Shown here piece after piece: positions 1-64,000 of a DNA stretch of 64,000 bases (position 1 is its first letter; each line of letters opens with the position of its first letter). A model generated the notes under the pieces. It had not been told where the DNA came from and did not search any database. It worked only from the letters and a program-made list of their open reading frames with translations. The position numbers and the translations under genes are program-made. Origin of the DNA: Rhodococcus sp. SBT000017 (GTDB lineage: Bacteria; Actinomycetota; Actinomycetes; Mycobacteriales; Mycobacteriaceae). Location of the stretch: NCBI RefSeq assembly GCF_003688915.1, contig NZ_REFU01000001.1, forward strand, positions 1,860,001 through 1,924,000, in the 5' to 3' direction.

Positions 1-71
1 CGAACACATCGAGCAAGTTGCTTACTTCGTTCTCTATTTTCTCACCGGAAACAACTCGAAGTTACCTTTCA

Positions 72-93
72 GTACATATCCGCATTTATGTAC
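72..93. promoter_or_regulatory. inverted repeat GTACATA-N8-TATGTAC
   Basis: Two perfect 7-base arms at 72-78 and 87-93 are separated by 8 bases, in the AT-rich stretch at the left edge of the window. The layout suits a dimeric repressor operator, but the gene it would serve lies outside the window to the left. Nothing else is recognisable in bases 1-197. Confidence 0.3.
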
Positions 94-197
94 CGGACCG
101 TTACATGTCGGAACCGATTCGACCGCAGCGGACGCACTCCGACTCGATTCGGCACCCGGTCAATCTACAGTGCCGACGGCGCGGAGACGGTCGGTCG

Positions 198-623
198 TCA
201 TGCCGTCATGTCGAAAGCGGCGATCACCCTGTTCGGCGTCACCCGAACGATCAATTCGCCCGGAACACCGTTGCGAGCGCCGAACTCCTCGGCGCGATCG
301 CGGCCCATGTACCTGGCCCCGATCTCGGTTGCGGTGCGAACCAACTCCTCAGGGTCCTCATCGACCGATGCAATGCCCTGCACCTGGACGAATCCGTACG
401 GCGGCTCTTCGAGATCGACGGTCAACACGACGCGGGGATCGCGGCGGATCGACTTTCCCTTCGCCGTGTCGGCCCCGGTGTTGAACACGATCGCGTCGCC
501 CTCGACGACGAACCAGACGGGTGCCACCAGTGGCCTTCCATCGGAGGCGAGGTACCCGAGCTTGCCGGTGCGGGTACCCGCGGACAGAAACTCGCGTACG
601 CGCGGATCGGTGATCGACGTCAT
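198..623 (-). CDS. PPOX-class F420-dependent/FMN-binding split-barrel protein
   Basis: This 141-residue protein has the pyridoxamine-phosphate-oxidase-like split barrel of the actinobacterial flavin/deazaflavin oxidoreductase (FDOR-B) group. Seen in the sequence: an N-terminal VREFLSAGTRTGKLGYLASDG segment, strand APVWFVVEGDAIVFNT, then GKSIRRDPRVVLTVD and a C-terminal ERVTPNRV-like strand. Members bind F420, FMN or haem and usually reduce small molecules; the substrate here is unknown. The ATG at 623 is chosen over one 11 codons upstream because family members begin directly with a TSITDPRVREFL-like helix. It lies 61 bases downstream of the amidohydrolase gene on the same strand and may be co-transcribed. 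The fold assignment is firm; the cofactor is inferred from family membership. Confidence 0.8.
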   Translation of the reverse strand: MTSITDPRVREFLSAGTRTGKLGYLASDGRPLVAPVWFVVEGDAIVFNTGADTAKGKSIRRDPRVVLTVDLEEPPYGFVQVQGIASVDEDPEELVRTATEIGARYMGRDRAEEFGARNGVPGELIVRVTPNRVIAAFDMTA

Positions 624-684
624 CGCAGTGACGCTACGCGGCCGCACCGACAACAACGGATCCGCGGCCTTCGTCCTGGTGCGC

Positions 685-2142
685 CTACACGGCAGCTGCG
701 TGGGTCAACGCGCCGGCGCAGATCGTGGCTCTGATGTCCGTCTCGGCAAGATCGCGCACCGAGCGGTGCACAGGATGCTCGGTGAGAACGACGATATCCG
801 CCACATCCCCGACTCGGAGCGTTCCACGGCCACCGCACGCTGCGCGAAGAGCAACATCGAGGGGTACTGCTTCCTCGAGGTGCCACGGGGGTCGCTCGTC
901 GTCGGTGCGGAACACCGCTGCGGCGACGCCCGCCAACGGCTCCGGTGGACTGACCGGGGCATCGGACCCGAACAGCAGGGTCGCACCGCTTCGGTGCAGC
1001 GAGCCGTACCCGTAGGCCACCGAGCGCCGTCCGGCCCAGAGGTCCTCGGCGATGTCGCGATCGGACATCGCGTGCTGGGGCTGCACCGATGCCGCGACAC
1101 CCAACTCGGCGAAACGCGCGATGTCCTCCGGCAGGATCTGCTGCGCATGCTCGATCCGACCACCGCAGCCGGCCTGCTCGAACGCATCGAGAGCGATGCT
1201 GTTGGCGCGGTCACCGATCGCATGGATCGCCGGAACGACGCCACTGCGCGACGCCCGCGAGACGAGCTCGAACAGGCTCTCCCGGGTCTCGAGCAGCAGC
1301 CCGTACGCGTCGTCCCCCTCGATCCCCGGGTACCGGTCGTGGCAGCACGCCGTTCGGGTGTTGAGCGAACCGTCGAGCATCACCTTGAGCGGTCCGCGCC
1401 GGATCAGTTCCGACAGAGCCGAGACGTCGCCGGTCCGCTCGCCGCGCTCGAGTGCCTCGTCGAGCCACTGCGGCCATACCGTCGTATCGACGCGTACCGC
1501 GGGAGAACCGGCCGACAGGCGCCGATCCCAGACCGTCCTGTTGTCCGCGAACTCGAAATCCACGACGCCGGTGACGCCACGGACCGCCAGTGCGGCGGTC
1601 GCGTCGAGCACGGCCCGATCGAGTTCGGCCGGGTCCTCCTGCTCTTCGAGCGCCATGACCGCTTCGAGGCCGTCGACGTCGCGCAACACACCGGTGGGGT
1701 GGTCGATACCCAGATCGTCGAGCAACGCCGGGCTCAGCCACAGCGTGTGCAGATCCATACTCGTCATCGCCACGCGGGCACCGGGCAGCGCATTCTCGAG
1801 TAGATCCTTGTGCGGCTCCTCCGGCCAGAGTGCGTCACGGAAGCCGTTGGCGCGCACGACGGATTCTCCTGCCGTGCGCGCGTAGGGGTACACCAGGGCG
1901 ACCGCGTCGGCAGCCGACACAGCGGGCCCGACATCGATTCGCCGCCGCGCCGCCGCCCACTGCGTCAGGTGCACGTGAGAGTCCACGAACCCGGGCAGCG
2001 CAACCCCGCCCCCACCGTCGAGCACCTCGTCGCCCGGTGCGCGCCGGGTGCCTGCAGGGGTGATCGACGCGATGACCGAGCCTGCGAGTTCGATGTCGAA
2101 GAATACGCCGGAACGATCCAGTGCGACATTGGCGATAATCAC
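685..2142 (-). CDS. amidohydrolase family protein (YtcJ-like)
   Basis: The 485-residue metal-dependent hydrolase has the amidohydrolase-superfamily signature PGFVDSHVHL near residue 55, a second HAIGDRANSIALDAFE motif, GRIEHAQQI and the late GSDAPVSPPEPL motif, all typical of the YtcJ/N-substituted formamide deformylase-like branch. These enzymes hydrolyse amide or imine bonds in small molecules, usually in the cytosol; the substrate cannot be read from sequence. The GTG at 2142 fits the family start (IIANVALD), but its AGGA is directly adjacent to the start codon, so a leaderless transcript or an upstream start is possible. The divergent thioesterase gene begins only 52 bases away, so the two share a promoter region. 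Confidence 0.78.
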   Translation of the reverse strand: MIIANVALDRSGVFFDIELAGSVIASITPAGTRRAPGDEVLDGGGGVALPGFVDSHVHLTQWAAARRRIDVGPAVSAADAVALVYPYARTAGESVVRANGFRDALWPEEPHKDLLENALPGARVAMTSMDLHTLWLSPALLDDLGIDHPTGVLRDVDGLEAVMALEEQEDPAELDRAVLDATAALAVRGVTGVVDFEFADNRTVWDRRLSAGSPAVRVDTTVWPQWLDEALERGERTGDVSALSELIRRGPLKVMLDGSLNTRTACCHDRYPGIEGDDAYGLLLETRESLFELVSRASRSGVVPAIHAIGDRANSIALDAFEQAGCGGRIEHAQQILPEDIARFAELGVAASVQPQHAMSDRDIAEDLWAGRRSVAYGYGSLHRSGATLLFGSDAPVSPPEPLAGVAAAVFRTDDERPPWHLEEAVPLDVALRAACGGRGTLRVGDVADIVVLTEHPVHRSVRDLAETDIRATICAGALTHAAAV

Positions 2143-2194
2143 TCCTGGGACTCTAGAGCGTCGACTTCCCGGGCGCGCATGACATCCTCTAGCC

Positions 2195-2229
2195 ATGCAG
2201 ACAGAGCCTGTTGCAATGCAGACAGAGCC
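2195..2229 (+). repeat. direct repeat of ATGCAGACAGAGCC spanning two start codons
   Basis: The 14-base string ATGCAGACAGAGCC occurs at 2195-2208 and again at 2216-2229, with period 21, so the frame is preserved and the protein gains seven residues. It duplicates the initiation codon itself. Confidence 0.8.
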
Positions 2230-2650
2230 GACCGAGCCCGTCGGATATCACGCGAGTGTGACCGTGCGCTGGTCCGATATGGACGCCTTCGCGCACATCA
2301 ACCATGCCCGGATGGTCACCCTGCTCGAAGAAGCGCGCATCGAATGGCTGCTCAGCGAGGGCGAGGCCAACGAAGCCCTGATCAAGAGTGCGTTGATCGC
2401 CAACGTGACCATCGCGTACAAGAAGCCGCTTCGACATTCGGACGGTCCGCTCGACGTCACGCTCTGGTTCGAGAAGGTTCGCGCTGTCGATTTCACAATC
2501 GGGTACGAGGTCCGCGCCGCGGGCGCGGCACCCGATTCGCCGCCCGCCGTGGTGGCGACGACCCGGATGGCGATGGTCGACGTCGGTGCCGAGACCCTGC
2601 GCCGAATTGCGCCGGAGGAGAAGGCCTATCTCGCGCGCTGGACTCGCTGA
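2195..2650 (+). CDS. acyl-CoA thioesterase (4HBT hotdog fold)
   Basis: The 151-residue single-hotdog thioesterase carries the RWSDMDAFAHINHARM motif near residue 25, characteristic of YbgC/4-hydroxybenzoyl-CoA thioesterases, followed by the central helix LLEEARIEWL. It should hydrolyse acyl-CoA esters in the cytosol; chain length is unknown. The first ATG (2195) and a second in-frame ATG (2216) lie in a 14-base direct repeat, so the true start is ambiguous; homologues begin near EPVGYHASVTVRWSD. The 3' end overlaps the end of the convergent acetoacetyl-CoA synthetase gene by 25 bases. Confidence 0.85.
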   Translation: MQTEPVAMQTEPTEPVGYHASVTVRWSDMDAFAHINHARMVTLLEEARIEWLLSEGEANEALIKSALIANVTIAYKKPLRHSDGPLDVTLWFEKVRAVDFTIGYEVRAAGAAPDSPPAVVATTRMAMVDVGAETLRRIAPEEKAYLARWTR

Positions 2651-4572
2651 AACTCGGCTGCCCGCTCTACGAACCACGCCAACGCAGCCGGATCGTCGAC
2701 GGCACTCGCGTCGAGAGTGCCTGCAGCAGTAGCACCTTGAAAGAGTCGTTTGAGCGGTACCTCGAGCTTCTTCCCGGTTCGTGTGTGGGGAATCGCGGGC
2801 GTGGCGATGACGTCGTCGGGAACGTGTCGCGGCGACGCCTGTGTTCTGATGACGGATCCGATGCGCTCACGCAACTCGTCGGTCGCACCGCCAGGGACCA
2901 CCACGAACAGGGGCATCCAGTATCCGCCGCCGGGTAGCTCGATGCCGAGGACGAGCGCCTCGGTGACCTCGTCCAGCGATTCGACGGCCTGGTAGATGTC
3001 TGCGCTCCCCATGCGAATTCCGTTGCGGTTGAGTGTCGAATCGGATCTCCCGTGCACGAGCACACTGCCGCGATCGGTCACGGTGATCCAGTCGCCGTGC
3101 CGCCAGATTCCCGGATAGGTGTCGAAGTAGGCGTCTCGGTAACGAGATCCGTCGGCGTCGTTCCAGAAGTACAGCGGCATGGACGGCATCGGCTCGGTGA
3201 CGACCAGTTCACCGACGGTGCCGCGGACGGGTCCGCCGTCCTCGTCGTAGGCGTCGAGCGCCACGCCGAGGAACGGCACCGACAGCTCTCCGGCCCAGAC
3301 CGGCACGGTCCGCACTCCCCCGGCGAATGCCGACACCACGTCGGTGCCGCCGGAGATGGAGAAGACCGGCACGTGAGCCCCGATGTTCTCCGACAACCAG
3401 ATCGACGACGTCGCGGGCATCGCGGATCCGGTGATACCGACGGCCCGCAGCGCCGAGAGATCGTGATCCGAGCCCGGATGAGCATCGGCCTTGATGCAGG
3501 CGAGCACGTACCCGGGGCTGGTGCCGAGGTAGGTCACACCCAGACGACCGGCGATGTCCCACAGTGCATCCGGCGTCGGAAATGCCGGATTGCCGTCGGC
3601 GCACACGATCGTGGACCCGGCCAGCAGGCCGGCGACCTGGAAATTCCACATCATCCAGCTGGGGCTGGTGTACCAGAAGAACACGTCCTCGGGCCCCAGA
3701 TCGGACTGCAGGACAACGGATTTGAGATGCTCGAGCACCACACCGCCGTGACCGTGCACGATCCCCTTCGGTAGACCCGTGGTACCCGAGGAGAACACGA
3801 CCCACAGCGGGTGATCGAAAGGCACTGCGACCGGGTTCAATTCACGAGTCTGCGCTGTTGCGGCAGACCAGCTCACCGCATTTCCCGACGCCTCGCCGAC
3901 TGTCACGACCACTCGCAGCGTGGGCAGCCCCGACGTGAGCGCGTCGACATCGGCGGCCTTGTCTCGGAACTTCCCTCCGTACAGGTACCCGTCGGCAGTG
4001 ATCAGTGCCGTGGGTTCGAGCTGGCCCAGACGGTCGAGTGCCGCCGAGGCCGAGTAGTCCTGCCCGCACGCGGACCACACCGCACCCAGGCTCGCGGTCG
4101 CCAGGAATGCGATCACCGCCTCGGGAACGTTGGGCAGGTACCCGACGACGCGGTCGCCGCGGCGCACTCCCGCGTCGGCCAGCGTGCCCGCCAGCGCCCC
4201 GGCCCGGTCGATCATCTCCTCCCACGTCACGGTCCGCGTCGAACCGTCTTCACGGGCGTGCACGATCGCGGCGCGGCTCGGTCGAGCGTGCCTGATCACC
4301 TGGTCCACGTAGTTCACTTCCGTACCCGGAAACCAGTGCGCTCCCGGCATACTGCGCTCTGCGAGCACCGTCGTCGGCGTGCTGGAGGAGTGGACCTCGA
4401 AGAAGTCCCACACCGCTCGCCAGAACAGTTCCATCTCGTTCGTCGACCAGCGCCACAGAGCCGCGTAGTCCGGGAGAAGCACATCGTGACGTTGCTCGAC
4501 GAACCGGGCGAACGCGGTCACCCGAGCCTCGGCGAGATCGGAATCCGTCGGCGTCCACAGCGCACTGATCAT
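2626..4572 (-). CDS. aacS: acetoacetyl-CoA synthetase
   Basis: The 648-residue acyl-adenylate-forming enzyme matches acetoacetate--CoA ligases over its full length: an ACSS N-terminal helix pair (WRWSTNEMELFWRAVWDFF), PGTEVNYVDQVIRH, the P-loop-like FSSGTTGLPKGIVHGHGG, the GSAMP and SGGTDVV motifs, and the distal R-SD-TLNRNGIRMG hinge region with the late PHTRTGKKLEVPLK lysine motif. It activates acetoacetate to acetoacetyl-CoA with ATP, feeding ketone bodies or polyester breakdown products into central metabolism. It begins 13 bases after the stop of the upstream acyl-CoA ligase gene and is probably the last gene of the eat-eutB-eutC-ligase operon. Its 3' end overlaps the convergent thioesterase gene. 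Confidence 0.92.
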   Translation of the reverse strand: MISALWTPTDSDLAEARVTAFARFVEQRHDVLLPDYAALWRWSTNEMELFWRAVWDFFEVHSSSTPTTVLAERSMPGAHWFPGTEVNYVDQVIRHARPSRAAIVHAREDGSTRTVTWEEMIDRAGALAGTLADAGVRRGDRVVGYLPNVPEAVIAFLATASLGAVWSACGQDYSASAALDRLGQLEPTALITADGYLYGGKFRDKAADVDALTSGLPTLRVVVTVGEASGNAVSWSAATAQTRELNPVAVPFDHPLWVVFSSGTTGLPKGIVHGHGGVVLEHLKSVVLQSDLGPEDVFFWYTSPSWMMWNFQVAGLLAGSTIVCADGNPAFPTPDALWDIAGRLGVTYLGTSPGYVLACIKADAHPGSDHDLSALRAVGITGSAMPATSSIWLSENIGAHVPVFSISGGTDVVSAFAGGVRTVPVWAGELSVPFLGVALDAYDEDGGPVRGTVGELVVTEPMPSMPLYFWNDADGSRYRDAYFDTYPGIWRHGDWITVTDRGSVLVHGRSDSTLNRNGIRMGSADIYQAVESLDEVTEALVLGIELPGGGYWMPLFVVVPGGATDELRERIGSVIRTQASPRHVPDDVIATPAIPHTRTGKKLEVPLKRLFQGATAAGTLDASAVDDPAALAWFVERAAEFQRVQRAR

Positions 4573-4585
4573 GGAAGCGAGTATG

Positions 4586-6220
4586 TCAGCCGAACGGCAG
4601 CTGCTCGATCAGGCCGACCGATCGCTCGCGCATCTCCACCTTGCGCACCTTGCCGGTGACCGTCATCGGGAACTCGTCGACGACATGTACGTAACGCGGG
4701 ATCTTGTAGTGCGCCAGCCGTCCGTCGCAGAATGCCCGTACCGCCGTCGAATCGAGCGGCGCGGCATCGTCTTTCATCCTGATCCACACCATCAGCTCCT
4801 CGCCGTACTTCGGGTCGGGCACTCCGATCACCTGCGCGTCGACGACATCGGGATGGGTGTACAGGAACTCCTCGACTTCGCGGGGATAGATGTTCTCGCC
4901 GCCGCGAATCACCATGTCCTTGATCCGCCCGGTGATCGCCACGTAGCCATCGGAGTCCATCACCCCGATGTCGCCGGTATGCATCCATCCCTCGGAGTCG
5001 ATGGCCTCGGCGGTCTTCTCCGGCTGCTCCCAATAGCCGAGCATCACCGAATAGCCGCGGGTACACAGCTCGCCGGCCTCACCGCGAGGCAATGTGCTGC
5101 CCTCGATCGAGTCGACGATCTTGACCTCGAGGTGCGGGCCGACGCGTCCGACAGTCGACACCCGCTGCTCGATCGAATCGTCACTGCGAGTCTGCAGCGA
5201 CACCGGCGACGTCTCGGTCATGCCGTAGCAGATCGATACTTCCGACATCGCCATCCGGTCGATCACCTGCTTCATCACTTCGGTGGGACACGGTGATCCG
5301 GCCATGATGCCGGTACGCAGACTGCCGAGGTCGAAGTCCTCGAAGCTCTCCAGTGCCAGTTCGGCGATGAACATCGTTGGGACTCCGTAGAGCGACGTGC
5401 ACTTCTCCGCGGCGACGGCCGTCAACGTCGCCACCGGATCGAACGAGGGACCGGGAATCACCATCGCTGCGCCGTGCGACGTGCACGCGAGATTGCCCAT
5501 CACCATGCCGAAGCAGTGATAGAAGGGCACCGGAATGCACACGCGGTCCTCTGCGGTGTAATGGCAGAGCTCGCCGACGAAGAAGCCGTTGTTGAGGATG
5601 TTGCGATGACTGAGCGTCGCACCCTTGGGGAATCCCGTTGTCCCCGAGGTGTACTGGATGTTGATGGCATCGTCGGCACCGAGCCGCTCGGACACATCGG
5701 TGATCATGCGCGGAGTCTTCGCCAACGCTCGATGCCCGCGATCGGTCACCGCCTCCCACTGGATGCTCCCGATGAACAGCACCTCACGCAGGGATTTCAC
5801 CTCGGGGCGCACGTCGTCGATCATCGCCGCATAGTTCGACCCCTTGAACTCCGTGGCCGACAACAACACCGACACCCCGGCCTGCTTCAGCACGAACTGC
5901 AACTCGTGCGAGCGATACGCGGGATTGATGTTGACCAACACGGCACCGATCTTGGCCGTCGCGTACTGCGCCAGAACCCATTCCGGGCAGTTCGGAGCCC
6001 ACATTCCGACGCGGTCCCCCACCTCGACTCCGGCCACGAGCAATCCGGCAGCCAACAGATCGACGTCGGCGACGAACTCCGAGTAGGTCCACCGCCGCCC
6101 GGACGCGACATCGATCAACGCATCACGATCCGGGTACCGCACCGCAGTTCGATCCAGATTCGCGCCGATGGTGTCGTCCAGCACCGCTGTGTCCGACGCC
6201 CCGGAAGAGTAACTGTCCAT
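4586..6220 (-). CDS. fatty-acyl-CoA ligase (AMP-binding, FadD-type)
   Basis: The 544-residue adenylating enzyme has [18 protein letters not shown] (AMP-binding P-loop), [11 protein letters not shown] (A5), [41 protein letters not shown] (A7-A8) and the catalytic lysine motif [13 protein letters not shown] near the C terminus. This is the profile of FadD35/medium-chain acyl-CoA synthetases, which convert a carboxylic acid, ATP and CoA to acyl-CoA. The ATG at 6220 (MDSYSSG) is preferred to one nine codons upstream. It sits 52 bases after eutC and 13 bases before the acetoacetyl-CoA synthetase gene. The acid substrate is not predictable; activation of a product from the ethanolamine operon is only inference. 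Confidence 0.88.
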
Positions 6221-6272
6221 GAACCCCACGGTAGTGACCTCGATCACGCACAGCCACCCCCGAATGGGGGCC

Positions 6273-7073
6273 TCACTCCAGGGTCAGGACCTCGGCCGAC
6301 TCGAGCGCATCGGCGCGCGAGGTGTCCTTCAGCGCCACCCCCGACCGCCCGAGCTTGCGCGCACCGGCCAACAGACCGGCCACGATGCGGGCCGACTGCG
6401 CATACCCCTGCCCCTCCGGCGGGTGGATGTTGGAGATGCAGTTGCGATCGGCGTCGGTGCACCCGGGTTTCGGCAGATGCGTCAGATAGATACCGAGACT
6501 GTCGGCGACGGACAACCCCGGACGCTCCCCGATCAGCACCAGCACCGTCCGCACACCCATCGCCGCGGCGATGTGATCACCCAGCGCCACCCGCGCCTCG
6601 GTCGCGATTACCGGGACCGCTATCGAATAACGATCGGACAGCTCTGCTTTCAGCGCCTCCAGCATCGCCACACCGTGATCGGCAAGCGCACGCGGAGACA
6701 ACCCGTCGCCCAACACGATGCCGATCTCGTCCTCGGAATGCGGAACCGCCGACAGATCTTTCGGCTGCCGACCCAGATCGGGCCGTCGCAGATACTCCGC
6801 ACGACTCGTCGCCAACGAGGTCACCACCGACGGTGCACCGAGACCGACCTGCTCGACCCGGCCCACGAACTCCTCGACCTCGAGCGGCATGTGCACCGCA
6901 TCCCGCGCCGCAGCATGCGCCGAGCGAAACTCCAGCACCCGGGTCGTCGGCAACGAATCACCGATGCGCCCCAGGCCTATCCGCGCCTGGGTCATCGCCC
7001 GCAATTCGCCCCAGAACTCTGTTTCCGGTCGTTCCGCGGGCTCCACTCCTGCCACTTCCGATTCACCGGTCAT
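6273..7073 (-). CDS. eutC: ethanolamine ammonia-lyase small subunit EutC
   Basis: The 266-residue small subunit of the adenosylcobalamin-dependent ethanolamine ammonia-lyase is recognised by [14 protein letters not shown] near residue 30, [50 protein letters not shown] and a C-terminal [13 protein letters not shown]. EutBC converts ethanolamine to acetaldehyde and ammonia in the cytosol. The start ATG overlaps the eutB stop by 4 bases (ATGA), indicating translational coupling. Reactivase EutA and shell genes are absent nearby, as in actinobacteria that use the pathway without a microcompartment. Confidence 0.96.
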
Positions 7074-8482
7074 CGCGCACTCATCAACGCGCGCAACGGG
7101 CTTCCCGCCGCGTCCACGTCCAGTACTCGACCATCGGCGTCGACCATTCCCAGTCGGGAGAGCCACGACTCGAATTCCGGTGCGGGTCGCAGCCCGAGAA
7201 CCTGCCGAACGTAGAGCACGTCGTGGAAGCTCAACGACTGGTATCCGAGCATGACGTCGTCGGCACCGGGCACCGCGATGACGAACGCGACCCCGGCGGT
7301 GCCGAGGAGTGTCAGCAGGGTGTCCATGTCGTCCTGGTCGGCCTCGGCATGGTTGGTGTAGCAGACGTCCACTCCCATCGGCAGTCCCAGCAGCTTGCCG
7401 CAGAAGTGATCTTCCAGGCCGGCCCTGATGATCTGCTTGCCGTCGTACAGGTACTCGGGCCCGATGAATCCGACGACGGTGTTGATCAGCAGCGGCTCGA
7501 GATCGCGGGCCACCGCGTACGCACGCGTTTCGAGGGTCTGCTGATCGACGGGCCGGTCGCCGGTACCGATGTGCGCGCCCGCCGACAACGCCGAACCCTG
7601 ACCGGTTTCGAGATACATGACGTTGTTCCCGACGGTCCCGCGGTGCAGCGATCGGCCGGCCTCGTTGGCCTCGCGAAGCAGCGGAATGTTCACTCCGAAG
7701 CTCGAATTGGCCCCTTCGGTGCCCGCGATCGACTGGAACACCAGATCGACCGGAACGCCCTTGTCGATCAGTTCCATCGTCGTCGTCACGTGCGAGAGAA
7801 CGCACGATTGAGTGGGAATCTCGAAGCGCTGCCGAATCTCGTCCAGCAGATGCAGCAGTTCGGCAGTCGCCTGAGGTGAGTCGGTCGCCGGGTTGATCCC
7901 GATCACCGCATCGCCCGATCCGAGCAGCAGCCCGTCGAGGGTGGCCGCGGCGATTCCGCGGGGATCGTCCGTCGGATGATTGGGCTGGAGCCGAGTGGTG
8001 AGTGTTCCGGGAAGTCCCACCGTCGTACGGAACGCCGACGTCACCTGCGCGGCCCGTGACACCGCGATCAGATCCTGGTTTCGCATGATCTTGCTGACCG
8101 CTGCCACCATCTCCGGAGTCAGTCCGGCGGCCACCGACCGCAACGCCGCCGCCGCGTCCGGCCTCGCGGTGACCTGGAGCAGCCAGTCCCGCAGGCCGCC
8201 GACGGTCAGGTGCGAGACGGCCCCGAATGCGATGCGGTCGTGTGAATCGATGATGAGCCGGGTGACCTCGTCGCTCTCGTACGGAACGAGCAGATCGTGC
8301 AGGAAGACATCGAGCGAGACCTCCGACAGCGCCCATTGCGCTGCGGCGCGCTCGGCATCCGATTCGGCTGCGCAGCCGGCCAATTCGTCACCCGATCGAA
8401 GCGGTGTCGCCTTGGCCATCAAGTCCACCAGCCCGTCGAACGTGTAGGTGGTCCCCGAGACCTGCTGGGTGTAGATCGTCAT
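7070..8482 (-). CDS. eutB: ethanolamine ammonia-lyase large subunit EutB
   Basis: The 470-residue TIM-barrel large subunit carries the substrate and cobalamin site of ethanolamine ammonia-lyase. Visible family segments are DELAGCAAESDAERAAAQWALSE, LQPNHPTDDPRGIAAATLDGLL, GDAVIGINPATDS, VFQSIAGTEGANSSFGVN, GPEYLYDGKQIIRAGLEDHF and KLLGLPMGVDVCYTNHAEADQDD. The start ATG at 8482 overlaps the permease stop by 4 bases, and its own stop overlaps eutC by 4 bases, so permease, large and small subunits form one coupled unit. Acetaldehyde made here could be oxidised by the aldehyde dehydrogenase encoded at 12737-14260. Confidence 0.97.
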   Translation of the reverse strand: MTIYTQQVSGTTYTFDGLVDLMAKATPLRSGDELAGCAAESDAERAAAQWALSEVSLDVFLHDLLVPYESDEVTRLIIDSHDRIAFGAVSHLTVGGLRDWLLQVTARPDAAAALRSVAAGLTPEMVAAVSKIMRNQDLIAVSRAAQVTSAFRTTVGLPGTLTTRLQPNHPTDDPRGIAAATLDGLLLGSGDAVIGINPATDSPQATAELLHLLDEIRQRFEIPTQSCVLSHVTTTMELIDKGVPVDLVFQSIAGTEGANSSFGVNIPLLREANEAGRSLHRGTVGNNVMYLETGQGSALSAGAHIGTGDRPVDQQTLETRAYAVARDLEPLLINTVVGFIGPEYLYDGKQIIRAGLEDHFCGKLLGLPMGVDVCYTNHAEADQDDMDTLLTLLGTAGVAFVIAVPGADDVMLGYQSLSFHDVLYVRQVLGLRPAPEFESWLSRLGMVDADGRVLDVDAAGSPLRALMSAR

Positions 8483-9933
8483 TCCAGCTCGGCCTCGGCG
8501 CGGGCCAGTGCAGCGAACTCCTCGTCCGGCGAGTTCGCAACCAGATGATGCCTGCTGTAGATGCCGAAGTAGGCCATGAACGCGACGAACACGGCCAGGC
8601 ACCACAGTGCCGCTGTGGAATCGACGACGAACGTGGCGACGACGGCGAGCGCCGCGATGATCAATGCGAATCCGGTGGTCACGACGCCGCCGGGGGTTCG
8701 ATAGGGGCGTTCCATGTTCGGCTCGTTGCGACGGAGCACGATGTGGCTGACCATCATCAGAACGTAGCTCAGTGCCGCGCCGAACACGGCCATGTTGAGC
8801 AACATTCCGCCCTGACCGGTCAGTGAGAGCAGGAAGCCGATGACGCCTGGGACGATCAATGCGAGCGTCGGAGCCTTGCGAGAGTTGGTGATGGACAGTG
8901 TCTTCGGCAGGTATCCGGCACGGGAGAGTGCGAAGAGCTGGCGCGAGTACGCGTACATGATCGAGAAGAAGGACGCGACCAGTCCGGCCAGGCCGATATA
9001 GTTGACGATCTTGCTCGCGGTTCCGTCACCGAGAGCTTCCACCAACGGGTTTCCCGATTCCTTGACGGCGTCGGCACCGCCTGCGCCGGTCACCAGGAAC
9101 AGCACGACGGCACCGGTGACCAGCAGCACGCCCATGGCGGCGATGATGCCGCGCGGGACGTTCTTGGTCGGATCCTTGGCCTCTTCTGCGGCCAGCGGAA
9201 CGCCTTCGATCGCGAGAAAGAACCAGATGGCGAACGGGACGGCAGCCCAGATGCCGAGGTAACCGAACGGCAGGAATCCCGAAGCTCCGGCTGCGTCGGT
9301 CGGCGCGATGTCGGTCAGGTTGCTCGCGTCGAACTGTCCGATGGCGGCGATGGCGAACACGACGAGTCCGACCAAGGCGATCGCGGTGATGACGAACATG
9401 ATCTTGAGGGCTTCGCCTGCGCCGGAGAGATGGATTCCGATGAACACCGCATAGACCACCAGGTAGACCCACCAGCCGTCGGTGATACCGAACAGCCCGA
9501 GGGATTCGACGTAGGCACCGATGAACGTGGCGATCGCCGCAGGAGCGATGGCGTACTCGATGAGAATCGCTGTGCCGGTGGCGAATCCGCCCCAGGGTCC
9601 GAGAGCGCGGCGGGCGAAGGTGTAGCCACCGCCTGCAGCGGGCAGCGCCGACGACATCTCGGCCATACCGAGGACCATGGCCAGGTACATGCCCGCGATG
9701 ACGATCGCCGCGATGAGCAGACCACCGAAGCCACCCTCGGCGAGGCCGAGATTCCAGCCGGAGTAGTCGCCGGAGATGACGTAGCTGACTCCGAGGCCCG
9801 CCAGCAGGACCCAGCCCGCCGTCCCCTTCTTCAGGGTTCGCTTGGCCAGGTAGTCACCGCCCTCGACGTGCGACTGAGTGCTCTCGTGAGAGCCGGATTT
9901 CGGATGAGACGACTGGGGGTCTACTACGGACAT
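8479..9933 (-). CDS. eat: ethanolamine permease (APC superfamily)
   Basis: The 484-residue membrane protein has about twelve hydrophobic segments in an APC amino-acid/polyamine/organocation layout. It begins with a soluble ~30-residue N terminus, then KGTAGWVLLAGLGVSYVISGDYSGWN, the signature of the ethanolamine permease family. Other conserved stretches are GMAEMSSALPAAGGGYTFARRALGPWGG, EGVPLAAEEAKDPTKNVPRG and a late MERPYRTPGG. It imports ethanolamine for EutBC, whose gene overlaps it by 4 bases. A GAGAGG ribosome-binding site lies about six bases upstream of the ATG. This is the first gene of the operon, so its promoter should lie in 9934-10060; no clear operator was identified. Confidence 0.93.
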   Translation of the reverse strand: MSVVDPQSSHPKSGSHESTQSHVEGGDYLAKRTLKKGTAGWVLLAGLGVSYVISGDYSGWNLGLAEGGFGGLLIAAIVIAGMYLAMVLGMAEMSSALPAAGGGYTFARRALGPWGGFATGTAILIEYAIAPAAIATFIGAYVESLGLFGITDGWWVYLVVYAVFIGIHLSGAGEALKIMFVITAIALVGLVVFAIAAIGQFDASNLTDIAPTDAAGASGFLPFGYLGIWAAVPFAIWFFLAIEGVPLAAEEAKDPTKNVPRGIIAAMGVLLVTGAVVLFLVTGAGGADAVKESGNPLVEALGDGTASKIVNYIGLAGLVASFFSIMYAYSRQLFALSRAGYLPKTLSITNSRKAPTLALIVPGVIGFLLSLTGQGGMLLNMAVFGAALSYVLMMVSHIVLRRNEPNMERPYRTPGGVVTTGFALIIAALAVVATFVVDSTAALWCLAVFVAFMAYFGIYSRHHLVANSPDEEFAALARAEAELE

Positions 9934-10068
9934 TGCAAGCCTCTCGTAACCATTTCGCTCGGAGCGGGGTCACGCCCGAGGGGACGATTCACAACACGTG
10001 TGGCGCGCGAATCGGTTCAAGATAGGCCCGTGATGTAAGCGGCGCGTCATCGATGAATGACGGGCGAA

Positions 10069-10435
10069 TTACGGCTCGTACCCGGCGGCGTCGACGTCGC
10101 CGATGTCTCCCTCGTCCGGTTCGGCGACTGTCAGTACTGCGTCCACCACAGCTCTGTTGGCTTTCAACTCACGCTCCAGCCGCCGGAGCGTGTGCGCGAT
10201 GCGTGATCGAAGCGAAATCACCGACGAGATCGACACTCGCCACCACGTAGAGCTGTTCGGGACCGACGAACTCGATGCGAACGAACCGAACCGACGCTTC
10301 GTCGGGAAGTTCTTCGATCCGCTGCACCACCGCGTTCCATAATGCTCTCGATCCCGGTTCGCCGGTGAGGAATCGGCGGTTTCGATCGATCAACGGGACG
10401 GCGAGGTTCGAGCGGAGCGCCCGCAGAACGAGACC
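10069..10435 (-). pseudogene. remnant of cation diffusion facilitator (CDF) transporter, C-terminal part, frameshifted
   Basis: Translating leftwards from just after the GMC-oxidase stop gives LRALRSNLAVPLIDRNRRFL, then LPDEASVRFVRIEFVGPEQLYVV and VDLVGD. The frame is then lost at a TTT run (GATTTCG near 10197-10203); removing one T restores SRIAHTLRRLEREL and AVLTVAEPDEGDI up to a TAA at 10069. This matches the cytoplasmic C-terminal domain of CDF-family zinc/cobalt exporters. The N-terminal six-helix membrane domain is missing: the fragment begins immediately after the stop codon of the neighbouring oxidoreductase gene. It looks like a gene truncated by a past rearrangement and decaying. 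The rest of 9934-10068 holds the eat promoter and a small CGTCAT-N6-ATGACG inverted repeat. Confidence 0.6.
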
Positions 10436-12070
10436 TCACCGTCCCGAGGCGATGATCTCCTCGATGTTCCGTTCTGCGAGAGCGGCGATGGTCAGTGACG
10501 GATTGACCGCACCGGTGCTTCCGGGGATCAGAGCGCCGTCGACGACGTAGAGGCCGTCGTATCCCACCACTCGTCCGTAGCCGTCCGTCGCCTTGCCCAG
10601 CACCGCGCCACCGAGAGGATGCGCGGTGAACGAGGCATTGACGTCGGGGACCCGCAGGAGCGGAAAGCCGGTTCCGACTCCGGAGGTGTGGGCGATGCGA
10701 TCGTGCACCGCGCGCAGTGCCTCTTCGACATACCGGTTGCCCTGCTCGGGCCAGCGCAGCTGGGTCTTTCCTGCCGCGCGATCGTAGACGAACTCACCGC
10801 GGGTCGAATCCAGCACCATTCCGAGCGAGCCGATCAGGGACATGTCGATGGGAGAGCCGGGGACGTACCAGTTCTCGAGGGTGAGCGGGCTTCCCGACTC
10901 GTCGAAGATGCGCGACGCCGACGGCGACGCCTGCACGATGCCGTTGCCCTCCGGGGTCATACCGCGTACGAGAGCGGCGTCGCCGTTGGTACCCCATCCC
11001 TGCCCGACGTGTTCGTTGAGATCGGGCAGCGCGCCGGTGTCCCGGGCCGCGACCAGCAGCTCGGATGTGCCCATCGATCCCGCCCCGAGGAACAGGCGGT
11101 CGCACGTCAACGTTCGGGATTCGACGACGGATGCACCGGGGTCGAGGATGTCGACCTCGAGTACGTACCGGCCGTCGGCGGCCCGTGAGACCGCGGTGAC
11201 TTCGTGCCGCGCATGGATCCTCGCGCGAGAGGTGCGTTGCGCGTCGGCCAGGTAGTTCTGGGTCAGGTCGAACTTCGCACCGTTGGAGTTTCCGAGATTC
11301 GACTCGCCGATCGTCGCGGAAGGTCGTGCAGCGCCGGACAATTCCGCGCGCACCACATCCCAGTTCCAGATGCCGTCGATGCGCCTGGGCGAGTATCCCG
11401 CTCGGCGCGCCTGCGCGTCCCAGATGCGGGAGTGGGTGAAAGGCATGGAGGCATAGACGTCGTCGGGCATCGACGAGAGTCGTAACGCCGAACGCACTCG
11501 CGGGAAATAGATCGAATCCATCTCGTCGTACGAGACGGTGGAGCCGAAGAGCGAATCGAAGAATCGACGCTCGGGGGCGATCATGACCCCGGTGAACACC
11601 AGCGAGCCGCCACCGACGGCCGCCGCGCGCCACACGTCGATGGACCCGTGCTCGGTGACGTCGAATATCCCACCGAACCGATCGGTCGGCACCATCGGCA
11701 GACCGGTCAACGGAGTCAGGCCACCGCGCCGCCAGAAGGCACGACCGTCCGGCGCGAAATCGTTGGCGAATATCTGCCGTCGCGCATCGAGCGGCCACTG
11801 CGATCCGCGTTCGAGGACGGTGACCGAGGACCCGGATTCGGTCAGTCGACGCGCGGCGATCGCGGCACCGAACCCAGAGCCGACGATGATCGATTCGGAG
11901 TGCTCGGGTGCGCGTAGCGGCTCGTTCCACAGCTCTGGCACGAAGGCTCGGTAGACGGGGTCGAGGATGGGTGCTGCGGCGGCGGGGCGTGCACCGGAAA
12001 GGAATGCCGACGCTCCGCTCACACCCAGTAGTGCTGCGGCCTGCAGTGCACGTCTGCGGCTGATGTCCAT
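10436..12070 (-). CDS. exported GMC-family FAD oxidoreductase (cholesterol-oxidase-like)
   Basis: The 544-residue flavoenzyme starts with MDISRRRALQAAALLGVSGA, a Tat-type signal with an SRRR motif, a hydrophobic core and an A-x-A cleavage site near residue 37. The FAD-binding GSGFGAAIAARRLTE follows at about residue 65, as in class I cholesterol oxidases, and the end contains HPLGGAVLGKATDGYGRVVGYDGLYVVDGALIPGSTGAVNPSLTIAALAERN, the GMC C-terminal signature. It oxidises an alcohol (possibly a sterol) outside the membrane with O2 or another acceptor. The ATG at 12070 has a GAGGGGG ribosome-binding site and starts right at the signal peptide. The substrate is unproven; the family also contains non-sterol dehydrogenases. 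Confidence 0.82.
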   Translation of the reverse strand: MDISRRRALQAAALLGVSGASAFLSGARPAAAAPILDPVYRAFVPELWNEPLRAPEHSESIIVGSGFGAAIAARRLTESGSSVTVLERGSQWPLDARRQIFANDFAPDGRAFWRRGGLTPLTGLPMVPTDRFGGIFDVTEHGSIDVWRAAAVGGGSLVFTGVMIAPERRFFDSLFGSTVSYDEMDSIYFPRVRSALRLSSMPDDVYASMPFTHSRIWDAQARRAGYSPRRIDGIWNWDVVRAELSGAARPSATIGESNLGNSNGAKFDLTQNYLADAQRTSRARIHARHEVTAVSRAADGRYVLEVDILDPGASVVESRTLTCDRLFLGAGSMGTSELLVAARDTGALPDLNEHVGQGWGTNGDAALVRGMTPEGNGIVQASPSASRIFDESGSPLTLENWYVPGSPIDMSLIGSLGMVLDSTRGEFVYDRAAGKTQLRWPEQGNRYVEEALRAVHDRIAHTSGVGTGFPLLRVPDVNASFTAHPLGGAVLGKATDGYGRVVGYDGLYVVDGALIPGSTGAVNPSLTIAALAERNIEEIIASGR

Positions 12071-12197
12071 GGTGTCCCCCTCGCTGATCGCCTCGTGGAG
12101 GCGGTACAAGAATCAACGAGAGGGCCCTTGGTGTCTACGTGGCGTAACAGTAAGAAGGATTTGTCACACCGATTGCATCATGTGGCGTGCGCCGCAT

Positions 12198-12736
12198 TCA
12201 GCCCTGGAGCATCCCCGGGACGGGACACGCGTCGACGGCCTCGGCCACTACCAAGGGGTCTGCGGGAACCTCCGGTCGTCGACCTGCTTCCCAGTCGACA
12301 CCGACCAGTGGTGGATGCTCCGCGAGGATCTCGTTCTCCTCGGCGGAGTACGCGCGTCCACGACTGAGGAAGCGCACTCCCTCGGGTGATTCGAGAGAGA
12401 ATCCACCGCCGCGGCCGGGAACCACGTCGAGCACGAGTTGAGTGTGCTTCCACGCCTGGAACTGAGATCCCGAGATCCACACCGGCACACCGTCGCTCCC
12501 GTTCGGCAGGTCCTGTGGGACCTCGCCGACCCCGAGCCGAAGGTCGATGTACCCCAGGAGAACGTCCCGGTCGCCGACGATGAATTCGCCTGCGGGATAA
12601 CACATCGGCGACGACCCGTCACAGCATCCCCCGGACTGATGCATCATCAGTTCCCCGTGGATACCGCCGAGGCGACGGAGCAGGTCCATCGCCTCGACGG
12701 TGGTCTTCAGCCGCGCGGGCTGCGCAGCGTCGTTCA

Positions 12737-12737
<1 letters not shown>
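12198..12737 (-). CDS. DUF779 family protein, partner of aldehyde dehydrogenase
   Basis: The 179-residue protein has the DUF779 core: LRRLGGIHGELMMHQSGGCCDGSSPMC near residue 25, then GDRDVLLGYIDLRLG and WISGSQFQAWKHTQLVLDVVPGRGGGFSLE, plus a 50-residue C-terminal extension. DUF779 genes almost always accompany ExaC/AldA-type aldehyde dehydrogenases; their biochemical role is not established, though the Cys-Cys...Cys cluster suggests a metal or redox function. The ATG overlaps the dehydrogenase stop by one base (TGATG), so translation is coupled. Confidence 0.87.
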
Positions 12738-14260
<1,523 letters not shown>

Positions 14261-14325
14261 TGAAAATCCTCCTGATCGACACGTGCTTCACAGTTGATGC
14301 GGTGTGTGATTCAGGACACTAGGGT

Positions 14326-14339
14326 TTGCAACGTTGCAA
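14326..14339. promoter_or_regulatory. palindrome TTGCAACGTTGCAA in the aldehyde dehydrogenase promoter
   Basis: A perfect 14-base palindrome lies 66 bases upstream of the aldehyde dehydrogenase ATG, in the 123-base gap between it and the regulator gene. A further half-site (ACGTTGC) follows at 14342. It is a natural candidate binding site for the adjacent GAF-domain activator. Confidence 0.45.
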
Positions 14340-14383
14340 CTACGTTGCTTCGCGTTATGCACGAGGACCGGTGGGGCCTGCGG

Positions 14384-15679
14384 TCAGATTCCGAGTTCGC
14401 GGTCGAGCAGATCGATGCGTGCGCTGACTTGCCCGTAGAGCGCGGAATCACTGCTCAGGGTGGCCCGGTACGCCTCCCACGCGATCACGTCCGAGCGACC
14501 GTGAATGGACGATGTCCACTGCGCCAGCAGCACCGGATCTCCGAGTCGGAGCAGTGCGGCCTGCATCCGGGATCGCAGTTCCTCGCGGATCTCCTCGATG
14601 CCGGGCGCGGACGACCCGGGAAGCACCGGGCCGGAGTAGATGCGGAGAGCAGCGTCGACGTCACCGCGGTCGAGGGCGCGCCGAATGTCGCCGACGTCCG
14701 AGGTCAGCTCGCCGACCAGACGGTAGGGCCGCGACGCCAGGCCTGCGGTCCCGAATGTCTTACGCAGTCTCGACATCTCGGCGCGGATCGTCACCGAGTC
14801 CAGCTCCTGCTCGTCGAGCAGCACGGCGAGGTGATCGGAGCTCAGTCCTTCGGGATGCTCACCGAGCAGAAGCAGGATCTCCGCGTGTCGCTGAGAGAGC
14901 GGTATCCGGCCGGAGCCGCGCACCACTCCCGGCCGTCCCGATCCGAGAACCTCGAGCCGAGGAGCTGTGTCGCCCAGAGATTTCGGAGAATTCATCAGAT
15001 GCAGGCGTAGCTCGGATTCAGCGGCGGCGACGGTGGCACGCACCAGCGAGAGCACCTCGGGCACCGCAACGCGCGGGCCACCGGTGATATCGATGGCTCC
15101 CAGAATATGGCCACTGGTGGGGTGATGAACCGGTGCCGCCGAGCAACTCCACTCGTGCACCGACCGGGAAAAGTGCTCGGACGCGAAGATCTGCACACTG
15201 TGGTCGACCGCCAGAGCGGTACCGGGAGCGTTGGTGCCCTTGCTCTCCTCGCTCCAATCGACCCCCTCGGCGAAGTCCATAGTCGACGCTCGGTCCTTGG
15301 CCGCAGAATCACCCTCGACCCACAGCAGCCGTCCCTCGGCATCGGAGATGGCGACGAGCAAGCCGGTGTCCGACGCGTCCTCGACCAGCAGCTTGCGGAT
15401 GACCGGACGGATGATGGCCATCGGATGCCCGTTGCGGTAGCGCTCGAGATCCGGCCCGGTCAAGGCAGGAGTGTCGTTGCCGCCGTCGGGATCGACGCCC
15501 TTCGTCCGACTGCGCATCCAGGAATCGAGCACGACGGACCTGACCGTCGAGCCGTGCGTACGAATATCGTCGACGAAAGATTGATGGGCACTGGACATCT
15601 GGCGCGCGAGCACAGCGATGTCCTCGCCGGGTCGCACTGCGACCCAGGGGTTGCCACCACTGTCCGATCGGCTTGCCAT
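14384..15679 (-). CDS. GAF-domain transcriptional regulator (AcoR-like, no AAA+ domain)
   Basis: The 431-residue protein begins like sigma-54 activators of the AcoR group (VRSVVLDSWMRSRTKGVDPD) and has a GAF sensor (GRLLWVEGDS... GTNAPGTALAVDHSVQIFASEHFSRSVHEWSCSAAPVHHP... GAIDITG). It lacks the central AAA+ ATPase. The C-terminal third (LSQRHAEILLLLGEHPEGLSSDHLAVLLDE...VTIRAEMSRLRKTFG) is a winged-helix-like output domain of the kind seen in actinobacterial GAF regulators. It lies 123 bases upstream of the aldehyde dehydrogenase gene on the same strand, so it likely activates that gene in response to an aldehyde or alcohol. The ATG at 15679 is chosen because upstream codons have no family match. 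Confidence 0.8.
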   Translation of the reverse strand: MASRSDSGGNPWVAVRPGEDIAVLARQMSSAHQSFVDDIRTHGSTVRSVVLDSWMRSRTKGVDPDGGNDTPALTGPDLERYRNGHPMAIIRPVIRKLLVEDASDTGLLVAISDAEGRLLWVEGDSAAKDRASTMDFAEGVDWSEESKGTNAPGTALAVDHSVQIFASEHFSRSVHEWSCSAAPVHHPTSGHILGAIDITGGPRVAVPEVLSLVRATVAAAESELRLHLMNSPKSLGDTAPRLEVLGSGRPGVVRGSGRIPLSQRHAEILLLLGEHPEGLSSDHLAVLLDEQELDSVTIRAEMSRLRKTFGTAGLASRPYRLVGELTSDVGDIRRALDRGDVDAALRIYSGPVLPGSSAPGIEEIREELRSRMQAALLRLGDPVLLAQWTSSIHGRSDVIAWEAYRATLSSDSALYGQVSARIDLLDRELGI

Positions 15680-15788
15680 TCGACGCTTCCTCCGTGACCT
15701 GTCCACATCGTTGTAACCCAGCTCACAAGCAAGGATACAGCCGTGGCCGACGCGTGCGGCCGTGGCCGGTCGCGCCGACCCCGAGTGC

Positions 15789-15926
15789 CTACTTCTTCTT
15801 GACGGCCGAGGTGATGATGTCGTTGCTGGTGTCACCACTCGACTTGGCCCGCTTGTCCGCGCGCTTGTCCTTGAGAGATTTGCCGGATTTCTTGGTCATC
15901 GTGTTGCGGGGCGATTTGTCCGACAT
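15789..15926 (-). CDS. small basic conserved actinobacterial protein
   Basis: This 45-residue, lysine-rich product begins MSDKSPRNTMTKKSGKSLKDKRADKRAK and ends in VKKK. Proteins with the same SPRN-M-KKSGKS-KEKRA-KRAK pattern are widespread in Rhodococcus and Mycobacterium; no function is known. It stands alone between the GAF regulator and mftG on the same strand. An upstream in-frame ATG at 15971 would add 15 residues without family support. Confidence 0.6.
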   Translation of the reverse strand: MSDKSPRNTMTKKSGKSLKDKRADKRAKSSGDTSNDIITSAVKKK

Positions 15927-15976
15927 GGCAGTAACCCATCTATCGGGGAACCTGAACGGTCCCCAGACCACGAACG

Positions 15977-17470
15977 CTACGCCTCGACACCCCTACCGTG
16001 GTCCGCAACCATCACAGCGGCACGCTCGGCGAACATGATCGCCGTCGCATGCGGGCCCCGGCTGGGCACCACCGGAAACGCCGAGGTGTCGACGACGAAG
16101 ACACCGTCCACTCCGCGTACCCGGCAGTGTTCGTCGAGCACCGACCCCGGATCCGACTCCGGTCCCATCCGGGCGCTTCCGGACAGGTGCAGCGACGTAC
16201 CGAGTGCCGCGAGGGGGTCGTCGATAGCGGGGACTTCGACACTGCTGGCCATGGACGACGATGCGAGCAGTTCTCGCGCCAGCTCGACGCCACCTCGCAT
16301 CGCCCGCCGGTCGCTCTCCGATTCGAGATAGCGGTATCTCACGTCCGGGGCCTCGAACGGATCCGTGCTGCGCAGCGCGATGCTCCCACGTGCCGTCGAG
16401 CGCATGAGGCCGACACCGAACACGTGCGGCCCACGCGGCAGACCGGAGATCAGTCGATCGAATCTCCTCGTGTACGGCCTGATCTCCACGTCGCCCGCAT
16501 GCAGCACGGCTTCCAGCGCCGGAGATGCCGTCGAGAATTCCTTCGTCGTGACGACGGGAACAGCAACCTCGGGATGGTCACTGAAACCGTGGCCGACTCC
16601 CGGACTGTCGACAACCACCGAAATACCCAGCGCAGCAGAGCCTTCGGAGGGCCCGATGCCGGATCGAAGCAGCAACGCAGGGGTGTGTACCGCGCCGGCC
16701 GAGACGACAACGGTGTCGGACTCGACGACAGTGCGTACCCCGTCGACGATGATCTCGACCCCGATCACCCTGTTTCCCTTGAACATCAACGACGCCACCG
16801 TCGTATTGCCTTGTACCCGTACATTTTTTCGGCCGATGACCGGCAAAAGATATGCCAGAGCGGCACTTACGCGGACCCCACCGCGAATATTCGACGGGAC
16901 GGCACCCACTCCCCCCACGGCCGCGTCGGGAGCGTTCAGGTCCTCGTGGAATCGAAAACCCGCGCTCTGCGCGGCCTGCACGAACGATGCCGTCAGAGGA
17001 TGTCGGTCCTGCTCGGGGGTGCGCGAGACCGGCATCGGCCCGCGGGAACCGTGCCACCGATCGATCGCTCCGGCATCGAGATCGGTTTCGGAGCCGATGT
17101 AGAACGGCAGCACCTGATCGAACGACCACAACGACTGCGGCCAGGCGTCGAAGTCACCCGGCGTCGCCCGGACGAAGTAGCCGCCGTTCACTGCGCCGGA
17201 GCCTCCCAGCACCCGGCCTCGCGCGATCGTCCGAGAGACACCCGCTGCGAGTTCGGCCGCATAGGTTCCCACCCATTCGCTGCCGGGGCCGATGGGAAGC
17301 GTCGACGCGTCGAGCAAGACCGCCGGAACATCGGCGACGCCGGAGAACGCCGGTCCGGCTTCGAGCAACAGCACCGACCGATCGGGATTCTCGCTGAGCC
17401 GCGACGCGAGAACACATCCGCAAGAGCCACCTCCGACGACGATGACGTCGGCGAACTCGACCGGGTTCAC
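15977..17470 (-). CDS. mftG: mycofactocin-system GMC oxidoreductase MftG
   Basis: The 497-residue GMC flavoprotein has the N-terminal FAD motif DVIVVGGGSCGCVLASRLSE, RTIARGRVLGGSGAVNGGYFVRATPGDFDAW (GMC signature 1), SAGAVHTPALLLRSGIGP (signature 2) and a C-terminal HLSGSARMG...GVFVVDTSAFPVVPSRGPHATAIMFAERA with the catalytic His region. MftG is known as the mycofactocin dehydrogenase that passes electrons from mycofactocinol to the respiratory chain and regenerates the oxidised cofactor. Here it is the last gene of an mftE-mftF-mftG run, 33 bases after mftF. The identification rests on both sequence and position. Confidence 0.9.
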   Translation of the reverse strand: MNPVEFADVIVVGGGSCGCVLASRLSENPDRSVLLLEAGPAFSGVADVPAVLLDASTLPIGPGSEWVGTYAAELAAGVSRTIARGRVLGGSGAVNGGYFVRATPGDFDAWPQSLWSFDQVLPFYIGSETDLDAGAIDRWHGSRGPMPVSRTPEQDRHPLTASFVQAAQSAGFRFHEDLNAPDAAVGGVGAVPSNIRGGVRVSAALAYLLPVIGRKNVRVQGNTTVASLMFKGNRVIGVEIIVDGVRTVVESDTVVVSAGAVHTPALLLRSGIGPSEGSAALGISVVVDSPGVGHGFSDHPEVAVPVVTTKEFSTASPALEAVLHAGDVEIRPYTRRFDRLISGLPRGPHVFGVGLMRSTARGSIALRSTDPFEAPDVRYRYLESESDRRAMRGGVELARELLASSSMASSVEVPAIDDPLAALGTSLHLSGSARMGPESDPGSVLDEHCRVRGVDGVFVVDTSAFPVVPSRGPHATAIMFAERAAVMVADHGRGVEA

Positions 17471-17503
17471 ACCGTCGACGGAGCCGACCGGGCTCGCACC
17501 ACG

Positions 17504-19030
17504 TCAGCCGTCGAGGCGGGGCTTGAGGGCCTCGACGCTGCGAGCGGACAGTGCGCCGCGCCACAGCCCCGCTCCGTACGCGACGTCGTCGGCTCGCTTG
17601 TAGAAGGCATAACGCACAGGATCGAGGCCGCCGAGCTCACGATGCTTGTACCAATCCGAGAATGCCTCTGCCACAGCCAATCCCAACGCAATTCGACGAA
17701 TTCGACTCGACAGCAGCACGGCGAGCAGGGTGATCGGCCAATAATGTCGACACAGGGCCGACGCCAATTGCCACAACCCCGCCACGAAACCCTCCGCGGC
17801 GAGAATGGCCGCGATCCGCGTGGGCTGATCCAGACCGACGAACATCTTGCGCAGACGAACGATCGTCACGCCGAGTGTGGCGGCGGCTCCGACAAGTCCG
17901 ATCCGCGTCAGACTCGCGGCGAGCAGACACGCGACCAACGTCCACGGAGACATCGCGATCGGCGGCACCATTCCCGGATGACGTGCCGACAACGGTGTGG
18001 CACCGGTCCCGTAGAACAGCTTGCGGGAGAACCACTCGACAAAGGTGACGCGATGCTCGTGCGCGACGTGGGCGACGGGTTCGTAGCGCAGCCGCCACCC
18101 CGCTTCCTGCAATCGCCAGCACAGGTCCACGTCCTCGGCCACGTGCATCGACTCGTCGAATCCGTCGCAGTCCATCGCCACCGACCGGCGCATCAACATC
18201 GCAGCGCTGGGGACGTACGACACCGAGCTGCCTGCCCGTACTGCCGCTTCCTTGCGGCCCAGGTCGAGCGACGAGCGGGCGTGTTCGTACCTGGCCAGCG
18301 CGCTGCCTTCGGGCTCGAGCGCGACGATGCGGGGGGCCACCAGGGCGACCGCCGGATCCGAGAAGTGACCGAGCATCACCTCCAGCCACCCCTTGCGTGG
18401 GACGACGTCCGAATCCAGGAATGCTACGAAATCTGTTGTGGCACATCGCAAGCCAGTGTTCCGCGCCGCAGCAGGTCCGCGCGAGCGCTCGTGCCGCAGC
18501 ACCGTCACGCTGCCCACACTCCACGAGATCCGCGGTACTGCGACCGGGACGTCCGACCCGTCGTCGACGATGATGACGTGCAGACCGTGGAGTGCCGCGA
18601 TCAAGCGCTCCAACCCCGCCTCGTTGTTCTTGAGCGGTACGACGACGGTGACATCGCACGGCGACGGGATCGACATCGGGCGCGGGTTCCCGACTCCCGA
18701 GTCGAGCAATTTGCGAGCAACGAGAGCGGACTGGGAGTCGGTCACTTCGATGAATCCGTCGCCGATCATCGCCGCAGCGGTCGGCGCGAGCTTGAGCATG
18801 CGGGTCGGTGAACCACCGATCAGGACGCGCCCTTCGGAGAATGTGCGTACGCGTGGATCGACTCGCACCCCGAAGCCATCAGGCAACCGACCTTCACCCA
18901 TCAGGAGATCGTAAGCTGACAAGCCGCCGGAGTGTCGGCCACCCGGGAAATAGGACGGAACATACCTGCGCCCCGTTTCACGGGACTCGTCGTCAGGTCC
19001 CCCAGCAGGCGTTTCAGAGTGTTCGGTCAT
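17504..19030 (-). CDS. mftF: mycofactocin glycosyltransferase MftF
   Basis: The 508-residue family-2 glycosyltransferase has an N-terminal ~110-residue mft-specific part ([32 protein letters not shown]), then the GT-A core [11 protein letters not shown]... [35 protein letters not shown] (DxD-type metal motif) and [20 protein letters not shown], then two hydrophobic segments near the C terminus that suggest membrane association. MftF adds a short beta-1,4-glucose chain to the premycofactocin core. The ATG at 19030 overlaps the mftE stop by 4 bases. Confidence 0.93.
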
Positions 19031-19713
19031 GCGATCACACCGTGCTCGGAGGGACTCCATCTGCGTACCGCATCGTCGGCGCGGGCGCGCAAGGCCTCGA
19101 ACAGAGCCCTGCCCTCCTCCGAATCGGCCCCGGTGGGATCGCCGAGCACGCCGTTGGCAGTGATCGGTGCCAATCCACCGTTCCGAAGTGCCGGCAGCAG
19201 GGCGGCGATGTCGGTCACATTTCCCACCTGCGCCTTGGTCATGTCCACCACCTCGGGCGAAAGGTGCAGTAGCAACGACGTTTCGGTCCGTCCGGCGTGA
19301 GCATCTGCTCCGGGTATCGCGCACGGGAACCACACGACATCGCGTCCCTCGTACCGAAGCAGCAGCACTGCGGACCGCACCGTGGGCCCGTTGCCGCCGT
19401 GCCCGTTGACGAACACCACCCGCTCGGCCCACCGGCAGGCGGAGCGTCCGTACTCCACCAGGAGCGTTTCGAGCGCAGCGGCACCGATCGAGACGGTGCC
19501 GGGAAAGCCCTCGTGCTCGCCACTGGCACCGTACGCGATCGCGGGGGCCACGACTGCGTCCGGAATGGTTCGCGCCACGGCGTCGGCGATACGGGTGTCG
19601 GTGTCGAGGGGAAGGTGCGGTCCGTGCTGCTCTATCGAACCGACCGGCACGACGAGGGTCCTCGACCCGTCGACGTCCGGCCAGTACTGCACACCGAGGG
19701 GGTCCGTGGCCAT
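19027..19713 (-). CDS. mftE: mycofactocin peptidase MftE (creatininase family)
   Basis: The 228-residue creatininase-fold metallohydrolase carries [18 protein letters not shown] (metal Glu/His/Asp), [30 protein letters not shown] and [18 protein letters not shown]. MftE cleaves the Val-Tyr dipeptide-derived core from the modified MftA peptide. Here it is the first gene of the mftE-F-G block and is divergent from a GntR-type regulator gene 49 bases away, not directly downstream of mftD as in mycobacteria. The ATG at 19713 is chosen because the protein begins right at the conserved [17 protein letters not shown] strand. Confidence 0.93.
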
Positions 19714-19762
19714 GGATGCAGATGCTATCGGATGGAACGAAGCCGTCACGCCGCCGAAACAC

Positions 19763-20500
19763 ATGGGCGTTAATCTTCGATTCGTGCCACCCCGTCGTCG
19801 GTCCATATTGCTCTCGCAATTGTCGATATCGGCACCCGGCGGCCCACAGCCTTCGATTCTGCGCGAATTGCGTCGGGTAATTCTCGCCGGCGACGCTCCA
19901 CCGAATACCCCTATTCCACTCAACGAAGTGGCGGAACTGTTCGGGGTGAGCCGAATACCGGTGCGCGAGTCGCTCAAGACGCTGATCGGCGAGGGATTGG
20001 TCGATCATCGGCCGAATCTGGGCTACACGGTCGCCCAATTGACAGCGGCCGAACTACGCGAAATGTACATCGTCCGAGAGGTTCTGGAGACGGCAGCGCT
20101 TCCGATCGCCGTCGAACTCGCCACCGATGCCGACCGCGAGCACATCATCGAGATCAATCGGCAACTCGAAGCGTCACTGGCTCGGGACGACTCGCGGGAG
20201 TATCACCGACTCTCACGTGAATTCCACCTGTCCCTGACGCGACCGTCTCGGATGCACCGGTTGCTGCACATGCTCGAATCTGCCTGGAACATAACCGAAC
20301 CCGTGCAACCCATGGTGCATGTCGCCGGGTCCGACAGAGCGTCGCTGCACAGCGACCATGCCGACATGCTCACGGCATTCCTGGACGGTGATTCCGCCGG
20401 ACTGCTCAGCGCAGCACAGCATCACCACACGCGTCTCAATTCGGTCATTTCGACACTGTCGAACGACCGCGGATTGTTTGCCGATCCGTCGCCGGAATAG
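19763..20500 (+). CDS. GntR-family regulator with FCD domain
   Basis: The 245-residue protein has an N-terminal winged helix ([56 protein letters not shown]) and a helical FCD ligand-binding domain ([19 protein letters not shown]... [26 protein letters not shown]... [12 protein letters not shown]). FCD regulators usually bind small organic acids and repress catabolic genes. A GTG at 19784 is an alternative start. It precedes the NCS1 permease and racemase genes and is divergent from mftE, with only 49 bases between starts, so it could control either side. Confidence 0.88.
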
Positions 20501-20506
20501 CCGGGG

Positions 20507-20596
20507 GAACGACCCGAAAGATACGGGAGTGGAGCCTGCAGGAACGACCCGAAAGATACGGGAGTGGAGCCTGCAGCAATGACCCGAAAGATATAT
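20507..20596. repeat. 2.5 tandem copies of a 35-base repeat
   Basis: Two identical 35-base units (20507-20541 and 20542-20576), each containing GACCCGAAAGATACGGGAG and ending CCTGCAG, are followed by a partial third (20577-20596, sharing GACCCGAAAGATA). Each unit holds a CCCG-N7-CGGG dyad, and the junction forms GCAGG...CCTGC. The array lies between the GntR regulator gene and the permease gene, 100-190 bases before the permease start. It is a likely regulator-binding array. Confidence 0.65.
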
Positions 20597-20696
20597 CGCT
20601 CTCGTCACGAGTGCGCAACACTTCACCGCTAACTTTTCCTCATTCACTCGTTCACCTCCTTCGTTCGTCTCATACGCCATGCCGTCAGGAGCATCG

Positions 20697-22249
20697 ATGA
20701 CAGATACAGCGCACGGTCCCGCTCGAGCGGGAGATCTCGTGGAAGCCGCGGGCCACCCCGTCGGTGGTGGACTGATCAAGGACAGTTACGACCCTCGACT
20801 GACCAACGAGGACCTCGCTCCGCTGAAGAAGCAGACGTGGACCTCGTACAACCTGTTCGCCTTCTGGATGTCCGACGTGCACTCGGCGGCGGTTACGTGA
20901 CCGCGGGCAGCCTGTTCGCGCTCGGGTTGGCCAGTTGGCAGGTGCTGATCGCGTTGCTCGTCGGCATCACGATCGTCTACTTCTTCTGCAACCTCGTCGC
21001 CAAGCCGAGCCAGGTGTCGGGTGTTCCGTATCCGGTCATCTGCCGCAGTGTCTTCGGCGTCCTCGGTGCCAATATTCCGGCCATCATCCGCGGTTTGATC
21101 GCGGTGGCCTGGTACGGCATTCAGACGTTCTTGGCTTCGGCTGCCCTCGACATCGTGCTGATCAAATTGTTCCCGTCGCTCGGTCAGTACGCCGTCACCG
21201 CCGACTACGGTTTCGCCGGATTGTCGCTGCTGGGCTGGGCGAGCTTCCTGTTCCTCTGGGTCGTCCAGGCTGCGGTGTTCTGGCGCGGGATGGAATCGAT
21301 CCGCAAGTTCATCGACTTCTGCGGCCCGGCCGTCTACGTCGTCATGTTCATGCTGTGTGGCTACCTGATCTGGAAAGCCGGATGGGGCGCAATCGATCTC
21401 ACCCTCGGCGAGGTCGAGTACACCGGCTTCAGCGCGGTACCCGTCATGCTGGGAGCCATTGCGCTCGTCGTCTCGTACTTCTCCGGTCCTATGCTCAACT
21501 TCGGTGACTTCTCTCGCTACGGAAAGTCGTACGCTGCCGTCAAGAAGGGCAACTTCCTCGGTCTGCCGATCAACTTCCTGGTGTTCTCCATCCTCGTCGT
21601 CGTCACGGCATCACTGACTCTTCCGGTGTTCGGCGAGCTGATCACCGACCCCGTCGAGACGGTCGCCCGCATCGACAGCACCTTCGCCATCGTCCTCGGT
21701 GCCCTCACCTTCGCCATCGCGACGGTCGGCATCAACATCGTCGCCAACTTCATCGCTCCGGCATTCGACTTCTCGAACGTCAGCCCGCAACGCATCAGCT
21801 GGCGTGCCGGTGGCATGATCGCCGCAGTCGGTTCGGTACTGATCACCCCGTGGAACCTGTACAACAACCCTGACGTCATCCACCTGACGCTCGAGACACT
21901 GGGCGCGTTCATCGGGCCTCTGTTCGGAATCTTGATCGCCGACTACTACCTGATCCGCAAGCAGCATGTGGCGGTCGACGAACTCTTCTCGATGTCCAAG
22001 ACCGGCCTGTACTGGTACTCGAAGGGCTACAACCCGGCGGCGGTGTATGCGACCGTCGCGGGCGCAGCGGTGGCGATGTTCACCGTGCTGTTCAACGGAG
22101 CCGTCGACGGGCTGGAGATCGCCGGTATGTCCACCGCATCCAAGTACAGCTGGTTCATCGGCTGCGGCATCGGATTCGTCTCGTACTACTTCCTCGCGAC
22201 GCGAACCAAGCTGGCCGTCACCAACTTCGACGTTCCAGCGAAGGCATAG
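20697..22249 (+). pseudogene. NCS1-family (hydantoin/allantoin/cytosine) permease, frameshifted
   Basis: The first 68 codons read MTDTAHGP... ending LKKQTWTSYNLFAFWMSDVHS and then run into AAVT-stop at 20898-20900. One base earlier in phase, the sequence continues GGYVTAGSLFALGLASWQVLIALLVGITIVY and stays open to 22249 with the whole NCS1 core (GVPYPVICRSVFG, NIPAIIRGLIAVAWYGIQTF, MESIRKFIDFCGPAVYVVMF). Intact homologues read DVHS-x-GGYVTAG, so one base is missing in the GGCGGCGG run near 20885. About twelve membrane segments are present. It would import a hydantoin-, allantoin- or nucleobase-type substrate. An AGGAG ribosome-binding site precedes the ATG at 20697. It may be a real inactivation or a read error; downstream translation could also reinitiate. 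Confidence 0.75.
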
Positions 22250-22258
22250 GATTTCTTC

Positions 22259-23008
22259 GTGCTCATCAAGGTCATCAATCCGAACACCACCAGTTCGATG
22301 ACCGCAACGATCGGTGACTGTGCCCGGGCCGTGGTCGGCCCGGGCACCGTCGTCGACGCGGTCAGCCCTGCGATGGGGCCCGTTTCGATCGAGAGCCACG
22401 TCGACGAAGCACTCAGCGTCCCAGGCATTCTCGCCGAGATTGCCCGTGGCGAGGCCGCGGGGGTCGACGGTTACGTCATCGCCTGCTTCGGAGATCCCGG
22501 CATCGACGCAGCCCGCGAGCTGGCGACCGGGCCGGTCATCGGCATCGCCGAGGCGGCCATGCACGCCGCGAGCTTCCTGGGTCGAGGGTTCAGCGTCGTC
22601 ACCACACTCGGCCGCACCATCGGTCGTGCCCAGGATCTGGCGAACCACTACGGCTTCGGACGCCACTGCCTCGGCATCCATGCGTGCGAGCTGCCGGTCC
22701 TCGATCTCGAGACCGACCCCGATGCCCGCAAGATCGTCACCGAGGCATGTCGCGTCGCCGTCGAGACGGACGGCAGCGATGCCGTCGTACTCGGTTGCGC
22801 GGGCATGGCGGATCTGTGCCAACACATTTCGGCCGAGATCGGAGTACCGGTGGTCGACGGTGTGGCCGCGGGAACCCTGTTCGTGCAGTCCCTGGTCTCG
22901 CTGGGACTGGCGACCGGAAAGCGGGGCGAATTCGCTACGCCACCGGCCAAGCTCTACACGGGGATGCTCGAAGGTTTCAGCAGGCCTCCCGCTGACCCGA
23001 TCCGGTAA
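22259..23008 (+). CDS. Asp/Glu/hydantoin racemase family protein
   Basis: The 249-residue protein matches the hydantoin/allantoin racemase branch of the Asp/Glu racemase superfamily: IKVINPNTTSSMTATIG at the N terminus, the first catalytic Cys in GYVIACFGDPGIDAARE, and the second in DAVVLGCAGMADL. It would interconvert enantiomers of a 5-substituted hydantoin or allantoin. It starts with GTG 9 bases after the permease gene, so the two form an operon. No hydantoinase or carbamoylase gene is nearby. Confidence 0.88.
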   Translation: MLIKVINPNTTSSMTATIGDCARAVVGPGTVVDAVSPAMGPVSIESHVDEALSVPGILAEIARGEAAGVDGYVIACFGDPGIDAARELATGPVIGIAEAAMHAASFLGRGFSVVTTLGRTIGRAQDLANHYGFGRHCLGIHACELPVLDLETDPDARKIVTEACRVAVETDGSDAVVLGCAGMADLCQHISAEIGVPVVDGVAAGTLFVQSLVSLGLATGKRGEFATPPAKLYTGMLEGFSRPPADPIR

Positions 23009-23021
23009 GCGCTTCCACCCA

Positions 23022-26000
23022 TCAGTTCTCGCACAACTGCCGGTAAGGAACGCCGGGTAGGTACTGGGCCCATTCGGCTTCCGTCACCACCGACCCCCCG
23101 GATTCGCACAGATGGGTACGAACCTCGTCGGGGTCGGTCCGCCAGATGCGGACGTCGCGGGCCGTGCCACCGCCGAACAGCACTCGCCCGTCCGCGGCGA
23201 ACACCACTGTGTAGACACGCTGGCCGTACGCGGTGAGGGCGGCGTACTGCTCGGGCGCGGCACGATCACCGACATTCCACAGCCAGGCCGTCGAACCGCC
23301 GTCGCCTGCGGCCAATTGCATACCGGACCGATCGAAGGCGAGCGACCAGATCGGATTGGACGGCCCCACCAGGCGAGCCAAATGCTGCGGTGCGGCAGAA
23401 TTTGCCATGTCCCACAGTCGAATCGAGCGATCCGCGCTACCCGCGGCGAGAGTTCGCCCATCCGCCGAGATGGCCAAGGCCTGGACGGCGCTTCCGAAAC
23501 CGCCGAGCGTGGTCGTTCGACGCGGATCGGTGGGGTCGCGGATATCCCACAACTCGACCACGCCACCGACACTGGCGACGGCAAGGACCGAACCGTTGGA
23601 AGACACCGCCATTGCCGAGGGATAGTTTCCCGCCACCAGGGTCGACAACGCACGCGGGGCCGCAGGATCCGCCAGCGACCACAACGACACGTCGCTCGAG
23701 TTCTGGCCCGACACGAGGAGCATACGGCCGGAGCGATCGAACGCCACCACCGCAGTCAGACTGCTCGTTGCCGTCCGGATGGCGCCGAGCGCTGTCGGTT
23801 GGTCGAGATCGGTTGTGTCCCATAGCTGAAATCCACCGGTAGAGGTGCCCGCCGCAGCACGGGTGCCGTCGGCGGTCAAGGCCACGGCACCTGTCTGCTC
23901 CAGACCGTCACTCATCACCAACGGCGGCGACGCCACCGGATGCTCCACGTCCGCGACGTCCCACAGGACCGTGCCCGCGGCATTGCGACCGGCACCGACC
24001 AGCAGTCGGGTGCCCGACGCGTCGGTGGCGTTCTGAAACACGGTGTCACCGGCATCGGGGAGGACCGGTCCGGGAATCGGCCAAATCCGGGTGATTCCAT
24101 CACCGCTCGCAGTCACGATCGACGACCGATCCGGCGAGAACGCGAGTGAACCGACTGCGATCGGCCCGGGAAGCGTCAGCTGCAGCGTTCCCGACGCCGC
24201 ATTCCACACCTTCGTGGAGTTGTCCGAACTCACCGCAGCGATCAATGCCCCGTCCCGACTGAACGCCACATCGTTGACGTAGCTGGTGAACCCCGTCAGC
24301 GGCGGCAATGAAGTAAGCCCGCCGGTGGCATCGACGGCCCACCGCAGAACCTCACGACCGGTGGTACCCGCGATCAACGTCGTACCGTCGGGCGAAAATG
24401 CCAACTGCCGCCAGGTGTAGGTCGATCCGTCGGAAGGAATGTCGATGAGTGGAACGGCCTGTGCTACCGAGATGCCGGCGAGCCGCGTCGCGTCCCACAA
24501 TCGCATCGCGCGGCCTGCACCGGCCGTCACCAGGAACCGACCATCCGGGCTGAACTCCGTTGCCGAGGGCGAACCGGGTTGGGAGAGTTCACCGATCGTG
24601 CGCGGCAGGGTCGGCTCTGCAACGTCGAGGAGGGGCAAGCCCTCGCCCTCGGTGCCGACCAGCAGGAACCGGCCGTCGGGCGAGAAGGACAGGCTCTGCA
24701 CGCCGGTGACGTCCATGTCCGACAACATCACCGGTGTCGCCGGATCCGACACGTCCCACAGCTCGACGCCGAAATAGCCGCCCACTGCGAGAAATCGACC
24801 GCGCGGATCGAACGTCAGAACGAGTGAATCCCGCGAGACGATCTCACCGAGCCGGGTGTGGCCATCGGCGAGAGACCAGATTCGGACGCGCCCGTCGGAA
24901 CCGCCTGTCGCCACGATGCTTCCGAGCGGATCGACCGCGGTCACGGACTCCCCCTCGACGCCGAGCAGCCGCACCGGCGCATGGATCGCCGACGAATCGA
25001 GCAGCGCCGATCGCGCCTCCGACGTTCGGTCCACCTCGTACGATGCCAACGCGAGGTACGCGGCCAGACCTGGGTCCTGCGTTCGCAATTGCTTTGCAAC
25101 ACCGGCAATCTGACGGGAGACGGCCTCCGCCTCTGCGTGCTCGGCGTCGTCGCGCCTCGTGTTCGCGTCCGATCTGGCGACGAATGCCGTCACCGCCAGT
25201 GTCACTGCCAGTACGGTCAGAAGTGCGAGTGCGGTAACGAGCGTTTCGAGGGTTCGTCGCCGACGTCGGTCGTTTCGGTTCTGTTCCTCGACTCGATGCG
25301 CGCTTGCTTCGAGGTAGAGCTTCTCGACGGAATTGAGATCTCGCCGCCGCACCGGACCGACGGCTTCCTGTACCGACGTCAGCCTCGACTCCGGCAACAG
25401 CGAGCCTTCATCGCGGTCGTTGTTCTCCCACAGTTCGGCCGCCTGAGTGAGCCGACGGTGTTCGACCAGCCACTGACGATCGTCGTCGAGCCACTCGTGC
25501 AGCCGCTTCCATGCCGTGAGCAACGCCTCGTGTGTCATTTGGACCGTCTCTTCTTCTACGGTCAGCAGTCTGCGCGCGGCAAAGCGTTCGATGACGACAT
25601 CGACGTCGGTGACCACGTCTTCGTCTTCGTCTCCGTTGAACAACTCGACACGATCGACTCGGCGACGAGTGACCACATCGTCGTCGAGATTGACCAGACG
25701 CATGAAGATGCGGCGAGCTTCGCGCTGCTGTTCGGAAGTCAAGGCGGAGAACACTTCCTCGGCACTCTGGCCCACCGCTCCGCCGATGCCGCCAGTTGCG
25801 AGATAGTCCGCGACGGTCAGCGTTCTCCCGCTGGAGACCTGCCACGTGCTCAGCAGTGCGTGAGAGAGCAGGGGCAGGGCACCGGAGTCGTGGGCGAACT
25901 GCGATCCACGCGGACCCAACTCACCGACCAGAACCAGCACGAGGGCATCGTCGACGGCCACACCCGCCTTCGCAGCAGGCGAGATGATGACTTCCCGCAA

Positions 26001-26798
26001 CTGCGATTCGGTGAGCCGGCCGACGACAATCGGGTTGTCGGACAGCCCGGACAGCAGAGCGTCCTCCGATACGGCGTTCTGATAGAAGTCGGCCCGTAGG
26101 CCGACAACGAGGACCGATCCGGAATTGGGCAGTGCCGTCGCTGCACCGAGAAAGCTCTCGCGTTCCTGCACAGTAGCCAGGGTCCACAACTCTTCGGCCT
26201 GATCCAGAACAACGACGGAACCCGGCTCGAGCGACGCTGTTCGCGCCGGGAAGGCGCGAATATCGCCGATGCCCGCACAGATGTCCGAACCGGCGAACCT
26301 CGGTGCCAGGCCGGCCCGCAGCAGCGAGGACTTACCCGAACCCGACGCACCGACGACGAAAACGATGCCTCCACCGGAGTCGAGGGCTTCGCGGACGCGC
26401 GCGCTCAGGCGCTCGATCACATCCTCGCGTCCGAAGAACCATTCGGCGTCGGCGAACTCGAACGCTTCCAGTCCCTTGTAGGGAGGGTCGCCCTTCACCG
26501 GGTCGACGGTGCGCCTGCCCGAAACGGACCGCACTCTGGACACCGCATCCCACCACCGCGCACGCTCGTCCTCGTCGTCCACTCCGCAGGCGATGAGTAC
26601 GGCCGAGAACATTTGGGCGCTGGCTTTGGTCGGAACATGGTGACCGGAGAACCAACCACTGATCGTGCCGTGCAGGCCACCGGAGCGCTGGACGACATCG
26701 CGGACCGTGGCACCTGCCTGGATCCTGATCGCACGCAGCCCCGCCGCGAATTCGGAGCGGTCCGAAATCGACGAGGGATCCGGGCGATCGGAGGTCAT
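23022..26798 (-). CDS. HTH-STAND NTPase-WD40 repeat protein
   Basis: The 1258-residue signalling-type protein has three parts. Residues ~15-75 form an XRE-like helix-turn-helix (GLRAIRIQAGATVRDVVQRSGGLHGTISGWFSG). Residues ~105-480 form an nSTAND1 P-loop ATPase: PYKGLEAFEFADAEWFFGRED, Walker A GASGSGKSS at ~150-158, and a SVVVLDQAEEL Walker B-like strand. A hydrophobic segment near residue 515-540 (LVTALALLTVLAVTLAVTAF) precedes a coiled stretch and roughly a dozen WD40 blades (repeated FSPDGRFL / SADGRTLAAGSADRSIRLWD motifs). Such proteins are common in actinobacteria; the WD40 propeller is thought to sense a ligand and gate the ATPase. It is encoded alone, convergent with the racemase gene 13 bases away. 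Its function is unknown. Confidence 0.88.
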   Translation of the reverse strand: MTSDRPDPSSISDRSEFAAGLRAIRIQAGATVRDVVQRSGGLHGTISGWFSGHHVPTKASAQMFSAVLIACGVDDEDERARWWDAVSRVRSVSGRRTVDPVKGDPPYKGLEAFEFADAEWFFGREDVIERLSARVREALDSGGGIVFVVGASGSGKSSLLRAGLAPRFAGSDICAGIGDIRAFPARTASLEPGSVVVLDQAEELWTLATVQERESFLGAATALPNSGSVLVVGLRADFYQNAVSEDALLSGLSDNPIVVGRLTESQLREVIISPAAKAGVAVDDALVLVLVGELGPRGSQFAHDSGALPLLSHALLSTWQVSSGRTLTVADYLATGGIGGAVGQSAEEVFSALTSEQQREARRIFMRLVNLDDDVVTRRRVDRVELFNGDEDEDVVTDVDVVIERFAARRLLTVEEETVQMTHEALLTAWKRLHEWLDDDRQWLVEHRRLTQAAELWENNDRDEGSLLPESRLTSVQEAVGPVRRRDLNSVEKLYLEASAHRVEEQNRNDRRRRRTLETLVTALALLTVLAVTLAVTAFVARSDANTRRDDAEHAEAEAVSRQIAGVAKQLRTQDPGLAAYLALASYEVDRTSEARSALLDSSAIHAPVRLLGVEGESVTAVDPLGSIVATGGSDGRVRIWSLADGHTRLGEIVSRDSLVLTFDPRGRFLAVGGYFGVELWDVSDPATPVMLSDMDVTGVQSLSFSPDGRFLLVGTEGEGLPLLDVAEPTLPRTIGELSQPGSPSATEFSPDGRFLVTAGAGRAMRLWDATRLAGISVAQAVPLIDIPSDGSTYTWRQLAFSPDGTTLIAGTTGREVLRWAVDATGGLTSLPPLTGFTSYVNDVAFSRDGALIAAVSSDNSTKVWNAASGTLQLTLPGPIAVGSLAFSPDRSSIVTASGDGITRIWPIPGPVLPDAGDTVFQNATDASGTRLLVGAGRNAAGTVLWDVADVEHPVASPPLVMSDGLEQTGAVALTADGTRAAAGTSTGGFQLWDTTDLDQPTALGAIRTATSSLTAVVAFDRSGRMLLVSGQNSSDVSLWSLADPAAPRALSTLVAGNYPSAMAVSSNGSVLAVASVGGVVELWDIRDPTDPRRTTTLGGFGSAVQALAISADGRTLAAGSADRSIRLWDMANSAAPQHLARLVGPSNPIWSLAFDRSGMQLAAGDGGSTAWLWNVGDRAAPEQYAALTAYGQRVYTVVFAADGRVLFGGGTARDVRIWRTDPDEVRTHLCESGGSVVTEAEWAQYLPGVPYRQLCEN

Positions 26799-26933
26799 GG
26801 GCGAAAACTATAGAGCCGAAAAATCATGTGCAGATGCACTGAACGTCCCGCTGAGCAGCAAGAACGGCAAGTTGATTCGTTTGAATGACGCTCGGATCGA
26901 GCGCGAAACCATCCGTATTGACCTTGTATGGAC

Positions 26934-26961
26934 TTCCTCGCAGAGCTGGAACCGCGAGGAA
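26934..26961. promoter_or_regulatory. inverted repeat TTCCTCGC-N12-GCGAGGAA upstream of LuxR-type gene
   Basis: Perfect 8-base arms (26934-26941 and 26954-26961) lie just after a TTGACC box and about 50 bases before the LuxR-type GTG start. A second smaller dyad, CGCTCG-GAT-CGAGCG, lies at 26889-26903. These may be autoregulatory sites in the 213-base gap between the divergent STAND and LuxR-type genes. Confidence 0.35.
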
Positions 26962-27011
26962 ATTGCCCCGACGATGAGCGTGTCGGTGAAATCTCCAGGG
27001 GGTAACTTCTC

Positions 27012-27338
27012 GTGCGCGAACACACGTTGGCAACCGCGGTACATCATCGGTTCCGAAGGCCGGTACAGCCGGCATCCGGTGCGTTCCCGACACCTCCCGA
27101 TCCTCATCGCCGCAAGCCTGCGCTGAGCGCCCGTGAGGTCGAGGTCATGATCGCCTGGTTCGCCTCCGACTCGAAAACGGTCGCGGCACGGTCCGTCTAC
27201 ATTTCGGTGGGGACGATCAACACGCACATCACCCGTGTCCGACAGAAGTACGCGGCAGTGGGTCGCAACGCGCCGACGAAGGCCGCTCTGTTCGCACGCG
27301 CCCTACAGGACGGTCACACTCAGCTGTCCGACTGGTGA
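27012..27338 (+). CDS. short LuxR-type HTH protein
   Basis: The 108-residue protein consists of a basic N-terminal ~35 residues and a LuxR/GerE helix-turn-helix (LSAREVEVMIAWFASDSKTVAARSVYISVGTINTHITRVRQKYAAVGRNAPTKAALFARAL). It has no receiver or ligand-binding domain. Free-standing proteins of this size and motif are frequent in Rhodococcus, so it is probably complete rather than a fragment. The GTG start has an AGGGGG ribosome-binding site 9 bases upstream. It converges with the mftD2 gene, with stops 21 bases apart. Confidence 0.65.
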   Translation: MREHTLATAVHHRFRRPVQPASGAFPTPPDPHRRKPALSAREVEVMIAWFASDSKTVAARSVYISVGTINTHITRVRQKYAAVGRNAPTKAALFARALQDGHTQLSDW

Positions 27339-27359
27339 CACACCCGTGGCCGTTCCGAA

Positions 27360-28583
27360 TCAGCTCCTCGGTTCCGTATCCCGGAATCCGATCGGCGGCG
27401 GGTATCCCAGCCCGGGGAGCTGATTCGCTCGGCTGAAGTCGGGTGGTACGACGACATCGGACGGTGACAGTTCGTGGACCGACGCGCGGCCGAGTCCGAG
27501 TACCGCGGAGTCCAGGCCACCGCGCAGAATGTCGAGCACGTTCTCCACTCCGGCCTGACCGTTCGCGGCGAGACCCCACAGATACGCCCGCCCGATCAGG
27601 ACGGCCCGCGCACCGAGAGCGAGTGCTTTCGCGACATCACTGCCCCGCCGGATACCGCCGTCGAGGGTGACCTCCACCTGATCCTCCACCGCTTCGGCGA
27701 TCGACGGCAACACCCGAATCGACGCCGGGGAACCGTCGAGGTTGTTGCCCCCGTGATTGGACACCGAGATCGCCGTGACACCGGCATCGACTGCCCGGAG
27801 CCCGTCGTCGACCCGCGAAACACCTTTGAGCATGAACGGTCCATCCCACTGTGCGCGTAGCCAGGCGATGTCCTCCCACGACGGCAGCGGGGTGGACATC
27901 CACTCCCGATACGCGGCGAAGAACGTCGGCGCTGATTTTCCGGGCTCGGCGAGATTGGGTGCCGTCAGATCCGGGAACGTGCCTGACCGCGCCCACTGCG
28001 CCAGCCACCCCGGACGGGCCAACACTTCGGGTGCCAGCCGCAGCATCGCCCGCGCGTCGAGGCGTTCCGGTATCACCGGACTCCCCCAATCGCGCCCCTC
28101 CGAGAACGACCAATCCATCGTCAATATCAGCCCGACCGCGCCCGCCGCACGTGCACGATCGAGCATGTTCGCCAACAACTCCCGCGAACCCACCCAATGC
28201 AGCTGAAAGAACGTCTGCGGATTCGCCGCGACGACCTCCTCGATGGGCTTGCTCGCGAACAACGACAAACCCATCGGAATCCCCCGTGCCGCTGCCGCTC
28301 TCGCGACGGCGACCTCACCATCGGGATGTACGGCCTGCACACCCGTCGGGGAGATCATCACCGGAAACGACAGCGACTGCTCCATCAGCGTTGTCGACAG
28401 ATTGCGCGCGTCCGACAAACCTGCCACGTGCGGGGCGAATCCGAGTTCACCGAACGCAGCGGTGTTGTCCGAGGCGGTGATTCCCTGTTCTGATCCCGCG
28501 ACCAACGCCGAATACACGGACTTAGGAAGCCGCTTCTTCGCGCGCCGCTGCGCTTCGGCGACAGTCTCGAACCAGTCGGTCAC
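27360..28583 (-). CDS. second MftD-like FMN oxidoreductase (mftD paralogue)
   Basis: The 407-residue FMN-dependent alpha-hydroxy-acid-dehydrogenase-type protein is closely similar to MftD along its whole length (NPQTFFQLHWVGSRE, TMDWSFSEGRDWGSP, SVSNHGGNNLDGSP, LDGGIRRGSDVAKALALGARAV). It keeps the catalytic His and the FMN-binding Arg/Gly segments. At residue 129 it has His where MftD has Tyr131; in this superfamily (glycolate oxidase FQLYV) that Tyr contacts the substrate. It also carries a C-terminal extension of ~18 residues rich in Pro and Gly. The GTG at 28583 overlaps the mftD stop by 4 bases, so it is co-translated with mftD. It may catalyse a second oxidation of the precursor or act on another substrate; this is inference. 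Confidence 0.85.
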   Translation of the reverse strand: MTDWFETVAEAQRRAKKRLPKSVYSALVAGSEQGITASDNTAAFGELGFAPHVAGLSDARNLSTTLMEQSLSFPVMISPTGVQAVHPDGEVAVARAAAARGIPMGLSLFASKPIEEVVAANPQTFFQLHWVGSRELLANMLDRARAAGAVGLILTMDWSFSEGRDWGSPVIPERLDARAMLRLAPEVLARPGWLAQWARSGTFPDLTAPNLAEPGKSAPTFFAAYREWMSTPLPSWEDIAWLRAQWDGPFMLKGVSRVDDGLRAVDAGVTAISVSNHGGNNLDGSPASIRVLPSIAEAVEDQVEVTLDGGIRRGSDVAKALALGARAVLIGRAYLWGLAANGQAGVENVLDILRGGLDSAVLGLGRASVHELSPSDVVVPPDFSRANQLPGLGYPPPIGFRDTEPRS

Positions 28584-29758
28584 ACACCCAGCCTGCGGTC
28601 GAACCCGGCCGGCATCACCACATCCGACGGTGACAGGTCGTGCACCGAGGTGTGTCCGAGTCCGAGGACGGCCGAATCGACTCCGCCGCGCAGGATGTCG
28701 AGTACGTTCTCCACACCGGCCTGGCCACCGGCCGACAGACCCCACAGGTACGCCCGCCCGATCAACACCGCACGCGCACCGAGTGCGAGTGCTTTCACCA
28801 CGTCGCTGCCGCGCCGGATTCCGCCGTCGAGGGTGATCTCGATCTGATCACCGACGGCCTCCGCGATCGCGGGTAGCGCCCGGATCGGTGCCGGTGTGCC
28901 GTCGAGATTGTTGCCACCGTGATTGGACACCGAGATCGCCGTCACTCCTGCGTCGACGGCCTTCTTGGCGTCATCGACCCGCATGACACCCTTGAGCATG
29001 AACGGCCCGCCCCACTGCTCCCGCAGCCACGCCACGTCCTCCCAGGTCGGCAACGGAGTACCCATCCACTCGCCGTACGCTCCGAAGAACGTCGGCGCGG
29101 GACCGCCGGTCGGTGGCGTGAGGTTCGGGGTAGTCAGGTCGGGGATCTTGCCGGTCTTGGCGAACTCCCACAACCACTTCGGGCGGGTGATGCCCTCCGG
29201 TGCGAATTGCACCATTGCCTTGAGATCCATCTTCTCCGGGATCGACGGCGAACCCCAGTCGCGGCCATTGGAGAACGACCAGTCCAACGTCATGATCAAC
29301 CCGACCGCACCTGCTGCGCGGGCCCGCTCCATCCGCTGCAGCAGGATCTCGCGCGAGCCCACCCAGTACATTTGGAAGAACGTCTGCGGATTCGCCGCAG
29401 CAACCTCCTCGACGGACTTGCTCGCGAACGACGACAGCCCGATCGGAATACCCCGCGCCGCAGCAGCTCTCGCGACAGCGACCTCACCGTCGGGGTGGAC
29501 CGCCTGCACACCCGTCGGGGAGATCATGACCGGAAACGACAGCGGCTGCCCCATCACCGTCGTCGACAGATCCCGCTTGTCAGACAATCCTGCCACGTGC
29601 GGGGCGAAGCCGAGTTCGCCGAACGCGGCCATGTTGTCGTCGATCGTCAACCCACGTTCGGACCCGGCTACCAGCGCGGCATACACGGATTTCGGTAGAC
29701 GTTTCTTCGCCCGCCGCTGCGCTTCGGCAACGGTCTCGAACCACGCACTCTTGGCCAT
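28580..29758 (-). CDS. mftD: pre-mycofactocin synthase MftD
   Basis: The 392-residue FMN-dependent enzyme oxidatively deaminates the AHDP intermediate to pre-mycofactocin. Seen: SVYAALVAGSERGLTIDDN, FPVMISPTGVQAVHPDGEVAVARAAAARGIP, NPQTFFQMYWVGSRE with Tyr131 at the active-site position, SVSNHGGNNLDG with the catalytic His, and LDGGIRRGSDVVKALALGARAVLIGRAYLWGL for FMN binding. Its ATG overlaps the mftC stop by one base (TAATG). Of the two tandem copies, this one is adjacent to mftC and has the canonical Tyr, so it is called the true MftD. Confidence 0.93.
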   Translation of the reverse strand: MAKSAWFETVAEAQRRAKKRLPKSVYAALVAGSERGLTIDDNMAAFGELGFAPHVAGLSDKRDLSTTVMGQPLSFPVMISPTGVQAVHPDGEVAVARAAAARGIPIGLSSFASKSVEEVAAANPQTFFQMYWVGSREILLQRMERARAAGAVGLIMTLDWSFSNGRDWGSPSIPEKMDLKAMVQFAPEGITRPKWLWEFAKTGKIPDLTTPNLTPPTGGPAPTFFGAYGEWMGTPLPTWEDVAWLREQWGGPFMLKGVMRVDDAKKAVDAGVTAISVSNHGGNNLDGTPAPIRALPAIAEAVGDQIEITLDGGIRRGSDVVKALALGARAVLIGRAYLWGLSAGGQAGVENVLDILRGGVDSAVLGLGHTSVHDLSPSDVVMPAGFDRRLGV

Positions 29759-30993
29759 TACTGTGCTTCCTGTTCCGTTCCTGCGAGCGGGTTCTCGTCG
29801 CAGATCTTCGCCGGCGGACGCATCATCAACGTGAGCGGCACCGACTTTCGAGGGGTCTTGCGCTGGCCGGTACGGGAATGATCGCCACTGGACTTGGGGA
29901 TCTCGCCCGCCGCTGCCAATGCCATTTCGCCGTTACCGATGACGCATTCGGGATCCGGGCCATCCATGGGGAGACCGGTGAAGAATTTCGCTGCCATGCA
30001 GCCACCGCGGCACGAATCGAAGTGGGCACATTTGGTGCAGGCACCCGAGGTCTGCGGGGAGCGCAACTCCTGGAACAACTCCGAGGTCTGCCAGACGGAT
30101 TGGAACCCTCCCATACCGTCCTTCGCGTCACGGACTATGTTGCCGGCGAGGAAGTTCTCGTGAATGGCGAACGGGCAGGCATACACGTCGCCGATGGGAT
30201 CGATGAGACACACCACCCGTCCCGCGCCACAGAGGTTGAGCCCGGGCAGAGCGTCACCGAACGCAGACAGGTGGAAGAACGAATCGCCCGTCAACACACC
30301 CTCACCGTTGGCGACGAGCCAGTTGTAGAGCTCACGCTGCTGCCCGGCCGTCGGGTGCAGATCGTCCCAGACATCCGCACCGCGGCCCGACGGCCGCAAC
30401 CGGGTGATTCGCAGTGTCGCAGCGTATTTGTCGGCCAACGCCTTGAAGTCGTCGAGCTGGCTCACGTTGTGTCGGGTGACGACGACGGAGATCTTCGCGT
30501 CCCGGAATCCGGCTTCTTTCAGATTCTCCAGGGCACGGCACGCCATGTCGAACGAACCTGGTCCGCGGACCGCATCGTTGACCTCCGCGGTCGCGCCATC
30601 GATGGAGATCTGCACATCGACGTAGTCCGAGGCCGCCAACCGCGCCGCCACCTTCTTGTCGATCTTGACCCCGTTGGTGGAGAACTTCACCCCCACCTGA
30701 TGCGCAGTCGCGTAGTCGACGAGCTCCCAGAAATCCGACCGCACCGTCGGCTCACCGCCACCGATATTGACGTAGAACACCTGCATCTTCTGCAACTCGT
30801 CGATGATCGACTTGCACTGCTCGGTGCTCAGTTCACGCGGATCACGACGACCCGACGAGGACAGGCAATGCACGCACGACAAATTGCAGGCGTACGTCAA
30901 TTCCCACGTCAGACAGATGGGTGCGTCGAGACCGAGCTCGAACTGATCGACGAGTTTTCCTACCGGAGCGGGTCTTTCGAGAGTGGAAGTCAT
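29758..30993 (-). CDS. mftC: mycofactocin radical SAM maturase MftC
   Basis: The 411-residue radical SAM/SPASM protein has CNLSCVHC (Cys36, Cys40, Cys43) binding the SAM cluster, GGGEPTVR for SAM, and a C-terminal SPASM domain with CGAGRVVCLIDPIGDVYACPF and CTKCAHFDSCRGGC binding auxiliary clusters. It decarboxylates the C-terminal Tyr of MftA and forms the Val-Tyr cross-link. It is encoded 43 bases after mftB and overlaps mftD by one base. The C-terminal ~60 residues after the SPASM domain form a proline/lysine-rich tail. Confidence 0.97.
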   Translation of the reverse strand: MTSTLERPAPVGKLVDQFELGLDAPICLTWELTYACNLSCVHCLSSSGRRDPRELSTEQCKSIIDELQKMQVFYVNIGGGEPTVRSDFWELVDYATAHQVGVKFSTNGVKIDKKVAARLAASDYVDVQISIDGATAEVNDAVRGPGSFDMACRALENLKEAGFRDAKISVVVTRHNVSQLDDFKALADKYAATLRITRLRPSGRGADVWDDLHPTAGQQRELYNWLVANGEGVLTGDSFFHLSAFGDALPGLNLCGAGRVVCLIDPIGDVYACPFAIHENFLAGNIVRDAKDGMGGFQSVWQTSELFQELRSPQTSGACTKCAHFDSCRGGCMAAKFFTGLPMDGPDPECVIGNGEMALAAAGEIPKSSGDHSRTGQRKTPRKSVPLTLMMRPPAKICDENPLAGTEQEAQ

Positions 30994-31036
30994 GTGGGTC
31001 GGTCCTGTCCAGAAAGGTGTCGAGGGTCAATGGTCC

Positions 31037-31321
31037 TTAGCGGGGCGTGATCATCTTCGAGTCGGCCAACGTCGCGAGTGCCTTCACATACGGAGCCGAT
31101 CCGGACTCGGTGATCCCTGCGGCCGCGATCGCGGTGCGCATATCGGGATGATCGGGAAGAGACTCGATGATCGCCACGATCGTGCGGTTCTTCAGGAAGG
31201 AGAGCTTGCGAGTTCCGAAGTGGTAGAGCAGCGCCCCGAACGACTCGGGACGCAGCGCCACCTGCGGATGCAATGCCCACGGCACATCCACATCGAGTGC
31301 GCCCTGCACTGCAACAGTCAT
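31037..31321 (-). CDS. mftB: mycofactocin precursor-binding chaperone MftB
   Basis: The 94-residue PqqD-like RiPP recognition element begins MTVAQGALD-like (MTVAVQGALDVDVPWALHPQVALRPESFGALLYHFGTRKLSFL) and contains the PqqD-type LYHFGTRKLSFLKNRTIVAIIESL helix-strand region. It binds the MftA leader and presents it to MftC. The ATG lies two bases after the mftA stop, so the peptide and its chaperone are made together. Confidence 0.94.
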   Translation of the reverse strand: MTVAVQGALDVDVPWALHPQVALRPESFGALLYHFGTRKLSFLKNRTIVAIIESLPDHPDMRTAIAAAGITESGSAPYVKALATLADSKMITPR

Positions 31322-31323
31322 GA

Positions 31324-31437
31324 TCAGTACACGCCGCACATGCCGTCGATCGACACTTCCTCGACCAACGACTCTTCGACCAGATCGGATTCGACGACGG
31401 CGGTGCCTACCACAGGGTTCTCGTTGTTCTTCGACAT
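31324..31437 (-). CDS. mftA: mycofactocin precursor peptide MftA
   Basis: This 37-residue peptide starts MSKNNENPVVGTAVVESDL and ends in IDGMCGVY, the diagnostic mycofactocin core whose final Val-Tyr is crosslinked, decarboxylated and excised to become the redox cofactor. The acidic EESLVEE stretch before the core is the leader bound by MftB. A strong GGAGG ribosome-binding site lies about 6 bases upstream, as expected for the most abundant product of the operon. Confidence 0.97.
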   Translation of the reverse strand: MSKNNENPVVGTAVVESDLVEESLVEEVSIDGMCGVY

Positions 31438-31471
31438 CTGAAACCTCCAAAAGATGTTGGGGACCACAATC

Positions 31472-31495
31472 GTGATCGACAGTGGCTTGGATCAC
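31472..31495. promoter_or_regulatory. candidate MftR operator GTGATC-N12-GATCAC
   Basis: Perfect 6-base arms (31472-31477 and 31490-31495) lie in the 106-base gap between the divergent mftA and mftR genes. MftR is a TetR-type repressor, and divergent spacing plus a dyad is the usual setting. The arms are short, so chance cannot be excluded. Confidence 0.35.
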
Positions 31496-31543
31496 CACCA
31501 TAATGGCACTGGGTGCAGAAAAACCAGTAGATCGAAGGGAAAT

Positions 31544-32149
31544 ATGGCCAGGAGCGAGAAACCGTCCACTCGGGTAGGTCGGCGCCCGTCCACGACACGG
31601 GGCGAACTGAGCGATCTCGGGATCGAACTGTTCGCCTCCCGAGGTTTCGAGGAGACCAGCATCGACGACATAGCCGACGCGGCAGGCATCGCTCGGCGCA
31701 CGTTCTTCCGTTACTTCCCGTCCAAGAATGCGGTTCCTTGGGGTGACTTCGACGCTCAACTCGCAGCGCTGAGGGCACATCTGAACGGCCTACCCGCGGA
31801 CATAGAACTCGCCGATGGACTACGTTCGGCCTTGTTGCAGTTCAATACTTTTCCCCAAGAAGAAACCGCGGTTCACCGACAACGGATGTCGTTGATACTG
31901 AGCAATCCTGCACTGCAGAGCTATTCGATGGTCATGTACGAGGGTTGGCGAGCCGTCATCGCCGAATACGTTGCCGCACGAACCGCTTCCGATCCGACAG
32001 ACCACTTTCCGCGAACTGTTGGCTGGATGGTCCTCGGTGTGGCAATCTCGGCATACGAGCAGTGGCTGACCGATGACCGATCGAGTCTGGTCGAGCTACT
32101 CACTGCCGGAATCGCACCGTTGCAGTCCGGCTTGACCCCACCGCCTTAG
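31544..32149 (+). CDS. mftR: mycofactocin-system TetR regulator MftR
   Basis: The 201-residue TetR-family repressor has an N-terminal helix-turn-helix (LGIELFASRGFEETSIDDIADAAGIARRTFFRYFPSKNAVPWGDFDAQL) with the PWGDF sequence seen in MftR proteins, and an all-helical ligand-binding domain. In mycobacteria MftR represses the mft operon and is released by long-chain acyl-CoA. It is divergent from mftA, with 106 bases between starts, and is followed at 27 bases by a methyltransferase gene. Confidence 0.9.
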   Translation: MARSEKPSTRVGRRPSTTRGELSDLGIELFASRGFEETSIDDIADAAGIARRTFFRYFPSKNAVPWGDFDAQLAALRAHLNGLPADIELADGLRSALLQFNTFPQEETAVHRQRMSLILSNPALQSYSMVMYEGWRAVIAEYVAARTASDPTDHFPRTVGWMVLGVAISAYEQWLTDDRSSLVELLTAGIAPLQSGLTPPP

Positions 32150-32176
32150 TGCATACGAATACAGAAGGCTTTCGAG

Positions 32177-33004
32177 ATGACCGAACTGGATGCGCTCGCA
32201 CCGAGTCCCGACGACGTGTGGGGTCACGAGAACGTCGTGGTCCGTCATATACCCGGACTCGAGTTGGACGCAGCCCGAACAGGATCGACCGTGCAGGTGT
32301 GCCATGGCCTGACGTCGGCCGAGATCGGTGAGCGCCTGGTTCCGATCGTGACCGAACAGGCACGTCATGTGGGTCTGTCGCAGCGGGAATTCGAATTGGT
32401 GTTGGTCGGGATCGTCCGCACCACCGTCGCCGATCCGGTCGACGCCTGGGCCACCTACTACCGCAATTCGCTGGACGAACTACTCTCCGGCACCGCCGAT
32501 TTCGCGCCCGTCCATGAACGCGCGGAGAGCCTGATCGTCGGATCGGTGCTCGACCTGGGGTCGTGTTTCGGCTTCTTTCCGCTACGACTGGCGAAGAAGG
32601 GTCACTCGGTGACTGCGACCGACCTCTCCGCCGGCACCATGCGTCTGCTCGCCACCGTTGCCCCGCATCTCGGGATCACGCTCGACACTGTCGTGTGTGA
32701 TGCTTCCGATGTTCCAGTCGCAGACAACAGTGTCGATACCGTGACCGCACTGCATCTCCTCGAGCACGTCGACGCCGAAACAGGCACGCGCATAATGAAA
32801 GAAGCGCTACGGATCGCGCGCACCCGTGTCGTCGTTGCTGTGCCCTTCGAGACCGAGACCACCGCCTGCCACGGACACGTCCGCACGTTCGACGCGCAGA
32901 CATTGGTGGCATTGGGTCGGTCGACGGGTTCGAAAATCGAGACCTCGGAGCACCACGGCGGGTGGCTCGTGATCGACAAGACCTGGGCACACCAGTTCAC
33001 CTGA
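32177..33004 (+). CDS. mftM: SAM-dependent methyltransferase, probable mycofactocin glycan methyltransferase MftM
   Basis: The 275-residue class I methyltransferase has an ~115-residue helical N-terminal part, then the Rossmann motif I LDLGSCFGFFPLRLAKKGH, acidic TATDLS, motif post-I DASDVPVADNSVDTVTALHLLEHVD and a C-terminal beta region. It is encoded 27 bases after mftR, apparently as an operon. In mycobacteria a methyltransferase (MftM) methylates the second glucose of the mycofactocin oligosaccharide. Position and general architecture support that role, but substrate specificity cannot be read from sequence, so the symbol is provisional. Confidence 0.6.
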   Translation: MTELDALAPSPDDVWGHENVVVRHIPGLELDAARTGSTVQVCHGLTSAEIGERLVPIVTEQARHVGLSQREFELVLVGIVRTTVADPVDAWATYYRNSLDELLSGTADFAPVHERAESLIVGSVLDLGSCFGFFPLRLAKKGHSVTATDLSAGTMRLLATVAPHLGITLDTVVCDASDVPVADNSVDTVTALHLLEHVDAETGTRIMKEALRIARTRVVVAVPFETETTACHGHVRTFDAQTLVALGRSTGSKIETSEHHGGWLVIDKTWAHQFT

Positions 33005-33042
33005 ACAGGTTTCGCATCCTGGGAGTATTGCCCCAAGCACAC

Positions 33043-35448
33043 CTAGAACGGCGGCTCGTCAGCGTCTTCGGCGGTTGGTTCTGTGACCGGCTCGTGGTTG
33101 TCGGGTGGGTTGGGGTAGGCGATGATGCCGGAGTTTCGGGGTGTGGTGGGGATGTGTGGTCTGAGGTCGTTGCCGAGGACGGGTACGGCTGTGCCGTTGG
33201 TGGGCAGGGTGATTCGGGTGGTGTTGGAGGTCGATGTCCAGAGGATGGCTCCGCCGGGGAGCATGACAGCTTTCCAGTAGCCGGCGGTTTTGATCGTGTG
33301 GTGGAACTCGCAAAGACATTGCAGGTTGTTGACGGTGGTCCAGCCGCCGCCGAGGGGGTTGGTGTGGTCGAACGGGTTCACGTGGTCGAGTTGGCAGCGT
33401 GCGGCGGGTCGATAGCAACCAGGAAAGCGGCAGTGTTTGTCACGGAGTCGGACGGCTGCGGTGGTGAGTGTGTCGGGCCTGTAGATCAGGGCCCGGTCGG
33501 TGAGGGGGTCGCGCGGTACCGACTTGCCGAGGGTGGGGTCGGCGGCGATGGCGGCTTCGAGTGCGGCAGCAAGGGTCGCGGTGCCGAGGTAGATGCCGGA
33601 GGGTGTGTGGCCTGATGTGTGGACGGTTCGGTTTGGCCGGATCGTCGAGCGTAGATCGAGTGCCCTCATGTTGCGATCGGGATGTCTGATGGCGTCCAGG
33701 TCGAGGGCAGAGCTGTGCCGTGTGCACCTGCCGACGGGAGTGTGGGTGCAGAACATCACTGCGGCAGACGTCAGTGACTGCGTCCGTCGTGGACTGCCTT
33801 CGCCTACCCCGGTCTCGGGTGGAGCTGGATCGGCCGCTGAATGGGCAGGGTTGTCCTCCGTCTGGCCCTCCCTCGGATCCGGTGATGTCATTGTCCTCGG
33901 GTCCGGCGCGAGAACTGTTCCTTGCGCGGGGCTTGTTGTCGGTGGCGGTTCAGTTTTCGGCGTCGGCACAGGTCCTTGTGCTGGATCCGGTGTTCGAGGT
34001 GGTTCGCCGGTCGGGTCGCGAGGTGAATCTGATGTGCCGACCGGACCTCGGGCCGATGCTGCATGCGAGGGTGCTGGACCGGTGCCAGGGTCGCGACCTG
34101 TTCCCGGGTTGGACGCAGATCCCGCCGCCGACGGTCCTGATGCGGTTGCTGTCACGGTGGTCGGTGAGGGCGAGGGCGAGGGCGAGGGCCAGGCGGTCGT
34201 GGTCGTTGCCGTCGCGCTGGTCGGAGAGGGCGCGGGGGCGGGCGATGCTGCGGTGGCGGATTCGTTCGCCGGTTCCGTATTCGGGGCAGTAGCCGCATCG
34301 GTTTCGACGTCGACGGAAGCTCCTGTGGTCGGGCAGGATTCGGTCTCTGTCTCGGGTTCCGGGTTGCTGTCGGTGCGGCTGTGAGTCTCGGTAGCGCGTG
34401 TTCCCGAAGCAGTGCTAGTCCCTGAGTCGGCGTCCGTGTCCGTGTCCGTTGTTGCCGCATCAGCATCGTCGTCAGTATCCGACCCCGAGTCCTCCTGCTT
34501 CCGGTCCTTCGGTGCTCGTTCCCATTCCCCCGTCTCCGGGTTCTGCACGGCGAGGCCCAGCTTCTCGGCGAGGGTCACTGCTTCGGTGAGCAGGATCTGC
34601 CACTGACTGCTGCGGGCCAACTCCCGCGCGAGATCGGGGTCGATGGAGCCGTGCCCGGCCAGGTAGGCGGGGTTGGCGAGTAGTCCGATGAGGGTGGCGA
34701 TGTCGACGGTGATCATCGTCAACGGCACTCGCCGATCCGGCAACACCGCATCCTTCTTGGGACAATCCTCCCGTTGGCACAGGCATGCCAGTCGGGGTTC
34801 GCCGTGCATGCGGGCCATGAACGCATCGCACAGGCGTTCCTTCTTCCCGCGCGGGTCTTTCGGGCAGAGGGTGTCGGCCATCTCTTCGAGGAGTTGCCAT
34901 GCGGCGGCGGCTTCGGGTGCGGTCAACTCCGCCCGAATGCGGGTGAGTTCCCCGGCCGGACTGTAGGTGACGGTGCGGAACTTCCTCGCGAACTCCCGCA
35001 GTGCCGCTGCTTCCTCGGGTGCGACCCGCACCAGGATGTCCCAGATCTCCTTCTCGAGCGGACCCGGGGACGACCTCCGCGCCGCCTCCACCACTTCTTT
35101 CTCCACCGACGTCACGATCGCGTCGGAGAGGTTGTCGAGGATCCGGCATGCGGTCCGCACGCGGGGGAGGTCGATCTCCCCGGCCTCGAACGCTGCCCGC
35201 AACAGTGGGAGTCGGGTGTGCAGGGCAACGCCGACGGACACGTACGATTCGGCGACCGTCGCCGAACAGCCCAACGCGACAGCCATTTCCGTGCGCCCGT
35301 ATCGGCTGTAGTGCTTGTGCTTGGTGTCGCGGGTGATCCAGTCGCAGTGCACCCGATAGCAGGCGGTGATCTTGCGTGCCGCCTGCCGATTCTCCTCACG
35401 CGCGGCAGCGGTCAACCCCTCCAGTGACACGGTCGGTACTGCCCCCAT
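33043..35448 (-). CDS. DUF222/HNH endonuclease-fold protein with long low-complexity linker
   Basis: The 801-residue protein joins a DUF222 (13E12-type) N-terminal domain (residues ~1-310, with CLCQREDCPKKDAVLPDRRVPLTMITVDIATL) to a C-terminal HNH module (CRFPGCYRPAARCQLDHVNPF... NNLQCLCEFHHTIKT, two CxxC-type zinc pairs). Most family members are 400-500 residues. The extra length is a ~250-residue linker (residues ~318-570) almost entirely of Thr, Ser, Pro, Ala, Asp and Gly with short repeats such as PSPSPSPSP and alternating TD. Nuclease activity is plausible, but the family's role is not settled; members are multicopy and often near rearrangements. The neighbours are unrelated. Confidence 0.85.
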   Translation of the reverse strand: MGAVPTVSLEGLTAAAREENRQAARKITACYRVHCDWITRDTKHKHYSRYGRTEMAVALGCSATVAESYVSVGVALHTRLPLLRAAFEAGEIDLPRVRTACRILDNLSDAIVTSVEKEVVEAARRSSPGPLEKEIWDILVRVAPEEAAALREFARKFRTVTYSPAGELTRIRAELTAPEAAAAWQLLEEMADTLCPKDPRGKKERLCDAFMARMHGEPRLACLCQREDCPKKDAVLPDRRVPLTMITVDIATLIGLLANPAYLAGHGSIDPDLARELARSSQWQILLTEAVTLAEKLGLAVQNPETGEWERAPKDRKQEDSGSDTDDDADAATTDTDTDADSGTSTASGTRATETHSRTDSNPEPETETESCPTTGASVDVETDAATAPNTEPANESATAASPAPAPSPTSATATTTTAWPSPSPSPSPTTVTATASGPSAAGSASNPGTGRDPGTGPAPSHAASARGPVGTSDSPRDPTGEPPRTPDPAQGPVPTPKTEPPPTTSPAQGTVLAPDPRTMTSPDPREGQTEDNPAHSAADPAPPETGVGEGSPRRTQSLTSAAVMFCTHTPVGRCTRHSSALDLDAIRHPDRNMRALDLRSTIRPNRTVHTSGHTPSGIYLGTATLAAALEAAIAADPTLGKSVPRDPLTDRALIYRPDTLTTAAVRLRDKHCRFPGCYRPAARCQLDHVNPFDHTNPLGGGWTTVNNLQCLCEFHHTIKTAGYWKAVMLPGGAILWTSTSNTTRITLPTNGTAVPVLGNDLRPHIPTTPRNSGIIAYPNPPDNHEPVTEPTAEDADEPPF

Positions 35449-35985
35449 TTTTCACCCCCCGGTGAGCAACAATTTCAGAACGTGCGTTCGAACGAGGTGA
35501 AGAGTAACCCGGCCCACCGACAGAAACGGAACCTCAGACTCGGCAGGTCGTACTCAGCACTCCGAGCAGGACAATCAGCCGAGATCGAACTCAGAATGTC
35601 GTCACCTGAGCCTCTACCGAGCATGGACGACCGTCCCGAACAGGCGGGCCCTGCGCGACGTACCCATCGCCTTGTGCATCTCGTTCAGCGTCTACTCAGC
35701 GATGTCGTTCGCGTGCTCGTTCCCCCGACTCACCACCGATCTGACGCGATCTGACGTAGGCAGATCGGTGGCAACCGACTTCGGGACAATCGGTCAGGAC
35801 TACCACAGTGTCCACCCGAGATCCCGGAGTCGCACACGCTCCCGAATATTCCCGAAGAGATGACCGAGAAGTAAAGGCTCAGTCAGCCTTTCGCCGGTGA
35901 TCGTGGTGTATCGACCCGGATCCGAGCGAGGGGGCGTTTGTGGTGTCAGGATCGATCGGATCCTGACACCACAATCGTCATTGGC
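35449..35985. other. 537-base region without a convincing gene
   Basis: No frame here shows a recognisable family. It contains an inverted repeat CCACCGATCTG / CAGATCGGTGG (35733-35743 and 35761-35771, 17-base spacer) overlapping a tandem GATCTGACG, a hairpin AAAGGCT-N5-AGCCTTT (35873-35891), and a long hairpin at 35939-35973. A short plus-strand frame ending MTEK-TAA lies right before the 35873 hairpin and may be the tail of a lost gene. Confidence 0.5.
35939..35973. terminator. 15-bp perfect hairpin downstream of acyl-CoA dehydrogenase gene
   Basis: Arms TGTGGTGTCAGGATC (35939-35953) and GATCCTGACACCACA (35959-35973) are perfectly complementary with a 5-base loop. It lies 12 bases past the dehydrogenase stop on the minus strand. 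There is no U-tract, as is common for actinobacterial terminators. Confidence 0.7.
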
Positions 35986-37251
35986 CTAAGCGTGTTCGGG
36001 TACCGACAGTCGATTCTCTGCTGCGGCAAGTGAATCGAAGCCTTCTGCCTTGAGCAGGTTGTGGACGTTGCGTCGCCGGACGCCCATGTTGCCGCCGTCG
36101 TACACCGGGAAGCACAGCACGTCCTCCATGATCGCGGCGATCGGCGTCAGGTTCGTGTACGCGTCGACCCCGACCAGTCGCATCGCATCGTAGACCACCT
36201 GCACTGCCGTCTCGGACGCGAATATCTTTGCCTCGTTGGCCAATTCGCGGTCGCGCCCGCCGGTGCGGTCGAAGTGGTCGGCTGCTTTCCAGGCGAAGTA
36301 GCGAACGGCCTCGATACGAGTCTTGATGTCGGTCAACATGTATCCGACGTTCTGGTAATCGATGACGGGCACCGGGCCGGACCGATGGTCGGTCTTGGCG
36401 AACTCCAGTGAGTAGTCGAAGGCAGCCCGCATCCGCCCCACACAGGCGGCAGCGATGGACGAGCACGTCCACGAGAAAGCAGTAGCGACGATGTCCAACC
36501 CGTCACCGGGCCTGCCGATAAGGTTGTCGACGGGCACGCGTACGTCGCGGAATTCCACCCTCGGCGAATTGGTGGCGCGATGTCCGATGGTGTCGATCAT
36601 GTCGGTGATCTCGACCCCGGGTGTTCCCCGTTCGACGACGATGACCGCAAGCGACTCCGACGGCGGCAGGGCCGGATCGGTGCGGCACACGACGCTGATG
36701 AGGTCGGCTCCCTGCCCGTCCCAGCCCGACGCATTGGTGGTGTAGTGCTTGGCGCCGTTGATCACCCACTCGTCGCCCTCGCGGCGAGCGAAGGTCCGAA
36801 TGCCGACGGTCGGGTCCTCCGAATCGTAGTTCGCCCCGCCGGTCACCTCGGTGTAGGCGATCGCAGCCAATCGGGGTTCGCCGTCGCAGAACGTCGGAAG
36901 CCAACGATTCTTCTGCTCCTCGGTACCGAAATTGATGATCGGGTTCAGTCCCAATCCCGTGCCCAGCAATGCAGTCGGAGTGTTGATGTCGACCCGAGCG
37001 AGCTCCTCGGCCGCGAGCGCGAAGGTGAGATTGTCGAAGTACGCGCCGCCGTATTCGTCGGGCACGAGTCCTTTGACGAATCCGAGACCGGCCAGCTGCT
37101 TGTAGACCGGCTGCAGTGCGTAGAAGCGATCCTCGGGGCGCTGTATGGAGGAAATAGCGGCCGCTACTCCGCTCAGAATGTCGTCCGCCACTTGCCGCGC
37201 CTGAATGCGCACGGCCATCTGCTCGGGGCTGAGCTCGAAACTCAGGGTCAT
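35986..37251 (-). CDS. acyl-CoA dehydrogenase family protein
   Basis: The 421-residue flavoprotein has the acyl-CoA dehydrogenase layout: N-terminal helical domain, AIAYTEVTGGANYDSED (substrate/FAD motif), HYTTNASGWDG, a middle beta domain, and a C-terminal helical bundle ending in an atypical GGNMGVRRRNVHNLL in place of the usual YEGT-type Glu region. It would oxidise an acyl-CoA or a related nitro/amine-type substrate; the missing standard catalytic motif makes the reaction uncertain. A GAGGAG ribosome-binding site precedes the ATG at 37251. An AraC regulator gene lies 152 bases upstream on the same strand and probably controls it. Confidence 0.83.
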   Translation of the reverse strand: MTLSFELSPEQMAVRIQARQVADDILSGVAAAISSIQRPEDRFYALQPVYKQLAGLGFVKGLVPDEYGGAYFDNLTFALAAEELARVDINTPTALLGTGLGLNPIINFGTEEQKNRWLPTFCDGEPRLAAIAYTEVTGGANYDSEDPTVGIRTFARREGDEWVINGAKHYTTNASGWDGQGADLISVVCRTDPALPPSESLAVIVVERGTPGVEITDMIDTIGHRATNSPRVEFRDVRVPVDNLIGRPGDGLDIVATAFSWTCSSIAAACVGRMRAAFDYSLEFAKTDHRSGPVPVIDYQNVGYMLTDIKTRIEAVRYFAWKAADHFDRTGGRDRELANEAKIFASETAVQVVYDAMRLVGVDAYTNLTPIAAIMEDVLCFPVYDGGNMGVRRRNVHNLLKAEGFDSLAAAENRLSVPEHA

Positions 37252-37403
37252 GTGAGACTCCTCGATGTCTGTCCTGGTGGGGTGAAGAACGGAATCGGGC
37301 GACGCTGCCCTGCACACCATGTTTCACGGCCCGATGCATCCCGGTCTTGTACCTAACTGCACGATCGTCGGTACCGTTCTGCACACTCGGACAGAGCGTT
37401 TCG

Positions 37404-38411
37404 CTAATGCTGCGGCAGTGCCCTGGTCTTCATCGACGCCCGGTATTCGACCGGACTGCATCCGAAGTGCGATCGAAACGACTTGGCCAGGTGCGCCGAA
37501 TCCGAAAATCCCCACGCTGCAGCGATCGTTCCGATCGATCGATCGTCACGCGAATCGGCAAGCTCACGACGACACGCCTCGACGCGATGCTTACGTACCA
37601 CAGCACCGAAAGTGGTTCCCGTCCTCTCGAAGAGGGCATGGAGCGTGCGTACCGAGACCCCGACATGGCGGGCCGCATCGGTGGCGGGAACTCGGCCGAA
37701 GGGAAGCCGGGACTCGACGTACCGAACGGCGGCGACCCGAAGTGCTTCGTCGGTCTGCAACGAGCATCCGGTGTCCCGTTCAGCCGTCGCTCCCAGCACT
37801 GCGCGGAGCAGGTCGACATGGGCAGCACCGATCATCTGTCGTTCAGCGGGATGCAGCGAGGAATCGGTCCGCCAGGTCTCCACCATCAACGAGCTCAGTA
37901 GGCGAGCCGAGCCCGATGAGCTCGAAAAGCGCAGAGCCGTGGTCCCCGCCGACGGTCCGACCACGTCTGCCAGCAGTGGTCGTGGCAGCCGAAACGACAG
38001 GACCCGCCAGAGTTCGTCGTTGCCGGGCTCGACGAACTCGAGCCGGTACGGGCGTGTCGAGTCGACGATGGCGAACTCACCTCGGGAGACCGTGCACTGC
38101 CGCCCGTCCTGAGTGGTCGTACAGTGGCCGTCGAGCTGCAGATTCACGAAGACGACGTCCTCGTCTGCGCGGGCGACCTCGCGCTTTCCGTGATCGATTC
38201 GCTGTGTGCAGGAGGCGATCTCCGCTGCGTTGCCACCCCCGATCGCTGCGGAGCGCACCCATCCGGGAAGTCCGGAACGCGACGAGCTGTGTTCGACATG
38301 GTCTCTGGATCGCCACGGTGCCAGAGGGGTGAATGCCTGGCAGAGAACATCGGCCCAATAGCTCATCTGATCGGCCGGGCCGAGTCCCCGGGTTGTCCAA
38401 TATGACGTCAT
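37404..38411 (-). CDS. AraC-family regulator (AraC-binding-like N-terminal domain)
   Basis: The 335-residue activator has an N-terminal sensor of the AraC-binding-like type (VSRGEFAIVDSTRPYRLEF... LSFRLPRPLLAD) and a C-terminal double helix-turn-helix (ATDAARHVGVSVRTLHALFERTGTTFGAVVRKHRVEACRRELAD... TIAAAWGFSDSAHLAKSFRSHFGCSPVEYR). It is encoded upstream of the acyl-CoA dehydrogenase gene on the same strand. Proteins of this architecture activate aromatic, nitrile or alkane catabolism genes. The ATG at 38411 is favoured because the MTSYWTTRG start matches the family; the longer frame adds 32 residues of non-family sequence. Confidence 0.88.
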   Translation of the reverse strand: MTSYWTTRGLGPADQMSYWADVLCQAFTPLAPWRSRDHVEHSSSRSGLPGWVRSAAIGGGNAAEIASCTQRIDHGKREVARADEDVVFVNLQLDGHCTTTQDGRQCTVSRGEFAIVDSTRPYRLEFVEPGNDELWRVLSFRLPRPLLADVVGPSAGTTALRFSSSSGSARLLSSLMVETWRTDSSLHPAERQMIGAAHVDLLRAVLGATAERDTGCSLQTDEALRVAAVRYVESRLPFGRVPATDAARHVGVSVRTLHALFERTGTTFGAVVRKHRVEACRRELADSRDDRSIGTIAAAWGFSDSAHLAKSFRSHFGCSPVEYRASMKTRALPQH

Positions 38412-38518
38412 GATGCACTCCGCGCTAGGTTCGAGTGCACACACGGTAAGCCTTGGGCGTAAGCCATCCGAGGCATTTGCGTTACGAAATGCGTGCACTC
38501 TCCTCACACCGGCGTGCG

Positions 38519-38543
38519 GGGCGCGGAGAGGTTCTCCGCGCCC
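38519..38543 (-). terminator. GC-rich hairpin directly after moeA
   Basis: GGGCGCGGAGA (38519-38529) pairs perfectly with TCTCCGCGCCC (38533-38543) across a 3-base loop, immediately after the moeA stop codon. It is the likely end of the moaE-moaA-moaD-moeA transcript. Confidence 0.65.
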
Positions 38544-39806
38544 TCAGATGCACGTACCTCGCCGCGTCGACGCGACCGAGTCGAGCAGCAACGCGGGGTA
38601 CTCGCCCAGCGGACCCAGGCCGCCGTCGGAGGGCGGAATCACGATCAAACAGTTCGCGCGAGCGAGCGCACCGACCGAGTGCGATCGAATGATCGTGGCG
38701 TCGTCACCGTCGACGACGCCCAGCATCACCCGGGGTATCGCCGAGGCAGGAGGCGTCTCCCCCTCAGCCCTGACCGTTCTCATCGTTCTTTCCGCCTGCG
38801 GGTTTCGCAGTGCCGCAACGACCACCGGTCGGACGAACAATTCGTAGGAGATCAATGCGCTGACCGGATTTCCCGGCAGGCATACGATCGGAGTTTCCTC
38901 GAATCGCCCGCACGCCTGCGGCTTTCCCGGTCTCACTGCGACAGAGACGAACTCGACCTCCTGACCCGCGAGTGCGAGCCGAACCACCTCCTCGGTACCG
39001 GCGCTGATGCCACCGGTGGTGACGATGACGTCCGCAGCGTCGGCGCACCGGGTCAGTGCCGCCCGACATGCGTCCACGTCGTCGGCCACAGCCGGTTCGA
39101 GGTGCACGTCGGCACCGCACCGGGTGAGATCGGCAACGATCATCGCCGCGTTGGAGTCGTGACACTCACCGTTCACGAGTTCGGTCCCGACACCGCGGAT
39201 CTCCGATCCCGTCGAGAGCAAAGCGACGGTCAGAGAAGATTCGACCCGAACGTGGGTGCGGCCGAGGGCGGCGAGCACGCCGACCTGAGCGGGGGTGACC
39301 ACCGTTCCCGCCCGGACCGCAACGTCACCGACCTCGAAATCCGACGCCCGGGTGCGAATGTTGCTCTTGGAATCGAGCGAGAAGATGGTGACCTCGTCCG
39401 AACCGAAGGACTCGACGAACCCGCTGGTTCGCTCGACCGGGATCACCAGGTCTGCGCCGCACGGCACCACCGACCCGGTCATGATCTGGACGCACTGCCC
39501 CGGCAGAACCTCGATCGTTGAGAGCTGCCGACCCGCGACACTGCGCGCGGACACCCTCGACCGGACAGGAAGCAGACCGGGGTCGGCCACATCTGCAGCG
39601 CGAATTGCGAATCCATCGACCGCGGAATTGTCGAACGCCGGTAGTGCACGATCGGCAACGATGTCCTCGGCCAACACTCGTCCCACGGCACTGTCGATCG
39701 ACACCGAGCGAACGCTTGGCGATACACCCAGTCGTTGCACGGCACAACGATATTCGTCGACCGTCCGATACGTAGTCGGACGGATATCGACCTGCGCAGA
39801 CTTCAT
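38544..39806 (-). CDS. moeA: molybdopterin molybdenumtransferase MoeA
   Basis: The 420-residue protein has MoeA domains in order: GRVLAEDIVADRALPAFDNSAVDGFAIRAAD, GQCVQIMTGSVVPCGADLVIPVE, TVALLSTGSEI, VIVTTGGISAGTEEVV, and GKPQACGRFEETPIVCLPGNPVSALISYELFVRPV. It inserts molybdate into adenylylated molybdopterin. Its ATG overlaps the moaD stop by 4 bases. It probably supplies the molybdenum oxidoreductase encoded at 44247-46424. Confidence 0.95.
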   Translation of the reverse strand: MKSAQVDIRPTTYRTVDEYRCAVQRLGVSPSVRSVSIDSAVGRVLAEDIVADRALPAFDNSAVDGFAIRAADVADPGLLPVRSRVSARSVAGRQLSTIEVLPGQCVQIMTGSVVPCGADLVIPVERTSGFVESFGSDEVTIFSLDSKSNIRTRASDFEVGDVAVRAGTVVTPAQVGVLAALGRTHVRVESSLTVALLSTGSEIRGVGTELVNGECHDSNAAMIVADLTRCGADVHLEPAVADDVDACRAALTRCADAADVIVTTGGISAGTEEVVRLALAGQEVEFVSVAVRPGKPQACGRFEETPIVCLPGNPVSALISYELFVRPVVVAALRNPQAERTMRTVRAEGETPPASAIPRVMLGVVDGDDATIIRSHSVGALARANCLIVIPPSDGGLGPLGEYPALLLDSVASTRRGTCI

Positions 39807-40045
39807 CCGCCGGAAATCGGAGGCAGCACGGCGATCTCGTCGATGTCCGAGCAAGGCGAATCCTCGGTGCGCCCCAACGAACGACCGTTGATCCAGATCC
39901 GAGACACGGCAAGCACATCCGCGAACGGCGCGCCATACTGCTCGACCGCGGAATCGAGCACCCCTCGGACCGTCGACCCCGGAATGTCTCGCGCCGCCTC
40001 ACCCGCAATCTGACGGGCCGCTGCGAACATCAGAACTTCGGCCAT
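39803..40045 (-). CDS. moaD: molybdopterin synthase sulfur carrier MoaD
   Basis: This 80-residue ubiquitin-like protein ends in VLPPISGG, the C-terminal Gly-Gly that carries the thiocarboxylate donated to precursor Z. It is the small subunit partner of MoaE (gene at 41086-41652). It lies 18 bases after moaA and overlaps moeA by 4 bases. Confidence 0.93.
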   Translation of the reverse strand: MAEVLMFAAARQIAGEAARDIPGSTVRGVLDSAVEQYGAPFADVLAVSRIWINGRSLGRTEDSPCSDIDEIAVLPPISGG

Positions 40046-40063
40046 GGACTTCCCACTCTCCGA

Positions 40064-41089
40064 TCATCCACCGATATAGGACATTTCGATGCGGTCACGC
40101 ACTGCACCGTCCTTCGTTCCTGCTCGCAGCTCCGAGTAGCGATCGTCTCGACGCAGCCACAGCGCCGACAATTGCGCAACGAGGTCGTCCTGCGAGGCTC
40201 CCGATCGCAGCAGAGCCCGGAGATCGGTTCCCGTCGAGGAGAACAAGCAAGTGAACACCTTGCCGTCAGCGGACAACCGCGCACGAGTGCACGCTCCGCA
40301 GAACGGTTCCGATACCGAACCGATCACACCGATTTCGCCGCTGCCGTCGAGGTAGCGATACCGCATCGCCACCTCACCGTCGTACTCCGCGTCGACTCTC
40401 TCCAGCGGGTGGATCCTTCCGATCGTGTCGACGATCGATTCGACGTCGACGACCTGGGCCAGCTCCCACCTGTTGGTCGCTCCCACATCCATGTATTCGA
40501 TGAAACGCACCACGATGTCCGTGCCTCGGAACCGTTCGGCAACGGCCAGGATCGACCCGTCGTTCACTCCTCGGCGCACCACGACGTTGACTTTGACCGG
40601 CGACATTCCGGCCCGCACGGCCGCGTCGATGCCGTCGAGCACGGTCTGCACAGGGACGCGCGTGTCGCTCATCCGAGCGAAAGTGTCCGGATCCGTGGAA
40701 TCGAGGCTGACGGTGACGCGGCGCAACCCGGCCGCGACCAGTTCTTCGGCATGCGCAGCAAGCAGCGAACCGTTGGTCGTCATCGCCAGATCGATGTCCT
40801 CGATCAAACTCAATCGCTCTATCAACGTGGTGATTCCGGCGCGCAGCAGCGGTTCGCCGCCGGTCAGACGTATCTTGCGAATTCCGATGGTGGCCGCCGC
40901 TCGAGCGACTCTGTCGATCTCCTCGAAGGAGAGCAGCCTGCTCGCGTTCAGGAACGAATGATCGGGGCCGAATTCGGCCCGGGGCATGCAGTACACGCAG
41001 CGAAAGTTGCACCGATCGGTGACCGAGATCCGTAGATCGCGAAGGGCTCGTCCACGAGTATCGCGAATGCCCGCATCGAGACCGCTCAC
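40064..41089 (-). CDS. moaA: GTP 3',8-cyclase MoaA
   Basis: The 341-residue radical SAM enzyme has RDLRISVTDRCNFRCVYCMP (SAM-cluster Cys triad), IRLTGGEPLLR, the C-terminal CGACTRARLSADGKVFTC second-cluster motif, and the terminal Gly-Gly needed for cyclase activity. It converts GTP to the first molybdopterin intermediate with MoaC, which is not encoded here. The GTG at 41089 overlaps the moaE stop by 4 bases; the longer frame upstream is only the moaE coding sequence in another phase. Confidence 0.94.
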   Translation of the reverse strand: MSGLDAGIRDTRGRALRDLRISVTDRCNFRCVYCMPRAEFGPDHSFLNASRLLSFEEIDRVARAAATIGIRKIRLTGGEPLLRAGITTLIERLSLIEDIDLAMTTNGSLLAAHAEELVAAGLRRVTVSLDSTDPDTFARMSDTRVPVQTVLDGIDAAVRAGMSPVKVNVVVRRGVNDGSILAVAERFRGTDIVVRFIEYMDVGATNRWELAQVVDVESIVDTIGRIHPLERVDAEYDGEVAMRYRYLDGSGEIGVIGSVSEPFCGACTRARLSADGKVFTCLFSSTGTDLRALLRSGASQDDLVAQLSALWLRRDDRYSELRAGTKDGAVRDRIEMSYIGG

Positions 41090-41652
41090 GAGGAACGTCC
41101 GTAGGTGGCGGGCAGCCAGTGCGAGGCCGCTCGCTCGACGCCCTCGATCTGGACGCCGGTCTCGACCCAGGCGCTGATTCCGGCCCGCTGTTCGAGCTTC
41201 CACACCGGCACGCACGCTTTGAGGACGTCGATGCAGAACTGCGCGGCCAGGAAGGCCTCGACTCGATGGCCCGAGGACACACAGACCAGCACACTGGCTT
41301 CACCGAGCCGAACCGATCCGACCCTGTGCAGCAACGCAATACGTCCGATTCCTGCCCATCGCTCTCGCGCCGCGTCGGCGATCTCGATCAGTCGCACTCG
41401 GGCCACCGACTCGTAGGCCTGGTAGTCGATCGACACGACACCCCCTGCGGGACGACCCGATCTTCCCGTCGAATACTCGCGAACCACTCCGGTGAAGGTC
41501 ACGGCGGCCCCGCACTGCGGCAGTGTCGCCCAGTCGATCGTCGCCTCGACCGACAGAACATCGGCCACCACGGCGACGTACGTCTCGGTCGCGCGCAGTT
41601 TCGGTCCGGTCGGTCTTGCGGCCATCGTTCGGACAGTGTCGACTTCGCCCAC
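41086..41652 (-). CDS. moaE: molybdopterin synthase catalytic subunit MoaE
   Basis: The 188-residue protein shows MoaE motifs FTGVVREYS, YQAYESVA, LLHRVGSVRLGEASVLVCVSSGHR, and DVLKACVPVWKLEQ with the catalytic Lys pair. It builds the dithiolene with MoaD. It is the first gene of moaE-moaA-moaD-moeA. An alternative ATG at 41625 would drop nine residues. A 40-residue C-terminal extension after the conserved core is unusual. Confidence 0.93.
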   Translation of the reverse strand: MGEVDTVRTMAARPTGPKLRATETYVAVVADVLSVEATIDWATLPQCGAAVTFTGVVREYSTGRSGRPAGGVVSIDYQAYESVARVRLIEIADAARERWAGIGRIALLHRVGSVRLGEASVLVCVSSGHRVEAFLAAQFCIDVLKACVPVWKLEQRAGISAWVETGVQIEGVERAASHWLPATYGRSS

Positions 41653-41887
41653 GGCACACCCCTTTCACCTCATGTGCACCAAGAATTGCCGAACCGGGTG
41701 ATTCGCAGTTGACCGTCCGTGACGGCTAGTTGATCCGCAGAGACCACGCTGCGTCGGCGTCGCCGAACTTTCCGGCAATGTTACGAACTGCCAATCGAGC
41801 CGAAACATTGCGCGTTAACCTCGAACGAAGCCCCTGTATCGCACTGATCGACACGATCACGACGGGCTCCGACGACAAGGGGTTCTC

Positions 41888-42919
41888 ATGCTCTCCAGAT
41901 CCGGATTCTCCATCCCGGCCAGGACGACCAGCCGCGGAGACTGGTGCGACATGTTGAACGAGCACTTCGTGGCACTCGATGTCGCCGACGTGGCCGATAG
42001 CCGATTCACCGGCGCGGTTCGTTCGATGTCGCTTGCGCACCTGCAGGTTTCGAGCGTTCGGTCCACGACACAACGCATCGCTCGTACCGACTCGCTCATC
42101 GAGAAGGACCACACCGAGTACGTGCAGATCGGGATGATTCGTCGAGGCCGCGCGATCGTGGTGCAGGACGGCCGCGAATGCGCGCTCTCACGCGGCGACT
42201 TCGCCATCTACGACACCTCGCGGCCGTTCGACTGGATCATCGACGGCCATCCCGACGACGACCAGTGGGAGCTCGAAGTCTTCACCTGGCCCCGCCACAT
42301 GCTTCGACTCGACGACCGCGAATCCAGCGACATGACAGCCATGGCTTTCGACGGGTCGGCCGGCTTCAGCGGCCTCCTCGGACGGTTTCTGCACGACCTG
42401 GGGTCGACCCGCTCGACTCTGGGAGCCTCCGGGGCCCAGGCGATAGCCGACGAGGTCGGAGACCTGGTCAGCGTGATCGCCCGCAACACCACCACCAACC
42501 CGACGATCGACTCACCCAGTGCAGCACTCGTACGGTCGGCGCAGCGATACATCGACGAACATCTCGCAGACCCCGAGCTCTCGCCCGGCGCAGTCGCTGC
42601 GGCGATGCTCGTCTCGACCCGCCAACTCCACCGTGTCTTCGCCGCCAGCGGTACGACGGTTGCCCGCAGCATCCGCGTCAAGCGGCTCGAGCGGTGCCGT
42701 CGTGAAATCATCGCCAGCGTGTCGGCCGACCGTTCTCTCGGACAGATCAGTCGACGGTGGGGCTTTGCGGACCTCGCCGTGTTCAGCCGCGCATTCCGTG
42801 AGCAATACGGCATGAGCCCCCGCCAGTACCGCACTGCTGCCTGCGCACACTCGGACGACCCACGAGCAGTCACCCGCTCGTGGGCCGAACCGAACCGTAC
42901 GACCCAATCGGGTCAGTGA
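41888..42919 (+). CDS. AraC-family regulator
   Basis: The 343-residue regulator has an AraC-binding-like N-terminal domain (LSRGDFAIYDTSRPFDWIIDGHPDDDQWELEVFTWPRHML) and a C-terminal AraC DNA-binding domain (LSPGAVAAAMLVSTRQLHRVFAASGTTVARSIRVKRLERCRREI... QISRRWGFADLAVFSRAFREQYGMSPRQYR). It is divergent from moaE (235-base gap) and converges on the ferredoxin reductase gene, overlapping its end by 7 bases. It may link molybdenum-cofactor synthesis to the neighbouring molybdenum enzyme, but this is inference from position. Confidence 0.87.
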   Translation: MLSRSGFSIPARTTSRGDWCDMLNEHFVALDVADVADSRFTGAVRSMSLAHLQVSSVRSTTQRIARTDSLIEKDHTEYVQIGMIRRGRAIVVQDGRECALSRGDFAIYDTSRPFDWIIDGHPDDDQWELEVFTWPRHMLRLDDRESSDMTAMAFDGSAGFSGLLGRFLHDLGSTRSTLGASGAQAIADEVGDLVSVIARNTTTNPTIDSPSAALVRSAQRYIDEHLADPELSPGAVAAAMLVSTRQLHRVFAASGTTVARSIRVKRLERCRREIIASVSADRSLGQISRRWGFADLAVFSRAFREQYGMSPRQYRTAACAHSDDPRAVTRSWAEPNRTTQSGQ

Positions 42920-43902
42920 ATCGAGTCGCTCGAGTGGCCCGGCACGATTGCTGCCGAGCCGTCCACCAGTGGAGCGATGTGATTGACCGCGGTGGCCGCC
43001 TCCGCGAAGCCGACCGCGATCAACTTGACCTTGTCTTCGTGTCCGGCAACGTCACCCACCGCGAACACTCGCCTCCGGTTGGTACGCATCGTACGGTCGA
43101 CGGCGATGTCGCGCTGGTACTTGTCCAACCCCCACGTTGCGATGGGGCCGAGTGCTGCCTTGAATCCCAGTGCGGCAACAACACTCGACACCGCCAGCTG
43201 TCGCCGCTCGATTCCGGCACCGTCGACGATCGTCACCGATTCGACGCTGTCCTCGCCCGCGATCTCCTCGACCTCGAACGGAGTGAGGACATCGACGCTC
43301 GACCGCTCGAGCAGACCCAGACTGCGGGCGTGAGCTCGAAAATCGTTGCGCCGGTGCACCAGTACGACCGACTTCGCGATCGGTTCCAGACTCAGCGCCC
43401 AGTCGACCGCCGAATCACCGCCGCCCACGATCATCACATGCTCGCCGGCCAGATCGTTCAGCCTGGGCACGAAATACCGTAATCCACGGTCGTGGAACTC
43501 GGAACCGGTAGGCAGCGGCCTCGGTGTGAACTTCCCGATGCCCGCCGCGACGAGAACGGCCTTTCCGACGACGGTGACGCCCTTGTCGGTCGTGATGCGC
43601 ACGGAGTCGTCGAACTCCTCGAGTTCGGTGGCCACGTGGCCCATCAGATATTCCGGCTTCGCCTGATCCGCCTGTTCGACCAGTGAATCGACCAGATGTT
43701 GCGCCTTGATCGCCGGGAAGCCCGCGACGTCGAATATCTTCTTCTCCGGGTACAGCGCGGCCAGTTGACCACCGGGGTGTGGCAGGGCATCGATGACGGT
43801 CACCGTCAAACCTCGAAAGCCCGCGTAGTAGGCACCGTAGAGGCCGGCCGGGCCCGCGCCGACGATGATCAGGTCACATTCGAAAACGGTTGCACCACTC
43901 AC
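42913..43902 (-). CDS. ferredoxin--NADP reductase (thioredoxin-reductase-like type)
   Basis: The 329-residue FAD/NAD(P)-binding protein has the FAD motif [45 protein letters not shown], the NADPH motif [17 protein letters not shown] and the late FAD motif [33 protein letters not shown], matching type-2 ferredoxin/flavodoxin--NADP reductases. It lacks the CxxC of thioredoxin reductase. Its start overlaps the ferredoxin stop by 4 bases, so it should pass NADPH electrons to or from that ferredoxin. Confidence 0.93.
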
Positions 43903-44213
43903 TTCTTCGCCACTTCGTCGATCGCCGGATGGTCGTGCCCGATCGGACCGAGGTCCTCCGCGCCGCCGGAAGCATCTGCGTCCTCACAGAATTCGACGGC
44001 AATGTCGACGAACCTCGTCTGCTCGTCGGGAATCTTGTGTTCCCAGAAGATGGCGTCGTTCGGACAGGCGGGCATGCACTTTCCGCAGTCGACGCACTCG
44101 TCGGGATTGATGTACATCATGCGAGCGCCCTCGTAGATGCAATCGACTGGGCATTCTTCGGTGCATGCCTTGTCGAGTAGGTCGATGCACGCTTCGGTGA
44201 CGACGTAGGCCAT
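43899..44213 (-). CDS. fdxA: 7Fe (3Fe-4S/4Fe-4S) ferredoxin
   Basis: The 104-residue ferredoxin has [22 protein letters not shown] (Cys9, 17, 21, 25) and [15 protein letters not shown] (Cys40, 43, 46, 50), the FdxA seven-iron pattern. It is encoded between the molybdopterin oxidoreductase (33 bases upstream) and the reductase (4-base overlap), so the three products form an electron chain. Confidence 0.94.
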
Positions 44214-44246
44214 GGCGAATCCTCGTTTTCGTAGTGGTGATGATGG

Positions 44247-46424
44247 TCAGGCGTCGAGTGGTCGAACTTCGACGAGGGTGTCGGAGAACGTCGGGGCGTT
44301 GCCGAGGTCTGCGAACACGGTCGGGTTCAGCGAGGCCGGCGTGGACAGCGACAGCATGTTCTTGCGCCACGCGCCCATCGCACAGACCGTGACGCCCTCC
44401 ATGACCGTCCTGTCCGGCTTGGCAACGACGGTGAACTCTCCACGATCGTTGAAGACCCGCACCACATCTCCCGAGGCGATTCCCCGACGCTCGGCGTCGA
44501 CGGGATTGATCAGCAACGTCGGCTCCTTCTGCACCTTGCGATGCATGTCGAGATTTCCGAAGCTCGAATTCAGGTAGGCGTGCGACTTGGGCGTCAGCAG
44601 GTTGAGCGGATACTTCTGCGCCAGTTCGGGGTTGGTACGCAGCGATTCTCGGGGTGCAATGTAGTGCGGCAGCGGATCCACCGGTTGACCCGGTTGGTGA
44701 TCGTTCGAGCCTTGCCGGAACAGGGGCAGAACGAAGTTGCCGCCCGCCGCTGCCGAGGACAGGAACTCGGTCTTGCCGGAGGGGGTCCGAAAATTGCCCT
44801 CGGCGTGCGGTGCGTACTCGTCGGGGCCGGGCAGATTGAGCCGCTGCCACCCGAGCCGCTTGAGGGACTCGATCGAGATGCCCTCCATGGCCGGGACATT
44901 CCAATCGTAGGCGAGGCCGATCAGTTCCTCGTCGGTTCGGGAGAACACCGGTTCGGTGAACCCCATGGCCTTGGCCAATCGCCGAAACAGCTCGGTGTTG
45001 GGGACGGCTTCACCCATCGGCTCGATCGAACGGTTGTTGTAGGTGACGAACAGGTGGCCCCACGAGAAATTGATGTCGTCCTGCTCGAGCTGAGTGGTGG
45101 CAGGCAGGATGATGTCTGCGTAATCGGCTGTGTCGGTGATGAAATGGTCACTGACGACCGTGAACAGATCCTCGCGGCTGAGCCCGTCGATCATCCGCTT
45201 CTGATCGGGGCACACCACCACCGGATTCGAGTTGTAGACCATCAGGCCTTTGAGGGGCGTGTCCAGATTCAGCCCACCGGTCAGCGCTTCCCCGAGTTGG
45301 TACAGATTGATCACGCGCGTGCCGGGAGTCTGCAGGTCCGTCTGCAGAAATTCTGGCCAGTTCACCGGAAACGCCCACAGCGGCAGCTGCAGGATCCCGC
45401 CGCCCGGCTTACGCCACGCACCCACCAACGACGGAAGACACGAAATGGCCCGAACGCTCTGTCCGCCACCGGCACTGCGCTCGATCGCGACGCCGATACG
45501 AATCACGGTCGGCTGACTCTGCGCGTATTCCCTTGCCAGCGTGTAGATGTCTTCGACGGGAATGCCCGTCTCCTCCGATGCCCACTGCGGGGTGTATTGC
45601 TGCACGCGCTCGGCCAACTCGTCGAAGCCGATGGTGTGACGTTCGATGTAATCCGCGTCCGTCAACCCTTCGTCGATGATGACGTGCATCATCGCCAGCG
45701 CGAGTGCGCCGTCGGTGCCGGGGCGAATGGGGATGTACCAACTCGCAGCCTTCGCGGTTCTGGTCTTGACCGGATCGATCACGACGACCTTGGCACCGCG
45801 CTTCTTCGCCTCGGCCACATACGGCCACAGGTGCAGATTGGTGCTCATGATGTTCGACGCCCAGATCAGGATGAACTTGGAATGGACGAAGCTCTCGGGG
45901 TCGACGCCCGCCGTGTCGCCGACCGTCATCGCGTAGGCAGTGCACGAGCCGGCGTCGCAGTAGGTGCGCTCGGCGACCGTTGCGCCGAGTCGGTTGAAGA
46001 ATGCATCCCCGACGTTGAGCCCCTGCGTGATTCCCTGGGTGCCGAGGTAGTTGCACGGCATGATCGCTTCCGGGCCGAATTCCTCGGCGATGGCGGTGAA
46101 CTTCTCCGCGATGGTGGCAACGGCCTCGTCCCACGAGATTCGCTCGAAGCGGCCGGAGCCCTTCGGTCCGGATCGTTTGAGCGGGTAGAGAACTCGATCG
46201 GGGCTGTAAACCTTGTCCAGGTAGTTGTCCACCTTCACGCACAGTCCACCGTTGGTGTACGGGTTGGTCTTGCTGCCGCTGACGCTGGTCGCCACACCGT
46301 CCGCGACCGTGACCACCATCGAGCAGGAATCCGGACAGTCCTGGCCGCAGGCTCCGAGAACCGTGAGCTCCGTGGGGCGGTCGGTGGGAGCGTCGTCTGG
46401 GCGCGTGTCTTCCTGAACGGTCAT
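44247..46424 (-). CDS. molybdopterin-dependent oxidoreductase, substrate unknown
   Basis: The 725-residue DMSO-reductase-superfamily protein binds an N-terminal 4Fe-4S cluster through CGQDCPDSC (Cys26, 30, 34) and GGLCVK, then has YSPDRVLYPLKRSGPKGSGRFERISWDEA, GAKVVVIDPVKTRTA and a C-terminal molybdopterin-dinucleotide domain (VRVFNDRGEFTVVAKPDRT). There is no Tat signal, so it is cytosolic. No obvious selenocysteine or formate-dehydrogenase Cys is present at the metal-ligand position; ERTYCDAGSCTAY is in that region. It is the first gene of the oxidoreductase-ferredoxin-reductase operon. The reaction is unknown: reduction, oxidation or hydration are all seen in this superfamily. Confidence 0.87.
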   Translation of the reverse strand: MTVQEDTRPDDAPTDRPTELTVLGACGQDCPDSCSMVVTVADGVATSVSGSKTNPYTNGGLCVKVDNYLDKVYSPDRVLYPLKRSGPKGSGRFERISWDEAVATIAEKFTAIAEEFGPEAIMPCNYLGTQGITQGLNVGDAFFNRLGATVAERTYCDAGSCTAYAMTVGDTAGVDPESFVHSKFILIWASNIMSTNLHLWPYVAEAKKRGAKVVVIDPVKTRTAKAASWYIPIRPGTDGALALAMMHVIIDEGLTDADYIERHTIGFDELAERVQQYTPQWASEETGIPVEDIYTLAREYAQSQPTVIRIGVAIERSAGGGQSVRAISCLPSLVGAWRKPGGGILQLPLWAFPVNWPEFLQTDLQTPGTRVINLYQLGEALTGGLNLDTPLKGLMVYNSNPVVVCPDQKRMIDGLSREDLFTVVSDHFITDTADYADIILPATTQLEQDDINFSWGHLFVTYNNRSIEPMGEAVPNTELFRRLAKAMGFTEPVFSRTDEELIGLAYDWNVPAMEGISIESLKRLGWQRLNLPGPDEYAPHAEGNFRTPSGKTEFLSSAAAGGNFVLPLFRQGSNDHQPGQPVDPLPHYIAPRESLRTNPELAQKYPLNLLTPKSHAYLNSSFGNLDMHRKVQKEPTLLINPVDAERRGIASGDVVRVFNDRGEFTVVAKPDRTVMEGVTVCAMGAWRKNMLSLSTPASLNPTVFADLGNAPTFSDTLVEVRPLDA

Positions 46425-46548
46425 GGGTGCTCCTCGGCATGGATATCACTGGTGTGTGCTATCCGAAGCCTGCACCTCGCGAACGCTCCGAACAGGACGC
46501 GGAGCGCCGTCTACTTTGCGCTCTGCGCCCGCGCGAGGGGTGCTCGCA

Positions 46549-47145
46549 TCAACCCGACTCGGCCTCCGGGCGGGGCTTGGTGTCCGCCCATCGAGTCAGA
46601 GCGATGACGAACCCGTCGACGAGACGCTCGAAGCTTCGATCGATGTCTGCACTCATGGCAAACGCTCCTGCCGTTTCGTAGGAGACGAATCCGTGCAGGG
46701 TGGATCGGAACGCCCGGATCGCATCGATCGCATCGTCGCCTTCGAGGCGGTACGCGGTCAGTACGTCGGCGATGACACCGATGGCGGCCATCGATACCGA
46801 CTCGTCCTCGCTGTCGCCCGGGGCGGGCATCAGATTCGACGCCTCGTACCGGGCCGGATGCTCGAGCGCCCAGGCGCGGTAGGCCCGCGACATGGCGGAA
46901 ATGCTCTCTGCTCCCGAACGACCTACTGCCGCTCGCGCGAGCACTTCGCCGAGTTCGCGCTTGGCGTTGACGGCGATGTCGCGGTGCAGGCCTGCCATCG
47001 AGTCGATGTGTTTGTACAAGGAGGGCTGCCGCACGCCGAGTCGGTCCGCCAGTGCTGCCAAGGTGAGCTTGCCGAGACCGACGTGATCGGCCATCACCGC
47101 CGCTTCCTCTGCCACGCGTGTACGCGTCAGACCTGCCCTAGGCAC
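46549..47145 (-). CDS. TetR-family regulator (TetR_C WHG-type)
   Basis: The 198-residue repressor has a helix-turn-helix LTLAALADRLGVRQPSLYKHIDSMAGLHRDIAV and a C-terminal domain with RAFRSTLHGFVSYETAGAFAMSADIDRSFERLVDGF, typical of the WHG-containing TetR group. It starts with GTG and is divergent from the alpha/beta hydrolase gene. The shared gap has two similar palindromes (47231-47247 and 47296-47312) that are strong operator candidates. Confidence 0.88.
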   Translation of the reverse strand: MPRAGLTRTRVAEEAAVMADHVGLGKLTLAALADRLGVRQPSLYKHIDSMAGLHRDIAVNAKRELGEVLARAAVGRSGAESISAMSRAYRAWALEHPARYEASNLMPAPGDSEDESVSMAAIGVIADVLTAYRLEGDDAIDAIRAFRSTLHGFVSYETAGAFAMSADIDRSFERLVDGFVIALTRWADTKPRPEAESG

Positions 47146-47230
47146 GGGACACCGACCACGCGCAGGTGCTGATGCAGAAATCGAACGTCGAGCAGTAGTT
47201 TCTCACCGGGCTATGGCTACTCCAGTTTTT

Positions 47231-47247
47231 GGCTAGCGTCAATAGCC
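47231..47247. promoter_or_regulatory. TetR operator candidate 1, GGCTAGCGTCAATAGCC
   Basis: This imperfect 17-base palindrome shares its right half and spacer with the site at 47296. It is nearer the TetR gene start. Confidence 0.6.
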
Positions 47248-47271
47248 TGCCGTTCATCGGCCCTCGTCAGC

Positions 47272-47294
47272 AACCGGATTCCCTGAATCCGGTT
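47272..47294. other. hairpin AACCGGATT-CCCTG-AATCCGGTT
   Basis: Nine-base perfect arms with a 5-base loop lie between the two operator candidates in the TetR/hydrolase gap, immediately abutting the second palindrome. It could be an operator for another regulator or a structure in the hydrolase leader RNA. Confidence 0.4.
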
Positions 47295-47295
47295 T

Positions 47296-47312
47296 GGCTA
47301 TTGTCAATAGCT
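47296..47312. promoter_or_regulatory. TetR operator candidate 2, GGCTATTGTCAATAGCT
   Basis: GCTATTG and CAATAGC are perfect inverted arms around a single T. The site lies 25 bases before the hydrolase ATG, where repressor binding would block transcription. Confidence 0.65.
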
Positions 47313-47336
47313 AATTGGCATGTAATAGTAGCTTTT

Positions 47337-48170
47337 ATGACTTCCTCAACACCGCATCCCACCCCGTCGACCCAGTACATTTCCCGCCCGGAGGGACGTA
47401 TCGCCTACGACCTTCAGGGCGACGGACCCCTTCTCGTCCTCGTTCCCGGTATGGGCGACCTGCGCTCCTCCTACCGCTTCCTGACGCCCGCCCTCGTCGC
47501 AGCCGGGTACTCGGTGGCAACCACCGATCTACGTGGCCACGGCGACAGCGACACCACGTTCATCGCATACGGCGATGCCGAGACTGCGGGCGATGTGCAC
47601 GCGCTGATCACCCACCTCGGCGGATCGGCGGTCATCGTCGGGAACTCGCTGGCCGCGGGAGCAGCGGTGATCGTGGCCGCTGATCATCCCCACCAGGTCG
47701 ACGGGTTGGTGCTGGTCGGACCGTACGTACGTAACCCACCCTCGAATGTGTTCACGCGGGCCATGTTTCACACGATGATGGCCCCGCTGTGGGTTGCCGT
47801 GATGTGGAAGTCCTACATGCCCACCCTCTACGCGGGACGCAAGCCCGACGACTTCGACGACTACCGCACCGCCGTCGTGACCAGCCTGAAACGCAAGCCG
47901 TACGGCAAGGCGTTCTCGGAAACGACACGTCAGACCGATCACGCGGTTGCCGAGGCCCGACTCGGTGAGGTTGCCGCGCCCGTCGTGGTGATCATGGGAG
48001 AACTCGACCCGGACTTCAAGGATCCCGCGGCCGAGGCCCACTGGATCGCCGACACGCTCCATGGCGAGGCCGTCATGGTCGCCGAAGCCGGCCACTACCC
48101 GCAGGCGCAGCAACCCGATGTGACCGCCCACGCCGTGCTCGAATTTCTCACCGCCGTACACAGCGCCTGA
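47337..48170 (+). CDS. alpha/beta hydrolase
   Basis: The 277-residue alpha/beta hydrolase has oxyanion segment LLVLVPGMGDLRSSYRF, DLRGHGDSD, the nucleophile elbow VGNSLAAGAAV (Ser in GNSLA), an acid-bearing GELDPDFKDP and the catalytic His in AEAGHYPQAQQPD. It hydrolyses an ester, epoxide or C-C bond; the substrate is unknown. It is divergent from the TetR regulator gene and is followed 92 bases later by the SRPBCC-protein gene. The ATG at 47337 lies just after the second operator palindrome. Confidence 0.87.
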   Translation: MTSSTPHPTPSTQYISRPEGRIAYDLQGDGPLLVLVPGMGDLRSSYRFLTPALVAAGYSVATTDLRGHGDSDTTFIAYGDAETAGDVHALITHLGGSAVIVGNSLAAGAAVIVAADHPHQVDGLVLVGPYVRNPPSNVFTRAMFHTMMAPLWVAVMWKSYMPTLYAGRKPDDFDDYRTAVVTSLKRKPYGKAFSETTRQTDHAVAEARLGEVAAPVVVIMGELDPDFKDPAAEAHWIADTLHGEAVMVAEAGHYPQAQQPDVTAHAVLEFLTAVHSA

Positions 48171-48261
48171 CTCCCACCCGAACCTTCACGAACGGACACA
48201 TCATGGGCATCGTGCTCACTTCTCCATCGACATTGCCGCCACCCCCGAGCAAGTCTGGGAC

Positions 48262-48633
48262 GTGCTCTCCGACTTCGATTCCTACGGCCAGTGGAGCAAC
48301 TTCTCCCGCGTGAGCGGAACAGCGACGAAGGGCACCCGGCTCTCCATTCGCATGCCTGGCATGTCCTTTCGGCCGTTCGTGACCGCGGCCGTTCCGAATC
48401 AAGAGCTCGAGTGGTCGGCGACGATCGCCTCCGAACGCTTCTTCGTCGGTCGACACACCTTCACCCTGATCCCGAACGAGGACGGAACCACCCGACTGAA
48501 CAACGTCGAAACCTTCTCCGGTGTCTCCGTACGGCCGTTCCGGCGACTGTTCACAAGCAAAGAGGACGACGGCTACGCCTCGTTCAATCGAGCACTGAAG
48601 CAGCGGGTCGAGACGCGACCGGCCTCGGCATGA
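48262..48633 (+). CDS. SRPBCC-family protein, 5' end disrupted by an apparent frameshift
   Basis: From the GTG at 48262 the protein reads LSDFDSYGQWSNFSRVSG... AVPNQELEWSATIASERFFVGRHTFTLIP... TRLNNVETFSGVSVRPF, a START/polyketide-cyclase-type lipid-binding fold. The same phase continues upstream as HFSIDIAATPEQVWDV, the expected first strand, but has no start codon. The natural ATG at 48203 is one base out of phase, so one base seems to be missing just after it. Either a 124-residue truncated protein is made or the frameshift is a sequence error. It converges on the response-regulator gene, ends 10 bases apart. It probably binds a hydrophobic ligand related to the hydrolase. Confidence 0.65.
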   Translation: MLSDFDSYGQWSNFSRVSGTATKGTRLSIRMPGMSFRPFVTAAVPNQELEWSATIASERFFVGRHTFTLIPNEDGTTRLNNVETFSGVSVRPFRRLFTSKEDDGYASFNRALKQRVETRPASA

Positions 48634-48643
48634 GTCCGTCGTT

Positions 48644-49324
48644 CTAGATGAGCCCCTGCTTGCTCGCCGCGTACACGGCCTCGGCTCGTCTGGACACCGC
48701 GAGCTTGCGCATGATGTTGCTGACGTGGAACTTGACGGTCGTCGCCGAAATGAACAGTCTCGTTCCGATCATGTTGTTGGACAATCCCGTTGCCAGTAGC
48801 CGTAGCACTTCGAGCTCGCGCTCGGTGAGGCGCTCGATGCTGCTCGGTGTGCCGTTGAGAGAACGGACAACAGCCGAGGCGCTCCGCGAGTCGAAGGCGC
48901 TCTCGCCTCGCGAGACCGCGCGGATCGCGCGTACCAACTCGGTGGTGTCGACGTCCTTGACCACGTACCCGCGCGCTCCCGCATGCACGGCCTCCACCAC
49001 GAGTCGGTCGTCGAGGAAGGTCGTGAGCACCAGCAGACCGATTCCGTTGTGCGCCTTCGCCAACTGCGCACACAGCGCAAGCCCCTCGTAGTCCGAGCTG
49101 GCCGAGAGCTTGAGGTCCATCAGCACGATGTCGGGCTCCACCCGCGCGACGACGGCCAATCCCTCCTCCCGAGTGGACGCCTCCCCCACGATGGTCAGGT
49201 CGGACTCGCGTTCGAGTACCGAACGTAGCCCGTCGCGAAGAATTGCGTGATCGTCGACGAGCACGATGCGCACCGTCGGTGCCACCACCTGCCCTGTCCC
49301 CGTGCGAACAGTTGGAACGCTCAC
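48644..49324 (-). CDS. NarL/LuxR-type response regulator (MnoR-like)
   Basis: The 226-residue regulator has a receiver domain (VLVDDHAILRDGLRSVLE, phospho-acceptor Asp in IVLMDLKLS, LVLTTF, VKDVDTTEL) and a LuxR helix-turn-helix (LTERELEVLRLLATGLSNNMIGTRLFISATTVKFHVSNIMRKL). Its start overlaps the histidine-kinase stop by 4 bases. In Mycolicibacterium smegmatis the MnoSR pair next to the methanol dehydrogenase genes controls methanol and 1,3-propanediol use. Same order and partners here suggest the same role, acting at CTACCCGATCGGGTAG sites. Confidence 0.86.
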   Translation of the reverse strand: MSVPTVRTGTGQVVAPTVRIVLVDDHAILRDGLRSVLERESDLTIVGEASTREEGLAVVARVEPDIVLMDLKLSASSDYEGLALCAQLAKAHNGIGLLVLTTFLDDRLVVEAVHAGARGYVVKDVDTTELVRAIRAVSRGESAFDSRSASAVVRSLNGTPSSIERLTERELEVLRLLATGLSNNMIGTRLFISATTVKFHVSNIMRKLAVSRRAEAVYAASKQGLI

Positions 49325-50694
49325 TGTGTTTCGCCCTTCTCGGAATGTTCCTGGAGTGGAATGCGCACCGCTACACGCACTCCCCCGGTTCGGGCTCGGC
49401 GGATCTCTAACGCCCCGCCGTGTTCGCGACTGCGGGCCGCCATGTTCGCCAATCCACGGTGCCTGCCGTCGACATCGGTGGATTCGGCCATGTGCAGCAT
49501 CATGCGCAGGTGGGCCGGATCGCCGTCACCGTCGTCGGCGATCGACAGCTGCACCTGATCGGGCGTATAGGTCAATCGCAGAATTGCCCGCGACGCGTGC
49601 GCGTGCACCGCTGTGTTGAACAGCGCTTCGCCGGCGATGCGGAGCAATGCGTGCTCGCATTCACTGCTCAACTCGATGGGAGTTCCCTCCACGCGCAACG
49701 ACACCTGCAGCTCGTCGGGCATGTGGACCACCGAGAGCTGTTCGAGCATTTCGGGAAGCGACGTTCGGTCGGCGTCCTGCGGGTGATTGAGCGCGTAGAT
49801 CGCCGACCGTAGCTGTTCCACAGCTCGACGCGTCAGATCCTTGGCCAGATCCAACCTGTCGCTGCGCTCCTCGGCCGAGATTTCGCTCCGACACACTTCG
49901 ATCTGCATCCCCGCGGACAGCACGGCCTGGGTCACGCTGTCGTGCAGTTCGCGGGCGATGCGATGGCGTTCGTCGTCGAGCACCTGGTGTCGATGCGCGG
50001 CACCCAGTTGCCGCTGCGTCAGCAACAGTTCGGCATTGCGGGCGGCGAGATCGGCTGCTGTTCGATTCGCCTCGGCATATGCACTCTCGGTGCGTTCGAG
50101 CAACTGTCTCCGGCTCTGGAACAGAGCCGAATTCTGCAGCGCCACAGCCGTTTGACTCGCCAGAATGCTCAACACGGCCGCGTCGGTGGCGTCGAGCACC
50201 CGTTGATCGCCGGTCCACGCCGCGAACGCGCCGACGACGCCACCGTCGAACGCGATCGGCACGAATGCGTGATGGGCCGAGATGACCGGGTTCTGCCCGT
50301 CACCGCAGGTGGACGTCCGAATCGACTCGAGGCAGTCGATGACGTCTTCCGGCAGCGGTGGACCCTCGACGTTGTCGACCAGAAACGGCGTCGCGTCCGG
50401 TCCGAGCACCAGCCGCCGGGGACCGGCATCCGGGAGGGCACCGTCGGCGAGCGCGAACACGACCCACTGCGCGCTCAAATGGGCACGAGCTGCTTCCGCG
50501 ACCGCGCACACCAGCGTCTCGGGGCCGTCGACCGTCCGCACCAGCGCCCGTGAAATCAGTTCCAGCGCATAGACGACGCGTTCGAGCCGTTCGGCCGCAC
50601 CGCGATACTGGGGATAGAAAGTGTTCTTGCCCGAGCGCAGTCCCGTCAACAGCGACAGGTCGGGTCCGGACGTCACATCGGGTCCCGACGTCAC
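49321..50694 (-). CDS. GAF-domain sensor histidine kinase (MnoS-like)
   Basis: The 457-residue kinase has a GAF sensor (residues ~40-190), a coiled helix, a HisKA_3 dimerisation domain with the phospho-His in ERHRIARELHDSVTQAVLSAGM, and a C-terminal HATPase domain (ALLRIAGEALFNTAVHAHASRAILRL... SIADDGDGD... HRGLANMAARSREHGGALEI). No membrane segment is seen, so it senses a cytosolic signal. GTG at 50694 overlaps the alcohol dehydrogenase stop by 4 bases; a second GTG at 50676 is possible. The N terminus repeats VTSGPD twice. Confidence 0.88.
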   Translation of the reverse strand: MTSGPDVTSGPDLSLLTGLRSGKNTFYPQYRGAAERLERVVYALELISRALVRTVDGPETLVCAVAEAARAHLSAQWVVFALADGALPDAGPRRLVLGPDATPFLVDNVEGPPLPEDVIDCLESIRTSTCGDGQNPVISAHHAFVPIAFDGGVVGAFAAWTGDQRVLDATDAAVLSILASQTAVALQNSALFQSRRQLLERTESAYAEANRTAADLAARNAELLLTQRQLGAAHRHQVLDDERHRIARELHDSVTQAVLSAGMQIEVCRSEISAEERSDRLDLAKDLTRRAVEQLRSAIYALNHPQDADRTSLPEMLEQLSVVHMPDELQVSLRVEGTPIELSSECEHALLRIAGEALFNTAVHAHASRAILRLTYTPDQVQLSIADDGDGDPAHLRMMLHMAESTDVDGRHRGLANMAARSREHGGALEIRRARTGGVRVAVRIPLQEHSEKGETQ

Positions 50695-51914
50695 AGTGCA
50701 CTCCGGAACAGTTCGACCATTTCGCGGTGCGTCGCCGAGCGAGGATTGGTGGACATGCAGGCATCGTGTAAAGCGTTGGTAGCCAACACGTCGAGGTCGG
50801 ACTCGCTGACGCCGATCTCGGCCAGGCCCGCAGGAACTCCCACTTGCCGAGCGAGTCGGTCGACCCTGTCGGCAACGGCCATAGCCGCCTCCTCCGGCCC
50901 GGCACGCCCCTCGTCGAGCCCGAGACTGGTCGCTATCGCCACGTACGGCAAGGGATCCTCGGCTGCGTTGAAGCGAATGACGTGGGGCAGCAGCACCCCG
51001 TTGATCACGCCGTGTGGCAGGTCGAGCAGTCCGCCCACCTGGTGGCTCATCGCGTGCGTTGCACCGAGTATCGCGTTGGTGAAGGCCAGCCCCGCTTCGA
51101 GACTGGCCTGGGCCATCGATCCGCGCGCAACCATGTCGGCGGGTTCGTCGATGGTCCGCGCCAATTGCGACATCACCATGGTGATTGCTCGCAGCGCATG
51201 GTGGTCGGTGAGCTGGTTGTGTCCGAGCGAGACGAAAGCCTCGATTCCGTGCGTCAGGGCATCCAATCCCGTTGCTGCATTGAGCCATTCAGGCATAGTC
51301 GTGAGCAACGTCGGATCGATCACGGTGATGTCGGGAACCAGAGCCCGGCCGAGAATCGTGATCTTCGTCGAGCGCGCCGTGTCGGTGACGATGCAGAACT
51401 GGGAGACGTCGGCACCGGTGCCGGAGGTCGTCGGCACCATGACCAGGGGAGGAATCGGACGCGTGGCCTGGTCGACGCCCTCGTAGTCGAGGATTCTGCC
51501 GCCGTTGCCGGCCAGGATCGCAATGCCTTTGGCTGCATCCATCACCGATCCCCCGCCGATGGCCACCAGCACATCGCAGCCTGACGCGGTGTAGACCGCA
51601 TATCCGGCTTCGATCTCGACGTCCTTTGGGTTGGGCGTCAATTCGCTCCACACCTGGGGAAACAGGCCCTGTGCGGTGAGCAGATCGATCAACTGACCCG
51701 CCCAACCGCTGTCGATCAGACCGGCATCGGTGACCACCAGCGGACGCACTCCGCCCAACCGAAGCGTCGCGTGCGCCACTTCACCCAGCGAATCCTGACC
51801 GAACACGATCTCCGGGGCATGGAACTTGAGAACGCGGGGTGTCTCCGGGCGGCCGCGTCGGTCGTCGAGGTCGTGCAGCGCCTTGCCTACGTTCGCAGCA
51901 GCGGCCTGGTCCAC
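50691..51914 (-). CDS. iron-containing alcohol dehydrogenase
   Basis: The 407-residue group III alcohol dehydrogenase has the NAD-binding VAIGGGSVMDAAKGIA, the VMVPTTSGTGADVSQFCIV region, and iron-binding His/Asp in GLDALTHGIEAFVS, THAMSHQVGGLLDLPHGVINGVLLPHV. Its position, at the head of an operon with the kinase and regulator and next to the mno operon, matches the 1,3-propanediol-dehydrogenase-type gene of M. smegmatis. It may be mycofactocin-linked or NAD-linked; sequence alone does not decide. A 20-base palindrome lies 109 bases upstream. Confidence 0.88.
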   Translation of the reverse strand: MDQAAAANVGKALHDLDDRRGRPETPRVLKFHAPEIVFGQDSLGEVAHATLRLGGVRPLVVTDAGLIDSGWAGQLIDLLTAQGLFPQVWSELTPNPKDVEIEAGYAVYTASGCDVLVAIGGGSVMDAAKGIAILAGNGGRILDYEGVDQATRPIPPLVMVPTTSGTGADVSQFCIVTDTARSTKITILGRALVPDITVIDPTLLTTMPEWLNAATGLDALTHGIEAFVSLGHNQLTDHHALRAITMVMSQLARTIDEPADMVARGSMAQASLEAGLAFTNAILGATHAMSHQVGGLLDLPHGVINGVLLPHVIRFNAAEDPLPYVAIATSLGLDEGRAGPEEAAMAVADRVDRLARQVGVPAGLAEIGVSESDLDVLATNALHDACMSTNPRSATHREMVELFRSAL

Positions 51915-52022
51915 GGTTCACACCCTCGCTGTCCATCGGCCCGAGACATCCGGGCATGTGATTCAGGTTACAACCCTACGAGGGGGGTACGTCGAATCCC
52001 ACCAGCACCGGGCCAGGTTCCG

Positions 52023-52042
52023 ACCTACCCGATCGGGTAGGT
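52023..52042. promoter_or_regulatory. 20-bp perfect palindrome ACCTACCCGATCGGGTAGGT
   Basis: The dyad lies between the VWA gene end and the alcohol dehydrogenase start. Its 16-base core CTACCCGATCGGGTAG recurs at 56093-56108 upstream of mno. Both sites flank operons encoding the alcohol module and its two-component system, so it is the best candidate for the response regulator's binding site. Confidence 0.7.
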
Positions 52043-52062
52043 GGTGGGCGCTCACGGTCAGG

Positions 52063-53580
52063 TCACGACAGCGCATGCCCCAGTTCGGCTGCCTGCGCCG
52101 TCAGCTGTTGCCCGTCCCTCGCCACCACAACCCGGTCACAGATCTGCTCGTAGTCCTCCATCGAACATGCGGCCTGCGCCCAGTAGCGGCGCGCTTCCGG
52201 GGTGATCCACGCGATTCGATGCACCTTGTTTCGAATCTTCTCCAGCGCATCGAGCCCCGACGGGCGGCCGTTGCACCGGCCGTCGCCGACGATGATCACC
52301 GCGGTGCGCTTGTTCAGCACCTCGGCATGCGAGTCCAGCAGATCGGCGAACGTGCTGCCGTAATCGCTACTGGCTTCGAGGTCCAGACGCGCATCCGCGA
52401 GCACCGCCGCCAGCGCGCCGTCCCCCGTACTGCCGAGCAGGGTGGTCGTCACGTCCACCGGTGCATCGACGAACCCCATCACCGTGCATCGATGTGCGCG
52501 CGCATGCATGGCTTGCGCCAGCCTCAAGGTGAACGCGGTGATGGGCCGTACCGACAGTGAGACGTCCGCAAGCACGAGGAGTCGGACCTTGTCCGGTACC
52601 GGTGTCTTCGTCACCAGACGAAACGGAATTCCATCGGTCCGCAGACTCGATCGCACGGTGCGCCTCATGTCCAACGGCCCTCGCGAGTGCTCACGCGGCC
52701 GCGGCCGGGGGGTGCCGCGCATGTGCCGCAGCACTTCGTGACTCGCGCGCTCGATCTCGGCGTGCCGGTCCATCGCCTGCGCCGCACCGTCGATCGGTAC
52801 CGGTGAGGACATCGTGCCGGTCAGCTCACCCAGCGCCGCGACGAAAGCCTCGACGGCATCGGTGATCCGGTCCAGCATCGCGGCACTCAGTGGACCGGAA
52901 TCACTCCCGTCGCCGTAGACGCTACTCGGATCGTAGGCATCGAACCACGCCAGGATGCTCGCCGGATCCTCCCATTTCAGCTGTCCCGCAACAGCTCCGC
53001 TGGTGCTCGACGCCAACTCCCCGGCCGCCGTCGACCCGGACCGCTCCAGGTCGACGGTGTAGGTGACACCCCGTCGACCCATGTCGCCGTCGGTGTCGAT
53101 CGACAGATCGTGGTCCTCGGACGAGAGACTGATGTCGTCGTCGTCCTTGTGCGGGTTGAAGCCCTTGTCCGCTTCCGGGGCGTCGAGCAGATCACCGATT
53201 TCGACCGCACGCTCGTTGTATTCGGCGTATTTGGCCGCTTCCTGGTCTGCGCCGACGTCCAGGTCCGTCGGCAATCCGCCTGCTACCTGCGCTCCCAGTG
53301 GCGAACGATGCTCGTCCGTAGCGCTCTCGACGGGTGCCCTGAACATCGACTCGAAGGCCAGATCGAAACCGTGCTGTTCGTGGTCGTACTTGGCGCACGT
53401 CGCACGCAAGGCCGCGCGCAACACCGCCAGGTCACGTGCCCCGAGAAGTCCGAGGACGCGTCGTACCTCGATGACCTCTGCCGGCGACGCCGCTACTCCG
53501 AAGTGCCTGAGCGTGCGCCCGAACACCGCAGCCAGCACATCGAGCACCACCGATGCCGAGAACGTTTGTGCCACGGTCAT
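52063..53580 (-). CDS. VWA-domain protein (CoxE-like), partner of MoxR ATPase
   Basis: The 505-residue cytosolic protein has an all-helical N-terminal half, an acidic middle (KDDDDISLSSEDHDLSIDTD) and a C-terminal von Willebrand A domain (LLVLADVSLSVRPI with the DxSxS metal-ion site, VIIVGDGRCN). VWA proteins of this type work with MoxR AAA+ ATPases to assemble or load metal/cofactor enzymes. Its start overlaps the moxR stop by 4 bases, and mno precedes them, so it likely helps mature or activate the methanol dehydrogenase. Confidence 0.85.
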   Translation of the reverse strand: MTVAQTFSASVVLDVLAAVFGRTLRHFGVAASPAEVIEVRRVLGLLGARDLAVLRAALRATCAKYDHEQHGFDLAFESMFRAPVESATDEHRSPLGAQVAGGLPTDLDVGADQEAAKYAEYNERAVEIGDLLDAPEADKGFNPHKDDDDISLSSEDHDLSIDTDGDMGRRGVTYTVDLERSGSTAAGELASSTSGAVAGQLKWEDPASILAWFDAYDPSSVYGDGSDSGPLSAAMLDRITDAVEAFVAALGELTGTMSSPVPIDGAAQAMDRHAEIERASHEVLRHMRGTPRPRPREHSRGPLDMRRTVRSSLRTDGIPFRLVTKTPVPDKVRLLVLADVSLSVRPITAFTLRLAQAMHARAHRCTVMGFVDAPVDVTTTLLGSTGDGALAAVLADARLDLEASSDYGSTFADLLDSHAEVLNKRTAVIIVGDGRCNGRPSGLDALEKIRNKVHRIAWITPEARRYWAQAACSMEDYEQICDRVVVARDGQQLTAQAAELGHALS

Positions 53581-54614
53581 CGTCGTATTCCGATGCCACC
53601 CTTGTCGCGTCCACCGTGCCCTCTGAAGGCCGACGCGGTCGTGTTGACGACCGTTCCGAGTGATGTTGCTGCAGAGGGTGTTTCTGCGACCGGTCCGGCC
53701 AGCGCGATCTTCATGTCCGACGAGTACTTCACCAGGGCCGCGAGCAGGTACTTGCGGGTGTCTTCGGTATGACCGAGGACCGAGGCGATACGAGCCGCAT
53801 CGATCACTTCCGAGATCGACGGGCTCTTGCGGAGCGGTAGCTCACGCAATTCCGTTGCCAGCTCCACGATCTCGGACACGATGTGCGCGGGCACCTCGGG
53901 GGCACGAGCAGTGACGATCTCGCGCTCACGCGCCGCGGTCGGATAATCGAGATGGAAATGCAGACAGCGACGTTTGAGGGCCGACGACAGCTCACGAGTG
54001 TCGTTGGAGGTCAGTATCACCCACGGATCGCTGCGCGCGGTGAACGTACCGACCTCGGGGATCGTCACCTGCTTCTCGGCAAGCACCTCGAGCAGCAAGG
54101 CCTCCATCGATTCCTCGGTGCGATCGACCTCGTCGACCAGGAGCACCACCGGCTCCTCGGAGAGCACCGATTCCAACAGGGGCCGCACGGCGAGGAAGGG
54201 CTCGGAGTAGAGGCCGAAGTCTCTGGCGGCGAGCATCTTCGAGGCGTCGTCGATGTCGGTGACGTGCTGGGTGAGTGCGCCGATGTGCTCGCGCAGCATC
54301 TGCACGTGCAGAAGTTGCTTGGCGTAGTCCCACTCGTAGAGGGCCCGATTGTCGTCGAGACCCTCGTAGCACTGCAGGCGCACCAGCTTGCGTCCGCTCG
54401 CCGCGGCCAGGGACTTCGCCAGCTCGGTCTTGCCCACGCCCGCGGGGCCTTCGAGCAGCAGTGGGCGATCGAGTGCTGTCGCCAGATGCACCACGGTGGC
54501 GAGATCGTCGTCCGCGATGTAGTCCTGCTCTCCGAGCGCGCGCTGCAGATCGGCGGCGTCGGTGAATCGAACGGTGCCGGTGTCGTCGCTACGCACTGTC
54601 GACAGCGAGGTCAT
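53577..54614 (-). CDS. moxR: MoxR-family AAA+ ATPase
   Basis: The 345-residue ATPase has Walker A LLLEGPAGVGKTELAKSLA, Walker B VVLLVDEVDRTEESMEALLLEVL, sensor 1 WVILTSNDTRELSSALKRRC and a C-terminal lid. The MoxR family acts as chaperones with VWA proteins; it is coupled to that gene. It lies 73 bases after mno, separated by a long hairpin, so it may be transcribed by readthrough or its own promoter. The ATG at 54614 is chosen over an upstream one lacking family support. Confidence 0.92.
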   Translation of the reverse strand: MTSLSTVRSDDTGTVRFTDAADLQRALGEQDYIADDDLATVVHLATALDRPLLLEGPAGVGKTELAKSLAAASGRKLVRLQCYEGLDDNRALYEWDYAKQLLHVQMLREHIGALTQHVTDIDDASKMLAARDFGLYSEPFLAVRPLLESVLSEEPVVLLVDEVDRTEESMEALLLEVLAEKQVTIPEVGTFTARSDPWVILTSNDTRELSSALKRRCLHFHLDYPTAAREREIVTARAPEVPAHIVSEIVELATELRELPLRKSPSISEVIDAARIASVLGHTEDTRKYLLAALVKYSSDMKIALAGPVAETPSAATSLGTVVNTTASAFRGHGGRDKGGIGIRR

Positions 54615-54633
54615 GTGCTTCCTTTCAGGCGGC

Positions 54634-54681
54634 GCAGTGGTGCGGTTGTGCGCCGCCCGGGGCACACAACCGCACCACTGC
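54634..54681. terminator. 17-bp hairpin after mno, copy 1 of a repeated element
   Basis: GCAGTGGTGCGGTTGTG (54634-54650) pairs perfectly with CACAACCGCACCACTGC (54665-54681). The loop is 14 bases and GC-rich. The same element occurs at 60667-60714 with one compensated base pair. Confidence 0.75.
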
Positions 54682-54687
54682 GAAGCA

Positions 54688-55959
54688 TCAGTAAGACTCG
54701 TTGATCGCGTGCGAGACGACGGGAATCATCGACTGGACGGTCACCTCACGGGGGTTGCCCGGGGTGCACCAGTCTTCCTGGATGTGCTCGGAGATCTTCA
54801 GAACCGACTTCTCGTCGCCCTTGATCACGTCGCCCTTGCCGGCGTACTTGCCGGTGTTCATCCGGTTCTTGTCGTACGTCGCCGAACGGATCGATCCGAA
54901 GTTGTCCGGAATTCCGACGTCCTTGGCGAGCCTGATGGCCGCCTCGACTGCCGCGTCGGCAGCCTGAACGGTGGTCATGTTCTTCGTGTCCACGCCCATG
55001 GCCACGGCGATCTCGGCGTAGCGCTCGTAACGCGAGGGCAGGTTGTACTCCCACACGCGCGGTAGAGCGATGGCGTTGTTGAGGCCGTGCGCGCTGTCGT
55101 AGAAGGCGCTGATCGCGTGCGAGATCGAGTGGATGACGCCGAGTCCACCGGAGTTGAAGGCCTGTGTGGCGATGTACTGGGCGTTCATCATGCCCTCGCG
55201 AGCCTTCAGGTTGCCCGGGTCGTACACAGCTTCACGAAGATGCTTGGAGACCAGCCCGATCGAGTAGATCGCATTGCCCAGCGACGGCGCGAAGTCCAGC
55301 CGCGAGACGTACGGCTCTGCGCCGTGGGCGAGGACGTCGAAGCCGCAGAACGCGGTCCACTGCTGGGGGCAGGTGTAGTAGAGCAGCGGGTCGTCCAGTG
55401 CCAGCGTCGGTGTCGACGCCTCGTCGAAGGCGAGCCACTTGTGCGGCTTCTCCATGTCCGAGGTGTCGGTGATGACGTAGGCCCAGGATGTCTCCGAACC
55501 CGTTCCGGCAGTGGTCGATACGGCGATGTGCGGCGGGTTCTGCTTGTTGGTCGACTTGGAGAATCCCTCGAACTCGTTGATGTTGCGGCCGTCGTGGGCG
55601 ACGACGACGCGGATGCCCTTGGCCGCATCGTGGCTCGAGCCACCACCGACGGAGATGACGCTGTCGCACTTCTCCTTCTGGTACAGCGCGGCACCGTCCA
55701 TGACGTTGTAGTCCTTGGGGTTGGACTCGACCTTGTCGTAGAGGACCACCTCGACGCCCTGGTACTCGATCTTGCCGATCAGTTCCTCGATGATGCCCGA
55801 TCCGCGCAGACCGGTCGTGACCAGCAGCGAGCGCTTGAATCCGAGTTCCTTGGCCTCGACACCGATCATGTCGTGGGCGCCGACTCCCAGCTTGGCGCGC
55901 GGCAGCGGGTGAAACTCCTTGATGGGGAATTCCCAGATCTGGTTGAGCTCGATGACCAT
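54688..55959 (-). CDS. mno: NDMA-dependent methanol dehydrogenase (mycofactocin-dependent)
   Basis: The 423-residue iron-type alcohol dehydrogenase begins MVIELNQIWEFPIKEFHPLPRAKLGVGAHDMIG and has SVGGGSSHDAAKG, STTAGTGSETSWAYVIT, FDVLAHGAEPYVSR and GVIHSISHAISAFYDSAHGLNNAIALP, the profile of actinobacterial nicotinoprotein methanol dehydrogenases (Mno/Mdo). These hold NAD(P) tightly and pass electrons to mycofactocin, or to the artificial acceptor NDMA. The protein oxidises methanol and other short alcohols to aldehydes. It heads the mno-moxR-VWA unit, with an operator-like palindrome 134 bases upstream. Confidence 0.95.
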   Translation of the reverse strand: MVIELNQIWEFPIKEFHPLPRAKLGVGAHDMIGVEAKELGFKRSLLVTTGLRGSGIIEELIGKIEYQGVEVVLYDKVESNPKDYNVMDGAALYQKEKCDSVISVGGGSSHDAAKGIRVVVAHDGRNINEFEGFSKSTNKQNPPHIAVSTTAGTGSETSWAYVITDTSDMEKPHKWLAFDEASTPTLALDDPLLYYTCPQQWTAFCGFDVLAHGAEPYVSRLDFAPSLGNAIYSIGLVSKHLREAVYDPGNLKAREGMMNAQYIATQAFNSGGLGVIHSISHAISAFYDSAHGLNNAIALPRVWEYNLPSRYERYAEIAVAMGVDTKNMTTVQAADAAVEAAIRLAKDVGIPDNFGSIRSATYDKNRMNTGKYAGKGDVIKGDEKSVLKISEHIQEDWCTPGNPREVTVQSMIPVVSHAINESY

Positions 55960-56092
55960 CGGTGTCTCCTCGGTGAGTGTGAGTACAAGACGCCTTCCTC
56001 TGTGATCGGCGTCTCACTGATGACCACACTCCCCTGCCCGATACCGCGTGGGAACACCTCGAGGCGGGAACCCTGCCAACGACTCGACCGAA

Positions 56093-56108
56093 CTACCCGA
56101 TCGGGTAG
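56093..56108. promoter_or_regulatory. 16-bp palindrome CTACCCGATCGGGTAG upstream of mno
   Basis: Perfect palindrome 134 bases before the mno ATG, identical to the core of the 52023-52042 site. Confidence 0.7.
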
Positions 56109-56156
56109 GAGTACTCGCTCACCCTCGGCAGAGGAGAACTCACAAGCTTTGGTGCA

Positions 56157-57389
56157 CTATCGATCTCGCCGCTGCGCCAGAGAGAATCCGAGAACCGAGA
56201 TCAGCGCGAGCGTGATGACGAACCCTCCGTACACTTGCACCGTCGTGCTCAGGCCGAGGCGATGCACGGCCAGCCCGGCGACCACGGCGGGCAGGCTGAA
56301 CGCGAGGTAGCTGATGACGAACGTCGTGGCGAACACCCCACCTCGCTCCGCTGCGGGGACCAGCGCGCCGAGCGTGCGCATCGAACCGAGGAATGTTGCT
56401 CCCCAGCCCGATCCGGCGATGACAGCCCCGACGAAGTACAGCACGATCGACTCGATCTGCACCGACGCCAGGGAGAGCGCGACACCTGCCGCCAACACCG
56501 TCGCCCCGATCATCATCACGGTGCGGGGAAACCCGTTGCGTACCACTGCAGCTGCCACCGCGCCCGAGGCGAACATCGCGAAAATCTCCAACCCGCCCAC
56601 TATGTGGTTGTCCACGTCGAACACCGTGCCGATGATCGACGGCCCGAGCGAGAGGTGAAACCCGCCGAGCGACCAGGTCGCGAACAGAGCGGGAGCGATG
56701 AGCAGGAACGGTGCCCGCACCGACGCGGGGATCGACATCCTCGGCAGCAGGGTCGAGGCGAGGTGACGTCGGGAATCGAAGCCACGCAGTGCCGAGGTCT
56801 CGGGGACGAACAGCAGTGCCACCGCGAGGATCAGTGCCGCGCCGATCAGCAACGCGAACACCAAGATGTCGGGCGCAGGAGCCAATTGGACCAGCAATCC
56901 GGCCCCGAGCGCGCCGCTTGCCAGGCCGAGAGAGGGCGCGACACTGTTGAGCAACGGTCCGGTGGACGCGTCGGGCTGCAGGTCGATGACGGCTGCGCTC
57001 AGCGCACCGGTGGCCGCACCCGCAGCAATTCCCTGCACGACGCGAGCCGCGAGGAGTACCGGGACGCTGTCGGCGACGATGAACAGCATCAAGCTGACGG
57101 CAAGGAGAATCAGTGAAGCGATCAGAATGGGTTTGCGCCCGATGTGGTCCGACAGACTACCTACGGTGAGCAACGTCGACAGCAACGCGACCGCATAGAC
57201 GGCAAAGATGACCGTGAGGGTGAGAGCGCTGAATCCCCAGGCCTGTTGGTACACCGGGTACAGCGGTGACGGTGCCGACGCGGACGCCATCAGAACCAGA
57301 AAGGCGACGCCGACGACCCAGAACGCGTACCGATGCGGCATGCGCACCGCCGTCCGTTCCACTGGAGTCCGAGTGCCCACGCCGACCAT
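56157..57389 (-). CDS. MFS transporter
   Basis: The 410-residue protein has about twelve membrane segments, the MFS motif GSLSDHIGRKPILIASLIL between helices 2 and 3, RVVQGIAAGAATGALSAAVID (helix 4 region) and a symmetric second half. It is likely a proton-driven exporter of a drug or metabolite. It is encoded alone on the minus strand between mno and the racemase-like gene. The substrate is unknown. Confidence 0.88.
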   Translation of the reverse strand: MVGVGTRTPVERTAVRMPHRYAFWVVGVAFLVLMASASAPSPLYPVYQQAWGFSALTLTVIFAVYAVALLSTLLTVGSLSDHIGRKPILIASLILLAVSLMLFIVADSVPVLLAARVVQGIAAGAATGALSAAVIDLQPDASTGPLLNSVAPSLGLASGALGAGLLVQLAPAPDILVFALLIGAALILAVALLFVPETSALRGFDSRRHLASTLLPRMSIPASVRAPFLLIAPALFATWSLGGFHLSLGPSIIGTVFDVDNHIVGGLEIFAMFASGAVAAAVVRNGFPRTVMMIGATVLAAGVALSLASVQIESIVLYFVGAVIAGSGWGATFLGSMRTLGALVPAAERGGVFATTFVISYLAFSLPAVVAGLAVHRLGLSTTVQVYGGFVITLALISVLGFSLAQRRDR

Positions 57390-57463
57390 GTGTTTCCCTT
57401 CACCGCAGTAACCGTTAGCTCAGTGAAAGACAACGCTCGGGAGCGCCCGGCATTCCCCGACGG

Positions 57464-58240
57464 TCAGTGTTGCTCGGCTCGTGCGTCGCCCCGCAGCAGT
57501 TTTCCTTCGCGGTACCGCTGCGCGCTCGCAGGCAAGTCGCCCTCGATTCCGCTCAACCACACCGAGACGCAGCCGGTGCCCGAACCGCTCGAACCGACTT
57601 CGTCGACGCGTCGCACCGTCTGGTTGGCCACCGCCTCGGCGCTGTCGAACATCGTGACGTCGCCCGGCAGCTGCGAAACGATCCGGTCCAACACCAGTGG
57701 GTAGTGCGTGCAACCCAGCACGATCGATTCGACGTCCGCGGGTGTCGCGGCCACGGCCGCGGTGATGGCGGCACCGATCCCCCGCTCGTCACCACGGTCG
57801 ATCGAATCCGCCAGACCGTGGCACGCCACACTCGTCACCGTTCGGTGCGAGGCGAACTGCTCGATCAAACGCCCCTGATAGGCGCTCGCGGTCGTGGCCG
57901 CCGTCGCCCAGATCGCTATCCGATCACTCACCGCTGCAGCGGGTTTGATCGCCGGAACGGTACCCACCACCGGAATCGTGTCACCGAGCGCGGCCCGAAC
58001 GTGACTCAGCGCCGTCACACTGGCGGTGTTGCAGGGAAGCACGACCACCTCGGCACCGAGTTCGACTGCATGCTGGGCGGTGCCGACCACTCGATCGACG
58101 ACCCACCCATCGGGTTTGGGTCCCCACGGAGCGTTGTCGGGGTCCATCATCAGCACCAGATCGAGCTCGGGGCGCGCTTGTCGCAGCCGCGCAGCCGTCG
58201 GGAGCATCCCGAGGCCCGAGTCGATCAGTGCGACGATCAT
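57464..58240 (-). CDS. glutamate racemase-like protein (Asp/Glu racemase family)
   Basis: The 258-residue protein has the two catalytic Cys motifs, VVLPCNTASVTAL and IVLGCTHYPLVLDR, and the N-terminal ALIDSGLGMLP strand of MurI-type racemases. Conventional MurI has DSGVGGL; the variation here and the location in a metB operon suggest a paralogue, not the essential cell-wall enzyme. It overlaps metB by 4 bases. Confidence 0.8.
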   Translation of the reverse strand: MIVALIDSGLGMLPTAARLRQARPELDLVLMMDPDNAPWGPKPDGWVVDRVVGTAQHAVELGAEVVVLPCNTASVTALSHVRAALGDTIPVVGTVPAIKPAAAVSDRIAIWATAATTASAYQGRLIEQFASHRTVTSVACHGLADSIDRGDERGIGAAITAAVAATPADVESIVLGCTHYPLVLDRIVSQLPGDVTMFDSAEAVANQTVRRVDEVGSSGSGTGCVSVWLSGIEGDLPASAQRYREGKLLRGDARAEQH

Positions 58241-59409
58241 GCCAGCGCTTGCTCGACGTCACCGACCAGATCGGCACCGTCCTCGATACCGACCGACAGA
58301 CGCACCAGATCGTCGGGCACCTCGAGCAACGAACCGGCCGTCGAGGCGTGGGTCATCGCACCGGGATGCTCGATCAACGATTCGACGCCGCCCAGAGACT
58401 CGGCGAGCGTGAAGATCTCGGTCTTCGCGCAGAAGTCCAGCGCAGCCTGCTTGCCACCGGCCAGACGAACGGAGACCATCCCGCCGAACCGTCGCATCTG
58501 CTTCGCGGCGACAGCATGAGACGGGTGAGATTCGAGTCCGGGGTAGATGACCTGTGAGATGGCCGGATGCCCGTCGAGGAATTCGACGATCTTCTCGGCG
58601 TTGTCGCTGTGTCGCTCCATCCGCAGCGCAAGAGTCTTGATGCCGCGCAAGGTCAGGAACGCGTCGAACGGTCCGGGAACGCCACCCGCGCCGTTCTGCA
58701 GGAACGCGAAGGCCGCGTCCAGTTCCTCGCTGTCGGTCACCAGAGCGCCGCCGACGACATCGGAGTGTCCGCCGATGTACTTGGTCGTCGAGTGCAGCAC
58801 CACGTCGGCACCGAGGCTCAGAGGCTGCTGCAGATACGGCGACGCGAAGGTGTTGTCGACGACGAGCTTGGCCCCACCCTCGTGCGCAATGCCCGACAAT
58901 GCCTCGATGTCTCCGACGTTGAGCAGTGGGTTGGTGGGCGTCTCGACCCAGACGAGCTTGGTGTTCGGACGCATCGCCGCGCGCACCTCGTCGACGTCCG
59001 ACACCGCAGCCACCGAGTACTCGATGCCCCACTGGGTGAAGACCTTGTCGATCAACCGGTACGTGCCGCCGTAGGCGTCGTTGGGGATGACGAGGTGATC
59101 ACCGGGACGCAGCGCCGAGCGCAACAGGCAGTCCGTGGCCGCCATGCCGGAGGAGAACGCGCGACCGTAGGTGCCGGACTCGATGGCCGCGAGATTGGCC
59201 TCGAGCGGCCGACGCGTCGGATTGCCGGTGCGCGCGTACTCGAATCCACTGCGCATGCCGCCGACGCCGTCCTGAGCGAAGGTGGAGCTGGCGTAGATCG
59301 GCACGTTCACCGCGCCGGTCAGCGGATCCGGCTCGTATCCGGCATGCACTGCCTTCGTGGAAAAGCCCTGCCAGGAGGTGTTGTCTGCCTTGCTGCGCTG
59401 CTCACTCAT
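58237..59409 (-). CDS. metB: cystathionine gamma-synthase
   Basis: The 390-residue PLP enzyme of the Cys/Met metabolism family has YARTGNPTRRPLEANLAAIE, FSSGMAATDCLLR, the PLP-binding Lys210 in LHSTTKYIGGHSD, and a C-terminal SLGGVESLIEHPGAMTHAS. It joins O-acyl-homoserine and cysteine to cystathionine; cystathionine gamma-lyase is a close alternative. It is near cbs (60717-62102), completing a transsulfuration pair. The ATG at 59409 starts the family's N terminus; a longer frame begins 20 codons upstream. Confidence 0.9.
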   Translation of the reverse strand: MSEQRSKADNTSWQGFSTKAVHAGYEPDPLTGAVNVPIYASSTFAQDGVGGMRSGFEYARTGNPTRRPLEANLAAIESGTYGRAFSSGMAATDCLLRSALRPGDHLVIPNDAYGGTYRLIDKVFTQWGIEYSVAAVSDVDEVRAAMRPNTKLVWVETPTNPLLNVGDIEALSGIAHEGGAKLVVDNTFASPYLQQPLSLGADVVLHSTTKYIGGHSDVVGGALVTDSEELDAAFAFLQNGAGGVPGPFDAFLTLRGIKTLALRMERHSDNAEKIVEFLDGHPAISQVIYPGLESHPSHAVAAKQMRRFGGMVSVRLAGGKQAALDFCAKTEIFTLAESLGGVESLIEHPGAMTHASTAGSLLEVPDDLVRLSVGIEDGADLVGDVEQALA

Positions 59410-59490
59410 GGCCTCCACCCTAATCGGCCTGCGTCGCCGCGCGGGGGCGTGGGTAACCTGCGAAGACAACCCCCAGCGGAAAGAGGCACC

Positions 59491-60663
59491 GTGGCCAACT
59501 CCCAGAGCGTCGACGAACTGTTCGCGATCGATTCACTCCTCGACGACGAGGAACGTCAGATCCGGGACACAGTCCGCAAGTTCGGTAACGAGCGCATTCG
59601 TCCGCACATCGCCGATTGGTTCGACGAGGGCACGGTGCCGGCGCGCGAGCTGGCCAAGGAGCTGGGCTCGCTGGGCCTGTTGGGCATGCACCTCGAGGGC
59701 TACGGCTGCGCCGGAACGTCCGCGACGGCGTACGGCCTGGCCTGCCTCGAGCTCGAAGCGATCGACTCCGGCATCCGATCGCTCGTCTCGGTGCAGGGCT
59801 CGCTCGCGATGTTCGCCATCTGGAAGTACGGCTCCGAGGAGCAGAAGCAGCAGTGGCTCCCGGGCATGGCCGAGGGATCGCTGATCGGCTGCTTCGGGCT
59901 CACCGAGGCCGATTACGGATCGAACCCCGGCGGCATGCTCACCCGTGCCAAGCGCGACGGTGACGACTGGATCCTCAACGGCAGCAAGATGTGGATCACC
60001 AACGGACCCGTCGCGGATGTCGCCGTCGTGTGGGCTCAGACCGACGACAAGATCCGCGGATTCGTCGTTCCCACCGATACACCGGGATTCACCGCCAACA
60101 CCGTGAAGAAGAAGCTGTCGCTGCGTGCCTCGATCACCGGCGAATTGGTGTTCGACGACGTCCGACTGCCTGCCGACGCGATGCTGCCCGAGGCCAGCGG
60201 TCTGCGCGGACCTCTGAGTTGCCTCAACGAGGCGCGCTTCGGCATCGTCTTCGGTGCGATGGGCGCGGCGCGGGACTGCATCGAATCGGCGATCGAGTAC
60301 TCGCAGACCCGCGCGGTGTTCGACAAGCCACTCGCCGGGTACCAGCTCACTCAGGCCAAGCTCGCGAACATGACCCTCGAGCTCGGCAAGGGTCAGCTGC
60401 TCGCACTGCATCTGGGCCGGCTCAAGGACAAGGGCGAACTGCCGGGCGAACGAGTGTCACTGGGCAAGCTCAACAACGTGCGCGAGGCCATCAAGATCGC
60501 TCGTGAATGCCGAACGATATTGGGGGCCAACGGAATCACGCTGGAATACCCGGTGCTCCGTCATGCCAACAACCTCGAATCCGTCCTCACCTACGAGGGC
60601 ACATCCGAGGTCCATCAACTCGTGATCGGCCAGGCACTGACCGGCACCAGCGCAGTGCGCTGA
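59491..60663 (+). CDS. acyl-CoA dehydrogenase, glutaryl-CoA dehydrogenase type
   Basis: The 390-residue flavoprotein has FGLTEADYGSNPGGMLTRA, WILNGSKMWITNGPVADVAVVWAQ and the catalytic Glu in the LTYEGTSEVHQLVIG motif, with the N-terminal LDDEERQIRDTVRKF helix of glutaryl-CoA dehydrogenases. It starts with GTG after an AAAGAGG ribosome-binding site. It oxidises glutaryl-CoA or a related acyl-CoA. It is divergent from metB (81-base gap) and convergent with cbs. Confidence 0.9.
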   Translation: MANSQSVDELFAIDSLLDDEERQIRDTVRKFGNERIRPHIADWFDEGTVPARELAKELGSLGLLGMHLEGYGCAGTSATAYGLACLELEAIDSGIRSLVSVQGSLAMFAIWKYGSEEQKQQWLPGMAEGSLIGCFGLTEADYGSNPGGMLTRAKRDGDDWILNGSKMWITNGPVADVAVVWAQTDDKIRGFVVPTDTPGFTANTVKKKLSLRASITGELVFDDVRLPADAMLPEASGLRGPLSCLNEARFGIVFGAMGAARDCIESAIEYSQTRAVFDKPLAGYQLTQAKLANMTLELGKGQLLALHLGRLKDKGELPGERVSLGKLNNVREAIKIARECRTILGANGITLEYPVLRHANNLESVLTYEGTSEVHQLVIGQALTGTSAVR

Positions 60664-60666
60664 CGC

Positions 60667-60714
60667 GCAGTGGTGCGGTTGAGTGCCCCCTGGGGCGCTC
60701 AACCGCACCACTGC
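60667..60714. terminator. hairpin between convergent genes, copy 2 of the repeated element
   Basis: GCAGTGGTGCGGTTGAG (60667-60683) pairs with CTCAACCGCACCACTGC (60698-60714). The inner GCCCC/GGGGC can extend the stem. Copy 1 (54634) has GTG/CAC where this has GAG/CTC, a compensatory pair. It terminates both converging genes. Confidence 0.78.
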
Positions 60715-60716
60715 CG

Positions 60717-62102
60717 CTAGGCACCCTTGCTGAGGAATCCGAGCAGGTCGTGGCGAGTGATGACGCCGACGGGCTTGCCTTCTTCGACGACCATCAGAGC
60801 ATCGGACTCGCCGAGTGCCTTGGTGGCGTCGGAGACGGTTTCGCCGGCTCCGATCAGTGGGAACGGCTCGCTCATGTGCTTGGCAACGGGGTCTGCCAAC
60901 GCGGCGCGACCTTCGAAGACCGCGCTGAGCAGATCGCGTTCGGTGACGCTGCCGGCAACCTCGCCTGCCATGACGGGAGGCTCGGCACCGACGACCGGCA
61001 TCTGCGAGACGCCGTACTCGCGCAGGATCTCGATGGCGTCGCGCACGGTTTCCGACGGGTGGGTGTGCACCAGATCCGGGAGCGCACCCGACTTTCCGCG
61101 CAGCACCTCGCCGACGGAGGTCTCGTGAGTCTTGCCGTCCAGACGCGAACGCAGGAAGCCGTACGAGGACATCCACGAGTCGTTGAAGATCTTGGCCAGG
61201 TAGCCGCGGCCGCCGTCGGGCAGCAGTACGACGACGAGGGCGTCGGGACCTTCGCGCTCGGCGACCTGGATCGCGGCGACGGCAGCCATGCCGCACGAAC
61301 CGCCGACCAACAGGCCCTCCTCGCGAGCGAGACGCCGAGTCATGTCGAACGAGTCGTTGTCGGAGACGGCGATGATCTCGTCCGGGATGGACGGGTCGTA
61401 GGCGGTCGGCCAGAAATCCTCGCCGACACCTTCGACGAGGTACGGACGCCCGGTTCCGCCGGAGTAGACCGAGCCCTCGGGGTCGACGCCGATGACCTTG
61501 ACCTTGCCGCCGGAGACCTCCTTGAGGTACTTGCCGGTGCCGGAGATGGTTCCGCCGGTACCGACGCCTGCGACGAAGTGCGTGATCTTGCCGTCGGTGT
61601 CGGCCCAGATCTCCGGACCGGTGGTCTCGTAGTGGCTGGCCGGGCCGGCCGGGTTGGAGTACTGGTTGGGCTTCCAGGCTCCGTCGATCTCGCGGACGAG
61701 TCGATCGGAGACGCTGTAGTAACTGTTGGGGTCGTCGGGTGCGACAGCCGTGGGGCAGACGACGACCTCGGCTCCGTAGGCGCGCAGCACGTTGCGCTTG
61801 TCCTCGCCGACCTTGTCGGGGCACACGAACACGCACTTGTAGCCACGCTGCTGAGCGACCAGGGCGAGACCGACGCCGGTGTTGCCGGACGTGGGCTCGA
61901 CGATGGTGCCGCCGGGCTTCAGTTCCCCTGCTGCCTCGGCCGCGTCGATCATCTTCACCGCGATGCGATCCTTGGACGAACCACCCGGGTTGAGGTACTC
62001 GATCTTGGCCGCGACAGTGCCTGCACCGTCGCCGACGACGGTGGACAACTTCACCAACGGGGTGTTGCCGATGAGTTCGGTGATGTGCTGTGCGATGCGC
62101 AT
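60717..62102 (-). CDS. cbs: cystathionine beta-synthase
   Basis: The 461-residue PLP enzyme has the PLP-Lys44 in NPGGSSKDR, PTSGNTGVGLA, GVGTGGTISGTGKYLKE and LVGGSCGMAAVAA, then two C-terminal CBS domains (~335-460). It makes cystathionine from serine and homocysteine. The end is 3 bases from the hairpin; metB lies nearby. Confidence 0.93.
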   Translation of the reverse strand: MRIAQHITELIGNTPLVKLSTVVGDGAGTVAAKIEYLNPGGSSKDRIAVKMIDAAEAAGELKPGGTIVEPTSGNTGVGLALVAQQRGYKCVFVCPDKVGEDKRNVLRAYGAEVVVCPTAVAPDDPNSYYSVSDRLVREIDGAWKPNQYSNPAGPASHYETTGPEIWADTDGKITHFVAGVGTGGTISGTGKYLKEVSGGKVKVIGVDPEGSVYSGGTGRPYLVEGVGEDFWPTAYDPSIPDEIIAVSDNDSFDMTRRLAREEGLLVGGSCGMAAVAAIQVAEREGPDALVVVLLPDGGRGYLAKIFNDSWMSSYGFLRSRLDGKTHETSVGEVLRGKSGALPDLVHTHPSETVRDAIEILREYGVSQMPVVGAEPPVMAGEVAGSVTERDLLSAVFEGRAALADPVAKHMSEPFPLIGAGETVSDATKALGESDALMVVEEGKPVGVITRHDLLGFLSKGA

Positions 62103-62199
62103 TGCTCCATCTTCCCAGATGCACCTATTTCACTCTCGGTCACGGCCGTCGATACCCCGCATACGATGGTCACAACGGCACGAGGAGAGGGATCGATCT

Positions 62200-63213
62200 G
62201 TGACGGCGAGCGGATGGCGTACCGCTGCTAAAGCGAGCGCCGCGACAGTACTTGCAGGCTCCGGAGCAGGGACTGCATCCTGGGCCGCGTACCGACATCT
62301 GATGGCGCAGGCCGCGGCGGCCCGCGGCGTCATCGGGCGCACCACCGCCAAGCCACCGGAGGCGGACGGCGTCTACACCGCCGGATGCGCGGCCCCGGAA
62401 CGGTGGCGGATGGGAAATTCAGCAGATATTCACCTGATGATCTTCGGCGACTCCACCGCTGCCGGCGTGGGCTGCACCGTAGCCGACGAAGTTCCCGGCG
62501 TACTGATCGCCCGCGGACTTGCCGAGGAAACCGGGCAACGAATTCGATTGAGCACCAAAGCGATTGCCGGTGCCACCTCGAAGGGGCTCGAGGGCCAGGT
62601 CGACGCGATGTTCGTCGCGGGCCCGCCCCCGGACGCAGCGGTCATCTTCGTGGGCGCGAACGACGTCACCAAGAAGTTCTCCATCCCGGCGTCGGCGGCC
62701 CGGCTGGGCGACGCCGTCGAACGATTGACGGCCAAGGGCTGCGTCGTGGCAGTGGGCACGTGCCCCGATCTCGGTGTCGTGACGGCTATCCCGCAGCCGC
62801 TGCGCACCGTCGTCCGCAATTGGGGTCGACGTCTCGCCAACGCCCAGACGGCCAGGACTCTCAGCGCCGGTGGCCATCCGGTGGCTCTGGCCGATCTGCT
62901 CTCCCCCGAGTTCCTGGCAGCGCCCGACACCATGTTCTCGGCCGACCGCTTTCACCCGTCGGCCGCGGGGTACGAGCTCGCCGCTCAGCAGATTCTGCCG
63001 GTACTCGCATCGGCGCTGGGCGTGTGGCACGGCGGACCGTTGCCCGAGCTGCCGACCGTGTCCGCTGCCGCCGAGTCACGCAAGGCCATCCCCCGCGCGA
63101 CGGCCGCACTCGATCGCTTCCTGCGTCGGAGAAGCGCCGAGCTCGATGCCGAGATCGTCACTGCGTCGGAGGATCTCGTACGTCGTGCCGGTGACGAATC
63201 GGCGGGGTTGTAA
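62200..63213 (+). CDS. SGNH/GDSL hydrolase
   Basis: The 337-residue protein has an N-terminal hydrophobic stretch (AATVLAGSGAGTASWAAYRHL) suggesting membrane anchoring or export, block I IFGDSTAAGVG with the nucleophile Ser, block III-like VIFVGANDVT and block V SADRFHPSAAGYEL with catalytic Asp/His. It is an esterase or lipase of unknown substrate. GTG at 62200 has a GAGGAGAGG ribosome-binding site about 9 bases upstream. Confidence 0.85.
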   Translation: MTASGWRTAAKASAATVLAGSGAGTASWAAYRHLMAQAAAARGVIGRTTAKPPEADGVYTAGCAAPERWRMGNSADIHLMIFGDSTAAGVGCTVADEVPGVLIARGLAEETGQRIRLSTKAIAGATSKGLEGQVDAMFVAGPPPDAAVIFVGANDVTKKFSIPASAARLGDAVERLTAKGCVVAVGTCPDLGVVTAIPQPLRTVVRNWGRRLANAQTARTLSAGGHPVALADLLSPEFLAAPDTMFSADRFHPSAAGYELAAQQILPVLASALGVWHGGPLPELPTVSAAAESRKAIPRATAALDRFLRRRSAELDAEIVTASEDLVRRAGDESAGL

Positions 63214-63284
63214 GTTCGGACGGGAGACATCGCCTACCCGGCGGTAGCACTGTAGTCACGCAGTATCGATTCGAAGGAGATCTC

Positions 63285-64000
63285 ATGCCAGAGGCAGTCA
63301 TCGTCGCCACCGCGCGCTCACCGATCGGCAGGGCGATGAAGGGTTCGCTCAAGGACATTCGTCCCGACGACCTCACCGCCCAGATGGTCGCCGCCGCGCT
63401 GGCCAAGGTGCCCTCGCTCGACCCAAAGGACATCGACGATCTCCTCCTGGGCTGCGGTCTACCCGGCGGCATGCAGGGCAACAACCTCGCTCGTATCGTC
63501 GCAGTGCAGCTCGGCTACGACTCGCTGCCCGGAACGACGATCACGCGCTACTGCTCGTCCTCGCTGCAGACCACCCGCATGGCGCTGCACGCGATCAAGG
63601 CAGGCGAGGGTGACGTGTTCATCTCCGCTGGTGTCGAGAGCGTGTCCAGCTTCGTCCACGGCAGCTCCGACTCGCTGCCCGAGAGCCACAACCCGATCTT
63701 CGCCGACGCCGAGGCCCGCACCAAGAAGGCGCAGGAAGAGGGCGCGGACAGCTGGACCGATCCCCGCGAGAACGGCGAGCTGCCCGATGCGTACATCGCG
63801 ATGGGCCAGACGGCCGAGAACGTCGCGCTGCTCACCGGCATCACCCGCGAGGATCAGGACCACTGGGGCGTCCGCAGCCAGAACCGCGCCGAAGAGGCCA
63901 TCAACGCAGGCTTCTTCGAGCGGGAGATCACCCCGGTGACCTTGCCCGACGGCACCGTCGTCAACACCGACGACGGCCCTCGCGCCGGCACCACCTACGA
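63285..64000 (+). CDS. acetyl-CoA acetyltransferase (thiolase), truncated by window end
   Basis: The 238 codons available cover the N-terminal half of a thiolase: VIVATARSPIGRAMKGSLKDIRPDDL, the acyl-accepting Cys90 in TRYCSSSLQTTRMA, and AEEAINAGFFEREITPV. It takes part in beta-oxidation or acetoacetyl-CoA formation. An AAGGAGA ribosome-binding site lies just upstream. The catalytic His and second Cys lie beyond base 64000. Confidence 0.9.
   Translation, partial: MPEAVIVATARSPIGRAMKGSLKDIRPDDLTAQMVAAALAKVPSLDPKDIDDLLLGCGLPGGMQGNNLARIVAVQLGYDSLPGTTITRYCSSSLQTTRMALHAIKAGEGDVFISAGVESVSSFVHGSSDSLPESHNPIFADAEARTKKAQEEGADSWTDPRENGELPDAYIAMGQTAENVALLTGITREDQDHWGVRSQNRAEEAINAGFFEREITPVTLPDGTVVNTDDGPRAGTTY

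Follow-up and report, generated by a model that had tools for sequence, protein, structure and literature searches.

The mycofactocin cluster of Rhodococcus sp. SBT000017 contains two tandem mftD genes, and the product of the second, MftD2, carries His in place of an otherwise invariant active-site Tyr. Within and next to its active site, MftD2 has two substitutions that recur in every sequence compared, which suggests a job different from that of MftD1. With chances slightly better than even, we read MftD2 as a catalytically competent, FMN-dependent MftD that goes back to a single tandem duplication in Rhodococcoides, had its pocket retuned and likely acts on another substrate, or at another stage, than MftD1. 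MftD forms the redox centre of mycofactocin. A natural paralogue with changes at pocket positions that are otherwise invariant offers a ready test of which residues control α-amino versus α-hydroxy lactam oxidation, and it may bring to light a mycofactocin species or a recycling step beyond mycobacteria. Two sequence groups that are probably functionally different share one database name, 'pre-mycofactocin synthase MftD' (as given to P0013 and P0022).

Gene pair and mycofactocin cluster

The window is a stretch of 64,000 nucleotides (contig NZ_REFU01000001.1, positions 1,860,001 to 1,924,000), in which we have identified a complete mycofactocin cluster around mftD1 and mftD2, with mftE, mftF and mftG set apart from mftD2 by an insertion. 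The genes, with the evidence for each, are as follows.

15977-17470, minus strand: mftG, mycofactocinol dehydrogenase (TIGR03970, 581.1 bits at 16007-17452)
17504-18871, minus strand: mftF, glycosyltransferase, inferred start (TIGR03965, 600.9 bits at 17513-18868)
19027-19713, minus strand: mftE, creatininase-family peptidase, inferred start (TIGR03964, 325.9 bits at 19039-19695)
27360-28583, minus strand: mftD2, MftD paralogue, 407 aa, GTG start (TIGR03966, 681.5 bits, and translation)
28580-29758, minus strand: mftD1, pre-mycofactocin synthase, 392 aa, Tyr131/Ser110 (TIGR03966, 721.2 bits, and translation)
29758-30993, minus strand: mftC, radical SAM maturase (TIGR03962, 642.1 bits)
31037-31321, minus strand: mftB, chaperone, inferred start (TIGR03967, 109.5 bits)
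31324-31437, minus strand: mftA, precursor peptide with C-terminal IDGMCGVY, inferred start (TIGR03969, 47.8 bits)
31454-32149, plus strand: mftR, TetR regulator, divergent, uncertain start (TIGR03968, 282.6 bits)
32177-33004, plus strand: mftM, oligosaccharide methyltransferase, divergent (NF041255, 351.9 bits)

Both MftDs exceed the TIGR03966 cut-off of 470.85 bits. The mftD1 stop codon TGA occupies 28580-28582 and the mftD2 GTG begins at 28583, giving the four-base overlap (GTGA) that a sequence-only reading of the window had described; mftC and mftD1 have one base in common. The same reading called the two proteins near-identical, which overstates an identity of 78%, and was right about their motifs and numbering (QTFFQMYW with Tyr131 in MftD1, QTFFQLHW with His129 in MftD2) and about SNHGGNNLDG being kept in both. 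His129 and Leu108 of MftD2 are His131 and Leu110 in MftD1 numbering. The PF01070 score of MftD2 is 356.2 bits; all other PF01070 matches in the genome, two strong and two weak (below cut-off), lie elsewhere.

The close arrangement of the two genes recurs. From the mftD1 stop to a conserved MftD2 Trp codon there are 5-48 nt in all 25 pairs measured, the four-base overlap being present in only 8 of them; two pairs (G034 and G036) have no ATG, GTG or TTG within 60 nt before this Trp codon. Translation of mftD1 and mftD2 may be coupled. An Rfam scan gave no match, and a promoter/terminator scan gave two promoter-like sites against 1.0 expected and no terminator-like sites.

Between mftD2 and mftE sit genes for a GntR regulator, an NCS1-type permease and an Asp/Glu/hydantoin racemase (19382-23008, plus strand). 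Of 24 further loci compared, 13 have a match to the permease; among these 13 are two without MftD2 (L150 and L152) and two, L158 and L161, in which an orphan mftF adjoins it. Directly downstream of mftD2 is a gene for a 1258-aa nSTAND NTPase with WD40 repeats (23022-26798, minus strand); among these 24 loci, only L143 and L153 have a match to it. A LuxR-type HTH frame (27012-27338, plus strand; GerE, 25.4 bits) is convergent with mftD2 and ends just past its 3' end, and the only match of a 139-aa frame at 26808-27227 is a 99-aa protein without stated source, listed like the window's own proteins.

Active site of the two MftDs

In phmmer alignments to human HAO1, Tyr131 of MftD1 and His129 of MftD2 fall on Tyr132, the conserved His of MftD on His260, the Lys on Lys236 and Asn283/Asn280 on Arg263; residue numbers were counted from the printed alignments and are consistent with those in PMC9114433, which together with PMC4908395 is the source for residue roles. 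This bears out the earlier proposal that Tyr131 occupies the substrate-contacting position; the refuting outcome named beforehand, an alignment showing that Tyr131 is not this residue, did not arise. The equivalent Tyr of lactate oxidase touches the C2 keto group and belongs to a Tyr/Tyr/Arg triad (PMC4908395), and in p-hydroxymandelate oxidase (Hmo) the α-OH is held by Tyr128 and His252 (PMC6677016). Neither MftD possesses this PF01070 triad, the three positions being Ala/Tyr/Asn in MftD1 and Ala/His/Asn in MftD2. Ala and Asn occupy the first and third positions in all 248 MftD rows (64 MftD2 and 184 other, repeats included), which fits a lactam substrate without a carboxylate. By alignment, MftD2 has lost the last triad member, the Tyr, yet keeps the base His.

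The remaining catalytic positions are unchanged. Those matching HAO1 Ser108, Gln130, Asp160, Lys236 and His260 are identical in all 55 distinct MftD2 and all 163 other distinct MftDs, and His280, Lys256 and Asp159 (MftD1 numbering) are kept in 55/55 MftD2. At position 26 one MftD2 has His and every other row Tyr. Because the loop that follows Asp159 takes a different course in each of the two HAO1 alignments, the counterpart of HAO1 Arg167 and the placement of Glu162 are ambiguous.

An AlphaFold model of MftD2, of moderate quality (41 sequences, pLDDT 75.7, some loops below 50), shows a barrel strand ending in His129, with Leu108 immediately following the strand before. The best solved Foldseek matches of the model are glycolate oxidases/HAO1 (1gox, 6gmb and 5zbm; E about 1e-27, TM 0.63-0.67), with a large overall rmsd (9.7-10.6 for the top four). 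Together with the PF01070 score, the matches to 5zbm and 1gox, in spite of an rmsd of 9.7, assign to MftD2 the TIM-barrel FMN fold of PF01070 oxidases, shared with glycolate oxidase/HAO1. HAO1 has Tyr26, Trp110, Tyr132 and Arg263 where MftD2 has Ala, Phe, His and Asn. No chain named MftD was among the PDB sequence matches listed.

Two fixed substitutions in MftD2

After removal of repeats, 55 distinct MftD2 sequences (26 from genomes and 29 from the protein database) were compared with 163 other distinct MftDs. His131 and Leu110 are present in 55/55, whereas the other MftDs have Tyr131 without exception and Ser110 in 159 cases (the rest being two Asn, one Cys and one Leu), a pattern that goes beyond chance. 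MftD2 rows were chosen by the motif [FL]QxHW, so that His131 is partly a matter of selection; Leu110 is independent of the choice. Pairwise identity among MftD2 falls to a minimum of 76%, and 159 of 381 columns are invariant while 222 vary. At 45 columns the MftD2 majority differs from the majority shared by MftD1 and the outgroup; columns 110, 120, 131 and 164 among these are invariant in MftD2, and near-invariance in the outgroup is found only at 110 (0.96) and 131 (1.0). The change at 164, N164E, places a Glu (Glu162 in MftD2) in the loop after Asp159 in 55/55 sequences.

The association also appears in the best 120 of 7998 database matches, taken unlabelled: the only combinations at 110/131 are Leu/His, Ser/Tyr and one Leu/Tyr, and none has His131 without Leu110. 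A quick tree does not group this Leu/Tyr protein, the database MftD P0120, with the MftD2 clade; Leu110 can therefore occur alone, as an independent S110L change. Conservation of the altered residue across MftD2 argues for the altered function that the sequence-only reading had proposed, and the position of mftD2 close behind mftD1 in 25/25 pairs agrees with this part of the proposal.

Distribution and evolution

Rhodococcoides is a branch of soil and plant bacteria. MftD was found at E up to 1e-100 in 35 of its 37 genomes. A survey of genomes for the His residue, suggested at the outset, detected the FFQxHW DNA pattern in 25/37 Rhodococcoides genomes and in 0/364 genomes from the rest of the family, 31 genera being covered altogether; the pattern misses LFQxHW copies, as read by two further MftD2 of G023 and G017, genomes already among the 25. 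A looser pattern, applied to 201 family genomes (186 outside the genus), gave two out-of-genus matches, both short unrelated frames. At the level of the phylum a pattern matched 46/396 genomes, mostly in LYQxHWP frames, which we take to be aldo-keto reductases; its F-F/L-F matches outside the genome studied here were two short unrelated frames. The MftD sequences at the locus of Rhodococcoides fascians NBRC 12155 (L037) are identical to those at the G003 locus.

The MftD family has been described as single-copy per genome (PMC3023750), and the tandem pair is an exception to this rule. No report of tandem MftDs or of a Tyr-to-His MftD was found in searches of the open-access PMC literature (further related literature: PMC8406134, PMC5550956, PMC10153336, PMC6778850 and PMC7314388). 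When 394 genomes from across the class were sampled, with four candidates scored per genome, 98 matched MftD with an E of 1e-150 or lower and six did so twice; among these six, the copies are adjacent only in the two Rhodococcoides genomes. All eight MftDs of the four two-copy genomes outside the genus (one identical pair) have Tyr131, as do twelve of the most divergent single-copy MftDs, making 20/20 (two identical).

In a maximum-likelihood tree of 76 rows, from which the partial rows of G009 and G017, G002, repeats and 53 of 70 outgroup rows were left out, the 26 MftD2 rows form one clade (support 100/100) with no Tyr row inside; MftD2 is no local mutant. Its sister group consists of 29 MftD1 rows from the main Rhodococcoides clade (support 99/87 for the join and 87/90 for the MftD1 side), and four basal Rhodococcoides rows represent a more distant MftD. 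Five genomes (G019, G020, G028, G029 and G032) have an MftD1 nested in the main clade and no FFQxHW match, an absence best read as one loss; mftD2 is therefore dispensable. In five loci from four single-copy genomes, a search for mftD2 remnants recovered mftD1 itself and, apart from it, nothing with an E below 0.35.

Nei-Gojobori counts, as distinct from a branch-site test, were made on 24 genomes (276 pairs) and gave a median dN/dS of 0.033 for MftD1 and of 0.112 for MftD2, with a maximum of 0.177 for MftD2. The MftD2 median is 3.4 times that of MftD1 and its pN is higher in 276/276 pairs, pointing to weaker constraint on MftD2. With catalytic residues unchanged and a median dN/dS of about 0.11, MftD2 looks like a maintained enzyme and not a decaying copy. 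A decaying pseudogene was rejected on the open frames of the 26 genome copies and a dN/dS of at most 0.177 in 24 genomes.

Place in the mycofactocin pathway

MftD deaminates AHDP oxidatively to PMFT, and an mftD mutant of M. smegmatis builds up AHDP-n (PMC7491314), so that glycosylation can come before the MftD step. In the same species, mycofactocinol is reoxidised by MftG, with low MftG-independent oxidation also reported (PMC11778925). MftG scores over the cut-off in 35/37 Rhodococcoides genomes, and each of the 25 that have MftD2 is among them; G013 and G016, which do not have it, are also without MftD over the cut-off. Every MftA found in the loci, with or without MftD2, ends IDGMCGVY, an ending type that the search sought, and the loci compared hold no second altered pathway gene pointing at the substrate of MftD2. 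The part of the sequence-only reading that foresaw a further step of oxidation or an altered mycofactocin fares less well. In this genome the core of MftA has not changed, and MftE, MftF and MftG are all encoded. On these observations, MftD2 fits best as a second oxidase that would act on a mycofactocin lactam and have a different preference at the α-heteroatom. A changed MftA core as the cause of the second MftD is unsupported, the genome having one TIGR03969 match (31324-31437), with the IDGMCGVY end.

MftD2 shares with MftD (TIGR03966; M. tuberculosis Rv0694) the family model, the operon position after mftC, the catalytic residues and the lack of the superfamily's carboxylate-binding Tyr/Arg, and mftA, B, C, E and F all lie in the same mycofactocin cluster. 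It is unlike MftD in being a second tandem copy and in the fixed changes of Tyr131 to His and Ser110 to Leu; Tyr131, a feature seen here and outside the published definition of MftD, is His in 55/55.

A change at the α-OH-contacting Tyr with the base His retained is also known from Hmo Y128F (PDB 6a0v and others), in which a two-electron oxidase becomes a four-electron one, with a k_cat of 4.5 per s to the four-electron product (PMC6677016). Hmo R163A, H252F and R255A lose activity, whereas Y128F keeps it with a changed product (PMC6677016). Judging by its described role and by family conservation, Hmo Tyr128 probably stands at the position of MftD Tyr131. Y128F is an engineered Tyr-to-Phe change in an enzyme for α-hydroxy acids, whereas that of MftD2 is natural, to His, in a putative lactam enzyme without the carboxylate Arg. 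The precedent shows that replacing this Tyr need not cost turnover and can alter the outcome, and, through R163L, that the scaffold is able to form an α-ketoamide (PMC6677016); it says nothing on His in MftD.

Possible roles of MftD2

The activity, substrate and product of MftD2 that we infer from these comparisons are the following. After a single tandem duplication within Rhodococcoides, the substrate pocket would have been retuned. A lactam of the mycofactocin pathway would bind over FMN, as in MftD1, with the conserved His277 (HAO1 His260) acting as base and hydride passing to FMN N5; the flavin would then be reoxidised by O2 or another acceptor. The imidazole of His129 would replace the Tyr131 phenol as contact to the α-heteroatom, and Leu108, perhaps with Glu162, would reshape adjacent loops. 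MftD2 would most likely differ from MftD1 in substrate or stage, candidates being glycosylated or glycyl AHDP, mycofactocinol, or further oxidation of PMFT. We propose only tentatively, and consider rather unlikely, that MftD2, because His replaces its last triad Tyr, performs a reaction that MftD1 cannot, taking a mycofactocin lactam through a further or different oxidation (of mycofactocinol, four-electron or oxygenating) and so providing Rhodococcoides with a mycofactocin species or recycling route not known elsewhere.

That MftD2 is a redundant or dosage copy making PMFT from AHDP, perhaps with another affinity or pH optimum, loosely kept and sometimes lost, seems to us rather unlikely. 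It would agree with the raised pN and dN/dS, with the absence of mftD2 from five genomes of the MftD1 clade and with the kept catalytic residues, but leaves unexplained why His131 and Leu110 are fixed while 222 of 381 columns vary; moreover, the second copies in four genomes outside the genus lack the change (Tyr131 in 8/8 sequences). Oxidases related to MftD are oligomeric, and this, the closely spaced mftD2 directly downstream in 25/25 pairs and the highly constrained MftD1 would suit a low-activity or non-catalytic partner that modulates or stabilises MftD1 in a hetero-oligomer. We hold such a partner to be improbable: a non-catalytic subunit need not keep catalytic residues, yet they are kept in 55/55, and the five clade genomes with MftD1 alone indicate that MftD1 needs no partner there.

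It is very improbable that MftD2 took over mycofactocinol reoxidation. Mycofactocinol is an α-hydroxy lactam, the substrate class closest to the family's α-hydroxy acids; Hmo R163L oxidises mandelamide, turning an α-hydroxy amide into an α-keto amide (PMC6677016), and the low MftG-independent oxidation reported in M. smegmatis (PMC11778925) is a further point in favour. MftG is nevertheless over the cut-off in every genome with MftD2, which is therefore no replacement for it, and we rejected this role; a supplementary one is possible.

Further mycofactocin loci in Rhodococcoides

In G013 and G016, the two genomes without MftD or MftG over the cut-off, mftF adjoins GntR/permease genes (L158 and L161) and was apparently left behind after loss of the pathway. 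G017 carries two mft sets, on broken contigs. G023 has a second mftR-A-B-C-D1-D2 module (L142, G023:C1:4323000-4342000); the 19 kb covered there contain neither mftE nor mftF or mftG. The module has its own MftD1-MftD2 pair, in which MftD2 reads LFQLHW.
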